IMG/VR virus record: IMGVR_UViG_3300024343_000023
Coordinates: 1-44,801 of that record
DNA: 44,801 bases
Origin: a virus
Reading direction: 5' to 3' (one strand)
Position 1 is the stretch's first letter. The number at the start of each line of letters is the position of its first letter. The translations under genes were made by a program, and so were the position numbers. Below, one piece after another: positions 1 through 44,801 of the stretch. The notes under the pieces are model-generated. The model searched no databases, was not told the DNA's origin, and saw nothing but the letters and a program-made list of their open reading frames with translations.

Positions 1-81
1 ATCAGAACACAGTCAGTTGCAGCAGCAACAGCAAATGTTCTTTCAACAGCAACAATTACAATCACACCTTGGGCTGCATAA
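1..81 (+). CDS. C-terminal end of a probable virion/fibre protein (partial)
   Basis: The reading frame is open from the window edge and stops with TAA at 79-81, shortly before the terminator at 95-127. The visible end is 26 residues, Ala/Thr-rich and beta-like (VAAATANVLSTATITITPWAA). It resembles the last residues of the 1098-residue structural protein at 14123-17419 (AATANISARISWIEAQA), which suggests the end of a related fibre-type protein. A second frame (Gln-rich, ending at 145) also reads through but runs across the terminator, so it is less likely. The gene start lies outside the window, so function is not established. Confidence 0.35.
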   Translation: MRTQSVAAATANVLSTATITITPWAA

Positions 82-94
82 TAAACTCCCAAGC

Positions 95-127
95 AAAAAG
101 CCCCCAGCCATTGGCTGGGGGCTTTTT
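95..127. terminator. Bidirectional intrinsic terminator
   Basis: A perfect 15-bp inverted repeat (95-109 with 113-127, three-base loop) has a GC-rich core flanked by A5 on one side and T5 on the other. It can therefore terminate transcription in both directions. It sits exactly between the plus-strand gene ending at 81 and the minus-strand lysin gene ending at 142, which is the expected place for a shared convergent terminator. Confidence 0.93.
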
Positions 128-141
128 AGTTTAAAGGTATA

Positions 142-675
142 TTAGTTTGGGAACTCCCTTAGGAAGCTCTCGTATCTTTCTCCATTTTTCTGGCCTGGGT
201 ATACTTTCCAGGAGGACCAGTCTGAGCCTCCGTTTGACATGTAGTGCGCAATTTGCGCATTAGTCACGGGGTCCAGAAGTTCCTTATTTGATTTGAGGTC
301 AAATTTCTCCCGTCGGTCTTCTCCGAGACTTCCCAGCATATTAATCTGGAACATCCCGTAGGAGTTGTCGCCTGTATTGACGTTTCCGTTGTGGGCTAAG
401 GGGCGACCGTTAGATTCTTTCTTAGCAACCGCGTAGGCGACCTTGAGAGCTTTTCCCTCAAAACCAACCGCTCTAAGCAGGTCAACTAATTCTGTATCTG
501 ACAGTTCTTTTGCTCCTTTGTACTTCTCTAGTGGGTCCACAGCGATTTCTTGTACTGTCACAGTTGGAACTTTCTCATCCGCATTAGCTAGCGTGTGAGG
601 TATTCCCCCTATTAACAGTGCATACATTGAAAACACCGCCACTTTATCCATTGTTTCTTTTCTGATATTGAACAT
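142..675 (-). CDS. Secreted transglycosylase/lysozyme-type endolysin
   Basis: A 177-residue cell-wall hydrolase on the minus strand, the only confident minus-strand gene in the window. The start at 675 is chosen because GAGGAG lies just upstream on the minus strand; an upstream TTG in frame (696) lacks such a site. Residues 11-32 form a hydrophobic signal-like segment ending in a possible cleavage motif (LANA before DE). The catalytic-type core follows: KKESNGR with candidate glutamate E87, then a Gly/Asn-rich turn and SYGMFQIN (105-112), as in SLT-type lytic transglycosylases and goose-type lysozymes. The signal suggests host Sec export, perhaps independent of a holin. The divergent neighbours are holin-like, which supports a lysis module. 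The substrate, peptidoglycan, is inferred from the family. Confidence 0.8.
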   Translation of the reverse strand: MFNIRKETMDKVAVFSMYALLIGGIPHTLANADEKVPTVTVQEIAVDPLEKYKGAKELSDTELVDLLRAVGFEGKALKVAYAVAKKESNGRPLAHNGNVNTGDNSYGMFQINMLGSLGEDRREKFDLKSNKELLDPVTNAQIAHYMSNGGSDWSSWKVYPGQKNGERYESFLREFPN

Positions 676-695
676 TTCTGCTCCTCTCAGTAGCA

Positions 696-719
696 AAAGG
701 CTCCATTACTGGAGCCTTT
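696..719 (-). promoter_or_regulatory. Hairpin with T-run in the lysin leader
   Basis: A 9-bp perfect inverted repeat (696-704 with 711-719, six-base loop) is followed on the minus strand by a short T-run. It lies about 20 bases upstream of the lysin start at 675, before its ribosome-binding site. It looks like an intrinsic terminator or attenuator in the leader of the lysin transcript. On the plus strand the T-run is poor, so minus-strand action is more likely. Function is inferred. Confidence 0.5.
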
Positions 720-895
720 CAAGAACTAGAGTGCCACAGTGTTACAGCGAGAGTCAAGCCGAAGTAAATATATTTTTTATATTGAGACAAATTAAGTATT
801 TACGTATTTAATAGATACACGTATTTCCGCATTTGTATATGCGTAATGGACAACATATATCTACATTCTAATTTAAACTAGAAAATGAGAGACAT
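720..895. promoter_or_regulatory. AT-rich divergent control region
   Basis: About 175 bases between the minus-strand lysin and the plus-strand holin-like gene contain no gene. The sequence is much more AT-rich than its flanks. It holds ACGTATTT twice (802-809 and 819-826, 17 bases apart) and a small inverted repeat CGCAT/ATGCG (828-832 with 839-843), which could be operator elements. Several TATA-like hexamers occur (for example 856-861) but no clear -35/-10 pair can be assigned. A divergent promoter is expected from gene orientation. Confidence 0.4.
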
Positions 896-1141
896 ATGTC
901 AGTAGCAGAGTGGGCTGGAACACTAGCTGGATTTGCAGCTTTTGGAGCAGCAATTATTACAGCCACATCATGGGTATTAAAATCTTACCTAAAGAACTAT
1001 GTACATGAACTTAAGCCCAACGGCGGGGGCTCGATGAAAGATACCGTCAATAAAATTCATGCCGAGATGGTAGACCTGCGCGTCTCTGTTGCTCGTCTTG
1101 AAGGTCGCTTTACACAGCACCTAGACGAAACCGAGAAGTAG
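896..1141 (+). CDS. Holin-like membrane protein with C-terminal coiled coil
   Basis: An 81-residue protein with one strongly hydrophobic N-terminal segment (about residues 5-30) followed by a hydrophilic linker and an amphipathic, heptad-like tail (about 48-78). This one-membrane-helix plus coiled-coil layout occurs in many small actinophage lysis-module proteins. It is the first gene of a plus-strand run diverging from the lysin. A role as holin or holin partner at the cytoplasmic membrane is inferred from topology and position; no diagnostic motif is visible. Confidence 0.55.
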   Translation: MSVAEWAGTLAGFAAFGAAIITATSWVLKSYLKNYVHELKPNGGGSMKDTVNKIHAEMVDLRVSVARLEGRFTQHLDETEK

Positions 1142-1159
1142 TAGTACTCTTTTATTAAT

Positions 1160-1175
1160 CCCCCACACACGGGGG
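1160..1175 (+). other. Small GC hairpin ahead of second holin-like gene
   Basis: CCCCC (1160-1164) and GGGGG (1171-1175) flank a six-base loop, just upstream of the ribosome-binding site of the gene at 1189. It may modulate transcript stability or translation; no T-run follows, so it is not a standard terminator. Confidence 0.35.
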
Positions 1176-1188
1176 TCTAAGGAGAACC

Positions 1189-1383
1189 ATGAACAAAGAA
1201 CAGCTAACAGCAGCACTTGGCACATACCTACGTGCAAGCGCGGCATCAGTCGTCGCCCTATACATGAGCGGCATTACGGACCCAAAGACTCTGCTTAACG
1301 CATTTATTGCAGGTCTCATTGGCCCTCTAGCAAAAGCCGTAAATCCTAAAGATAAGGCATACGGAATCGGCGCAAGTAAGTAG
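1189..1383 (+). CDS. Small holin-like protein
   Basis: A 64-residue protein with a good ribosome-binding site (AAGGAG, six bases before ATG). The N-terminal half has an Ala-rich helix with moderate hydrophobicity (about residues 15-27), then TDPKTLLNAFIAGLIGPLAK, a second hydrophobic stretch (about 35-49), and a short polar tail ending GIGASK. I recall similar small proteins with the TDPK motif annotated as holins in actinobacteriophages. Its place near the lysin supports a lysis role at the host membrane. Holin function is probable rather than shown. Confidence 0.6.
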   Translation: MNKEQLTAALGTYLRASAASVVALYMSGITDPKTLLNAFIAGLIGPLAKAVNPKDKAYGIGASK

Positions 1384-1390
1384 AATAGGA

Positions 1391-1413
1391 GGAGGCGGGT
1401 GACCCCCGCCTCC
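1391..1413 (+). other. GC-rich intergenic hairpin
   Basis: GGAGGCGGG (1391-1399) pairs with CCCGCCTCC (1405-1413) around a five-base loop, between the holin-like gene and the next small gene. No T-run follows. It may stabilise the 3' end of the upstream message or give partial termination. Confidence 0.55.
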
Positions 1414-1431
1414 AACTATTAGGAGGATATT

Positions 1432-1662
1432 ATGGCGAAGCCAAAGTGTGATAATTGTGAACTAGACGCTGCTTATACATGTGCAGACCCAGGGACTAAC
1501 CCAGTTAATTATTGCCACAACGATTTACCAAAGTGGTTACAGGAACGTGCTGATTCTGGTCACTTCCCATTAGTTGAAGCAGTTGAAGAAAAGCCTTCTA
1601 AGAAGAAAGCCGTTCCTGCTGAAGATAAGGCAGAGGAAGTCCCTGCCGATGAAAGTAAGTAG
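1432..1662 (+). CDS. Small Cys-rich protein with acidic/Lys tail
   Basis: A 76-residue protein with a strong ribosome-binding site (AGGAGG). The N-terminal half carries four cysteines and a histidine (CDNCEL at 6-9, YTCAD near 17, NYCHND near 28), consistent with a small zinc-binding fold. The C-terminal part (from about residue 45) is low-complexity, alternating Glu/Ala/Lys. No family is recognised. It overlaps the next gene by 14 bases, indicating translational coupling. The metal-binding idea is inference from cysteine spacing. Confidence 0.65.
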   Translation: MAKPKCDNCELDAAYTCADPGTNPVNYCHNDLPKWLQERADSGHFPLVEAVEEKPSKKKAVPAEDKAEEVPADESK

Positions 1663-1912
1663 AAGACAAGCAATACAGGTACATCCAGTACCTGACCGAA
1701 TGGTGGAGCCACAGGGCCCATTTCCTAGGGAACTCTTTAGAGAGCCTAAAATTGTCATTGATGAAGATGACCCGTACTCTGATGATGGTTCAAACCACCC
1801 ACTAGGCGCTACAGTACAAAATAACTTTACTCCAGAGAAATATCTTCGTTGTTCACGCTGTTTTTCACGTGTTACAGAATCGGAGACTAAGAACCACAGT
1901 TGCGAGGAATAA
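1649..1912 (+). CDS. Small protein with C-terminal zinc-finger-like motif
   Basis: An 87-residue protein. The frame is open further upstream, but the start at 1649 is chosen because it follows a GAGGAAG ribosome-binding site and gives a short overlap with the preceding gene; an upstream start would overlap it heavily. The C-terminus holds CSRC followed by a His and a Cys (NHSCEE), a C-x2-C...H-x-C arrangement like a zinc finger. The middle is Pro-rich and acidic. No family is recognised. Its stop overlaps the start of the next gene (TAATG). Confidence 0.6.
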   Translation: MKVSRRQAIQVHPVPDRMVEPQGPFPRELFREPKIVIDEDDPYSDDGSNHPLGATVQNNFTPEKYLRCSRCFSRVTESETKNHSCEE

Positions 1913-2397
1913 TGGCTAAGCCAGACCCAAAGTTAGAGTTAGCCGCTAAACAACGCGAAGAACAAAAGAATAGAATTCTTAACCTTGGTTTAAGAGCGCA
2001 AGAAAAACTATTAATTGATAGCCCTTTTCAAGAGCAATTCAAAGTAGTCTTGCCTTCTGAGTTTCGTCACGCTAACACAATAAATTCTTCACGCCCACGT
2101 GCACATGCTATAGGGTATAACTACGGGTCTAGAACTCTGTACGTTGTATTTAGAGATGGTACACAGTGGCAGTACGATAATGTAGGTGCTAACCACTGGG
2201 AAGCTATACAGGTAGCAGATTCGACTGGTCGATACCTTGCGTCTAGCGGATTAGATAAGTGGCCTACAATGGGACCTGCTAACTCAGATGATATATCTCC
2301 AGAAGCTCAGGAACGTCTGTCACAAACGGCAGCAACTGCTAGTAGAATACAGAAAGTAAGAGAAGACTTTAAAATCCCATTTTCAGGTAAAGAGTAG
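1912..2397 (+). CDS. KTSC-domain protein
   Basis: A 161-residue protein started at the ATG that overlaps the previous stop, with GAGGAA five bases upstream; an in-frame ATG 12 bases earlier has no better site. Residues about 65-110 match the KTSC-domain pattern: a strand with IGYNYGSRTLYVVF, then DGTQWQYDNV, then a helix and STGRYLASS. KTSC domains occur as small stand-alone phage proteins and as fusions to RNA-related enzymes; their biochemical role is not known to me. The flanks are charged helices. It is probably part of the small-gene operon from 896 to 2922. Confidence 0.65.
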   Translation: MAKPDPKLELAAKQREEQKNRILNLGLRAQEKLLIDSPFQEQFKVVLPSEFRHANTINSSRPRAHAIGYNYGSRTLYVVFRDGTQWQYDNVGANHWEAIQVADSTGRYLASSGLDKWPTMGPANSDDISPEAQERLSQTAATASRIQKVREDFKIPFSGKE

Positions 2398-2399
2398 AT

Positions 2400-2690
2400 A
2401 TGAAATCATACGGACCACTATACGGCGGAAAACTTCGTTACTGGCATAGAAAAGCTTTACCTATAATTGAGGTAGGCAGTACTCAAGAGACAGAATATCC
2501 ATATAGAAAAGGTAAGTGCCTAGTGTTCAGGCTCCCATTTACAGAGCCTGGTTTATATGCAGGAGTTTTCTACCATACCCCAGATATTATGTGGGATGAC
2601 GAGGACGCTGTTGATAAGCTACTATCTGATGCTATGAAAGGCCGTGAAGCCTGGAAACCCAAGGATGGAGCATATGATGAGTTTTTTTAA
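2400..2690 (+). CDS. Hypothetical protein
   Basis: A 96-residue protein beginning three bases after the preceding stop, so probably co-translated. It is rich in aromatic residues (YWHRKALP, LYAGVFYHTP, IMWDDED) and looks like a compact mixed alpha/beta fold with an acidic C-terminal helix. No signal, membrane segment or known motif is visible. It overlaps the next gene by 17 bases. Function unknown. Confidence 0.6.
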   Translation: MKSYGPLYGGKLRYWHRKALPIIEVGSTQETEYPYRKGKCLVFRLPFTEPGLYAGVFYHTPDIMWDDEDAVDKLLSDAMKGREAWKPKDGAYDEFF

Positions 2691-2922
2691 GAAAGAAGCT
2701 TGGACTAAGCCTTTTCCTGAAAAAGTAGCCAGAAGAGTATCTAAGATTCCAACTGGGGAACTAGAGATGTGGGCAGACCAAGCTATTACTGAAATTGGTC
2801 GTTGCCTTTCTGGTTATACTAAAAATAGAGACGCTGTTTACCTAAATGAAGCTCTTAAGGGAGCCGAAGCTTTACATGCAGTTGTTGACCAGTTACACAC
2901 TAGAATGAGCAAGCCTCTTTAA
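2674..2922 (+). CDS. Hypothetical helical protein
   Basis: An 82-residue protein that is mostly helical by composition, with Lys/Pro-rich N-terminus and a helix LEMWADQAITEIGRCL. The start at 2674 is preferred because AAGGA lies eight bases upstream; in-frame ATGs at 2665 and 2677 are alternatives. It is the last gene before a terminator and sits just ahead of the large terminase. A small terminase subunit is conceivable from position and size, but there is no motif to support it, so it is left unknown. Confidence 0.55.
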   Translation: MMSFFKKEAWTKPFPEKVARRVSKIPTGELEMWADQAITEIGRCLSGYTKNRDAVYLNEALKGAEALHAVVDQLHTRMSKPL

Positions 2923-2991
2923 TTATCCTATTAGTTATGCTAGAATTATCCTTGCCTCTCTTCCTCTCCCCGTGTGATGGCATCAAAAGGT

Positions 2992-3020
2992 CCTGGGTAT
3001 AACTACCCAGGCTTTTTGTT
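2992..3020 (+). terminator. Intrinsic terminator before the terminase gene
   Basis: CCTGGGTA (2992-2999) pairs with TACCCAGG (3004-3011) around a TAAC loop, followed by CTTTTTGTTTT. It ends the small-gene operon 896-2922 and insulates the packaging/structural operon that starts at 3042. A TATATT hexamer at 3022-3027 just after it could be a -10 for the next operon, though no -35 is evident. Confidence 0.88.
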
Positions 3021-3041
3021 TTATATTAAACTAAGGTTAAT

Positions 3042-4637
3042 ATGGACAACAACATTGTTTTAGAAGAAGACGAAGATGACGAGTTCTTCCCTGAGGAAGA
3101 GCTCGAAGAAGGCCTGCCTGAAGAAGAAGAAGATATTGAGCTTGATGAGCTCTCTAAAGAGTTTGTAAAAAAGCTAATTGATAGATGTATTGAGTTCATG
3201 AACGCTTTAGTAGGCCATGAGCTACACCCTTATCAAATGCCTCTTGCCCGTCGCATCATTGAGTCCGTAATTATCAATGACGGTGAAGAAGTAACAGCGT
3301 TAGCCGCACGTCAGTCAGGTAAGTCTGAAACAATTGCTAATACCGTAGCAACGCTAATGGTGCTTTTGCCACGCCTTGCAAAGATGTATCCAGACCTATT
3401 AGGTCAGTTTAAAGAGGGCATCTGGATTGGTATGTTTGCTCCAGTTGAAGGTCAGGTAGAAACTCTCTTTGGTCGCACTGTTAATAGGCTTACTAGCGAA
3501 CGTGCTTTAGAGATTTTAGGTGACCCTGAGATTGATGACAGCCTAGGTAAAGTTCCAGGCGTTACTAGACAAATTAAATTAAAGAACTCTGGCAGTAGCC
3601 TTATGATGATGACAGCTAACCCACGTGCAAAGATTGAATCTAAGTCTTTCCACCTTATTGTTATTGACGAGTGTCAAGAAGCAGATGACTTCGTGGTATC
3701 TAAGTCTATCTCTCCTATGCTTGCGTACTACTCAGGAACCATGGTTAAGACTGGAACTCCTACTACGCATAAAAACAACTTCTATCGTTCTATCCAACTC
3801 AATAAGCGTAGACAGACAGGTAGAGGAATTCGCACTAACCACTTTGAGTGGGATTACAGAGATGTAAGTAAGTGCAACGCTAACTACGCAAAGTTCATTA
3901 AAAAAGAAATGCTGCGTATTGGCGAAGACTCAGATGAGTTCCAGATGTCCTACTGCTGTAAGTGGTTGCTGGAACGAGGTATGTTCGTAACCTCAGCTAT
4001 GATGGATGAGCTTGGAGACACATCTCAAGAAACCGTTAAGGCTTGGCACCGTTCCCCAGTTGTAGTAGGTATTGACCCTGCTCGTAAGATGGACTCCACA
4101 GTTGTCACGGTTGTTTGGGTTGACTGGGATAGGCCTGATGAGTTTGGATATTTTGACCATAGAATTTTAAACTGGCTGGAGTTACAAGGTGATGACTGGG
4201 AAGACCAATACTTTCAAATCGTTAATTTCTTGGGGAGTTACGACGTACTTGCTGTTGGCGTTGACGCTAACGGCGTGGGTGATGCGGTTGCACAAAGACT
4301 CAAACTCCTCCTCCCAAGAGCAGAAGTACATTCCATAGGAAGTAGTCAACCAGAGCAATCAAAGCGTTGGAAACACCTTAAGGCTTTAATTGACCGCAGA
4401 TTAGTTGGTTGGCCTGCACACGCAAAGACAAGGCGACTACGGACCTGGAAGCGTTTCTACCAACAAATGACAGACTTGGAAACTAAGTTCACAGGACCTA
4501 ACTTCCTTGCTCATGCGCCAGATGAGGCGCATGCCCACGATGACTATGCGGACAGCCTTGCAATAGCCGTATCTTTAACTTTAGATATGACTATGCCTTC
4601 GGTTGAAGTATCTACCTCCCCGTTCTTCAGTAGGTAG
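3042..4637 (+). CDS. terL: Terminase large subunit
   Basis: A 531-residue DNA-packaging motor protein. It has an ATPase domain with Walker A-like AARQSGKSE (88-96), Walker B LIVIDE (205-210) with a following acidic residue, and a coupling motif near GTPTTHKNN (228-236). A C-terminal RNase H-like nuclease follows, with VVGIDPARKMDST (341-353), GVDANG and a final HDDYADSLA acidic triad element. It cuts concatemeric DNA and pumps it through the portal. The first 38 residues form an unusual, almost entirely acidic extension before the normal start of the family. A TATATT-like -10 and AAGG ribosome-binding site precede it. Downstream come portal and scaffold genes, as expected. Confidence 0.95.
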   Translation: MDNNIVLEEDEDDEFFPEEELEEGLPEEEEDIELDELSKEFVKKLIDRCIEFMNALVGHELHPYQMPLARRIIESVIINDGEEVTALAARQSGKSETIANTVATLMVLLPRLAKMYPDLLGQFKEGIWIGMFAPVEGQVETLFGRTVNRLTSERALEILGDPEIDDSLGKVPGVTRQIKLKNSGSSLMMMTANPRAKIESKSFHLIVIDECQEADDFVVSKSISPMLAYYSGTMVKTGTPTTHKNNFYRSIQLNKRRQTGRGIRTNHFEWDYRDVSKCNANYAKFIKKEMLRIGEDSDEFQMSYCCKWLLERGMFVTSAMMDELGDTSQETVKAWHRSPVVVGIDPARKMDSTVVTVVWVDWDRPDEFGYFDHRILNWLELQGDDWEDQYFQIVNFLGSYDVLAVGVDANGVGDAVAQRLKLLLPRAEVHSIGSSQPEQSKRWKHLKALIDRRLVGWPAHAKTRRLRTWKRFYQQMTDLETKFTGPNFLAHAPDEAHAHDDYADSLAIAVSLTLDMTMPSVEVSTSPFFSR

Positions 4638-4718
4638 TTACCCGTTTAGCCTGACTTTACGACCAATAAGTAGGACACTTTTACACGAGGTCCTCAACCC
4701 TTATAAGGAGTATAAAAA

Positions 4719-5117
4719 ATGGCAATTGCCCCAACACCTAAGTTCCCTGAAAAGCCAGGAACCACTTACGACCGTAAGATGGCTTCTGCAACACCAGGAC
4801 AACGTGGCCCACTACGTTTTGAAGAAGGTCTTGCAACTGATACTGACATTCCTAGCGAATTCACTAACGGTGCAATGCATGGATACGAACCTGCACCAGG
4901 TCGTCCAAACCGTAACAAGCCTGTTCACACAAAGACAGCAGAAGAAACAATGCGTGAACGCGCACACGTTGGTTCTGCAGCATGGGTAGAAGCACCAGCA
5001 AGCCTTACTGATTTTTCAGCAGGCGGATTTGCTGACCATGGAGATAACCGCATTGAGCGCGTAATTCGCAGCGGTGCAAACCAAAAAGCATCTAACCCAG
5101 CAGTAGTAAACGATTAA
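4719..5117 (+). CDS. Hypothetical protein between terminase and portal
   Basis: A 132-residue protein with a good ribosome-binding site (AAGGAG). It is polar, Pro/Gly-rich and probably partly disordered at the N-terminus (TPKFPEKPGTTYDRK). No membrane segment or recognised motif. The position between terminase and portal suggests a minor virion or packaging-related protein, but this is only context. The 81 bases before it hold no gene. Confidence 0.6.
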   Translation: MAIAPTPKFPEKPGTTYDRKMASATPGQRGPLRFEEGLATDTDIPSEFTNGAMHGYEPAPGRPNRNKPVHTKTAEETMRERAHVGSAAWVEAPASLTDFSAGGFADHGDNRIERVIRSGANQKASNPAVVND

Positions 5118-5125
5118 TTAGGTTT

Positions 5126-5166
5126 CCTACCCCCGTTCAGCATATTTGAAAAGCTGCGGGGGTAGG
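5126..5166 (+). terminator. Strong intergenic hairpin (partial terminator?)
   Basis: CCTACCCCCG (5126-5135) pairs with CGGGGGTAGG (5157-5166); CAGC (5138-5141) pairs with GCTG (5153-5156) after a two-base bulge. The loop is 5142-5152. The downstream run is only moderately T-rich, so it could be a leaky terminator or an mRNA-stabilising structure between the genes at 4719 and 5190. Confidence 0.6.
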
Positions 5167-5189
5167 TTCCTCATTTCTAAGGATTAACA

Positions 5190-5495
5190 ATGGCACTTAT
5201 CTCAGGTAAAGAAGTAAAAAAGACGGAAGAGCGCGTAGCCGCAAATCCTAAACTTTGGAACATGATTACCGCTCAAGCGGGAGCAAAGTTCTCTAAAAAC
5301 TCACCTGCCCGTGGTCACTGGATTCATGCTAAATACAATCAAATGGGTGGTCAATACGTCAACTCTAAAAGAGAAGTAGACCCACGTTTTCGAGATTACG
5401 CACACGAAGAGATAGAAAAAAAAGAAGAGCAGCAAAAAAAGAAGGTTGTTAAAAAAGTTGGCAAGGCCAATATCCGCGGCGAGCGTATTCGCTAA
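5190..5495 (+). CDS. Small basic hypothetical protein
   Basis: A 101-residue protein with AAGGA just upstream of ATG. The N-terminal 70 residues look folded (NPKLWNMITAQAGAKF, RGHWIHAKYNQMGG), followed by a highly charged helix rich in Lys/Glu (72-90). The overall charge is strongly positive, so nucleic-acid contact is possible. No family is recognised. It lies between terminase and portal, in the packaging block. Confidence 0.6.
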   Translation: MALISGKEVKKTEERVAANPKLWNMITAQAGAKFSKNSPARGHWIHAKYNQMGGQYVNSKREVDPRFRDYAHEEIEKKEEQQKKKVVKKVGKANIRGERIR

Positions 5496-5547
5496 CCTTA
5501 TTTAATTGTGGTAGTCTTTGTCTATATGTAAGAAAAAGGTGGAATAG

Positions 5548-7254
5548 TTGAGCGGTATTGATTTTTCTCCCCCCTCTTATAGGGCGGCGTCTAGCGACCT
5601 AACTATCTCCATTTCTCCACTAGGTTTAGTGGAATTGGCTGATGAAGAATTTGAAGTTCACGGTCCTCGTCTAAATCGCTACTCCCTTAACTGGGCTATG
5701 TACCTTGGTCACCACTACTCATATCGTCGCCAGGTGGGTGATGCACAGCTAGTACTTAACTACTACCGTGCTTTTACAGATTTTATTATTAACTTTACTT
5801 TTGGTAAGGGCGTTAACTTCCGCTCACCAAAGGAGACCGAAGCTATTGTTCCTGACCTACTTGAAAGAGTGTGGGAAGTAGATAACAACAAAGCAACAAT
5901 TTTATGGGAGATGGGCCAGCAAGGTTCGGTCTCTGGCGATTGCTTTATTAAGGTAGCTTATGAAGAAGCATGGGTTGACCCATCAGGTATGGCGCACCCT
6001 GGACGTGTTCGCATTCTTCCCCTTAATGCTGCTTTTTGTTTTCCAGAGTTTCACCCACATGACCGCGAGCGCCTTATACGCTTTAAGTTAAAGTATCGTT
6101 TCTGGGGCACATCACTAGAAGGTACTCGTCAGGTATTTACTTACACTGAAATTCTTACAGAAGATGTGATTGAGGAATACATCAACGATGAACTTATTGA
6201 TTCTCGCCCTAACCCGCTTGGTACTATTCCCATTGTTCATATTCCAAATGTTCGCGTTAGTGGTAGCCCTTGGGGTCTTAGCGACGGTCATGACATTATT
6301 AATATTAACCGTACTTATAACGAGACTGCTACTGACATCGCTGACATCGTTAATTATCATGCTGCTCCCGTCACAGTCATCATTGGTGCCAAAGCTTCAC
6401 AATTGGAAAAGGGCGCTAACAAAGTCTGGGGCGGTCTACCGAAAGACGCGAGGGTAGAAAACCTAGAAGGCGGTGCACAAGGACTTAAGGGAGCTATGGA
6501 CTTCCTATCAATGCTTAAGAAGTCTATGCACGAAATGATTGGTGTTCCTGAGACCGCCCTTGGTCAAGCACAGCCAATCTCTAATACATCTGGCGTAGCG
6601 CTATCTATCCAGTTCCAGCCTTTGATGAACCGCTACCACCAGAAGATTGTTCAGTACGCACGTGGACTAGAGCTTGTTAATCAGCTTATCCTACGCAGCC
6701 TTGCGGTCAAGGAGCCAGAAAGCTTTATTTGGGACCCAACAACTAATACAAAGCTTAAGAAGGGTCAGGTCGACCGTCTAGACCCTAATGACCCACTTAC
6801 CTATTTAACTTACGTACATTTCCCACAGCCACTTCCACTAGACAAGTTGATTGCCCTTAACGAAGTTCAATCTATGCTTTCACTAGGGTTGGAGTCTAAG
6901 GAAGGTGCTCTTCGTACCCTTGGTGAAGAGTTCCCTACAGAGAAGCTTAATGAAATCCGTCAAGAACTTATGGACGATGCAGTTGCTGATGGAGCCCTTA
7001 AGCTCCTACAGACTCAGATTGAGCAAGAAATTGCTGAACTTACAGGCACTATGCCTAACCCTGAAACTGGAGGCGCTCCTGGCGCCCCTAGTGCAGCTGG
7101 TGCTCCTGGAGCCCCAGCAGTACTACCACCAACAATGGATGAAGCGCTAGGTGCCGCCAATATGGGCGAAGCAGACCTACGTAACAAGTTGGTAACTGAA
7201 GCTTATGGCACCGTTCTCCCACAGAGACGTGTACCAGAAGAATACGAAAAATAA
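5548..7254 (+). CDS. Portal protein
   Basis: A 568-residue portal that forms the ring through which DNA enters the capsid. The start is TTG at 5548, preceded by AGGTGG; no better ATG lies nearby. Family features include the N-terminal stretch with RRQVGDAQLVLNYYRAFTDF, a GDCFIKV strand, a central NYNETATDIAD-like helical region and the stem-like MIGVPETALGQAQPIS...SGVAL segment. The last about 80 residues include a low-complexity PGAPSAAGAPGAPA linker. It sits between terminase and scaffold, as is standard. Assignment rests on pattern and gene order. Confidence 0.88.
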   Translation: MSGIDFSPPSYRAASSDLTISISPLGLVELADEEFEVHGPRLNRYSLNWAMYLGHHYSYRRQVGDAQLVLNYYRAFTDFIINFTFGKGVNFRSPKETEAIVPDLLERVWEVDNNKATILWEMGQQGSVSGDCFIKVAYEEAWVDPSGMAHPGRVRILPLNAAFCFPEFHPHDRERLIRFKLKYRFWGTSLEGTRQVFTYTEILTEDVIEEYINDELIDSRPNPLGTIPIVHIPNVRVSGSPWGLSDGHDIININRTYNETATDIADIVNYHAAPVTVIIGAKASQLEKGANKVWGGLPKDARVENLEGGAQGLKGAMDFLSMLKKSMHEMIGVPETALGQAQPISNTSGVALSIQFQPLMNRYHQKIVQYARGLELVNQLILRSLAVKEPESFIWDPTTNTKLKKGQVDRLDPNDPLTYLTYVHFPQPLPLDKLIALNEVQSMLSLGLESKEGALRTLGEEFPTEKLNEIRQELMDDAVADGALKLLQTQIEQEIAELTGTMPNPETGGAPGAPSAAGAPGAPAVLPPTMDEALGAANMGEADLRNKLVTEAYGTVLPQRRVPEEYEK

Positions 7255-7369
7255 GCGTTTACGCTGACATTTTTTGTGTTAAGCAAGAAAATATATACAA
7301 CGTTCGGTCATATGTGTTACGCCAGTAATGGCATTCGGAAAACGACCTCTAGGAGAAAAAGGAATCTTT

Positions 7370-8149
7370 ATGGATACAGCAGAAGTTAATGCGGAGGCCT
7401 TTGCGGTCGAAGCAGGAGTTGTTCCAGTTGTAGCTGAGTCTTCAGACAACGCAGTTGTCGCTGACGCACTTACTACTAAGGCAACTTCCAAGTTTTATAC
7501 GGAAGATGACTTGGCTCGTGTACGTAGCCAAGAAAAAGAAAAACTCTACCCTCAGATTGATAAACTGAAGGAAGAACTAGATGGCATTAAGAAAGAGCGT
7601 GAAGCAGAACTTGCTGCACGTGCTGCAGATGCAGAAGCGAAAGCTAAGGCTGAGCAGGAAGCTCTTGAAAGTGACATGGATGTTCGTACCTTGCTTAAGA
7701 CCAAGGAAACAGAGTGGCAGGAGCAGTTGGAGCGTGAGCGTCAAGAACGTGAACGTGCCTTCGCTCTACTGGAACGCGAAAAGTCTTTTGCTGACCTACA
7801 GAACTACCGTTCACAACGTGTAGACGCAGAACGTGAAGCTATTATTCCTGAACTGTTAGACCTAATCAGTGGCAATACCCCTGAAGAAGTTGACGCAAGT
7901 ATTGCAGGCTTGAAGGAACGTTCCGCAAAGATTCTTGAATCGGCGCAGTCTGCTATGCAGAATGCACGGAAAGAAATGACGGGGACAAGGGTAACCACGC
8001 CCCCGCTCGGACAAATGGACACCAATATGGACCAACGCTCGTTAACGGCTGAAGATATTCAGTCAATGTCGATGAATGATTATGCAAAATACAGAGAGAA
8101 AATCTTGGGCGCTACAGCTCGAGGTAAGTCTCGCGGCTTGTTCGGGTAA
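7370..8149 (+). CDS. Capsid scaffolding protein
   Basis: A 259-residue protein dominated by a long, highly charged coiled coil (about residues 40-150: repeated Glu/Lys/Arg/Ala heptads such as RERQERERAF), followed by a helical C-terminus with TAEDIQSMSMNDYAKYREKIL, the usual capsid-binding end of scaffolds. It directly precedes the major capsid gene. The start at 7370 is chosen because AAAGGA lies at good distance; the frame is open to an ATG at 7328, which has no ribosome-binding site. No protease domain is visible here or nearby. Confidence 0.85.
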   Translation: MDTAEVNAEAFAVEAGVVPVVAESSDNAVVADALTTKATSKFYTEDDLARVRSQEKEKLYPQIDKLKEELDGIKKEREAELAARAADAEAKAKAEQEALESDMDVRTLLKTKETEWQEQLERERQERERAFALLEREKSFADLQNYRSQRVDAEREAIIPELLDLISGNTPEEVDASIAGLKERSAKILESAQSAMQNARKEMTGTRVTTPPLGQMDTNMDQRSLTAEDIQSMSMNDYAKYREKILGATARGKSRGLFG

Positions 8150-8193
8150 ATCCCACAATCCCAAATCCAACCAACAAGGAGTAAACAACTAAA

Positions 8194-9264
8194 ATGGCAT
8201 CTGGTATTACGGGTACTGGCAATCTAGCCGCAGCCCCAACAGCGTACTCAGGTACAAACACACAGTTGACTCAAGCGATTCAGACAATCTGGTCTAAGGA
8301 AATCCTTTTCCAGGCTATGCCTATCCTTCGCTTTGAGCAGTTCGCAGTCAAGAAGACTGAACTTGGTGTTGCACCTGGTCTACAGATTAACTTCATGCGT
8401 TACAACAACCTCGGCTTTGCAAACAGCCTAGTTGAAGGTGTTCGTATGCAGACAAACGCACTTACAGCACAGCAGTTCTCAATCACAGTAACAGAGCATG
8501 GTTATGCTCTTGCTGTATCAGAGCTATTGCTTAATGCTTCATTCGATGACGTAATGGCTTCAGCCTCACGTCTTCTTGGTCGTAACATGGCTATCTATCT
8601 TGACCAGCTATCACGCGACACACTATATGCAGCGACTTCAACAATCTACGGTGAAGACCGCTCATCACTCACAGCTGTAAACAACTGGTACGCAGATGGA
8701 ACAACAGCTTCATCTCGTGCAGCTATGACAGGTACCTACTACTTGACACCACACACAGTCAAGGACGCAGTAGAGACCCTAGCAACAAAGAACATCCCTC
8801 GCCTTGGTGAGACATATGTTGCTTTCGTTCACCCACACCAGTCACGTAAGCTACGTGACAATCCAGAATTCATCGAAGTAACCAAGTACGCAGCTCCAGG
8901 TAACTTCATGCTTGGTGAAATCGGTCGTTTGTACGACACAGTATTCATTGAGACCACACAGGTTCTCAAGGTTGCTGGCGGTGCTGGTACTTCTTACACA
9001 ACTGACACAACTGTTGCTAACCCAACTGTAACAGCTGGTGGTGGCTACATCACTCCTGCTACAAAGACAGGTAACGGTGGTTCAGACCGCTACGCAGCTA
9101 TCTTCATTGGAGATAACGCATTCGGTCACGCAATCTCTCTTCCAGTTGAACTCCGCGATGGCGGTATTCTTGACTTCGGTCGTGAGCATGCTCTTGCTTG
9201 GTACTCAATCTTCGGTCTTGGTCTAATCACTGACCAGTCTGTAATCATTGCAGAAACCAACTAA
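8194..9264 (+). CDS. Major capsid protein (N4-gp56 type)
   Basis: A 356-residue capsid subunit with AAGGAG upstream. The sequence follows the N4-gp56 capsid family: an N-terminal helix region (TQAIQTIWSKEILFQAMP), the ITVTEHGYALAVSELLLNAS segment, a helix with MAIYLDQLSRDTLYAA, then YVAFVHPHQSRKLRDNPEF, GEIGRLYDTVFIETT and a C-terminal FIGDNAFGHAISL strand. It assembles the icosahedral shell on the scaffold. It is followed by a strong hairpin that may protect or limit its transcript. Confidence 0.92.
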   Translation: MASGITGTGNLAAAPTAYSGTNTQLTQAIQTIWSKEILFQAMPILRFEQFAVKKTELGVAPGLQINFMRYNNLGFANSLVEGVRMQTNALTAQQFSITVTEHGYALAVSELLLNASFDDVMASASRLLGRNMAIYLDQLSRDTLYAATSTIYGEDRSSLTAVNNWYADGTTASSRAAMTGTYYLTPHTVKDAVETLATKNIPRLGETYVAFVHPHQSRKLRDNPEFIEVTKYAAPGNFMLGEIGRLYDTVFIETTQVLKVAGGAGTSYTTDTTVANPTVTAGGGYITPATKTGNGGSDRYAAIFIGDNAFGHAISLPVELRDGGILDFGREHALAWYSIFGLGLITDQSVIIAETN

Positions 9265-9280
9265 GCACTAATGTGCTAAT

Positions 9281-9304
9281 GGGGGAGGGCTACGGCCCTC
9301 CCCC
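9281..9304 (+). other. Stable hairpin after the capsid gene (TACG tetraloop)
   Basis: GGGGGAGGGC (9281-9290) pairs perfectly with GCCCTCCCCC (9295-9304) around a TACG tetraloop closed by C-G, the extra-stable cUACGg type. T9280/A9305 extend the stem. Only a weak T stretch follows, so stabilisation of the abundant capsid message or partial termination is more likely than full termination. Confidence 0.8.
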
Positions 9305-9335
9305 ACTTTAACAGACAATAATTAGGAGAATATAA

Positions 9336-9701
9336 ATGGCAAGTAAAGTAAAACCATCTGATGTCACAGGTCGCGCTCGTGAAGCGCAGATTTCTGATAA
9401 TGCAGAAGCATTGCAGTCTCGTTCATCAGAAATGTCAATGGCTACCGCCAACGCTCAGATTAAACTTGAGACCGAGGTCCTAGACGCTACTACCCCTAAT
9501 CGGGCAACAGTAATCGTTGATGAAGCTACAGTTGTAAGCAAGGGAGATGACACAGTTGTCATCCGTGTTGTCGAGGATATCGAAAACATGACCCTAGGTG
9601 CTGGCAACTTCTATAACTTCAAAGCAGGACAGAAGTACAAGGTTGACAAGCAAGTAGCCCAGCACCTTGAAGAAAAAGGTTATTTAGCTGGCGTTATCTA
9701 G
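9336..9701 (+). CDS. Small head-region protein
   Basis: A 121-residue protein with TAGGAG upstream. The N-terminal half is polar and helical; the C-terminal half has beta character and ends with FKAGQKYKVDKQVAQHLEEKGYLAGVI, a pattern common in small proteins next to phage capsid genes. A head-decoration or head-completion role is inferred from position between capsid gene and connector. A terminator follows. Confidence 0.6.
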   Translation: MASKVKPSDVTGRAREAQISDNAEALQSRSSEMSMATANAQIKLETEVLDATTPNRATVIVDEATVVSKGDDTVVIRVVEDIENMTLGAGNFYNFKAGQKYKVDKQVAQHLEEKGYLAGVI

Positions 9702-9719
9702 CATTAATTTTGGCGGATT

Positions 9720-9749
9720 AGCGGGCACATTGATGCCCGCTTTTTCGTT
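9720..9749 (+). terminator. Intrinsic terminator after the head block
   Basis: GCGGGCA (9721-9727) pairs with TGCCCGC (9734-9740), extended by A9720/T9741, with a six-base loop and then TTTTTCGTTT. It separates the head genes from the connector/fibre block starting at 9809. Confidence 0.88.
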
Positions 9750-9764
9750 TGTACGGATTTTTTG

Positions 9765-9795
9765 TCCATTTACTGACACCATGTATCAGTAGCGT
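9765..9795 (+). promoter_or_regulatory. Possible promoter or operator upstream of the connector gene
   Basis: After the terminator, TTGTCC is followed 16 bases later by TATCAG, a weak -35/-10-like pair. An imperfect inverted repeat (CTGACAC ... TATCAG) overlaps it. A promoter here would make sense after a terminator, but the match is poor. Confidence 0.25.
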
Positions 9796-9808
9796 TAGGA
9801 GTAAATGA

Positions 9809-10867
9809 GTGGCCCTCTTATCGGATTTGGTATCTCGCGTTCGCCTAGAACTTGGGGACCAAGGTAAAGAGTTTACTTTTACTGCACTTGGAGATGGTGT
9901 AACAAAAGAGTTTTATTTAAACAATAAGCCTATTGACGCATTTACCCTTACAGTCACGGTTACCGAAGAGTACATTCCAGCACCTACTGGCTACAAGCTA
10001 GAGGTAGACCAGGGAATCATTCGTTTTCAAAATCCAATCGCTGACGGGTCACTACTTACAGTCCACGGTACTGCTTACCGTTATTTTTCTGACTCTGACA
10101 TTGAGCGCTTTATTGATACAGCGGTGGGTCAGCACTTACATGAACGCACAGACGCTTACGGAAGCAGAATGTCAATCGGTGCTATCCCAGCAGTTGAAGA
10201 GTATCCAGTAGCTATCCTTTCAACTATTGAAGCTCTATGGGCCCTAGCTACTGACGCATCTTTTGATATTAACATCACTGCCCCAGATGGAGTGGTAATC
10301 CCACGTAGCCAGCGCTGGCAGCAATTGACTTCAATGATTCAACAGCGTCAAGAACAATATAAGCAGCTTTGCTCTGCTCTCAATATTGGCCTATGGCGTA
10401 TTCAAATGGGTACCCTACGTCGCGTTTCTCGTCACACCAATAAGCTTGTTCCTATCTATATGGCACAGGAGATTGACGACTCACGTAAACCAGAACGTGT
10501 GTATCTACCAAACGATTTAAATGGACGCCAAGTATTCCCAACTACAGTTCAGGCATACGATTTAGTTCTATATCAGGGTGACAGCTTTAGCCAAGACTTT
10601 GTTCTAGGAGCATCTGTTACTGGATTGGTATTTAAATCAGAGCTTAGAACCTACCCTAATTCACCCGCTAGATATGCGTCCTTTACTGTTACAATTATAG
10701 ACGCCGCAACTGGACGTATAAGAATTACGCTTACTCAGTCCGCTACTAAATATCTACCAGTGCGACTATTCTGGGATTTGCAGGCTACATCTACTACAGA
10801 TGCAACATTCCAAAAGACATTTTTGCGAGGTCAAGTGTTCGTAACCCAACAGGTATCGGTGGATTAA
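9809..10867 (+). CDS. Head-tail connector-like protein with C-terminal BppU-like domain
   Basis: A 352-residue protein started at GTG 9809 with AGGAG eight bases upstream. The N-terminal about 210 residues resemble connector/adaptor proteins: a short helical start ([15 protein letters not shown]), a beta insertion, then helices with [15 protein letters not shown] and a long helix at 165-195. The C-terminal part (about 225-352) has the strand pattern [15 protein letters not shown]...RFWDLQ, similar to N-terminal domains of upper baseplate (BppU) proteins that anchor receptor-binding parts. A dual head-side/fibre-anchoring protein would be unusual. Assignment is tentative. Confidence 0.55.
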
Positions 10868-10868
10868 C

Positions 10869-13697
10869 GTGGCAGATATAATTATTGTTCCGCCAGATAA
10901 TGGCAACTGGTTCCCTACCCCAACGGGTCCTACAGGTATTTTAAACGGCCCTACTGGCCCTACTGGAGCAACAGGCCCTACAGGTCCACAAGGAGATTTT
11001 TCACAGTTCCTTGGTACCTTTGCAACTCTTACAGCTTTAACAACTGCGTACCCAACCCCAACACCTAATCAGTGGGCGTTTGTACGCATCACAGGTGATA
11101 CTGCAAATATTCGCGTCTATCGTCGCAGTAACAATGCTTGGGTATTTGACACACTTCCACTACCTGCTGGCGCAACAGGAGCAACTGGTCCTACTGGACT
11201 TACAGGTGCAACAGGCCCACAAGGTAATCAAGGTAACGCTGGTGTAACTGGTCCTACTGGTCCACAAGGTGTATCTGGTTTAGCTGGAACTACAGGCCCT
11301 ACTGGTGCCCCTGGTCAAGGTTTAAATCTTCTTGGAGAGTACGCAACACTTGCAGCATTGCAAGCTGCACGTCCAACAGGTACAGCTGGTGACGCTTGGT
11401 TACTTGCTAACGGTAATTTAGTTATTTGGGATACCGTTACTTCAGCATGGAAGAACGTTGGAAACTTAGAAGGCCCTACTGGTGCAACTGGTAGTACTGG
11501 TCCTACAGGTGCAACAGGACCTCAAGGAGCGCTTGGTCCTCTTGGACCACAAGGTGCACAAGGTGCTACGGGTGCTACTGGAGCACAAGGACCTACAGGT
11601 TTAGCTGGTCCTAAGGGTGACACTGGTGCTGCAGGTCCTCAAGGTATTTCAGGTTTACAAGGTCCTACTGGTCCTATTGGTCTTCTTGGACCTACAGGTG
11701 GTCAAGGACCTCGTGGTGTTGGTTATGGAAACGTAACTTCTGTAACCGCTCTTTCTTATACTCTTGGTAGTAAAGTTTTCACTTTATCTAGCGCTGACCA
11801 CGCTTTTATATCAGGCATGAGAGTACGTGCAGTTCTTCAATCTAACTCAGGTATATTTCTTGAAGGTCGTGCAACAGTAAGTAATGGTGGACTTACCCTC
11901 ACTATAATTGCTGACAACGGTCAAGGTGGAGACTTTAACGGGATTTACAGCGGTTGGGTTTTTGCAGCAACTGGTGAAGTTGGTGGTATCGGTGCTGTTG
12001 GTGACACTGGTCCAACAGGACCTACAGGCGCGGCTTCAACAGTCGTAGGACCCACAGGACCTGCTGGTACATCTGGCGGTATTGATTTAACAGTAACCGC
12101 AGACTCCACACCTAATTATGTAATCAACGGATTAACAAATCCAACTATCACTGTTATCCGTGGTCTTCGTTATCGTTTAACTATTAATACAGTTGGAAAT
12201 AGATTTAGAGTACAGACTACACAAGGTGCGTATAACGCTGGTACTCAATACACAACTGGCTTTACTAACCTAGGTATTGAATCTGGAACTATCTTCTGGG
12301 ATGTTCCATTTACAGGCCCAGCTACTTTATATGTTGTTTCTCAAGACAATTCTAATTTAAATGCAGTCTTTACTCTAACAGCTGCTGGTCCACAGGGTGC
12401 AACGGGTCCAACTGGTGCAACAGGTGCTGCTTCTACAGTAGCTGGCCCAACAGGTCCACAAGGAGCTGTTGGTCCTACAGGCGCAGTTGGTGCAACTGGT
12501 CCACAAGGAAATACTGGTTCCCAGGGTATTCCAGGTCTTCCTGGTGCTCAAGGAGCAACAGGTCCACAAGGTCCACAAGGTATTGCAGGTTCTACTGGTA
12601 CTCCAGGTGCTGTGGGTACTGCAGGTGCTACTGGTGCTGTTGGACCTACAGGTGCGACTGGTGCTGCTGGTGCATCTATTTATGTACTTGGAACTTACAA
12701 CAGTTTTGCAGAACTTACCTCAGCTCAACCATTTGGTGCTGTTGGAGATGGTTACCTTGTAAACGGAAACCTCTTTGTATGGGGCGGTTCTTCATGGATT
12801 AACGCTGGGTTTATTCAAGGACCTACAGGTGCTACAGGTGCTCAAGGAGCACAAGGTTTACTTGGTCCAACAGGTGCTCAGGGTAATCAAGGTACACAAG
12901 GTGTTCAAGGTGTCCAAGGTCCAGTCGGCCCTACAGGTGCGGTTGGTCCTACAGGAGCAACTGGCGCACAAGGTATTCAAGGTGTTGTAGGTCCTACAGG
13001 TGCTACTGGAGCTGCATCAACAGTTCCTGGACCTACAGGACCTCAAGGTGTTGGTCTTCAAATCAAGGGAACATTCAATACTTTTGCTGAACTTCTATCA
13101 GCGGTTCCAACAGGTGTTACTGGTGATGGCTATCTTATTGCTGGACAGCTTTATGTTTGGCAGGGTGTTCAGTGGGTCAATGCTGGAACTGTTCAAGGAC
13201 CTACTGGTGTAATTGGTCCACAAGGACCAACAGGTGCACAAGGTGTTATTGGTTTAACTGGTGCCACAGGTGCAACTGGTGCCACAGGTTCTACAGGTGC
13301 GGCTCCATTTACAATTATTGGAACTTGGCAGCAAGGTATTACTTATTCTCCAGGTCAAGCAGTCTTCTACGACACCCCTACATTAAAGGGAACTTATGTT
13401 CGTAGAAACAACGCTTCAACTCCTGGAATCACACCTTTAGAAGACCCAGCAAACTGGTTAGCTCTTGTTGCTGCAACTATTGGTAATACAGGTCCTACAG
13501 GACCGCAAGGTTTAACTGGTTTACAAGGCCCATTAGGACCTACAGGTATTCAAGGACCAACTGGTCCTACAGGAAATCAAGGTTTACTGGGTCCAACAGG
13601 CCCTACAGGCACTACACTACTTAACGTAGATGCTGGGACTCCAACTACTAACTATGGTGGAGTTGATGTTATCGACAGCGGAGGAGTCATTCAGTAA
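10869..13697 (+). CDS. Collagen-like tail fibre with interspersed globular modules
   Basis: A 942-residue fibre, GTG start at 10869 just after the preceding stop. Long Gly-X-Y runs ([16 protein letters not shown] type) would form collagen-like triple helices. They alternate with globular modules: four related about 45-residue units beginning near residues 47, 154, 606 and 732 ([36 protein letters not shown] and similar, ending WxNAG/WKNVG), a beta module at about 285-374, a beta-sandwich-like module at about 402-507, and near 815-865 a [17 protein letters not shown] unit like CBM5/12-type sugar-binding modules. Thr-rich Y positions may be glycosylated; a glycosyltransferase lies downstream. 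It probably mediates host attachment. Confidence 0.9.
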
Positions 13698-14110
13698 TGG
13701 CAATTAAAGTACAGTTACGTCGCGGAACAGCGTCGCAATGGTCAACAACAAACCCTCTGCTTGCAGAAGGTGAGCTTGGTCTTGAACTAGACACTGGAAA
13801 ATTTAAAATTGGCAACGGTACACAGCTTTGGAATGCGTTAGTATATGCCAGTGGTATTCAAGGTCCAACTGGACCTGCAGGTGTTGCTGGTGCAAACGGC
13901 GCTACTGGACCCGCTGGTGTAGATGGCGTTGCGGGACCAACAGGACTTCGTGGACCTACAGGTGTTGCAGGACCAGCTGGTGATGGTGGACGTGGTGAAG
14001 AATTAGTTATGGATGCTCAATTAGAGCTAGGACTATTTTTTCCTCGTTACTCTCAGACCAGAACAACAACAGTTACATCAACCGTTATTCCACCGATAGC
14101 GTTAATTTAG
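13697..14110 (+). CDS. Short fibre: Mtd_N-like head plus collagen repeat
   Basis: A 137-residue protein whose ATG overlaps the previous stop by one base. Residues 1-50 follow the N-terminal pattern of the major tropism determinant and many fibre proteins: VQLRRGTASQWSTTNPLLAE, GELGLELDTGKFKIGNG, then LWNALVY. A short Gly-X-Y collagen stretch (about 54-97) and a beta C-terminus with a Thr/Val-rich end follow. It probably trimerises and attaches or caps the larger collagen fibre. Translational coupling suggests that the two are made together. Confidence 0.8.
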   Translation: MAIKVQLRRGTASQWSTTNPLLAEGELGLELDTGKFKIGNGTQLWNALVYASGIQGPTGPAGVAGANGATGPAGVDGVAGPTGLRGPTGVAGPAGDGGRGEELVMDAQLELGLFFPRYSQTRTTTVTSTVIPPIALI

Positions 14111-14122
14111 GAAGGTAAGTGA

Positions 14123-17100
14123 ATGGCACGTAATATTGCTCCAGAGGCGTATGTATTTAATCCGACTCTTAAAACAATCACTATTAATCGTTATATCCAA
14201 GAGAAGCACATCTTCCTTATTGTTAACTCAATCTTTAACAAAGTACTATTTAACTTCTCTGACCCAACATTAACAGCAACAGTCTCTTACATTTACCCAA
14301 CTTACAGTATTTCAAACACTACTGCTGAAACCGTTTATAAGACGGTCATCACTTTGACAGGCTCTGGCTGTGACACCACAGGCATGACATCTGGTGACGT
14401 TCTACAGATTATTCTTGATGACGAAGAGCAAAAAGTAACTTTTGAAGATACATTTATTGACGGAGCACAAAAGCTTCGTACCTCAACTCCACAGTCTCTT
14501 ATGGATACTGACTTTGAATACTCAGTACAGCCATCTAAGTGGGAGTCTTTATTCTTAGCTAATGGCTACCCTTCATTCTTTGCAAAGGGTACTGGTGGTA
14601 ACTCATTTGATGTTCTTACAGTAACTGGTGATGGTATTCGCCCTCGTTCAACTATTACAGTAACAACAGCTCTTCCTCACGGTCTATCTGCAGGTCAGAT
14701 TGTTTCTGTTCAGGAAACACTTAACTATCTTGCAGAAGGTACCTCTCTTGTAACAGCTGTTCCTTCAACAACCACTTTCCAGTACACAGCTCGTGGAGCT
14801 GTATCTGGTGATATTCAATCTGGAAGTCTTACATCTATCTACGGTGGAGATATCTTTGATGGAGCTCACATCCCTGGCGGTAACTTCCCAATTGGCGGTG
14901 TTAACACGCTTAATCGTTGGAGAGCAACTACAGATGGTGCTGCACCAGTATCAACAGTAACAGTTATCTTTGACCAGCCACACGGAGTATTTCCAGGAAA
15001 CCTTATCGTTGTTTCTGGTACTAACAGTATTGATGGTAACTGGCAGGTAACTAAAGTTGCTACACAGACAAGCTTGGAATTCCAATTGTCTCGTCAGCAG
15101 TCCGCTGTATCAGTCCCTACTACAGCTCTTATCTTTACTAAGGGCGACTCATACGTTGTACACCGTCCATATGACGGCGGTGTTTCTATTTCTACTGCAA
15201 CTAACTCAATGGGTTCTCAAGTTATTCGTCAAACCCGCCGTTACTTCCGTTACCAGTCAGGTAAGGGAATGCAGTTTTCAACAGGTGCACAGCTAACTCC
15301 TGTATACGATGTAGAGCAGCTATTTATCAATGGTGGTTCTGTTGGTCCAGCAATTGTTACAGTTAAAACTGTACAAGACCACGGTATGCAGGCAGGCGTG
15401 AAAATTGATATTGAAGGCGTTAAAACACGCTTTGCTTACAACCCATTTAATGGCGATGATATTACTGTTACTCGCATTATTGACGTTAATACATTTGAGT
15501 ACGCAGTAACTCTTACACAGGCACTACCTGCAGTAGACTGGAACCCAGCAGGAACTAACGTCTACATCCATGCTCGTAAGTGGTATGGCGCTGTTACACG
15601 TGCTGGTATGTATGATGACCAGAACGGTTTCTACTTTGAGTACGATGGTCAGAAAATTTATGCTTGCCGTCGACATTCAGAAAAAGAGGGTATTGGTCGC
15701 GTAAACGTAACTAAGAATTCAAGCTTTGTTACTGGATTAAATACTCAGTTCCGTAAGCAGTTAACAGTGGGTCAGTCTATTGTTATCAAGGGTGCTTCTT
15801 ACAAGATTGTTTCAATCAACAGCGCAACCTCTATGAATATCTCCCCTGCTTATCGCGGAGCTACTGGTACTCGTACTCGTTACCTACTTACACAGTCTGA
15901 CCGATTCCCTCAAGAACTTTGGAACGAAGATAAGTTTGATGGTACAGGCGCTTCAGGTTACAAGCTTGACATGGGTCGTATGCAGATGATTTACATCGAC
16001 TACACATGGTACGGTGCTGGAACTATCCGCTTCGGTATGCGTGGTCCTAATGGAAAAATTTACTGGTGCCACCGTATGCCACAGAACAACGTTAACAACA
16101 GCGCATACCAGCGCTCTGGTAACTTGCCTGCTCGCTACGAGGTTTCTAATGACCCATCAATCTTTACTAAGATGATTGCTGGTGCTGCTGGAACTCTTGG
16201 CGCTCAGCTTGCTCCTAACGACCTAAGCTTATGGGTAGAAGACGCTAGCGCGTTCCCACCTGCTGGCTTCATTTATGTTCGTGATGCAGTGAACTGTGAA
16301 ATTATGCGATATACATCTATCGATGCATTCAATGCAGCACCTGGCGGATACAGGATTAATCTTGCGCAACGTCGTGCGTCTATTACACAGGTTTACCCAG
16401 ACCTACCGTTCACTTACTCTGGAACTACAACTCCAGTAACATTTACTCCAGACTCATCTATTACAGGTGTTGGTGGAGATGCTCAGGTTGCAGTTCAGTC
16501 TATTACTCAAAACTGCGCACCTATCATCAGCCACTGGGGTTCTTCAGTAATCATGGATGGTCGTTTTGATAACGATGCTAACTTCATCTTTACTGGTGGT
16601 ATGACAAAGCTTCTTAATGTGGCACCTGGTGTTACTCGCCCACTGATTGCTATTCGTTTGGCACCATCGGTAGACAACGCTATTGCTCGTAACTTTGGTA
16701 TTCGAGAGCTTGCTAACCGCATGCAGCTTCAGCTTAACTCTATCGGTGTTTCTACAAACGGACAGTTCCGTATTGATGGAGTTCTTAACCCTGCACAGAT
16801 TCTTTACAACTCCTACACACCAGCTAACCTTACAACTACCCGTTCATCCGTAACTGGTACTTCTGGTCAGATTACTATCACTATTGCTGATACAACTGGT
16901 ACTACAGGTATCATCCCAGGTATGTTGGTATCAGGAACTGGTATTGGCGCTGGAGCTCAGATTTCCTCTGTAACAGCTAACATCATCAGCCTATCTGTTC
17001 CTAACAGTGGAACAGTATCTGGAACCATTACCTTCACCCCACGTTCGGGCTTTATCGGACTTCCTGATGACTGGAGCCGTGACCTTGTTGGTTCTGGTTC

Positions 17101-17419
17101 TTTGGCTCAGGTTATCTACTTTGATAACTCAGGTCCTGGAGCGGGTAACGTTCAGGCAGCCTCTGGACGTGTCCTTGGTGGAGACTCTGTAGCCTCATTC
17201 TTTACTGAAAACGGCGGTGGTGGTACTAACTACAACGTCTCTAACTACGACCTTCGTACCGTCCGCGACCTTGGTAACTCAATTATCTCTGGCGATGGAA
17301 ACGTCTCAAGCCCTTCATACCCTAACGGCCCAGACGTTTTGGTCCTAACAGCGACCAATATCGGAGCTGCAACCGCCAACATTTCAGCTCGTATCTCATG
17401 GATTGAGGCACAGGCATAA
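14123..17419 (+). CDS. Large fibre/tail structural protein with repeated beta modules
   Basis: A 1098-residue beta-rich protein with GGAAGGT upstream. It contains at least three versions of a module of about 55 residues (near 178-235, 276-335 and 410-465) with a hallmark PHG(L/V) or DHGM then G-x-x-V-x-I/V and a closing xTxFxY/xSLEFQ strand, and another beta module at about 911-975 (GMLVSGTGIGAGAQISSV). Related modules occur in the 1223-residue fibre, the gpJ-like and gpI-like proteins. Cys and metal-like motifs are few. A tail-tip/fibre role is inferred from size, repeats and neighbours. It was not matched to a known named protein. Confidence 0.75.
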   Translation: MARNIAPEAYVFNPTLKTITINRYIQEKHIFLIVNSIFNKVLFNFSDPTLTATVSYIYPTYSISNTTAETVYKTVITLTGSGCDTTGMTSGDVLQIILDDEEQKVTFEDTFIDGAQKLRTSTPQSLMDTDFEYSVQPSKWESLFLANGYPSFFAKGTGGNSFDVLTVTGDGIRPRSTITVTTALPHGLSAGQIVSVQETLNYLAEGTSLVTAVPSTTTFQYTARGAVSGDIQSGSLTSIYGGDIFDGAHIPGGNFPIGGVNTLNRWRATTDGAAPVSTVTVIFDQPHGVFPGNLIVVSGTNSIDGNWQVTKVATQTSLEFQLSRQQSAVSVPTTALIFTKGDSYVVHRPYDGGVSISTATNSMGSQVIRQTRRYFRYQSGKGMQFSTGAQLTPVYDVEQLFINGGSVGPAIVTVKTVQDHGMQAGVKIDIEGVKTRFAYNPFNGDDITVTRIIDVNTFEYAVTLTQALPAVDWNPAGTNVYIHARKWYGAVTRAGMYDDQNGFYFEYDGQKIYACRRHSEKEGIGRVNVTKNSSFVTGLNTQFRKQLTVGQSIVIKGASYKIVSINSATSMNISPAYRGATGTRTRYLLTQSDRFPQELWNEDKFDGTGASGYKLDMGRMQMIYIDYTWYGAGTIRFGMRGPNGKIYWCHRMPQNNVNNSAYQRSGNLPARYEVSNDPSIFTKMIAGAAGTLGAQLAPNDLSLWVEDASAFPPAGFIYVRDAVNCEIMRYTSIDAFNAAPGGYRINLAQRRASITQVYPDLPFTYSGTTTPVTFTPDSSITGVGGDAQVAVQSITQNCAPIISHWGSSVIMDGRFDNDANFIFTGGMTKLLNVAPGVTRPLIAIRLAPSVDNAIARNFGIRELANRMQLQLNSIGVSTNGQFRIDGVLNPAQILYNSYTPANLTTTRSSVTGTSGQITITIADTTGTTGIIPGMLVSGTGIGAGAQISSVTANIISLSVPNSGTVSGTITFTPRSGFIGLPDDWSRDLVGSGSLAQVIYFDNSGPGAGNVQAASGRVLGGDSVASFFTENGGGGTNYNVSNYDLRTVRDLGNSIISGDGNVSSPSYPNGPDVLVLTATNIGAATANISARISWIEAQA

Positions 17420-17487
17420 TGTTAAAGGTTTACAGTGCCCCTTTTTTAAAAAACGCTATACTTTTAATAACCTCGGAAGGTAGGTAA
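17419..17487 (+). CDS. Possible 22-residue coupled peptide
   Basis: The stop of the 1098-residue gene overlaps an ATG (TAATG at 17417-17421) that opens a 22-codon frame (MLKVYSAPFLKNAILLITS...) ending seven bases before the next gene. Coupled reinitiation is possible. It may be a leader peptide or chance; no conservation can be tested here. Confidence 0.2.
   Translation: MLKVYSAPFLKNAILLITSEGR
17457..17462 (+). promoter_or_regulatory. Possible -10 element (TATACT)
   Basis: TATACT lies 33 bases upstream of the ATG at 17495. No -35 is found at normal spacing (TTTACA is 22 bases away). An internal promoter for the small-fibre block is possible but weakly supported. Confidence 0.22.
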
Positions 17488-17494
17488 ATATAGA

Positions 17495-17833
17495 ATGCCT
17501 GATTATACATCCTTAGCTACGCAGATTGATTCCGTTAAATCGGAAATCACAACCAGCCTTGCAGCTAGTACCTATACAGCACAAGAGCTAATCTACGTCG
17601 CAAAGACACTTGAAACTTTAGGCACCCTTCTGGGCGTCAATGACATTGTTGCTGCAACCGCTGACCGCGTAACAGCAATCACTACTGCTGGTACAACACA
17701 GGTTACTGCTGTTAATACCGCAGGCACAACACAGGTTTCTGCAGTCAACACTGCGGGAAATAACAAGGTAGCGGCTATTCAAGCAGAAGCAGCTAATCTA
17801 ACCAATCTAGCGTATATAGGAGTACTAGCGTAA
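17495..17833 (+). CDS. Small fibre-associated protein with 10-residue repeats
   Basis: A 112-residue protein with GGAAGGTAGG upstream. The N-terminal half is helical; residues about 68-97 hold three near-identical units (TAGTTQVTAVN, TAGTTQVSAVN, TAGNNKVAAIQ), a pattern typical of trimeric coiled-coil or beta-helical fibre stalks. The end overlaps the next gene (TAATG). A small stalk or adaptor in the fibre cassette is inferred. Confidence 0.65.
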   Translation: MPDYTSLATQIDSVKSEITTSLAASTYTAQELIYVAKTLETLGTLLGVNDIVAATADRVTAITTAGTTQVTAVNTAGTTQVSAVNTAGNNKVAAIQAEAANLTNLAYIGVLA

Positions 17834-18138
17834 TGCCAACAACAGTAACACGATTTAGAGCGGGTACAGCTGGTACTTCAGATGCAAGTGCCTATACAAT
17901 CCCAGCTTCTAACACAGCAATCATCACTAACATCATTCTTTCAAACAAGACCGCTGCTACCCGTACGGTAACAGTCCTTACTGGAGGAGTTTCATTTTGC
18001 ACAGGTCTACAGGTTCCAGCAAACGGTACTGTAAACTTTGATGCTCGCACCGTATTAAACGCAGCGGAGACGATTACAGTAACAGCAGACCAGGCGTCAG
18101 CTGTTGACTTCTTAATCTCTGGCGTATTGATTTCTTAA
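17833..18138 (+). CDS. Small beta-sandwich virion protein
   Basis: A 101-residue protein overlapping the previous stop by one base. It is almost entirely beta-like and Thr/Val/Ala-rich (SDASAYTIPASNTAIITNI, TVTVLTGG, LQVPANGTVNFDA), in the style of small fibre-tip or neck proteins. The 97-residue protein at 24187 has a similar look. No precise family assigned. Confidence 0.65.
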   Translation: MPTTVTRFRAGTAGTSDASAYTIPASNTAIITNIILSNKTAATRTVTVLTGGVSFCTGLQVPANGTVNFDARTVLNAAETITVTADQASAVDFLISGVLIS

Positions 18139-18163
18139 TTAAGAAAAGGACAGGTAACTATCA

Positions 18164-21100
18164 ATGGCAATTTCCTCAAGTAAAGACTTTATCGTCTTCC
18201 CGAATGACAATTCGGGTCGCTTGTTCATCAATGAGGCCACTTTTACAGCCAGTGGTACCTGGACTGCGCCTGCGGGCGTAACAAGCGCACAAATTATTCT
18301 CGTAGGAGCAGGCGGCGGAGGCGGCGGCGGTTCACAAGATATCGCTGGTGGCGGTGGCGCTGGTGGACAGGTAATCGTAAAGAACCTTTCTGTCACACCT
18401 CTTACAACTTACAACGTAACAATCGGTGCAGGTGGACAGGGTGGTCAGGGTGCTATTAACGGCGCTGCTGATACAACTAACACACTTCCTGGTGGTAACG
18501 GTTCTGCTACCGTATTCGGTAACATTACAATCGCTAACCTCTTAGTTAACTCTGATTTTGATTACAACATTAACTCATGGGATGCAGCAACCTACTACCG
18601 TTCAGCAACAGGTATCTCAGGTCAGTCTGCTATTACTGTATATCCAAACGCATCTGGTCTAGCGACTGGTCAGTTTGTGACAGGTACTAACCTTGGTACT
18701 AACGCTCAGATTGTTTCTATCTCAGGAAACACCGTTACTCTTTCTGTAGCTAACACAGGTACTGTGGCAACAGTTGTAGGTATTGGACAGGGCTCAACAG
18801 TAGTTCGTCCATCTAACGTATACTTCTACAACATATCTTCTGCGGGTTCAGACATTACAACTAACCCACAGACAGGTAACACTGCTGGTAGCCCATACTT
18901 TACAAATCTTTCTAACAACATCATGCAGCCAGAAGTAGCGCAGCTTGAAGAAGCAGCTATCCTTACTAACAACTATATTCGTCAGTATGGTACTGCGTTG
19001 TCTTCATTCTCAATCACAAACGCTGGTGTTCCTACAAAGCTTCCAGAAATGGTTGGTGGATACAGCAAGGTAATTAGCACTGTACTTAACTCAACAACAG
19101 TTACAGTAGACTCTACTCTTAATATTTATCCAAACATGTACATTGTTGGTAACATGTTTGCTTCAGGTACAGTTGTTCTTAGCGTTGATAGCTTAACGTC
19201 AATTACAGTATCTGCTGCAGCAACTTCAAACCAGACTAATCAGACAGTAACAATTTCTTACTCTGGTGCGTTTGGTATCAACGGCCTTATCGCTGGTACA
19301 AGCTCATCAACATCTGCTGGTGCACCTACATGGATTCAGTTCTCAACAATGAACTCAACCACAACATCTAACGGTACCCAGACATCTACAAGCTTCCAGG
19401 GTGTTCCTTACATCCCAGGTCAGACATATACAATGACTGCTTATATTTCAACTAACGTAAATATCAGCACATCAACCCCAATCCTCTTCCAGATTCGTTC
19501 TGCAGGAGCTTCATGGAATGCTATCTCAAGCACTTCATACCTTGGCGGTTCTAACTCTGGTACAACTAACTCAATCGATGCTGGTCAGGCTAACGGATTC
19601 TTCGTACGCCAGACAATCCCTGCTACATTGACTAACTACGGTGGAGCTTTCACAGCTAGCGGTACAGGTTCAAACGGCGCAACAGTAATTACTGTTGATA
19701 ACGCTACAGGTATCTTGATTGGTATGGCTGTAACAGGCTCTGGTATTCAGTCAAACACTGTTGTATCTAACCTTGTTGGAACAAGCGTAACCTTGTCTCT
19801 AGCTACTAACGCACCTCTATCAGGTACAAGCCTTACATTCGGTAACCCATCTGGTGTTCAGATGCTTGGTTCTAACGTAACTGTTGGTCAGAACGGATGG
19901 CGCCGTCTTTCAGCAACATTCTCAACACCAGCTATTGCTTCAGCTCTTGCTAACGGTACATACCAGTGGGGTTCAACACCACAGTTTATTCACCCTGTAA
20001 TCGTCTTCCAGCAGCCATCAGTTAACTTCTGGATTGACAACCTACAGCTTGAAGCTGGTAACACAGCTACTACATGGCGTATGCCAGTCTACCGTGAGGC
20101 TCAGTCAATGCTCATGCAGACTAACTCAACAAACGGTGCAAACCTTGAAACTTCACACCGCTTTGTTCGCGTTACTCCTGGAGTACAGTACTCAGGTTCT
20201 GCGTTCGTAGTTGCTACAGGTACAGCTAACCAGTACCGCCCAACTCGTGCGTACATTGAGTACTTCGATGCTGATTACAACTCAATCCTTCGTACAGAAG
20301 GTAACAACGTCTTTATTCCAATCTCTGGTGTAGCAACAGCTACACAGCAGATGCCATCAGTTACTTACCCAGTACGTGTAGCAGTTAACGGCGTTGCCGC
20401 ACCTACAGCAGCACGTTTTGCTAAGTTTGGTATCTTGAACTTCCAGGGTGCACAATCTGCAACTGGTACTGTTTCTGAATACCACATCCTTGCTCCACAG
20501 CTAGAGCCAGCAGCGGTTGCAACTACATACAAGAAGGTTGATAACGTCAACTTCTTCTACGCAGGACAGGCTGGTCTAACCCCAATTGTTAACTCACTTG
20601 GAACTCTATCTGCAGAAGGCGGTGGAGGTGGTGGTACTTGGAACACTAACTCTCGTCACTGGCAGTATGGTCTTCAGGGCGGTAACAACGGTGGACACGC
20701 AGCTCAGGGTTCTTCAACATTCACAACACTTGCAGGTGGCGGTGCGGGCGCAGGCTCAGTGGGTCAACCAGCAATTATGTACGGAACACCTGTATCAAGC
20801 TCTAACTCAGTTGACCAGTACCGTACAACAGCTGGTTCTTCACAGCAGATTTGGCCTATGCGTGGTCACCAAGGTGGCTTTGCTGTATGGCACACAACTA
20901 CAACTGGTACAGGACACGTTATGGGTCGCGCAGGCGATGGTGGTACTGGTGTTCTACTTAATGGTCTTAACTCAGGCTCACCTCTAGGTCTACCACTTGG
21001 TGGTGGCGGTGGTGGTGCGGGATGGAACGCGTCTAACTCTCAGACACAGGCAACACCTGGTATGGGACAGAACGGTGGCGGTAAGGGTGCTCCAACATGG

Positions 21101-21835
21101 ATTTCAACCCAAGCTTCTACTACACAGGATTACTACGCACGTGGTCTTGATGCTATCCAGAACACTGGAGCAGGTGGCGGTGGTGGTGGTTCTAACTGGA
21201 CTAACACTCCACAGACACTTCTTACACACAACTCTGCACAGGTAGCGGTTAACTACGAAGCAATTACATCTGAATTCTTTAAGTGGAATCCAGTTTACAA
21301 CGCAGTAACCAACATCTCAGCACAGGCTGGCTTCTACGGTTCAAACGTTCTACGTACAGTTATTCAGGATACAGGTAATGCCAAGGTTACAACTTCATGG
21401 CAGTCATTCCCAATCCTTCCACGTATTGCGCTAGTATTCCCTGGTGTGGCTGCACGTCTAACAACTGCTCCTGGCGGTGTTACATCTGCACAGTTCACTG
21501 GTCTACCAAAGCGTGTACGTCCAACAGTTCGCTGGAAGAACCAGAGCAACGTCATCCTACGCGAAGACCGCCCTCCATTTGACATCGTGTTCTCAGGTAC
21601 TAACACAATTACCTTCCTTGGACCAACAGGTGCTACATCTGGTTACTGGCAGACACTTGCAGCTCCTGCAGAAGCATCATTCTTTGATGTGACATGGGAG
21701 TACCTATACATGGATGCTGGAGACGTCGTTGACGTTGACCTTAACGGTTGCCAGTACTTCGGATACCAGAGCTTTGGTGGAAACGGCGCAGATGGCTTTG
21801 CTATGATTCGCTGGTTCGACAAGGCAGTACTCTAA
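18164..21835 (+). CDS. Giant glycine-rich fibre/adhesin with inserted sugar-binding-like region
   Basis: A 1223-residue fibre. Residues about 25-125 start with FTASGTWTAPAGVTSAQIIL, VGAGGGGGGG and continue Gly-rich, as in glycine-rich fibre tips and polyglycine-II-like adhesin domains. About 680 residues of beta modules are then inserted, including NLLVNSDFDYNINSWD (a jelly-roll carbohydrate-binding start) and three related modules near 152-208, 308-367 and 502-560. A second Gly-rich region (about 811-1014) and a closing GGNGADGFAMIRWF (near 1204) return to the first pattern. It probably binds a cell-surface polysaccharide. Its first codons match those of the gene at 22146. Confidence 0.85.
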   Translation: MAISSSKDFIVFPNDNSGRLFINEATFTASGTWTAPAGVTSAQIILVGAGGGGGGGSQDIAGGGGAGGQVIVKNLSVTPLTTYNVTIGAGGQGGQGAINGAADTTNTLPGGNGSATVFGNITIANLLVNSDFDYNINSWDAATYYRSATGISGQSAITVYPNASGLATGQFVTGTNLGTNAQIVSISGNTVTLSVANTGTVATVVGIGQGSTVVRPSNVYFYNISSAGSDITTNPQTGNTAGSPYFTNLSNNIMQPEVAQLEEAAILTNNYIRQYGTALSSFSITNAGVPTKLPEMVGGYSKVISTVLNSTTVTVDSTLNIYPNMYIVGNMFASGTVVLSVDSLTSITVSAAATSNQTNQTVTISYSGAFGINGLIAGTSSSTSAGAPTWIQFSTMNSTTTSNGTQTSTSFQGVPYIPGQTYTMTAYISTNVNISTSTPILFQIRSAGASWNAISSTSYLGGSNSGTTNSIDAGQANGFFVRQTIPATLTNYGGAFTASGTGSNGATVITVDNATGILIGMAVTGSGIQSNTVVSNLVGTSVTLSLATNAPLSGTSLTFGNPSGVQMLGSNVTVGQNGWRRLSATFSTPAIASALANGTYQWGSTPQFIHPVIVFQQPSVNFWIDNLQLEAGNTATTWRMPVYREAQSMLMQTNSTNGANLETSHRFVRVTPGVQYSGSAFVVATGTANQYRPTRAYIEYFDADYNSILRTEGNNVFIPISGVATATQQMPSVTYPVRVAVNGVAAPTAARFAKFGILNFQGAQSATGTVSEYHILAPQLEPAAVATTYKKVDNVNFFYAGQAGLTPIVNSLGTLSAEGGGGGGTWNTNSRHWQYGLQGGNNGGHAAQGSSTFTTLAGGGAGAGSVGQPAIMYGTPVSSSNSVDQYRTTAGSSQQIWPMRGHQGGFAVWHTTTTGTGHVMGRAGDGGTGVLLNGLNSGSPLGLPLGGGGGGAGWNASNSQTQATPGMGQNGGGKGAPTWISTQASTTQDYYARGLDAIQNTGAGGGGGGSNWTNTPQTLLTHNSAQVAVNYEAITSEFFKWNPVYNAVTNISAQAGFYGSNVLRTVIQDTGNAKVTTSWQSFPILPRIALVFPGVAARLTTAPGGVTSAQFTGLPKRVRPTVRWKNQSNVILREDRPPFDIVFSGTNTITFLGPTGATSGYWQTLAAPAEASFFDVTWEYLYMDAGDVVDVDLNGCQYFGYQSFGGNGADGFAMIRWFDKAVL

Positions 21836-21846
21836 GGAGATAGATA

Positions 21847-22146
21847 ATGGCAAAATACGCATTCGTTGATAACGACATCATTACTCAGGTAATGGTTGCA
21901 AACTCAGAGGCTGACCTAGGAGCACTAGGTCAGTTATTTGAGGTAGTTAATATCGATGGTCTGAACCCAGAACCATCACGTGATTGGACCCGCGCTAACG
22001 GCGTATGGTTCCCACCTTCAACTCCAGAAGCAGCTAAGGCTCTTTGGAATGGCGCTGGGTTTGATGACCCAGATGCACCAAAAGCAGTAGAAGCTCCAGA
22101 AGAAGAAGAAGAAGAAGACAAACCTGCTAAGAAAGCGAGCAAGTAA
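21847..22146 (+). CDS. Small protein with Glu-rich, Lys-ending tail
   Basis: A 99-residue protein with AAGGAG upstream. A compact N-terminal region (MAKYAFVDNDIITQVMVAN ...) includes RDWTRANGVWFPPS, a motif seen in small virion proteins next to fibres. The last about 25 residues are low-complexity: a run of Glu followed by KPAKKASK. The final 19 bases are identical to the end of the small gene at 24482. The stop overlaps the next ATG. Function unknown; fibre-associated by context. Confidence 0.6.
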   Translation: MAKYAFVDNDIITQVMVANSEADLGALGQLFEVVNIDGLNPEPSRDWTRANGVWFPPSTPEAAKALWNGAGFDDPDAPKAVEAPEEEEEEDKPAKKASK

Positions 22147-22529
22147 TGGCAATTTCCTCACAGCCAACGGTGTTGGCACAGTCTAACGATGCCTACATCA
22201 ATGTGGGGGTTACAGGCCGTCTTCAAAATCTTGTAGGACAGACAGGCGCTGTATCTATCAATCCAACAAACGGTTCATTTATCCGTATTGCTAACCCAGT
22301 AGGTGCTGTAACAGTAACCTTCACTGGTGTGCCATCAGGATATGGAACACGTTGGCAAGTAGAAGTTGCAAACCGTGGCGCTAACGCTGTGGCTTTCAAT
22401 GGTGTTACTTGGGATGGCGGCTCAGCCCCTACTATTGCATCAGGTACAAACAAGTCAGTTCTTGTATTCTACTCACCAGATGGTGGAACAACCATCTACG
22501 GTCGTCTAGAGTTTGCAACACTAGCTTAA
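22146..22529 (+). CDS. Small beta-rich fibre-cassette protein
   Basis: A 127-residue beta-rich protein. The centre (INPTNGSFIRIANPVGAVTV, then VEVANRGANAVAFNGVTWDG) resembles end domains of phage fibres with a jelly-roll-like fold. It begins with the same five residues, and the same 16 bases, as the giant fibre at 18164. It is the last gene before a strong terminator. A tip or small structural role is inferred. Confidence 0.65.
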   Translation: MAISSQPTVLAQSNDAYINVGVTGRLQNLVGQTGAVSINPTNGSFIRIANPVGAVTVTFTGVPSGYGTRWQVEVANRGANAVAFNGVTWDGGSAPTIASGTNKSVLVFYSPDGGTTIYGRLEFATLA

Positions 22530-22544
22530 TAATTAAGATTAGTT

Positions 22545-22582
22545 CCCCACCGTCCTACGGGACTGGTGGGGCTTTTCTTTTT
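22545..22582 (+). terminator. Intrinsic terminator after the fibre cassette
   Basis: CCCCACC (22545-22551) pairs with GGTGGGG (22565-22571) and GTCC (22552-22555) with GGAC (22560-22563), with one bulged T and a TACG tetraloop closed by C-G. CTTTTCTTTTTT follows. It ends the fibre block. Confidence 0.93.
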
Positions 22583-22588
22583 TAGGAG

Positions 22589-22594
22589 TATAAT
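22589..22594 (+). promoter_or_regulatory. Perfect -10 hexamer just before the glycosyltransferase start
   Basis: TATAAT ends seven bases before the ATG at 22601 and follows the terminator directly. A transcript from it would start at or next to the ATG, i.e. be leaderless, which actinobacteria tolerate. No -35 match is seen, and an AGGAG (22584-22588) also precedes the ATG at long spacing, so ordinary read-through translation is equally possible. Confidence 0.3.
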
Positions 22595-22600
22595 AAGCGT

Positions 22601-23656
22601 ATGAAAATAGCCGTATACACTATCGCCCTCAATGAAGAGCAGTTTGTAGAACGCTGGTATGAGTCTTGCAAAGACGCTGACTACCTAATGATTGCTGATA
22701 CTGGTTCTATAGATGGCACAGTTGAAAAAGCACGTGCCTTAGGAATCAACGTACATGTAATAAGCGTACGACCATGGCGGTTTGATGATGCTAGAAATGC
22801 GGCTCTTGCCCTACTCCCAGATGATATTGATATATGCATCTCTTTGGATATGGATGAGCTCTTAGCCCCAAACTGGCGTAAGGAGATAGAGAAAGCTCCT
22901 AAGGGAACTACCCGTATTCGATACAACTACACATGGAACTTTAACCCAGATGGCTCTCCTGGATTAGTATTTGGTGGTGACAAGATTCACGCTCGTCACG
23001 GTTACCGTTGGGTACATCCTGTACACGAGTGTCTATACACAGACCGCTTAGAAGAAAAAGAGTATTGGTCTCAACTAGGGCTGTGGCACAAGGCGGATGA
23101 CAGTAAATCTCGCAGTCAGTACCTTCCACTACTCAAACTATCGATAGAAGAAGACCCACACAACGACCGTAACGCCTACTACTACGCTCGTGAACTGTTC
23201 TTCCATGGTCGCTTAGAAGAAGCTAAAGCTCAGTTTGAACGACACCTATCTCTACCTAAAGCTGTATGGAAAGCAGAACGTGCAGCATCTATGCGTTATA
23301 TAGCTAAGTGCTCTATTGATGAGGACGAGAAGCTTAAGTGGTGGAAGCTAGCTATGCAGGAAGAGCCTGGCAAACGTGAAGCCTATGTTGAGCTAGCCCA
23401 GTTCCATTACGATAAAGGCCGCATGTCAGAGTGCTACACGCTCTGTAAGAAGGCAATCAATATTAAAGAACGTCAATTAGATTATTTAAATGAAGCATTT
23501 GCCTGGGGCCATATTCCATATGACCTAGCTGCAGTATGTGCGTATTGGCTAGGTGAAAGAGAAAAGGCTTTGGAGTTTGGACAAAAGGCAGTGGAGCTTA
23601 GCCCTACAGATGAACGATTACTTAGTAACCTAGAGTTCTACAAACAGGGAGTCTAA
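22601..23656 (+). CDS. Family 2-type glycosyltransferase with TPR-like C-terminus
   Basis: A 351-residue cytoplasmic enzyme. The GT-A fold begins at the first residues (YTIALNEEQFVERWYESC, then ADTGSIDGT, 32-40), with RFDDARNAAL (60-69) and the metal-binding DxD as DMDE (83-86), and a WVHPVHECL acceptor-side motif near 145. From about 185 to the end, repeated helical pairs (for example NAYYYARELFFHGRLEEA, YVELAQFHYDKGRMSECY) look like TPR units. It probably adds sugar to a virion protein or host glycan; the fibre cassette just upstream, with Thr-rich collagen repeats, is the obvious candidate. The substrate is inferred. Confidence 0.85.
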   Translation: MKIAVYTIALNEEQFVERWYESCKDADYLMIADTGSIDGTVEKARALGINVHVISVRPWRFDDARNAALALLPDDIDICISLDMDELLAPNWRKEIEKAPKGTTRIRYNYTWNFNPDGSPGLVFGGDKIHARHGYRWVHPVHECLYTDRLEEKEYWSQLGLWHKADDSKSRSQYLPLLKLSIEEDPHNDRNAYYYARELFFHGRLEEAKAQFERHLSLPKAVWKAERAASMRYIAKCSIDEDEKLKWWKLAMQEEPGKREAYVELAQFHYDKGRMSECYTLCKKAINIKERQLDYLNEAFAWGHIPYDLAAVCAYWLGEREKALEFGQKAVELSPTDERLLSNLEFYKQGV

Positions 23657-24177
23657 TGAGAGCTCATAAGCCAGGCGGTAGATTTGACGCAGACTTTGAG
23701 ACTACCGCCATCCTTAAAGGCGTTGACACAGACCTAAAACATCCAGTAGGAACAAATGCTGACTGGTGGGTTTTTGATTCGGTCAATACAGAACTAGACC
23801 CCATCTATGACGTTGGTCAGGATATTACATCCTCTGTAGGTGGCAAGGTTTGGACTGGCCCATACTCAGTCCCAGTAGTAAGAGCCGTCATCAAGCAAGG
23901 TGAGGCTAGGACTTCAGCAGTGGGTTTCTATAACTCAGACACTTTGCACCTAACTTTCAACATTGAAGACGTACAGAAGTTTGCACCTAACATTATTATC
24001 CGCCCAGATATCAACAACCGTGACCGTGTGGTCTGGCGTGGTCAGGTATACCGCCCATATGCTATCCAAGAGCGCGGAATTGTTGCTGACAGATTTACCA
24101 TCCTCAGCGTAGAATGTATTCAGCTGATGCCTGAAGAGATGGTCAACGACCCTCAATTTGCTCAGTACGCTAACTAA
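23656..24177 (+). CDS. Putative neck/head-closure protein
   Basis: A 173-residue protein overlapping the previous stop by one base. It is beta-rich (GGKVWTGPYSVPVVRAVIKQ, then LHLTFNIEDVQKF) and ends with a strand pattern VYRPYAIQERGIVADRFTIL, comparable to stopper or tail-completion proteins of the neck. The gene lies just before the microproteins and tail-terminator genes. Head-closure assignment is tentative and based on fold-like pattern and position. Confidence 0.5.
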   Translation: MRAHKPGGRFDADFETTAILKGVDTDLKHPVGTNADWWVFDSVNTELDPIYDVGQDITSSVGGKVWTGPYSVPVVRAVIKQGEARTSAVGFYNSDTLHLTFNIEDVQKFAPNIIIRPDINNRDRVVWRGQVYRPYAIQERGIVADRFTILSVECIQLMPEEMVNDPQFAQYAN

Positions 24178-24186
24178 GGAGTCTAC

Positions 24187-24480
24187 ATGGCTGTTATTCA
24201 TGATGTGTTCACCGTAGGAACAAGTCCTACGCTTATCTGTGAAATCCCAAAGAAGTGCCCTCCCACTGCTGTTTTAATCTTTAATGATGACAACAACCCT
24301 ATTTATATTGGGGATATAGATATAGCTACCTCTGGCAGTAGTCTTGGATTAAAGGTACCTAAGTCAACCGCTACTACACAGGTGTGGCTAAACGCTGGTG
24401 ATAAGTTATACGCTATTTCTTCTGCAGGAACATCTGCAAATGCTATAGCTGTTCTATGGTCAAAGGTGATTGCGGATTAA
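24187..24480 (+). CDS. Small beta-rich virion protein
   Basis: A 97-residue protein with AAGGAG upstream. Beta-like throughout (VFTVGTSPTLICEIPKK, IYIGDIDIATS, VWLNAGDKLYAISS), matching small phage proteins that carry a single jelly-roll-like domain, and similar in style to the protein at 17833. A minor structural component by context. No family named with certainty. Confidence 0.6.
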   Translation: MAVIHDVFTVGTSPTLICEIPKKCPPTAVLIFNDDNNPIYIGDIDIATSGSSLGLKVPKSTATTQVWLNAGDKLYAISSAGTSANAIAVLWSKVIAD

Positions 24481-24481
24481 T

Positions 24482-24622
24482 ATGGCTAAAGATACTAACC
24501 CTTGCTGGGATGGATACGTCCAAGTAGGTATGAAAAACAAAGGTGGCAAGAAAGTTCCGAACTGCGTTCCTGCAGGTTCTGGCAAAAAGAAGGTCTCCAA
24601 ACCAAAGAAAGCGAGCAAGTAA
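24482..24622 (+). CDS. 46-residue Lys-rich microprotein with GMKNKGGKKVPNC motif
   Basis: A very short gene beginning two bases after the previous stop. The N-terminus has NPCWDGYVQVGMKNKGGKKV then PNCVP, a motif I recall from small or terminal segments of other phage proteins, and the rest is Lys/Ser-rich (KKKVSKPKKASK). Two cysteines (8 and 28) could form a disulphide or bind metal. The final 19 bases repeat the end of the gene at 21847. Function unknown; likely a virion-associated basic peptide. Confidence 0.6.
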   Translation: MAKDTNPCWDGYVQVGMKNKGGKKVPNCVPAGSGKKKVSKPKKASK

Positions 24623-24623
24623 T

Positions 24624-24788
24624 ATGTGTGCTACATGTGGATGTATGGGAAAGAAGAAGGCTGCTAAGAAGGTCGCTAAGAAGGCGGCTCCAAAGGGCAT
24701 GTCTCCAAAGCAGAAGAAACTTGATGTTGATAAAGACGGCAAGCTAGAAGGCTCTGACTTTGCTGCCCTACGAAAGAAGAAGAAGTAA
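24624..24788 (+). CDS. 54-residue CxxCxC microprotein with EF-hand-like loop
   Basis: A short protein starting MCATCGCMGKKKAAKK. After the Cys motif comes a poly-Lys/Ala stretch, then LDVDKDGKLEGSDFAAL, a DxDxDG loop followed by an acidic position, as in single EF-hand or dockerin-type calcium sites, and a Lys4 end. The start at 24624 is set by the paralogous start of the next gene; a longer frame upstream would overlap the gene at 24482. The next gene overlaps it by one base (TAATG). Metal binding is inferred. Confidence 0.65.
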   Translation: MCATCGCMGKKKAAKKVAKKAAPKGMSPKQKKLDVDKDGKLEGSDFAALRKKKK

Positions 24789-24928
24789 TGTGTGCTACCT
24801 GCGGCTGCGGTAAGCCAAAAGATAAGCACGGAATGAAGTCCCTAAAGGACGCTAACAAGAAGTTTGCTAAGAAGGCTGCGCCTGCAAAGGCTAAGAAGTC
24901 TTCTATGGTACGAAAGAAAGGCATGTAA
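24788..24928 (+). CDS. 46-residue CxxCxC microprotein, paralogue of its neighbour
   Basis: The first seven residues (MCATCGC) are identical to those of the preceding gene, while the codons differ at four third positions, so the protein sequence is what has been kept. The remainder is Lys/Ala-rich (DANKKFAKKAAPAKAKK) and basic. A tandem duplication followed by divergence is likely. Starts and stops overlap on both sides (TAATG). Function unknown; DNA or virion packaging, or metal handling, are only guesses. Confidence 0.65.
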   Translation: MCATCGCGKPKDKHGMKSLKDANKKFAKKAAPAKAKKSSMVRKKGM

Positions 24929-25212
24929 TGGCTACACCATCATTTATGAAGGGCAAGTACACTAAGTCTAAGGACGAGAAGATGGACTCCCGCTTGCTTA
25001 AGAAAGCTGGTCTTACCGATAAGGAAGAGAAAGCTAAGTTTGAAAAGGCTGACAAGGCTCACGGCAAGAAGAAGAAGCCAGCCACAATTGCTGAAGACCG
25101 TAAGAAAGACGATGCAATTATTAAGAAGATTAAGTCCAAGGAAAAAGCCCATGAAGCCAAGGAAGGCAAGAAGGGCGAAAAGGCTGAGGACAAACGAGAG
25201 AAAAAGAAGTAA
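24928..25212 (+). CDS. Highly charged Lys/Glu-rich small protein
   Basis: A 94-residue protein overlapping the preceding stop by one base. It starts MATPSFMKGKYTKSKDEK and continues with long alternating Lys/Glu segments, predicted helical or disordered, strongly basic overall. It completes the run of four Lys-rich small genes. It could be an internal head or DNA-associated protein; no family is recognised. A terminator-like hairpin follows. Confidence 0.65.
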   Translation: MATPSFMKGKYTKSKDEKMDSRLLKKAGLTDKEEKAKFEKADKAHGKKKKPATIAEDRKKDDAIIKKIKSKEKAHEAKEGKKGEKAEDKREKKK

Positions 25213-25218
25213 TCGCTT

Positions 25219-25240
25219 AGGGGCCGAAAGGCCCCTTTGT
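25219..25240 (+). terminator. Short terminator with GAAA tetraloop
   Basis: GGGGCC (25220-25225) pairs with GGCCCC (25230-25235) around GAAA, extended by A25219/T25236, then TTTGTGCTTT. It ends the microprotein run. The T-run is modest, so partial termination is possible. A second small inverted repeat (25257-25262 with 25268-25273) follows in the spacer. Confidence 0.7.
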
Positions 25241-25319
25241 GCTTTATCCTAGTACTGAGTCCATGCGGGACTCAAAGCTTCACCCTTGCGATGTACCTTG
25301 CTAACTCTATGGAGATGTC

Positions 25320-25478
25320 ATGCCCGAGAATAAGAAAATAGACAAAGCGTCTGATATCGAATTCCGCGAGCAGATAACAGAAAACATCCCTGGAGAAATT
25401 GCCAGTCGTATAGTGTGGACTGGAGCTTTAGCATCGTATCTTGTAGGGAAGAAGCTTCGTGCAAAAAGACATAAATAG
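25320..25478 (+). CDS. 52-residue hypothetical protein
   Basis: A short gene with GGAG ahead of the ATG. The N-terminal 30 residues are polar and helical; residues 31-44 (IVWTGALASYLVGK) are moderately hydrophobic, followed by a basic end (KKLRAKRHK). It might touch the membrane, but the segment is short. It overlaps the next gene by 20 bases, indicating coupled translation. Function unknown. Confidence 0.5.
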   Translation: MPENKKIDKASDIEFREQITENIPGEIASRIVWTGALASYLVGKKLRAKRHK

Positions 25479-25794
25479 TTCTGAAGAGCTCGCTACTCTT
25501 TACGCTGAGTCTGCTGCCAAAGAGCTTACTTTGGAGCTTCGAGACCTGGCAGTAGCTGCAGGATGGCCTGCTGATGTGGCTCGTTCCCTTTCCGTTGTTT
25601 TAAGTAACGGCAGTTTAAATATAGATTATCCAGAAAACATGGATAAAAGAATCCAAGATTTAGAGTACGGCAATTCTCAAACCCCTCCTAAGAGCGTGTT
25701 AAGAAAGTTCATGTATCGCACAGAGGGTGTTGCTTCAGCCATTTTAGGTGGAGAAGTGTTAGACCAAATCGTCATGGAAGCTGAGGTGTTCTAA
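25459..25794 (+). CDS. HK97-gp10-like connector/tail-completion protein
   Basis: A 111-residue protein, GTG start within the end of the previous gene, with AGGGAAG upstream. The pattern of a helical start, a beta pair with SNGSLNIDYPENM, then IQDLEYGNSQTPPKSVLRKF resembles HK97 gp10/gpG-type proteins in which LEYG...PP..LR is typical. These bridge head and tail or complete the tail top. Position before the tail terminator and sheath fits. The stop overlaps the next ATG. Confidence 0.6.
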   Translation: MQKDINSSEELATLYAESAAKELTLELRDLAVAAGWPADVARSLSVVLSNGSLNIDYPENMDKRIQDLEYGNSQTPPKSVLRKFMYRTEGVASAILGGEVLDQIVMEAEVF

Positions 25795-26426
25795 TGGGTA
25801 ACCCGTTTATTGTTGCTGAAGACCTGGCTTTAAAAAGCCATGTTCAAGGCATGCTTGTAGGGGACGAAAAAAACGCCGAACGCCCAGTAAAGGTGTGGTT
25901 TGGATACCCTGATGTTGAAGTACGTGCACAAGAATTCCCGTTTGTAACAATTGACCTTATTGATGTAATCCCTGCAAATGACCGCCAAAACTCTGGCTAC
26001 CTATACGACACTGATAATAGGGGAACAGTGGCTCCAGAAGCTGGGTTTACCTATGTATATGAGATACCAGTTGCTTACGACCTTGTGTATCAAGTAACAA
26101 CATACGCTCGTAATCCTCGCCATGATAGAGCTTTGCTTTATCAGATGTTTAATAAGTTTCCATCTAAATACGGAAAGATAGCTGTGCCAAATGAACTTGG
26201 CACAGAAATTGGCTATCGTTCTATGTTCGTAGATGGATTTGTAAAACGTGATGCAGTAGACGGTGAAACAGGTAATCGCCGTACTCTTCGTAACGTTTAC
26301 ACAGTACGAGTGGTTAGTGAAATGACCCCATCAGTAGCTGCTAAAAAGCTATCTACTGTTGAGGAAATTATTATTAACCTTCCTCAAAACAATTCGTATA
26401 TCCCTTCCGTCTACGAAATCTTGTAA
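25794..26426 (+). CDS. Putative tail terminator protein
   Basis: A 210-residue protein starting at the overlapped stop (TAATG). Alpha/beta pattern with KVWFGYPDVEVRAQEFPFVTI, a long beta insertion, AYDLVYQVTTYARNPRHDRALL and a C-terminal YTVRVVSEM strand, as in tail-terminator proteins of contractile phages that cap the tube before head joining. It lies immediately upstream of the sheath gene, the standard place. Family-level assignment is from pattern and order, not from a unique motif. Confidence 0.65.
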   Translation: MGNPFIVAEDLALKSHVQGMLVGDEKNAERPVKVWFGYPDVEVRAQEFPFVTIDLIDVIPANDRQNSGYLYDTDNRGTVAPEAGFTYVYEIPVAYDLVYQVTTYARNPRHDRALLYQMFNKFPSKYGKIAVPNELGTEIGYRSMFVDGFVKRDAVDGETGNRRTLRNVYTVRVVSEMTPSVAAKKLSTVEEIIINLPQNNSYIPSVYEIL

Positions 26427-26464
26427 CACATGTTCATTCTGTCTAACTTAAAGGAGATTATCTA

Positions 26465-27967
26465 ATGGCATTTCAACGCCCAGGGGTATACGTCGAAGAG
26501 ACACTAAACCCTATTCAACCAGTTGTTGGAGCTAACTCAGACTCTGTTGCTGCCTTTATTGGTGCAGCTGATAGAGGTCCAGTTGGTGTTCCAACTCTAG
26601 TAACATCTTGGAGCCAGTATGTTGCAGCATTTGGTTCTTGGAACTCAGTAGCAAGCAACGACTTGCCACTTGGTGTCTATATGTATTTCTCAAACGGTGG
26701 AAACCAAGCGTACATTGTACGTGCAGCAAACGCTGCAGTTTTAGCAACACGTTCATTAAATGACCGTGCTGTAAGCCCGTCAGCAACATTAACAATTGCA
26801 GCTAACAGCCCAGGTGCATGGGGAAATAACCTAAACGTTAGTATTGTTAACTCTATTACTACAGGTTATTTTGATTTAATTGTGTACGCTGGTGGAACAA
26901 CAGACTCTAACGTTGTTGAGCGTTTTACAGACCTTAGCATGACACTTTCTGATAACCGTTACGCAATTACATCTGTAAACGCTTCCTCACAGTATGTAAG
27001 ACTAACTGACCTTAACTCAGGTAACACAGGAGCTACACGTAACCCAGCAGTAGTAACCAACCAAGCACTAGCATCAGGTTCAAATGGAAATGCAATTGCT
27101 GGGTCTGACTACTCAACTGCAGCAGCTACCTTAGATACCGTTCTACAATCTTTGGTACTTAACGCTCCAGGAGTAACTGCAGCAGCTACTGTAAATATTT
27201 TGATTAACTATGCGGCTAGCCGTGAAGATGTGTTTGTAGTAATCGATGGTCAAGATACCACCCCAGCTACACAGCTAGCGCTTGCTGCTACCTATACACC
27301 TTCTTCACTTGCAGCTGTTTACTACCCAGCATTAGTAATTGCAGACCCAACAGTCACTATTGGCTCAGCAGCTGGTTTAACAAAAACTGTTGGTGCTGGA
27401 GCTGCTGTAGCTGGATTAATTGCTGCAACTGATTCAGTACGTGGAGTTTTCAAAGCTCCTGCTGGTTTGCAGGCTCGTCTTGCTGGCGTTGTTTCTGCTC
27501 GTCAGCTTACAAATGCAAACCTTGACGCTCTTAACTCAGCTGCTGCTCCAGTAAATGCAATTAAGTTTGTACCTGGTAACGGCTATGTAGTTATGGGCGC
27601 ACGTACTCTTAAGGCTGGTTACGTGGATAAGTACGTACCAGTACGTCGCACACTTATCTACCTACGTAAGTCTCTTACAGACCTAACACAATTTGCAATC
27701 TTTGAGCCAAATGACGAAGCTCTATGGCGTCGAATTGATGCAACTCTTGAAGGGTTCTTAACAGCATTTTGGGCAGAAGGCGGCCTTCGTGGCGCAACTC
27801 CTGACTCAGCGTTCTTCATTAAAATCGATGGGGAAAACAATCCTCAGTATTTGATTGACAATGGAGAAGTGCATATTGAAGTTGGTGTTGCTTTGCAGCG
27901 TCCAGCGGAATTCATTGTAATTAAAATTGGTCAGTTTGACGGTGGAACCACCGTTACTGTGGCGTAA
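26465..27967 (+). CDS. Tail sheath protein
   Basis: A 500-residue sheath subunit with AAGGAG upstream. The N-terminus MAFQRPGVYVEETLNPIQPV with the following AFIGAADRGP is diagnostic of phage and phage-like contractile sheaths. A middle insertion domain (about 100-250) and the C-terminal core follow (INDG-like DALNSAAAPVNAIKFVPGNG, GARTLK, YVPVRRTLIYLRKSL, then IEVGVALQRPAEFIVIKIGQ). The sheath contracts to drive the tube into the host. The tube gene follows 14 bases downstream. Confidence 0.96.
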   Translation: MAFQRPGVYVEETLNPIQPVVGANSDSVAAFIGAADRGPVGVPTLVTSWSQYVAAFGSWNSVASNDLPLGVYMYFSNGGNQAYIVRAANAAVLATRSLNDRAVSPSATLTIAANSPGAWGNNLNVSIVNSITTGYFDLIVYAGGTTDSNVVERFTDLSMTLSDNRYAITSVNASSQYVRLTDLNSGNTGATRNPAVVTNQALASGSNGNAIAGSDYSTAAATLDTVLQSLVLNAPGVTAAATVNILINYAASREDVFVVIDGQDTTPATQLALAATYTPSSLAAVYYPALVIADPTVTIGSAAGLTKTVGAGAAVAGLIAATDSVRGVFKAPAGLQARLAGVVSARQLTNANLDALNSAAAPVNAIKFVPGNGYVVMGARTLKAGYVDKYVPVRRTLIYLRKSLTDLTQFAIFEPNDEALWRRIDATLEGFLTAFWAEGGLRGATPDSAFFIKIDGENNPQYLIDNGEVHIEVGVALQRPAEFIVIKIGQFDGGTTVTVA

Positions 27968-27981
27968 AGGAGACCCAATAA

Positions 27982-28689
27982 ATGCCAAATCAAGCTAGTA
28001 TCATAAATCGCTTCTCTACATTAGCGTCTGACCCACTTCGTTCGTTTAGGTTTTACGCGGACTTTGTGCCACATAAGGGACAAGATGTATTTGATAAGCG
28101 AATCCTTAATCAAAACAGTGCAAAGCTTCCTACCACAGGTAAGTCTGAAGGTTGGATTGGTGGCTTCAGCCAGATTTCTGGTCTAAGCATTAATACCCAA
28201 TCTATCCAGTATCGTGAAGGCGGCTACAACACCACTGTTCATCAGATTCCTGGTATGACCACATTCACACCTATCACTTTCCAGCGTGGAGTTATCTACG
28301 GTAACGACCAAGCTCAAACATGGATGCGCGGTCTTTTTGGCGCAGTGTCAGGAGAAGGTCTTCGTACCGCTACTAACGCAAAGAGCTTCCGTGTAGATAT
28401 TAATATCTATGTAATGGACCACCTAAGCGGTCCAGGTGCAAGCGATAAGAACGTTGAAAAGATGGTCTTTAAAGTTCACAACGCTTGGATTTCTACACTT
28501 AACTACACAGACCTAAATGCTGCTGACGGAGCGATTCTTTTTGAATCTATGTCAGTTGTACACGAAGGTTTGTCAGTTTCATATACACAAGGTGGAATTG
28601 GAACAACGGGTTCAAGTACAGGTTCTAGCGGTAGCAGCGGCGGTAGCAGCGGTGGCGGCAGTGGTCGTCCTTCTTACCGACCAGTATAA
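27982..28689 (+). CDS. Tail tube protein (T4 gp19-like)
   Basis: A 235-residue tube subunit. It has the family start (DPLRSFRFYADF), then GGFSQISGLSI, QYREGGYNTTVHQIPGM, and FQRGVIYGNDQAQTWMRGLF, with WISTLNYTDLNAADGAILFESM near the end. The last about 30 residues are a Gly/Ser-rich low-complexity tail (SSGSSGGSSGGGSGRP), longer than usual. Tube rings stack inside the sheath and conduct DNA. Order after sheath is as expected. Confidence 0.93.
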   Translation: MPNQASIINRFSTLASDPLRSFRFYADFVPHKGQDVFDKRILNQNSAKLPTTGKSEGWIGGFSQISGLSINTQSIQYREGGYNTTVHQIPGMTTFTPITFQRGVIYGNDQAQTWMRGLFGAVSGEGLRTATNAKSFRVDINIYVMDHLSGPGASDKNVEKMVFKVHNAWISTLNYTDLNAADGAILFESMSVVHEGLSVSYTQGGIGTTGSSTGSSGSSGGSSGGGSGRPSYRPV

Positions 28690-28720
28690 TAAAAGCATTA
28701 AAAACTAAAAGGAGAATAAT

Positions 28721-29515
28721 ATGGCAGAAATCATTACAGATGCACAGCTAATCGAACAATTTGCAGCTCAGGCAATGGAGGAGCCCGCGGCGGTCATTAA
28801 GACGCGGGCACCTTCAGAGTCAGAAGTAAAACTTCCAGGAGGTCATATTGACCAAAATGGGGAGCTTCACATGACAGCAGAGGTTAGAGAACTTACTGGA
28901 GCGGATGAAGAGGCAGTGGCTAAAGCTGGTTCTTCAGGCAAAGCTCTTAATGTTCTTTTAGCAAGAGGTTTAGTAAAGATTGGACCTAACAAAGCTACTA
29001 ACGATGACTTAGACACATTGCTGTCTGGAGACAGAGATGCAATCCTTCTAGGTGTTCGACGAGTAACTTTTGGTCAAACTACTGAACTAATGGTTCGTTG
29101 TAGCCACTGTTCAGATGAGCACACTACAACCCTAGATTTATCATCTGATGTTCCAACTACTTATTTAAAAGATGCAGTAGAAGATAGAACATGGGATATG
29201 GAAACAAAGTCTGGGGTAGTTACCGTAGCTCTACCTAACGGTATTACACAAAAGCGATTGATGGAGAACTATGACAAGACTCCAGCTGAGCTTAATACCT
29301 TACTACTATCTGGATGCATTGTTTCACTAGACGGATACCCATCAGTAGGTTCAGGAACAGCTTTGTCTTTAGGCATGGCTGACAGAAACAGAATTGTAGA
29401 TGAAATCCTTAAGCGCAACCCAGGCCCTCGCCTTGGGGAGGTGACCAAGGCTTGTAAGGCATGTGGAGAAGAAATCTTCCTACCACTGTCCTTGTTAGAT
29501 TTGTTTCGTCTATAG
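28721..29515 (+). CDS. Tail assembly chaperone, zero-frame product
   Basis: A 264-residue protein in the position between tube and tape measure, where tail assembly chaperones are normally encoded. The centre has ELTGADEEAVAK (58-69) as in baseplate-hub/tail chaperone families of contractile phages. Two CxxC pairs (127/130 and 245/248) suggest a zinc ribbon. It ends DLFRL just before a second frame that continues a plausible partner protein, so a longer +1 frameshifted form is likely (see next entry). A cytoplasmic role guarding the tape measure is inferred. Confidence 0.72.
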   Translation: MAEIITDAQLIEQFAAQAMEEPAAVIKTRAPSESEVKLPGGHIDQNGELHMTAEVRELTGADEEAVAKAGSSGKALNVLLARGLVKIGPNKATNDDLDTLLSGDRDAILLGVRRVTFGQTTELMVRCSHCSDEHTTTLDLSSDVPTTYLKDAVEDRTWDMETKSGVVTVALPNGITQKRLMENYDKTPAELNTLLLSGCIVSLDGYPSVGSGTALSLGMADRNRIVDEILKRNPGPRLGEVTKACKACGEEIFLPLSLLDLFRL

Positions 29516-29660
29516 CGAAGCTGATTACGAAGAACTGTTAGACCAGTTTGAAGTTCTCACAAGAACTTTTACGGGTTGGACACTTTCAGACATACGTGCA
29601 CTATCAGTTAGAGAAAGAGCTAACTGGATGGAGCGCTCTAAGAGAACGGTTAGGAGGTAA
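29499..29660 (+). CDS. Frameshift extension of the tail assembly chaperone (+1 frame)
   Basis: An open frame with no ATG, GTG or TTG start runs in the +1 frame and ends at 29660 in the ribosome-binding site of the next gene. It reads SEADYEELLDQFEVLTRTFT, then GWTLSDIRALSVRERANWM, like the C-terminal halves of frameshifted chaperones and gp51-type proteins. The only codon in the shared window where the P-site tRNA can re-pair after +1 slip is TTT followed by C (29504-29507; UUU to UUC). The fusion would be about 312 residues. An assembly error is the main alternative. Confidence 0.65.
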   Translation: MCFVYSEADYEELLDQFEVLTRTFTGWTLSDIRALSVRERANWMERSKRTVRR

Positions 29661-29665
29661 GGCAG

Positions 29666-31900
29666 TTGCTTAATTTACCAAGCGGTAAAGCTGGCTCGGT
29701 TATCTCTGATATTGCATCAGGTATATCCCAGTTAAGACAACAGATGCAGGGTCTTAAACAAGACACTAGCGGATGGGTAAACACCTTAGGCGGAGCCACC
29801 TCTAAATTCGGTTCAACTGCTGGGGGAGCTACTAACCAAGTAGCGCCATACCCAAAATTTAGCGTTGACGCTGACGGTGTTGTTAATTACCAGGGAACAA
29901 CAAGCGGTAATACAGGCCTAGTTTTTCAGCAGAATGCTTTACAACCTTACGTTAATCCAACCTATGCAGCGCCACCACCAACTGGAAGAACACCTTCGGG
30001 TGGCGGGGGTGATTATCGAGCTGCCATGGCTGCGGGAGCACTTGGTGGTATGCAGGCAATGCCTGGTACAAAAGAGTCTGTTGATTATCAGCTTGCTCTT
30101 AGTCGTATGGTTTTTTACCAGCAAGCTCCTAACGCAACTGCTGGTAGTGGAAGTATCTTTAGTCGCCTTGGTATAGGTAAGGGTGACCCAGGAAGAGCTG
30201 GCGCACGTATTGCTGCAGAGCAACTGATGGCTGGTGGAACTGCAACTAATAAATTTGATGCGGTTAATGCTTACGCTACAGCAGCTCAGTACGGTTTGTC
30301 TGGACCTAACATGCAACAGATGATGATGGGCAATGCTGCTATGTCTAACCTTACTCCTGGTATTGGACTTGAAGGTTCCACACGTGCCTACGGAGCTATG
30401 CAGCAAGCGCGTAACGTTAACATGCTTCGCGGTATTGGTATCAAGATTCGTGGTGAAGATGGTTCTATGAAACCTATGCCACAAATCATTGATGAGATTT
30501 GGCGCAAGCTTAACCGTGAAAAAATTGGTGGAGCTGCCCTTAGCGTAGAAGATGTTCGTATCTCTTTACAGCCTGGTAATGCTCTTGCTTCTATGCTTGA
30601 CCAGTACTTTGGCAATGACCCACTACTTCGTAAGCAAGTAGAGGATGGTCTTATCTTTAAAGCTCGTACTGGTGGCGGAGCCATCAAGAGCGGTGCGGAA
30701 GGTAAACGAGCAGCTGAACAAGCTGGTGCTACTACTGCCGCTGTATCATCTTTGTCTAATAGAACTGCAGAAGCATCTAAAACGCTTGGTCAAACAGCTG
30801 ATGCTAACGCTGCTGGGTTTACTCAAGCTAACAATGTTATTAAAACTATAACTGGAATTGTAAATCTTTTTGATAGAATTACTGGAGTACTAAAGCTAAG
30901 CGGGCTCTTTAAAGGATTTGCAGACACTATTGCAAGTGCTGGAAACTTTGCATTTGCTGGCCCAGCTGGAGTTGTCAGTGCTCTTGGAGGATTGTTTAAA
31001 GCCGAGGGTGGACCCGTAGCAGGAAAGTCTCCGTACATTGTAGGTGAGCGTGGACCTGAGCTCTTTGTTCCTAAGACTGACGGAAAGATTGTTCCTAACC
31101 ACGAGCTAGCAAACTACCCGTTCCGTGCTGGTGGCGGTGGCGTAAAAGCTGGGGGATATGGACTAGGGGATAAATCTAGCCCAGAAGATTGGGCTAAAGC
31201 AATGCTAAGAGCTTTGGGTGCCCCAGAAAAACAAGACTCTATTGATGCTCTAAAGACCTGGGCTAGATTTGAGGGTGGACACTTTTCAAACAACGGAAAC
31301 CACGGAGCTAGATTTAATCCATTAAATACAAGTTTGAAACTCCCAGGCTCTGGCCCTATGAGCGAGAAGAATAAACTTGTTCAAAGATATCAAAACTGGG
31401 ACCAAGGTATTGACGCTGCTGTAAAAACTCTTACAGGAAACAGGGCAGATGAACGTGGTTACTCTGCAATTGTTGAAGCACTTCGCAAGGGTGCCGATAA
31501 AGATGCAATCCTTGCTGCAGTAAATAAATCTGCTTGGGTACATGGAGAAGGAAAAAATAGTAACTACAAGTTTGCAGGCTCTAGCTCTAAGTATGATGTT
31601 GACTTTAAACCTGGTAGTAGCTCAACAGTGTTTAATAACGGAAACAGCGAAAGCAGCGGAAGAGTAACTTTGCGCTCTTTGATGGAAAGAGAAAAAGAAA
31701 GTACAAAAACTTTGCTAGCTGATTTAACAAAAAATATGGGAGAGTTCAATAAGAGCTCAAGCGCGTCTACTGGTCACACCTATAACTATGGGGGAGTTCA
31801 AATTAAGATTGATGGAAGTACTAACCCTAACGATACTGCTGCAGCTCTGAAGGCAGCTTTATCAAGTCAAGATACTATTTCAAAGGCGGCTAAATTCTAA
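29666..31900 (+). CDS. Tape measure protein with hydrolase-like domain
   Basis: A 744-residue protein, TTG start with AGGAGGT eight bases upstream. The N-terminus is helical/Gly-rich, hydrophobic segments lie at about 390-442, and EGGPVAGKSPYIVGERGPEL (about 447-466), followed by FVPKTDGKI, is the typical tape-measure C-terminal signature. After it (about 500-640) comes a domain with WARFEGGHFSNNGNHGARFN, SEKNKLVQRYQNWDQGID and GYSAIVEALRKGADKDAI, like muramidase/transglycosylase domains that open peptidoglycan during DNA entry. The length sets tail length. Catalysis is inferred from the pattern (candidate Glu in RFEGGH). Confidence 0.82.
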   Translation: MLNLPSGKAGSVISDIASGISQLRQQMQGLKQDTSGWVNTLGGATSKFGSTAGGATNQVAPYPKFSVDADGVVNYQGTTSGNTGLVFQQNALQPYVNPTYAAPPPTGRTPSGGGGDYRAAMAAGALGGMQAMPGTKESVDYQLALSRMVFYQQAPNATAGSGSIFSRLGIGKGDPGRAGARIAAEQLMAGGTATNKFDAVNAYATAAQYGLSGPNMQQMMMGNAAMSNLTPGIGLEGSTRAYGAMQQARNVNMLRGIGIKIRGEDGSMKPMPQIIDEIWRKLNREKIGGAALSVEDVRISLQPGNALASMLDQYFGNDPLLRKQVEDGLIFKARTGGGAIKSGAEGKRAAEQAGATTAAVSSLSNRTAEASKTLGQTADANAAGFTQANNVIKTITGIVNLFDRITGVLKLSGLFKGFADTIASAGNFAFAGPAGVVSALGGLFKAEGGPVAGKSPYIVGERGPELFVPKTDGKIVPNHELANYPFRAGGGGVKAGGYGLGDKSSPEDWAKAMLRALGAPEKQDSIDALKTWARFEGGHFSNNGNHGARFNPLNTSLKLPGSGPMSEKNKLVQRYQNWDQGIDAAVKTLTGNRADERGYSAIVEALRKGADKDAILAAVNKSAWVHGEGKNSNYKFAGSSSKYDVDFKPGSSSTVFNNGNSESSGRVTLRSLMEREKESTKTLLADLTKNMGEFNKSSSASTGHTYNYGGVQIKIDGSTNPNDTAAALKAALSSQDTISKAAKF

Positions 31901-33069
31901 TGGCTGGACTATTTAAAAGACCGACTCCAAATAAAAAAACTTCTGCTGTAGCACCAAAGCCACCTAATGTTGGTGCAAGCGTTGGTAGAGGCTACCAACG
32001 CTTTGGTCAAAACCCTGGTATTAACACTAACCCGTCCCCAGCTGGGCCTGCGCAACCTAGAGGAAACACAACCATAAAAGACCCTGTAACTAAAATAAAA
32101 CAGGACCCACCAAAAAACAAAAATACAAGAGGCTCAACTATAACTGCGAGAAATCGCAAGTCTCGTCCTGACCTAGATACTAATTGGAACTTACCGCCTT
32201 GCGCTGCAAGCCTTCCAGTAAGAGCTGTAGAGGTAGTTGGTTACGAAACCGTTTTTAGTCAAGACTTAGCTAGCATGCATAGATACCGCAGAGGAGCTAT
32301 TTGGTTTTACGACACTGGTGCAGGCGTATCTAGTGTGGACAGTTCTGGTAACGTGCAGAATGCTGGCGACGCTGTTGAGGAGAAATACTCCGAAGATAAA
32401 GTCGCTAAACTTGGCTCAAAAGATAAAGACAAGATTCCTGAAAATGCATACGGTAAATATGGTTTTCAATTCTTATGGAATCCAGACCAGATTCAAGTAT
32501 CTGTTGCTCGAAACATGGATGTAACTCCATCTAATGCTGACCGTTTACGCGGTGTGGCTGGAGCGTTTCCTGGACAAGAGTCTTTATCTTTTACTATTAT
32601 TTTAGATAGAGTTAATGATTTTGCGTTGTTTAATCGTGCTGCTAATGGTGGAGCTGAAAAAGGCTCTAGAGTTGCTTACCCAACTTACAGCAAAGAACTA
32701 TTAAAACAGTATAAATACGGATTAGATGTTGAAGGTTCAGCAACAGAGTCTAAGGTTAAAAAGCTTTATGACCTACATACATATGGAACTATGGCTGATT
32801 TAGAATACCTATTTAAATGTATTAATGGAACAGGTACAAACGCGGGTTCGTGGAAAACTCTTTTAGGTAAAGAGACCGCGGATATTGGATTCTTGTCTCC
32901 AACTTTATTAGCTTTTAGATTTGGAGAAAACGCAAAGACAGCGCTTTCTTATGTTGGTTGGATTACAAACCTGTCTATTAGCCATACGATGTTTACAGAA
33001 GAAATGATTCCTATCCGTACCTCAGTTAGCTTTAGTGTTGACTGTTTTGCTGGTTCTACAATTATCTAG
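31900..33069 (+). CDS. Baseplate/tube-initiator protein (CIS-tube/gp53-like)
   Basis: A 389-residue protein overlapping the previous stop by one base. Residues 1-95 are Pro/Lys/Asn-rich and probably disordered. The folded rest has FQFLWNPDQIQVSV, GQESLSFTIILDRVNDF, RFGENAKTALSYVGWI and ISHTMFTEEMIPIRTSVSF, the pattern of CIS-tube-like proteins that link tape measure and tube to the baseplate hub. The next gene is a small LysM-like protein, the common partner. Placement fits baseplate assembly. Confidence 0.72.
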   Translation: MAGLFKRPTPNKKTSAVAPKPPNVGASVGRGYQRFGQNPGINTNPSPAGPAQPRGNTTIKDPVTKIKQDPPKNKNTRGSTITARNRKSRPDLDTNWNLPPCAASLPVRAVEVVGYETVFSQDLASMHRYRRGAIWFYDTGAGVSSVDSSGNVQNAGDAVEEKYSEDKVAKLGSKDKDKIPENAYGKYGFQFLWNPDQIQVSVARNMDVTPSNADRLRGVAGAFPGQESLSFTIILDRVNDFALFNRAANGGAEKGSRVAYPTYSKELLKQYKYGLDVEGSATESKVKKLYDLHTYGTMADLEYLFKCINGTGTNAGSWKTLLGKETADIGFLSPTLLAFRFGENAKTALSYVGWITNLSISHTMFTEEMIPIRTSVSFSVDCFAGSTII

Positions 33070-33077
33070 GAGGCGTT

Positions 33078-33359
33078 GTGACTATTTATTCAGGTTCTAG
33101 GTACGAGTACTCTCTTATTGATTTCTTTTCAACAAAAGAAAACGGGGATGAGAACCCAACTGTTTTTTACACAATGACTGACTTAGGCGTAGTTACATAC
33201 GCTTCACATTATTATTTGGACGGTGAAAGGTTAGATACCCTAGCTTATAAGTACTACAAAACTCCATCGTTTTGGTGGGTAATTGCTGAGTTTAATCCAG
33301 AGATAAAAGACTTTACAAACATTCCAACTGGAACAATACTTAGGATTCCTAGTGTTTAG
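33078..33359 (+). CDS. LysM-like baseplate protein
   Basis: A 93-residue protein, GTG start after AGGAGG. The C-terminal half follows the LysM fold pattern: GERLDTLAYKYYKTPSFWW, then VIAEFNPEIKDFTNIPTG and TILRIP. Such proteins (T4 gp53/P2 gpX class) stabilise baseplate wedges or hub. It overlaps the following gene by eight bases. Confidence 0.8.
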   Translation: MTIYSGSRYEYSLIDFFSTKENGDENPTVFYTMTDLGVVTYASHYYLDGERLDTLAYKYYKTPSFWWVIAEFNPEIKDFTNIPTGTILRIPSV

Positions 33360-34683
33360 TTATATCTCAGTTAACTTTGAAGACTCTGTAGATTTTCCTA
33401 AAAGAGTATACAGCGCTACTTTGTATCAAAAAAACTATGAGCATGAAATGATGAGCATCATGTTTAGAGATTGGGATGTTGACTACGACGTTGTAAAACC
33501 AGGGTCACCCGTATCTGTTAGCATTAAGGGAGCAACCTCTAGAAGAAATTTTTACGGGTACATTCATCACATTGAACCTAATAGAACTCCTGGAACTGCA
33601 TTTACAGAAGTTGTTTTAATTGGTGGTTCTTTTCCTTTAAAGCAAGCTTCTCAAAAAGTTTATAGGGACCACACAGCTGACCAGGTGGTTAGAGACCTTG
33701 CTTCAAAGCACGGGCTTACTTATTACGGGGTGCCTCACCCACGTGTTTTTGAACAAATTTCACACACTGGAAGTACCGATTGGCAGATGTTGGTACGACT
33801 AGCTAAACAAATTGGTTACACAATTAGAACCCAAAACACAGAGATTTACTTTGAACCTATGATGGAAGACTTTAAAAACTATAGAAGTGAAGCTTCTACA
33901 CTTGTAATGAGAGACGAAAGCAGCACTGATGGGTCTAACCTGTACAGCTTCAAACCCATTATTAGTGAGTCAATATCATTTGATGGGGACGACATGAAGG
34001 CTGCTCATGCAGTGCAGGGAGTGGACAGACTAGCAAAGTCTCCAATATCTATTACTAAACAAAAGCGACCTGCTAAAACAAAAGCTATAACTCAATTTGA
34101 AATGTTTGACCGTTTTAATACAGCAATTGTTGCTCCTAATGCTGAGATAGCTGCGTATGAAGCCGAAGCGGCAGACCTACGTGCCTCTTTTCCATATAGA
34201 GCTTCTGCTATTGCTCTTGGAGAACCAGACCTACGACCTAACATGCCTGTATACCTAGAAGGCATTGGCTCTACTTACAGCGGTTACTGGGTAATCCTTA
34301 GTACTCAGCATAAGTTCATTGAAACAGAAACTAACGTATTTTCTTATGTAACTGAGTTATCTCTAGGTACAGACTCTTTAGGTAAAGCTGTAAGTTTTGG
34401 CGGGTCTTTGGTATCAGTGCCACCATCAACTAAGATAAGAAAAATTGACCCTGGAATTAAACAAACTAAAGTGGTTCCAAAGTCTAAAATAATAAAAAAT
34501 AACGTTGTATCAAATAAACGTAATACGGTAAGCTTTGGTAAGATAGGAAACAGAGCAAAACCAGTGGCTGGTGTTAGAGCCCCTTCTTTATGGAAAACAA
34601 CAGCACCTGTTAAAAAGGTGACGTTTGTAGAGAAAAGAAGACCTCAAACGATTACTACAAGATTGCAAAAGAAAGCTAATTAA
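33352..34683 (+). CDS. Baseplate hub protein (gpD/gp27/VgrG-like)
   Basis: A 443-residue protein, GTG start inside the end of the LysM-like gene. Beta-barrel pattern with YSATLYQKNYEHEMMSIMFR, GYIHHIEPNRTPG, then the helix DHTADQVVRDLASKHGL, STDWQMLVRLAKQIGYTI and YFEPM, matching gpD-type hub proteins. Residues from about 365 to the end form a long basic extension (KIRKIDPGIKQTKVVP, EKRRPQTITTRLQKKAN) that is unusual for the family. The spike gene follows, overlapping by one base. Confidence 0.88.
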   Translation: MFSYISVNFEDSVDFPKRVYSATLYQKNYEHEMMSIMFRDWDVDYDVVKPGSPVSVSIKGATSRRNFYGYIHHIEPNRTPGTAFTEVVLIGGSFPLKQASQKVYRDHTADQVVRDLASKHGLTYYGVPHPRVFEQISHTGSTDWQMLVRLAKQIGYTIRTQNTEIYFEPMMEDFKNYRSEASTLVMRDESSTDGSNLYSFKPIISESISFDGDDMKAAHAVQGVDRLAKSPISITKQKRPAKTKAITQFEMFDRFNTAIVAPNAEIAAYEAEAADLRASFPYRASAIALGEPDLRPNMPVYLEGIGSTYSGYWVILSTQHKFIETETNVFSYVTELSLGTDSLGKAVSFGGSLVSVPPSTKIRKIDPGIKQTKVVPKSKIIKNNVVSNKRNTVSFGKIGNRAKPVAGVRAPSLWKTTAPVKKVTFVEKRRPQTITTRLQKKAN

Positions 34684-35216
34684 TGGATGAGTTAAAGTTC
34701 TACGGTATCTATCAAGGTATCTGCGCTGACGTTGACGACCCAGAAAACGATAGCCGTATCAAGCTTCAAGTTCCCCAGGTTATGGGGCAGGAGATTACTG
34801 AGTGGGCTAGACCATGCCTTCCAGTAATTGCTAACTCTAACCACCCTGACCATAAAAAGCACTTGGCGGCTGAGGTAGCTGCCCTGCTTAATGCTCATGG
34901 AGACCACTCAGTTTCGGTATCAGGTACTACAGGTGGAGCAACGGTAAGCACCTTTGGTTCCCACACTCATACCTTCAGCGCTACCCAGACTTTAACTCAT
35001 ACTAATAACCACACAGGTAACAGCCTTAGCCTTGACCATGAGCACGAAACTGCCGAGGATAAAGACGAAAAATGGAATGATGACCAAGAGACAAACCAGA
35101 CTCCTGAGCATACACCCCATAGACTTGTACCTAGAGTTGGTCAAAAAGTATGGGTTATGTTTATAGGCGGAGACCCTAATTATCCAGTATGGATGGGAGT
35201 TGAGTTAGATGGCTGA
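34683..35216 (+). CDS. Baseplate spike (gpV/gp5-like) with His-rich insert
   Basis: A 177-residue protein. An OB-fold starts at FYGIYQGICADVDDPENDSR, with IKLQVPQVMG, and resumes at VPRVGQKVWVMFIGGDPNYP, VWMGV (149-173), the standard gp5/gpV N-terminal domain. Between them (about 50-146) lies an insert with many histidines: HTH at 94-96, H106, H110, HEH at 119-121, and an acidic stretch. In gpV-type spikes HxH motifs bind metal at the trimer tip. Here metal binding is inferred, and the tip would be within an OB-fold loop. Confidence 0.82.
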   Translation: MDELKFYGIYQGICADVDDPENDSRIKLQVPQVMGQEITEWARPCLPVIANSNHPDHKKHLAAEVAALLNAHGDHSVSVSGTTGGATVSTFGSHTHTFSATQTLTHTNNHTGNSLSLDHEHETAEDKDEKWNDDQETNQTPEHTPHRLVPRVGQKVWVMFIGGDPNYPVWMGVELDG

Positions 35217-35619
35217 ACAACGCGCTATATCCCTGCCCTTCTCCTTTAATAGTGCTGGAGAAATTTCTTACACAACAGACTTGAAAAAGATTATTCAAGA
35301 CAGAGTAGTTTTAGCTGTAATGACTAGCTTTGATGAAAGAGTAATGAGACCGACCTACGGTTCTTATGTTCATAGAGCGGCTTTTGAAAATGAAAATGAC
35401 GCAATTGCTAATGTGGAAAATGCCGTTTCAGGATGTTTTACTACATGGTTTCCATACCTTACATTAATTAGCGTTAACCCAACTGTTACAGATAATGGGT
35501 TAGAGTTTGAAGTATTTTATAATATGGGTGGCGACAGCATTATCCAAGATTTAAACATAAAAACAGACTTGCTTACAAGAGCAGGGGAAATTATAAGGGA
35601 GATACCAACAAATGGCTGA
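35209..35619 (+). CDS. Baseplate wedge protein (gp25/gpW-like)
   Basis: A 136-residue protein that overlaps the spike gene by eight bases. It has the gp25 lysozyme-like core pattern: ISLPFSFNSAGEISYTTDLK, then VMTSFDERVMRPTYGSYVHR, with the conserved Glu-Arg (DERVMRP) typical of gp25 proteins. It links sheath to baseplate. The next gene overlaps by eight bases. Confidence 0.93.
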   Translation: MAEQRAISLPFSFNSAGEISYTTDLKKIIQDRVVLAVMTSFDERVMRPTYGSYVHRAAFENENDAIANVENAVSGCFTTWFPYLTLISVNPTVTDNGLEFEVFYNMGGDSIIQDLNIKTDLLTRAGEIIREIPTNG

Positions 35620-37324
35620 TAACTTTGTGCCTCAAGTAGACTATACATCTAGAGATTACGAAGCTGTAAGAGCAGACTTAATCAACCTTATCCCTAACTT
35701 TGCGCCTCAGTGGACTAACCGCGACCCTTCAGACTTTGGTATGACACTGATTGAACTGTTTTCATATGTTGCTGATGAGCTAAACTTTTATATTGACCGT
35801 TCACTTAATGAGTCATTTTTGTCTACCGCTAGCCAGAAAAGCAGCGTACTTAATATTGCAAAAATTCTTGGGTATGTTCCTACAGGAGCAACTCCAGCAA
35901 CTGTACTTCTTACATTTCAGAACTCTACTGCGGACCCAATTACAGTACCAGCAAAGACTCAGGTAGCTACTAGCGTAGTAAACAACGGACAAAGAACTCA
36001 GGTTATATTTGAAACAGATGTGGCTGTAACTGTGCCAGCAAAAGTTGGGGCATTAAACGGTTCAGCAACTGTAGCTGCAACTCAAGGTGAGACAGTTACT
36101 AATGAAGTTATTGGAGTATCTAACGGTACCCCTAACCAAATATTTGAATTAGCTCAAAGCCCAGTTATTAACGGAAGCGTATCCTTAACTATTGCGGGAG
36201 TTAACTACTCTCAAGTTCCCTACCTAATTGATTACCAAGAATTTGACCCAGTATTTATTGCAGAAGCTGATGCTGATAACGTTACATATGTAACGTTTGG
36301 AGATGGAATCAGCGGTCGTATTCCAGCTAATGGTGCTCAAATTACTGCTACCTACCGTGTAGGCGGAGGAATTCAAGGAAACGTATCAGCTAACACTATT
36401 AAGTTCATTCTTACAAACCAGGTAACTGGGTTGACTGTTGTGAACCAAAACGTGGGTGAGATTTCTGGAGCAGCATCTGGTGGAGCGGACCCAGAAACAA
36501 CTGACTCTATCAGAGTAAACGCTCCGCAAAGTATCAGAGCTTTAAGCCGTGCTGTATCGTTGGCTGATTATTCATCTCTTGCTGTTCAAGTACAGGGAGT
36601 GGCTAAAGCAATTTCTATTGCTGAAGTTTATAGCAGCATTACTATTTACTTAGCTCCTTATGGAGACTCTGGACTTCAGTCTGATGGTTTGACCGCATCA
36701 ACTGTCTTTAACAACTTAGTTGAGAAAGTTTATACCTTTTTCTCAGATAAGACTCCTCCAGGCACAACGTTGACATTCCAACCACCTAAGTACGTACCTG
36801 CTCAACTTAAACTTGACTGTGTTATCTTACCGCAATATGTTAAAGCTAAAGTTACAGCAGACATTCAGTCTGCTATTCAAGAGTTGTTTGCTTTTGACAA
36901 CGTGGCATTTAACGACCGTATTAATCTACAAGATGTTCTAAGCTCTGCTAATGCAGTGGCTGGTGTATCAAGAGCCTCTGTGATTAAGATGGTACGAGGA
37001 GATGAAGAACAAACGTTCTCTATTAATAACAAGATACTTACAAGTAACGTAGCCACACTAACTACGTCCGCTACTCACAACCTATCTGTAGGTCAGACCG
37101 TACTTATCACTAACGTTGATGATACGTTTAATGGCACATACGTTATTACGGCTACAGCCCCAACAACATTTAGCTACGTATGTATTGCTACTAACGTACT
37201 TACTACTGCTGTAACTGGACTAGCAAAGGTAACAGTTCTTACCGTTCGAGATATTATCTGCTCAACTAATGAGCTTCCTCAACTAGGTACCTTTGACCTA
37301 ACGGTAACTGGAGGCATCGAATAG
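35612..37324 (+). CDS. Baseplate wedge protein J (gp6/gpJ-like) with extra beta module
   Basis: A 570-residue protein. Family features: VDYTSRDYEAVRADLINLIP, FGMTLIELFSYVADELNFYI near the start, and the core GDGISGRIPANGAQI, YRVGGGIQGN, AASGGADPETTDSIRVNAP, then RALSRAVSLADYSSLAVQVQ. After the normal gpJ end an extra module (about 477-536: THNLSVGQTVLITNVDDTFN, then GTYVITATAPTTFSY) is inserted, of the kind repeated in the 1098-residue fibre. The protein forms the wedge ring around the hub. The module may anchor or mimic fibre contacts; this is inference. Confidence 0.92.
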   Translation: MADNFVPQVDYTSRDYEAVRADLINLIPNFAPQWTNRDPSDFGMTLIELFSYVADELNFYIDRSLNESFLSTASQKSSVLNIAKILGYVPTGATPATVLLTFQNSTADPITVPAKTQVATSVVNNGQRTQVIFETDVAVTVPAKVGALNGSATVAATQGETVTNEVIGVSNGTPNQIFELAQSPVINGSVSLTIAGVNYSQVPYLIDYQEFDPVFIAEADADNVTYVTFGDGISGRIPANGAQITATYRVGGGIQGNVSANTIKFILTNQVTGLTVVNQNVGEISGAASGGADPETTDSIRVNAPQSIRALSRAVSLADYSSLAVQVQGVAKAISIAEVYSSITIYLAPYGDSGLQSDGLTASTVFNNLVEKVYTFFSDKTPPGTTLTFQPPKYVPAQLKLDCVILPQYVKAKVTADIQSAIQELFAFDNVAFNDRINLQDVLSSANAVAGVSRASVIKMVRGDEEQTFSINNKILTSNVATLTTSATHNLSVGQTVLITNVDDTFNGTYVITATAPTTFSYVCIATNVLTTAVTGLAKVTVLTVRDIICSTNELPQLGTFDLTVTGGIE

Positions 37325-37325
37325 G

Positions 37326-39875
37326 ATGTCACGTTACGGTCTTGATTACTACAGCTCCCCTAGTTTCCCCCTAAGTTACTATGGTAGCGATAACCCATTA
37401 ACTTTTGATGCTTCTCCAGTAACGGCTATCTCTTCTGGATACCTGCAGATAACAATTAATTGGGCAAAACCAGTCGGAGACTGGGACACCCTAAAGCTGA
37501 TGAGAAGCCCGTACGGATTTCCAGTAAACATAACAGATGGTATAAACGTATTTACTACTGAAAAATCAGATAACGATGTTTCATATGTTGATACTGTAAA
37601 TTTACAAAAACCAAAGTTTTACTACTATTCTATTTTTGTTAACGAAACTGTACAGGACACTTGGGTTCTAGCGGGTAAAGTTATTGGGTTTGCTGTACCT
37701 AACTATGGTGGCGGAAACCGACTATATGATTTAATGCCTGAAATTACAAAGATAACCACTCCCTATGTAGCGTCTTCAAATTACGACAACAGTGATTTAA
37801 GAGAGTTTTTATCTTTGTTTGGTTATCAATTTGACTACATTAAGGGCACGGTTGAAACTCTATTTGAAAGATTTAACTTTGAACAGATGTCTAACACTGT
37901 TATTCCTTTGTTGTTAAATCAGTTTGGTATTAACTTTGAACCTGAGATTGGGTTTCAAAACTCAAGAGTATTAGTACGTGACTCTGTGCAGCTATCAAAA
38001 GAAAAAGGTTCCTCACAAGGTGTTAGACAATACGTAAAAGCATTTACTGGATGGGCATGCCCTTCTCCAATTGAAGGGTCTATCAACCCTGTAGTGGAGG
38101 GTATTACATCAAGTCACAACTTAATGCTGGACTACAACGACTCCTCGTTTGAAGAGGGTATTGGACGTTGGGCATCTACAGACAACAGCGGTACCTTACG
38201 CCAGATTAAGTCTTACACGGTTAACTCTTTCTTTGTAAACTCCAATACCGTTCACTTAAATATTGGAGCTAATGGATATGCTGTTGGAGATTCTGTAACA
38301 TTAAGTGGTTTTAAAATTCCTAAGTTTAATTCTGCTACCCCTGTTGCTATTACAGGCTCAGACCCAACAGGTATTGACGTAAATATTGTGGCTCCTAATA
38401 TTGCATTGGTGTCAGCATTTAACCCAGACACTCAAAGCTACCCAACTGTTACCCCATACCCAGCAGCTCGTAATGAACCTACTGCTCCAGCCTTATACCC
38501 AAACAAGCAAAAAGGCTATCTATCATTAAGTAACGCTGGTTCAACTGCAGCAGTAGTGACCGCTAGTTGTGGAACATCTAACCCTATTGTTTACGGCATT
38601 CCAATAACATCTGGAGACCAATACACCTTTAGCGCGTACTCAGCCGCTAGCGTAACCTCTAGAACTTTTACTGTGGGTATTAGTTGGTACGACCGTCTTG
38701 GTACCTTTATGTCTACAACTACTGGTAACTCTGTATCTAACGTTGCGGGTTCATTCTCTGCAAGAGGGGTAGTGTCTGCTTCAGCTCCATGTAACATTAC
38801 CTTTAACCCATATAACACTACAGCTGGAACCTTATATACAGACGGAACATATGCAAACGTGCCGTTAACCTACGTATCTGGAAAACAACCTACGATTCTT
38901 CCAAGAGTTAACGTAACTATATTTGGTGGAGCTGTTATTTCTATTGCCGTTATTAACGGTGGTAAAGGTGCGGATACAACAACAGTCTTTACTTTAAATA
39001 AGACAGACATTGGTAGCGCTAATGGTTCTGGGTTCCTTGTTACTACAAAACTTGTTCAAGAGTCTTACTACGCGGTTCCTGTTATTACGGTTTCTAACGT
39101 AGCTAACGCGGCATCTAATGAGCGCCACTATTTTGACAACTGCCAATTTGAACAAGCTAGCAGTGTTACTGACTTTGATGAGGCTCGTCAATCACACATC
39201 ACTCTTAAAGCTAACCGAATCAATGAGTTGGTTAACCCTGTTCTTTTTAACGTAAGTAGCAACTTTGCACCTTGGTCTATTGTAAACGGTACTATTACAC
39301 GACCAGCGGATATTACAACACTAACATCAACTGCCTCTGGTGTTGTGACTCTTCGCTCTTTTACTAACAACACTCAGTATATGAAGATTTTTTATCCTAC
39401 TTCTGCCTACACATTTAGCTTGTATGTTAAGGGTGGGACTCAAACTAGCGGTAGTGGTTCTATAAACATCTTATGGTACGACTCATCAAAGACTTTACTG
39501 TCTACTAACACTCAGGCTATTACATTTACTAGCGCTGACTACTCGCGTCCAAGCGTCTCTGCCCTGGCCCCAGCTACGGCAGCCTATGCAACCGTTAGTT
39601 TAACTTGGACAGCAGACGCGTCTTCTAGAACTGTTTTGGTTAAGGAAGCTCTTTTTGAGAACTCTGGTTTAGTACTAGATTATTTTGACGGAACTAATGG
39701 ACGTATTATCCCTGGCTCTGACCTGTTCTGGGAAGGTAATGTCCCTAACCAGGCTCGTAGCCACTACTACAAAAACTGCAGAGCTATCCAATCTCGTTTA
39801 GTTAAAGGTGCTTTGGACGACTGGGTTACCAGCGGCTCTACCTACGCCATATACCTAGCACAGCCAAATACGTAG
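37326..39875 (+). CDS. Tail protein I-like protein fused to carbohydrate-binding modules
   Basis: An 849-residue protein. An N-terminal FN3-like part (about 30-120, ITINWAKPVGDWDTLKLMRS) is followed by a gpI-like region (about 130-250: YDLMPEITKITTPYVASS, FLSLFGYQFDYIKGTVETL, GSSQGVRQYVKAFTGW). The remaining about 600 residues are jelly-roll-like modules with starts NLMLDYNDSSFEEGIGRWA and NELVNPVLFNVSSNFAPW and ends like GLVLDYFDG, plus one fibre-type module (about 308-362). It probably fixes fibres to the baseplate and binds host sugars. Confidence 0.82.
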   Translation: MSRYGLDYYSSPSFPLSYYGSDNPLTFDASPVTAISSGYLQITINWAKPVGDWDTLKLMRSPYGFPVNITDGINVFTTEKSDNDVSYVDTVNLQKPKFYYYSIFVNETVQDTWVLAGKVIGFAVPNYGGGNRLYDLMPEITKITTPYVASSNYDNSDLREFLSLFGYQFDYIKGTVETLFERFNFEQMSNTVIPLLLNQFGINFEPEIGFQNSRVLVRDSVQLSKEKGSSQGVRQYVKAFTGWACPSPIEGSINPVVEGITSSHNLMLDYNDSSFEEGIGRWASTDNSGTLRQIKSYTVNSFFVNSNTVHLNIGANGYAVGDSVTLSGFKIPKFNSATPVAITGSDPTGIDVNIVAPNIALVSAFNPDTQSYPTVTPYPAARNEPTAPALYPNKQKGYLSLSNAGSTAAVVTASCGTSNPIVYGIPITSGDQYTFSAYSAASVTSRTFTVGISWYDRLGTFMSTTTGNSVSNVAGSFSARGVVSASAPCNITFNPYNTTAGTLYTDGTYANVPLTYVSGKQPTILPRVNVTIFGGAVISIAVINGGKGADTTTVFTLNKTDIGSANGSGFLVTTKLVQESYYAVPVITVSNVANAASNERHYFDNCQFEQASSVTDFDEARQSHITLKANRINELVNPVLFNVSSNFAPWSIVNGTITRPADITTLTSTASGVVTLRSFTNNTQYMKIFYPTSAYTFSLYVKGGTQTSGSGSINILWYDSSKTLLSTNTQAITFTSADYSRPSVSALAPATAAYATVSLTWTADASSRTVLVKEALFENSGLVLDYFDGTNGRIIPGSDLFWEGNVPNQARSHYYKNCRAIQSRLVKGALDDWVTSGSTYAIYLAQPNT

Positions 39876-39887
39876 TAGGATAGGCTC

Positions 39888-40169
39888 ATGCTTGAGCTAC
39901 TTCTTATCGGATGCTTTACAGGGTTCTTCCTAGCTGCCATACGTTCTTTGCTAGATGTCCTTAGTATCTTCATAGGTATTCAAATATTAAATGCTGGGTT
40001 CTCTATCTTATTCTCAGCAGTAGCTGTGTATTTAGTTGAAGTTTCAACTACTAAGAGCTACATCCTCTACACCATAGCGGGGGCATTCCTGGGGGCATCT
40101 TTACTAGCCCTTGTAGAAAGGGTCGCCACCTACAAGCCTGCCGTCATCAATAGCGCTCGCGAAGAATAG
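39888..40169 (+). CDS. Small membrane protein, holin candidate
   Basis: A 93-residue protein with three hydrophobic segments (about 2-22, 24-50 and 56-78) and a polar C-terminal tail (VERVATYKPAVINSAREE). The topology fits class I holins, though other small membrane proteins are possible. It lies 12 bases after the baseplate genes and before the replication block. The strong lysis module lies far upstream at 142-1383, so this could be a separate membrane factor. Confidence 0.55.
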   Translation: MLELLLIGCFTGFFLAAIRSLLDVLSIFIGIQILNAGFSILFSAVAVYLVEVSTTKSYILYTIAGAFLGASLLALVERVATYKPAVINSAREE

Positions 40170-40176
40170 GTGTAGT

Positions 40177-40203
40177 ATGTGGGCCACCTAAGGAGGTCCA
40201 CAT
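40177..40203 (+). promoter_or_regulatory. Hairpin that can bury the ribosome-binding site
   Basis: ATGTGG (40177-40182) pairs with CCACAT (40198-40203), which overlaps the first two bases of the start codon at 40202. Inside, ACCT (40186-40189) can pair with AGGT (40194-40197), covering the AGGAGG site. The structure could repress translation of the gene at 40202 until melted. Inferred from sequence only. Confidence 0.5.
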
Positions 40204-40882
40204 GGACAAGTACTATGTACTGGTAGCAGGAAACGGTGCGACAAGTCGCGCAAACATTGAGGCATTAATGGAAGACCATTACTATGCCAATGGTGAAGAC
40301 GGCATTGTTGTTATGCCAATCTTTGGTAACCCAACACCGTCACAAGTTTTTGTTGCACAGTATGCAAAAGAAAAAAACAAAGAGGTTGTTTACGTAGCTT
40401 CAGAAGGAGCTAACCTAACTAACCTACCCGCTGGCTCTATGATTAATGACCCAGACCCAATAAACAAAGCTGTTGAAATCATTATTGGAGAGAAGACAAC
40501 TGCTTTTCTTCTCTGGTCTGATGAAGATAATACTTCTTTAGACGTTCTAGTTGCATGTAAGAAAGCTGATATTAAGTGCTTTGACCTTACTGACGGCCTA
40601 GTCCCAATCAACCCATCTGCTGATATTAAAAAAGCGGAGGTGATTGACTTCCCAGAAAAAGAGCGCGTAACTAAAAGTGCAAAGGAGGACGAAGACGATG
40701 GCGCGGAGGAGGAAGAAAGCGGTGAAGAAGAAGAAGATGACGAAGAGTACGAAGACGAAGACGAAGAAGACGACGAAGGTCTTGAAAATCTCTACGCGGG
40801 GGTCGAAGAAATAGCCCGCATCTTTGCCCGTGCCTTCAAGGAGGAATTTAGCCGTAATGACACAGACACACCTAAGCCCTAA
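40202..40882 (+). CDS. Protein with Rossmann-like start and extreme acidic tail
   Basis: A 226-residue protein. The N-terminal about 145 residues have an alternating beta/alpha pattern (YYVLVAGNGATSRANIEALM, EVVYVASEGANL, TAFLLWSDED) suggestive of a nucleotide-binding or Rossmann-like fold, though no signature is complete. Residues about 160-194 are almost all Asp/Glu, followed by an amphipathic helix (EEIARIFARAFKEEF). Such tails occur in DNA mimics and histone-like regulators. The gene precedes the replication initiator and overlaps it by 26 bases. Function unknown. Confidence 0.6.
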   Translation: MDKYYVLVAGNGATSRANIEALMEDHYYANGEDGIVVMPIFGNPTPSQVFVAQYAKEKNKEVVYVASEGANLTNLPAGSMINDPDPINKAVEIIIGEKTTAFLLWSDEDNTSLDVLVACKKADIKCFDLTDGLVPINPSADIKKAEVIDFPEKERVTKSAKEDEDDGAEEEESGEEEEDDEEYEDEDEEDDEGLENLYAGVEEIARIFARAFKEEFSRNDTDTPKP

Positions 40883-41765
40883 GGCTTTGGGGCTGCTCCT
40901 ACACGTGTACGCACAGGGGGCTTCAGGAGGCTCCAAAGGCCTCTCAGAGGCTCTTGGGGTGGGTAAGGACTATGTTTCCTCAGGCTTGATAGAGCTGCGC
41001 TCTAACGACCTGATAGCCCTGATTAAAGGGAAAACGGACAAAGGGAACTTTTGGTCCACTGTGGAGATTACCCAGAAGGGTGTTGACATCCTCAAGAAAC
41101 ACATGAAGGATGGGAAGAACCGTGGCGGAAAACCCGCAACGGCACCGTTGCGGAAAACCCGTCCCTCTATATCACAGAATAGCTATCTAGCTAATTATCC
41201 TAATAGCATAGAAGCATATTCAGTTAACCAAGGGGACGCACTAAGTGCGTCCCATAAAGAACAAGAAGAATTTATCGAAGGAGTCGACATGTGGCTAGAC
41301 CCAGATGACTTAGCAGCAGAGATAGAAAAGGACCGTAAGCGCAAGGCTGAGGAACGCACAGAGGCTAAACAGAAGAAGCACACTGACCGTCAGAAGATTA
41401 GGGCTTCACGTCCCGTTGAGAAGTGGACCCCTACGGATGTAGTTAATTACTTTGCGGAAGTGGTTAAGACTGTGTGGCACATTAGTGAGGTCACCACCAA
41501 CCAACGTCCCGCGTTTATTAGTGCCATGAAAAATTTCCGTGCAGACTTTGATACTACTGGCGATATTGAAAAAGAAATTCTTGACCGTTGGATTGACAGT
41601 CAGAAGCACGATACAGATAAGCGAAGCCCAGACGCTCTCTTCTTTGGATTTATAAAGTATGCTCCCACCATGTTGGAAGAGGCAAAACGTGCACTGGCGC
41701 CAGAAGACCTATCACGTGTAGAGTCTGTTAAAGCAAAGCGTCGTGCACAGTTAGGAGTTGAGTGA
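40857..41765 (+). CDS. Replication initiator-like winged-helix protein
   Basis: A 302-residue protein, start at 40857 chosen from AAGGAGG ahead of ATG; an in-frame ATG at 40824 lacks it. The N-terminus (about 5-75) is a winged helix-turn-helix (LSPKALGLLLHVYAQGASGG, SKGLSEALGVGKDYVSSGLI, then a wing with KGKTDKGNFWSTVEI). A linker (about 90-136) and charged coiled region (150-185) follow, then a helical C-terminal domain (about 185-290). This resembles lambda O-type initiators, in which the origin lies inside the gene; matching repeats occur here at 41125-41253. The loader gene follows. Assignment is inferred. Confidence 0.65.
   Translation: MTQTHLSPKALGLLLHVYAQGASGGSKGLSEALGVGKDYVSSGLIELRSNDLIALIKGKTDKGNFWSTVEITQKGVDILKKHMKDGKNRGGKPATAPLRKTRPSISQNSYLANYPNSIEAYSVNQGDALSASHKEQEEFIEGVDMWLDPDDLAAEIEKDRKRKAEERTEAKQKKHTDRQKIRASRPVEKWTPTDVVNYFAEVVKTVWHISEVTTNQRPAFISAMKNFRADFDTTGDIEKEILDRWIDSQKHDTDKRSPDALFFGFIKYAPTMLEEAKRALAPEDLSRVESVKAKRRAQLGVE
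41125..41253. other. Candidate replication origin within the initiator gene
   Basis: GCGGAAAACCCG occurs twice (41125-41136 and 41150-41161, 25 bases apart). They overlap a perfect 8-bp inverted repeat (CGCAACGG 41135-41142 with CCGTTGCG 41145-41152). An A/T-rich stretch (about 41162-41231) follows, then a second inverted repeat (GGGACGCAC 41233-41241 with GTGCGTCCC 41245-41253). Iteron-like repeats, a melting region and palindromes in the initiator linker are the layout of the lambda origin. No experimental support. Confidence 0.55.
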
Positions 41766-42451
41766 TGTACAAACTTGAAGACCAGAAGGTTCGTCGTCGT
41801 TCATGGATTAAGGCTGCTGGCATACCAAAGGCTCGTCTAGGTTGGACAGTAGATGATTGCAAAGACACTGACAAAGATGACATTGCAGATATTAAAAGCT
41901 GGCTTAAAGTTTTTGACAAAGGTGAGAACGTCCGTGCTTCTTCTAGTAAGTATTGCGGTAAGGGATTGTTGTTAGCTGGAAAGCCTGGTCGTGGAAAGTC
42001 AACAGTGGCTGCATCTATTATCCAGACCATCATGCTTAACTCCCCTATTGATGCTTTTGATGTTGAGGAAGGTGGGGTTTTAATACGTCCCTGCTACTTT
42101 ATGACCTTTAATGACGTCTTGGCCCTACAAGGTCGCATGATGGATAGCCCGACAGACTGGGAGGAGGTCCTCTACTATGGTGTCTTAGGCGAGGCGCATG
42201 ACTCCTACAACATCCGAGTCCTAGTGATAGATGATGTAGGCAAGGAACACGCTAGCCTAAGCGGGTGGCAGAAGAACGTGTTGCACCACGTACTACGTAC
42301 ACGGTTCAACCAAGGACTGCCAACCATAGTGACCACCAACGTCATGCTTGACGATTGGAGTAGTCTTTACGGAGACGCTACCGAAAGCTTTGCCAAGGAA
42401 GCATTCCTATATTATGAAATGGTTACTAACAAAGGAGACCTACGAGAATGA
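41765..42451 (+). CDS. DnaC-like AAA+ helicase loader
   Basis: A 228-residue ATPase. The start ATG at 41765 overlaps the initiator stop (TGATG), with AGGAG upstream. A Walker A GKPGRGKST (72-80) and Walker B VLVIDDVGKE (about 152-161) are clear, followed by a sensor-like IVTTNVML. N-terminal about 60 residues would contact helicase. It loads the DnaB-like helicase encoded downstream at the origin. Placement between initiator and helicase supports this. Confidence 0.88.
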   Translation: MYKLEDQKVRRRSWIKAAGIPKARLGWTVDDCKDTDKDDIADIKSWLKVFDKGENVRASSSKYCGKGLLLAGKPGRGKSTVAASIIQTIMLNSPIDAFDVEEGGVLIRPCYFMTFNDVLALQGRMMDSPTDWEEVLYYGVLGEAHDSYNIRVLVIDDVGKEHASLSGWQKNVLHHVLRTRFNQGLPTIVTTNVMLDDWSSLYGDATESFAKEAFLYYEMVTNKGDLRE

Positions 42452-42756
42452 GCAAGGTAATGGATACTAAACTTGTACAAGTATTTCTAAGTCAATCCCA
42501 GACCCCTGGTCCAGGAATCTTTGAAGTGTCTGTTGATGACGACAACAAGTTCTATTGCACATGCCAAGGATACAAAGGTCGCAGCACATGCAAGCATGTT
42601 AAGTTTGTACAAGCCCGTGTTAAATCTAACGGTGGAGACAACTACCCTTTAGAGTTCTCTAGTCGAGCTACTAAAGATGACGTGTTTAAAGCTAAGCAAT
42701 CTAAAGAAGACTTCCGTGACTTTGTAATTCGCTTCGGTAAGATAGAAGTCTTTTAA
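42448..42756 (+). CDS. SWIM-type zinc-finger protein
   Basis: A 102-residue protein overlapping the loader gene by four bases (ATGA). Residues 37-50 carry C-x-C-x8-C-x-H (CTCQGYKGRSTCKH), the SWIM zinc-finger pattern used in DNA or protein contacts. Flanks are mixed alpha/beta. Its location in the replication run suggests a role with replication or recombination proteins, but the partner is unknown. Confidence 0.75.
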   Translation: MSKVMDTKLVQVFLSQSQTPGPGIFEVSVDDDNKFYCTCQGYKGRSTCKHVKFVQARVKSNGGDNYPLEFSSRATKDDVFKAKQSKEDFRDFVIRFGKIEVF

Positions 42757-43164
42757 ATGAAGCACGGGGATATCAGTAACGAACTCCCCAAAAGGTTGTT
42801 AGTTACAACAGACCTGATTATGGATGTAGAAGTTTCCGTTAAGCGGAAGCTTTTAATAATCCCATCAGTAAAAATAAATAAAAAGTTTAGACGCGATATT
42901 TTAAGCTATCTATATTTATATACATCCCGTGCAGGGGTGACGCTTGAACTTGTGTCTTACAACTTAGACGAAGAAAATTTATCTGAAGCTATGGACCTAC
43001 TTGACAAGATGGGTACCAATCCCTTTAGATACTTTACGGCATACGAATCGGTTAATCATTTGGTCAACGAACTTCCCTATAGACCTGAAGTTGTTGGCGT
43101 TGTTGATGTAGACTCGCGCCTCTTACAATACGGTCGATGGGGAAGGACATTTAAGGAACTATGA
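42757..43164 (+). CDS. Hypothetical protein of the replication run
   Basis: A 135-residue protein starting directly after the previous stop. Alpha/beta pattern (LLIIPSVKINKKFRRDIL, AGVTLELVSYNLDEENLSEA, then VVGVVDVDSRLLQYGRWG) that vaguely recalls HAD-like or nucleotidase folds, but the catalytic DxDx motif at the first strand is absent. It overlaps the helicase gene by four bases. Function unknown; it is probably co-translated with the replication genes. Confidence 0.6.
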   Translation: MKHGDISNELPKRLLVTTDLIMDVEVSVKRKLLIIPSVKINKKFRRDILSYLYLYTSRAGVTLELVSYNLDEENLSEAMDLLDKMGTNPFRYFTAYESVNHLVNELPYRPEVVGVVDVDSRLLQYGRWGRTFKEL

Positions 43165-44387
43165 ACAATGAAGCAAAGCTACTAAGTAAAGTACTTGCAG
43201 ACCGCAACCTAGCCCCACTATTTGATAGAGGCGTTAACGACAGTTGGTTTGTTGACCCTGATGTAAAGCGTGTATGGATATTTACACGACAGCATTTCTT
43301 TAACTATGCAGAGTGCCCAAGCTTAGATGTTATCTCGGGTAACTTCCCCGCCTATAAGTTGTTGGAAGTAAATGACAGCGTTGATTATTTAATTGACACT
43401 GTAATCTCAGACCGACGTAAGGCTGCAACCATTAATATGATGGATGAAACCATCAATATTTTGGAAAAAGAAAAAGACCATGAAAAGGCTTTACTTGTTA
43501 TTCAAGGTAACCTAGCCAAGCTAGAAGAAGACGGTCTTAGTAAGACTAGCGACTTAGACCTTACTGATAACGCACTAGAGCGTTTCAATGAGTACGAGTT
43601 TAGAAAGAACAATCCAGGCATGCTTGGAGTTCCTACTGGTTTCCCTACTATGGACCAAGCAACTAACGGCTTACAAGATGGTCAGCTAATTGTTATTGTT
43701 GCTCCACCTAAGACTGGTAAGTCAACTCTTGCTTTGCAGGTTGCACAGAACATTCACATGCAGGATAAGTGCGTGATGTTCCAGTCATTTGAAATGAGTA
43801 ACCACGAACAGCAGACTCGTTACGATGCTATGCGTTCACGCGTATCACACACACGTTTATTAACTGGTACTTTATCTGCAGAAGACGAAGCAAGATACAA
43901 GCAGAAGCTTAAATCATTAGAAAGCATGCGCAAGAAGTTCTGGTTAGTGGACTCTGCTAACGGCTCTACCGTCTCTGGTATTGCTAACAAGATTCAAGTT
44001 CTACATCCAGACATCGTGTTCATTGACGGTACCTACCTTATGATTGACGAGCAGAGCGGTGAGCAGAACACCCCACAGGCAATCACTAACATCACCCGTT
44101 CGCTAAAGCGTATGGCTCAGCGTTATAAAGTTCCAGTAGTTATTTCTACTCAGGTACTTAACTGGAAGATGAAGAAGGGTCAGGTAACTGCCGACTCTAT
44201 TGGTTACTCATCTTCTTTCCACCAAGACGCTGACGTTATCTTTGGTCTACAGAGAGAAGACGAGAATGTAGATGACACTCGTGTACTTAAGATTCTTGAC
44301 AGCCGTAACTCTGGTCGCGTAGACGTTTCACTTCTATGGGACTGGGGCACAGGTACATTCCGCGAAATTGATGCAAGTGATATCTAA
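43161..44387 (+). CDS. Replicative DnaB-like helicase
   Basis: A 408-residue helicase. An N-terminal helical domain (about 1-120) precedes the RecA-like domain: GVPTGFPTMDQATNGLQDGQ (156-175), Walker A APPKTGKST (181-189), a helix with MFQSFEMSNHEQQTRYDAM (about 211-229), Walker B DIVFIDGTYLM (about 282-292), and KVPVVISTQVLNW with an arginine-bearing C-terminus. It is somewhat shorter than bacterial DnaB, as is common for phages. It unwinds the fork, loaded by the DnaC-like protein. The next gene, primase, starts at its stop. Confidence 0.9.
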   Translation: MNNEAKLLSKVLADRNLAPLFDRGVNDSWFVDPDVKRVWIFTRQHFFNYAECPSLDVISGNFPAYKLLEVNDSVDYLIDTVISDRRKAATINMMDETINILEKEKDHEKALLVIQGNLAKLEEDGLSKTSDLDLTDNALERFNEYEFRKNNPGMLGVPTGFPTMDQATNGLQDGQLIVIVAPPKTGKSTLALQVAQNIHMQDKCVMFQSFEMSNHEQQTRYDAMRSRVSHTRLLTGTLSAEDEARYKQKLKSLESMRKKFWLVDSANGSTVSGIANKIQVLHPDIVFIDGTYLMIDEQSGEQNTPQAITNITRSLKRMAQRYKVPVVISTQVLNWKMKKGQVTADSIGYSSSFHQDADVIFGLQREDENVDDTRVLKILDSRNSGRVDVSLLWDWGTGTFREIDASDI

Positions 44388-44801
44388 TGACTATAGAGGA
44401 AATGAAAGACACTCTTGTTAGTTTAGGTCTTAGTGTCAACGACACTCGTGGCGATGAGATTCAGATTAACTGCCCTGCTCATAAAGAGCGTACAGGCAAA
44501 GAAGATAGAAACCCATCGCTATGGATAAATGCCGATAGTGGTGCGTTCATATGTTTTTCTTGTCAGTGGAAGGGAAACATCTACACACTTATAGAGCAGG
44601 TTGGTGGTGTAGCTGGTGGTGGCAATTTAGATTTAGCAGCAAGAGTTGAGTCATCTTTGCGTTCTCGTTTTCAACGCCTTACAAACCCCAAAGACCAAAA
44701 GCAAGAAGAGCCAGTTATCATCCACGAGTCTATGCTTAGTGCGTTTAAAGGAGTGCCTGGAGCTACATGTTTAAGTAGGGGTTTATTACCAGACCTAGTT
44801 T
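44387..44801 (+). CDS. DNA primase, N-terminal part (cut by window end)
   Basis: An open frame from the ATG overlapping the helicase stop (TAATG) to the window end, about 138 residues seen. It carries a CHC2-type zinc site: C29 and H32 (CPAH) and C56 and C59 (CFSC) with the WKGN motif after it, as in DnaG-family primases. It would synthesise primers for the fork with the helicase. The TOPRIM domain would lie beyond the window. Confidence 0.88.
   Translation, partial: MTIEEMKDTLVSLGLSVNDTRGDEIQINCPAHKERTGKEDRNPSLWINADSGAFICFSCQWKGNIYTLIEQVGGVAGGGNLDLAARVESSLRSRFQRLTNPKDQKQEEPVIIHESMLSAFKGVPGATCLSRGLLPDLV

Follow-up and report, generated by a model that had tools for sequence, protein, structure and literature searches.

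Programmed frameshifting in tail assembly chaperones of the G-T type is known, including +1 and -2 variants, from the part of PMC5009743 that concerns these genes, which is also the source used here for the role of the long form in lambda gpG/gpGT and which gives the Listeria tail sites as CCC_UGA, unlike UUU_C. SPP1 is named as a phage +1 case in a passage of PMC3498833, and for the T4-like phages the passage on chaperones in PMC10885494, citing Vladimirov et al. 2022, describes a short and a long gene, without frameshifting. In influenza A the sequence UUU_CGU of PA-X gives a +1 shift, shown by a shift-spanning peptide and with an efficiency of ~1%, and the mechanism of the UUU_CGN shift in eukaryotic viruses is described as unsettled (both in the part of PMC3498833 on this shift). 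The motif UUU_CGN was also proposed as a +1 site in plant amalgaviruses in the corresponding part of PMC5052127 and, in the sections of these two papers dealing with the motif, for further viruses too, with a preference for CGN being noted.

The stretch of DNA analysed here, in the following called the window, is the virus record IMGVR_UViG_3300024343_000023 with a length of 44801 bases and a G+C content of 44%. It holds a contractile-tail module of sheath, tube, chaperone and tape measure, with the chaperone gene located between the tube gene (27982-28689) and the tape-measure gene (29666-31900). The features are as follows:

26465-27967, + strand: tail sheath gene (PF17482, E 1.9e-8; phrog_23 tail sheath, E 9.9e-50)
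27982-28689, + strand: tail tube gene (PF06841 gp19, E 1.6e-22)
28721-29515, + strand: frame-0 ORF of 264 aa, predicted to be the short form of a tail assembly chaperone; it resembles T4 gp26 and has two Cys pairs (PF12322, phrog_150, fold model)
29463-29466 and 29483-29486, + strand: candidate upstream stem GTGG / CCAC, its base 17 nt before TTT (pairing in 36 sequences)
29501-29509, + strand: full site TTG_TTT_CGT, the putative E-, P- and A-site codons at the slip (codon preference)
29504-29507, + strand: proposed +1 slip site TTT_C, tRNA-Phe moving from TTT to TTC (conserved in the clade; re-pairing)
29508-29660, + strand: +1-frame tail of 50 codons (VYSEADYEELLDQFEVL...SKRTVRR), with the stop TAA at 29658-29660 (dN/dS, profile similarity)
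29652-29658, + strand: Shine-Dalgarno sequence of the tape-measure gene, AGGAGGT, which overlaps the tail at its end (read from the sequence)
29666-31900, + strand: tape-measure gene of 744 aa with a TTG start at 29666 (phrog_10574 tail length tape measure, E 1.3e-5)

The chaperone gene starts with the ATG at 28721 and its frame-0 stop, TAG at 29513-29515, is the third codon past the slip codon, which confirms the end at 29515 given in an earlier note on this DNA. The +1 frame has a TAG at 29496-29498, is open from 29499 to 29657, a length of 53 codons of which 48 lie from 29514 onwards, and closes with the TAA at 29658-29660; its earliest ATG, GTG or TTG is the ATG at 29628, close to its end. 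The earlier note had described it as a start-less frame carrying 48 further codons of protein up to the ribosome-binding site of the tape-measure gene, and this description holds: none of the three start codons precedes 29628, the tail is under selection (dN/dS 0.14) and it ends on the AGGAGGT at 29652-29658. Between the +1 stop at 29496-29498 and the frame-0 stop, TTT_C (29504-29507) was again found to be the only place of clean re-pairing. The -1 frame in the window closes after 29538, with no X_XXY_YYZ heptamer at the slip site, and a search within the window for tRNA genes and Rfam families found none.

Judging from sequence comparison, the gene is very probably a tail assembly chaperone gene with a +1 frameshift at UUU_C, from which a fusion protein is predicted. 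Most ribosomes would stop at 29515 and give the short form of 264 residues, and in a minority peptidyl-tRNA-Phe on UUU (29504-29506), with the Arg codon CGU in the A site, would slip +1 to UUC (29505-29507). GUC would then be read next, giving a fusion of 312 residues when TTTC is read as a single step (...LLDLF-VYSEADYEELL...SKRTVRR), with the predicted junction ...DLFVYSEADYEELL... and ...GILFANS... as its Streptomyces equivalent. If lambda gpG/gpGT is taken as the model, both forms would coat the tape-measure protein, the tail of the long form would recruit tail-tube subunits and neither form would be present in the virion.

Homologues were sought first in a scan that yielded 10 loci; a stop could be read in 9, all of which had the same layout. 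With the Streptomyces phages LuckySocke, BRock, GiJojo and pSt2308, a profile scan of viral contigs (best 80 of 316) and bacterial genomes (3 loci) added, TTT_C was present in 87 of 87 readable loci, the window's own record included (L008 and L065 end too early). Further scans contributed 35 loci and three sets of 80, the top-ranking ones among at least 600, 437 and at least 592, bringing the collection to 376 loci, of which 368 have both a hit and a stop; left out were L008, L065, L109, L115, L133, L185 and L302, which end before the stop, and L095 (T4), which gave no hit. The window's clade, assigned by best query, comprises 166 readable loci with its own record included and some contigs present twice, corresponding to 97 distinct sequences over 108 nt.

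The overlap is conserved throughout this clade, all 166 loci having a broken frame, a TTT followed by C or T 1-7 codons from the frame-0 stop, and a +1 tail. The slip site is conserved as well: among the 97 distinct sequences, many of which are closely related and do not count as independent, 93 carry TTT_C and 4 carry TTT_T. The earlier note had proposed a +1 slip at UUU_C in the tail chaperone and a comparison with homologues for a conserved UUUC site; this comparison supports the proposal, with TTT_C in 93/97 and TTT_T in 4/97, and homologues that speak against it, either with both parts in a single frame or as separate genes with conserved starts of their own, were sought among the 97 distinct sequences of the window's clade and none was found. 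In the TTT_C sequences the frame-0 stop follows TTT as the 2nd to 7th codon, in most cases the 3rd (64) or 4th (24), and in the four TTT_T sequences it comes straight after TTT. In L333, L336, L351 and L357 the site reads TTG TTT TAA/TAG, with the frame-0 stop itself in the A site; the RF2 gene likewise has its frame-0 stop in the A site at the shift.

The clade has identities to the frame-0 protein of the window from 30% up (aligned rows) and a gene G+C from 0.72 to below 0.5, and consists of contigs from metagenomes and from bacterial genomes together with Streptomyces phage isolates. Among its members are contigs of Streptomyces diastatochromogenes and Terracoccus (Actinomycetota), and the known hosts of the phage family are mostly actinobacteria. 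The clade's gene was also seen on a short contig (L089, 4 kb) that belongs to a proteobacterial MAG and may be a misbinned phage contig.

The tail is complete in 96 of the 97 distinct sequences, with a length of 44-83 codons (median 51). Its dN/dS, calculated from 289 pooled pairs among 71 near relatives, is 0.139 in the +1 frame compared with 2.212 in frame 0 and 0.942 in the -1 frame, the pairs not being independent and the contrast between the frames being large; the frame-0 stretch upstream gave 0.200 in the same pairs. The tail is thus under purifying selection in the +1 frame only, and it is coding. In named records the small ORF annotated here starts 46 nt (BRock, GiJojo) or 88 nt (LuckySocke) past the slip codon, pSt2308 (L014 4724-4982) has no annotated feature over the tail region and the gene at the tape-measure position in BRock (L012 4963-8040) is annotated as an endolysin.

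A coding tail could also be a separate small protein, started in the +1 frame either at a non-AUG codon or by reinitiation past the frame-0 stop, and the GenBank annotators of LuckySocke, BRock, GiJojo and Alone3 did call separate small ORFs. The relatives in KVP40 and S-SM2, with their tail in the -1 frame, have an ATG, as do 53 of the 55 distinct tails of the cyanophage/KVP40 clade, and separate initiation is therefore possible in that -1 clade. In the window's clade, however, 69 of 96 distinct tails lack an ATG in their first 25 codons and 49 of 96 lack ATG, GTG and TTG alike, while within 12 codons on either side of the site these three codons are absent in 48 of 97 sequences. Relatives with GACTTG have ACT in place of the ATT at 29499, and a separate start leaves both the constant TTT_Y and the preference for UUG unexplained, so that this reading appears improbable. 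The same frame, with one extra residue (LFF-VY compared with LF-VY), would be reached by a -2 slip as in phage Mu, and re-pairing works for +1 as well as for -2 in the related TTTTTTTGG clade. Within the window's clade +1 re-pairing is acceptable in 97/97, onto TTC (93) or TTT (4), whereas a -2 slip puts tRNA-Phe on TTT or TTC in 0/97 and is acceptable in none, the codon faced being TGT (82), TCT (10) or TAT (5); this re-pairing points to +1 as the direction and makes -2 highly unlikely. No other clean +1 site lies between TTT and the frame-0 stop in 96 of the 97 sequences.

Slippage of the RNA polymerase, which is used by other bacterial and viral genes, could make the second frame already in the transcript, and seven T are found in some distant relatives; with three T in a row at the site of the window (TTGTTTCG), a run too short for the transcriptional slippage known so far, it is here a very remote alternative. 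That the two parts are really one frame, separated by a sequencing error or by decay of the gene, has the broken frame itself in its favour and nothing else. The same broken frame recurs in 166/166 readable loci of the clade, from independent assemblies and in metagenomes, phage isolates and bacterial contigs, which argues against an indel and leaves this possibility close to negligible.

Around the proposed +1 slip at UUU_C the codon choice departs from that elsewhere in the gene. In 14 distinct sequences with a G+C >55%, Phe is encoded elsewhere by TTT 3 times compared with 62 for TTC, and the slip site is still TTT. The Leu codon in the putative E site is TTG in 61 of 71 sequences of the window's group compared with 13% of 2079 Leu codons elsewhere, and among 26 divergent sequences the E-site codon is CTG (14), TTG (6), ATC (4), CTC (1) or CTA (1). 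The A-site codon of the 93 TTT_C sites is CGN in 76 cases, followed by CTC (8), CAA (5), CAG (3) and CCG (1). The motif, in most cases UUU_CGN and preceded by a conserved Leu codon, goes beyond the earlier note, as do the T4 gp26 family and the other sites in related clades described below, and both the UUG and the CGN codon may stimulate the shift. A rare A-site codon was considered as a simple cause and rejected: among the Arg codons of the window CGT is the most frequent (267/596), and a slow A-site codon is therefore not obvious.

Away from the slip site, the genes of the window's group have in-frame TTT_C 3 times compared with 36.6 expected (TTC then C: 6/44), and the 26 divergent sequences have it 4 times compared with 5.4 expected (TTC then C: 18/123); avoidance of TTT_C is strong in the former and absent in the latter. 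Across the whole window, with the slip site included, TTT_C is also under-used (26 seen, 61.4 expected), and the avoidance is therefore in part a general codon-context effect. In-frame TTT_CG in the 43 predicted genes of the window was seen 3 times compared with 11.0 expected, slip site included; the only other instances in these genes are at positions 2062 and 5388.

A downstream stimulatory structure was looked for in the 97 sequences and rejected: this region gave a mean z of -0.95 (+7 to +67) and -1.07 (+7 to +107), with 21 and 22 sequences below -2, and a consensus fold of 42 sequences revealed nothing downstream and one weak upstream hairpin. The stretch before the site had a mean z of -1.68 with 39/97 below -2, and this pointed to an upstream stem. 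In the 36 distinct sequences of the window's subgroup such a stem can form between GYGG and CCRC, 18-41 nt ahead of TTT, with all 4 pairs kept in 36/36. At the third positions of its Cys and Pro codons this stem combines T-A (18), C-G (15), T-G (3) and C-A (0) (n=36; Fisher p 2.9e-7, uncorrected for relatedness), and parsimony on a protein tree excluding the stretch gave 7 changes at each stem position and 9 jointly. All stem cells (100%) pair, compared with 35-85% when slid by 1-3 columns. Pro codons elsewhere are mostly CCA (173) and CCT (106), with few CCG (11) and CCC (10), and against this usage CCG is enriched (18/36) and CCT absent (0/36) at the stem site. The stem is just 4 bp long, with a single pair varying on both sides, and the fold energy of the subgroup is not exceptional when compared with synonymous shuffles (mean z -0.86, 6/36 in the lowest 5%); what is observed is a weak upstream stem that covaries in the window's subgroup. 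A sister subgroup (20 distinct sequences) had a mean z of -3.01 with 16/20 in the lowest 5% of synonymous shuffles, mostly with a stem-loop whose end lies 3-7 nt upstream of TTT; for the 26 divergent sequences the values were a mean z of -0.42 and 3/26 in the lowest 5%.

For the SARS coronavirus site, a stem-loop placed 4 nt upstream in synthetic constructs was reported to lower -1 frameshifting and to be capable of stimulating +1, and a 5' stem-loop has been suggested to act as a motor when T4 gene 60 is bypassed (both in the part of PMC5009743 on upstream structures). From these reports it is reasonable to suppose that the upstream stem might pull the message forward and so stimulate the slip. 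A Shine-Dalgarno stimulator was considered and rejected: AGGAGGT or close variants are present in many sister and divergent sequences (L322-L376 and L087-L320, in the stretch of 42 nt before the slip codon) but ~29 nt before TTT, which is too far for an effect of the RF2 type. The window carries GGAGAAGAAAT where those sequences have AGGAGGT, and its subgroup of 36 was partly defined by lacking GAGGT, the absence there being by construction.

The frame-0 protein matches PF12322 T4_baseplate, the gp26 family, over residues 93-200 only (E 6.4e-8, 33.0 bits, cut-off 24.5) as well as phrog_150 baseplate hub (E 3.5e-7), and by these matches it belongs to the T4 gp26 (PF12322) family. An AlphaFold2 model of the frame-0 product, with 28 sequences as input, reached a pLDDT of 88.4 and a pTM of 0.81. 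When run through Foldseek against the PDB, the HK97 tail assembly chaperone 2ob9 ranked first and fourth (E 0.27 and 1.6), and VIA-align of the model with the HK97 chaperone gave Z 7.0 and rmsd 3.9 over 94 of 104 residues (3fgx, Z 6.0; 5ir0, Z 4.0). The HK97 tail assembly chaperone is thereby the best PDB fold match of the model, which is suggestive, a Z below 8 possibly marking a common arrangement that unrelated folds can reach. Among predicted viral proteins the top matches of the model are T4-like baseplate hub assembly proteins (E 1.7e-21). By sequence, no match for the fusion protein was found in the PDB and a profile search gave one chance-level match (E 1), and the tail of the window alone had no Pfam match and one weak PHROG match, phrog_6416 tail protein (E 0.047).

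Distant gp26-like genes also continue into a tail in another frame, and related clades appear to use other sites, some of them -1. Sites of the +1 type were found in Bacillus SP-15, Streptococcus vB_SagM-GXN1 (TTC TTT CGT), Microcystis Mel-JY01 (TTTTTTTGG) and Flavobacterium immuto (TTT CTT), and the -1 heptamer T_TTT_TTC in KVP40, S-SM2 and Agrobacterium Atu_ph07. The tails following T_TTT_TTC in S-SM2 (L101 2150-2366), KVP40 (L102 2300-2486) and Atu_ph07 (L100 2205-2447) are gp51-like. Counted by loci, which are not independent, and outside the window's clade by a looser rule (an in-frame TTT_C, TTT_T or CCC anywhere within the final 20 codons, together with an open shifted frame), a candidate +1 site is present in 166/166 for the window's clade, 31/32 for SP-15/GXN1 and 82/83 for immuto/Mel (where -2 is often possible too), and the cyanophage/KVP40 clade has a candidate site in 85/86, 84 of them with T_TTT_TTC. 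Outside the window's clade, L091 (-1 tail, T_TTT_TTC farther upstream) and L181 (TTC TTC, -1 tail) have no site within 20 codons of the stop and the contig of L274 ends; L090 (Alishewanella phage Slickus01, 3515-3829) has a +1 tail without TTT_Y near the gene end. Six loci of the SP-15/GXN1 clade have CCC_A only; L122, L125, L127 and L131 lack TTT_Y and have kept AAT CCC AGT with a +1 tail, and these relatives have possibly switched to a CCC_A slip.

Comparison of tail profiles with hhalign gave 97, 94, 94 and 82% for four clade pairs, 82% being the value for the window's clade and the cyanophage clade; the window's clade gave 42% with the SP-15/GXN1 clade and 1.6% with the immuto clade. The small ORFs of KVP40 and S-SM2 correspond to phrog_634, baseplate hub assembly catalyst, a family that the window's own tail did not reach in a search against PHROGs. 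In T4 (L095) the gp26 gene is located at 3803-4429 and the gp51 gene at 4480-5226. T4 gp26 spans phrog_150 from 14 to 235 of 282 and gp51 from 13 to 280 plus phrog_634, and because of this coverage gp26 would match the short form and gp51 the long form; the two look like the short and the long form of the same chaperone, in agreement with the published description of a short and a long gene in T4-like phages (Vladimirov et al. 2022, as cited in PMC10885494).

CGN codons are read by an inosine-bearing tRNA-Arg. A tentative reading, which as a whole we regard as possible and still rather doubtful, is that YUG_UUU_CGN is a +1 signal reached independently in bacterial and eukaryotic viruses. It includes that the core of UUU_C and CGN would reflect a general property of the ribosome, for instance slow acceptance of the inosine tRNA-Arg after a weak UUU pair in the P site, that the phage stem-loop behind the ribosome would pull the message forward as a natural case of the effect seen in synthetic constructs, that one chaperone family would have switched its shift between +1 and -1 close to a shared Phe position, and that T4 would have replaced shifting by two genes.

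When compared with lambda gpG/gpGT and other G-T chaperones, the locus is alike in its position between tube and tape measure and in its short form with a C-terminal extension from another frame; the G-T features present are this position, an overlapping ORF under selection without a conserved start and a conserved slippery site (97/97). The systems differ in that lambda slips -1 whereas the clade of the window would slip +1 at UUU_C, in a T4 gp26-family protein with Cys pairs. A +1 shift in a phage tail gene is known from Listeria A118, A500 and PSA, in the SPP1 major tail protein and in the HSTV-2 chaperone. With T4 gp26/gp51 and with gp26 and the small ORF of KVP40 and cyanophages the locus has the PF12322/phrog_150 family in common, gp51 and the small ORF carrying the tail (phrog_634), but T4 differs in having two separate genes. 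This suggests that the T4-gp26-type tail chaperone uses frameshifting outside T4, and it would explain why, in Streptomyces myoviruses, small genes lying between those for tube and tape measure are left unannotated or appear split.

The UUU_CGN +1 motif is, in the literature covered, otherwise described in eukaryotic viruses; among literature listings and openly readable papers the search found no report of UUU_CGN as a +1 site in phages or of UUU_C in a phage chaperone, and a prior mention in subscription papers is possible. With UUU_C in 93/97 sequences, 76 of them with CGN, the clade forms a natural set of variants in E site, A site and upstream stem, and offers a bacterial system with workable genetics in which the mechanism of UUU_CGN can be tested. 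The influenza PA-X site (UCC_UUU_CGU) and the amalgavirus site have in common with the phage sites UUU_C in the P site, a preference for CGN in the A site, a conserved E-site codon and the continuation in the +1 frame. The phage sites differ from PA-X in being subject to bacterial translation, in an E-site codon that is mostly UUG or CUG and not UCC, and in a product that would be a short and a long assembly chaperone, and the phage and the influenza/amalgavirus sites are convergent, with no homology between them.
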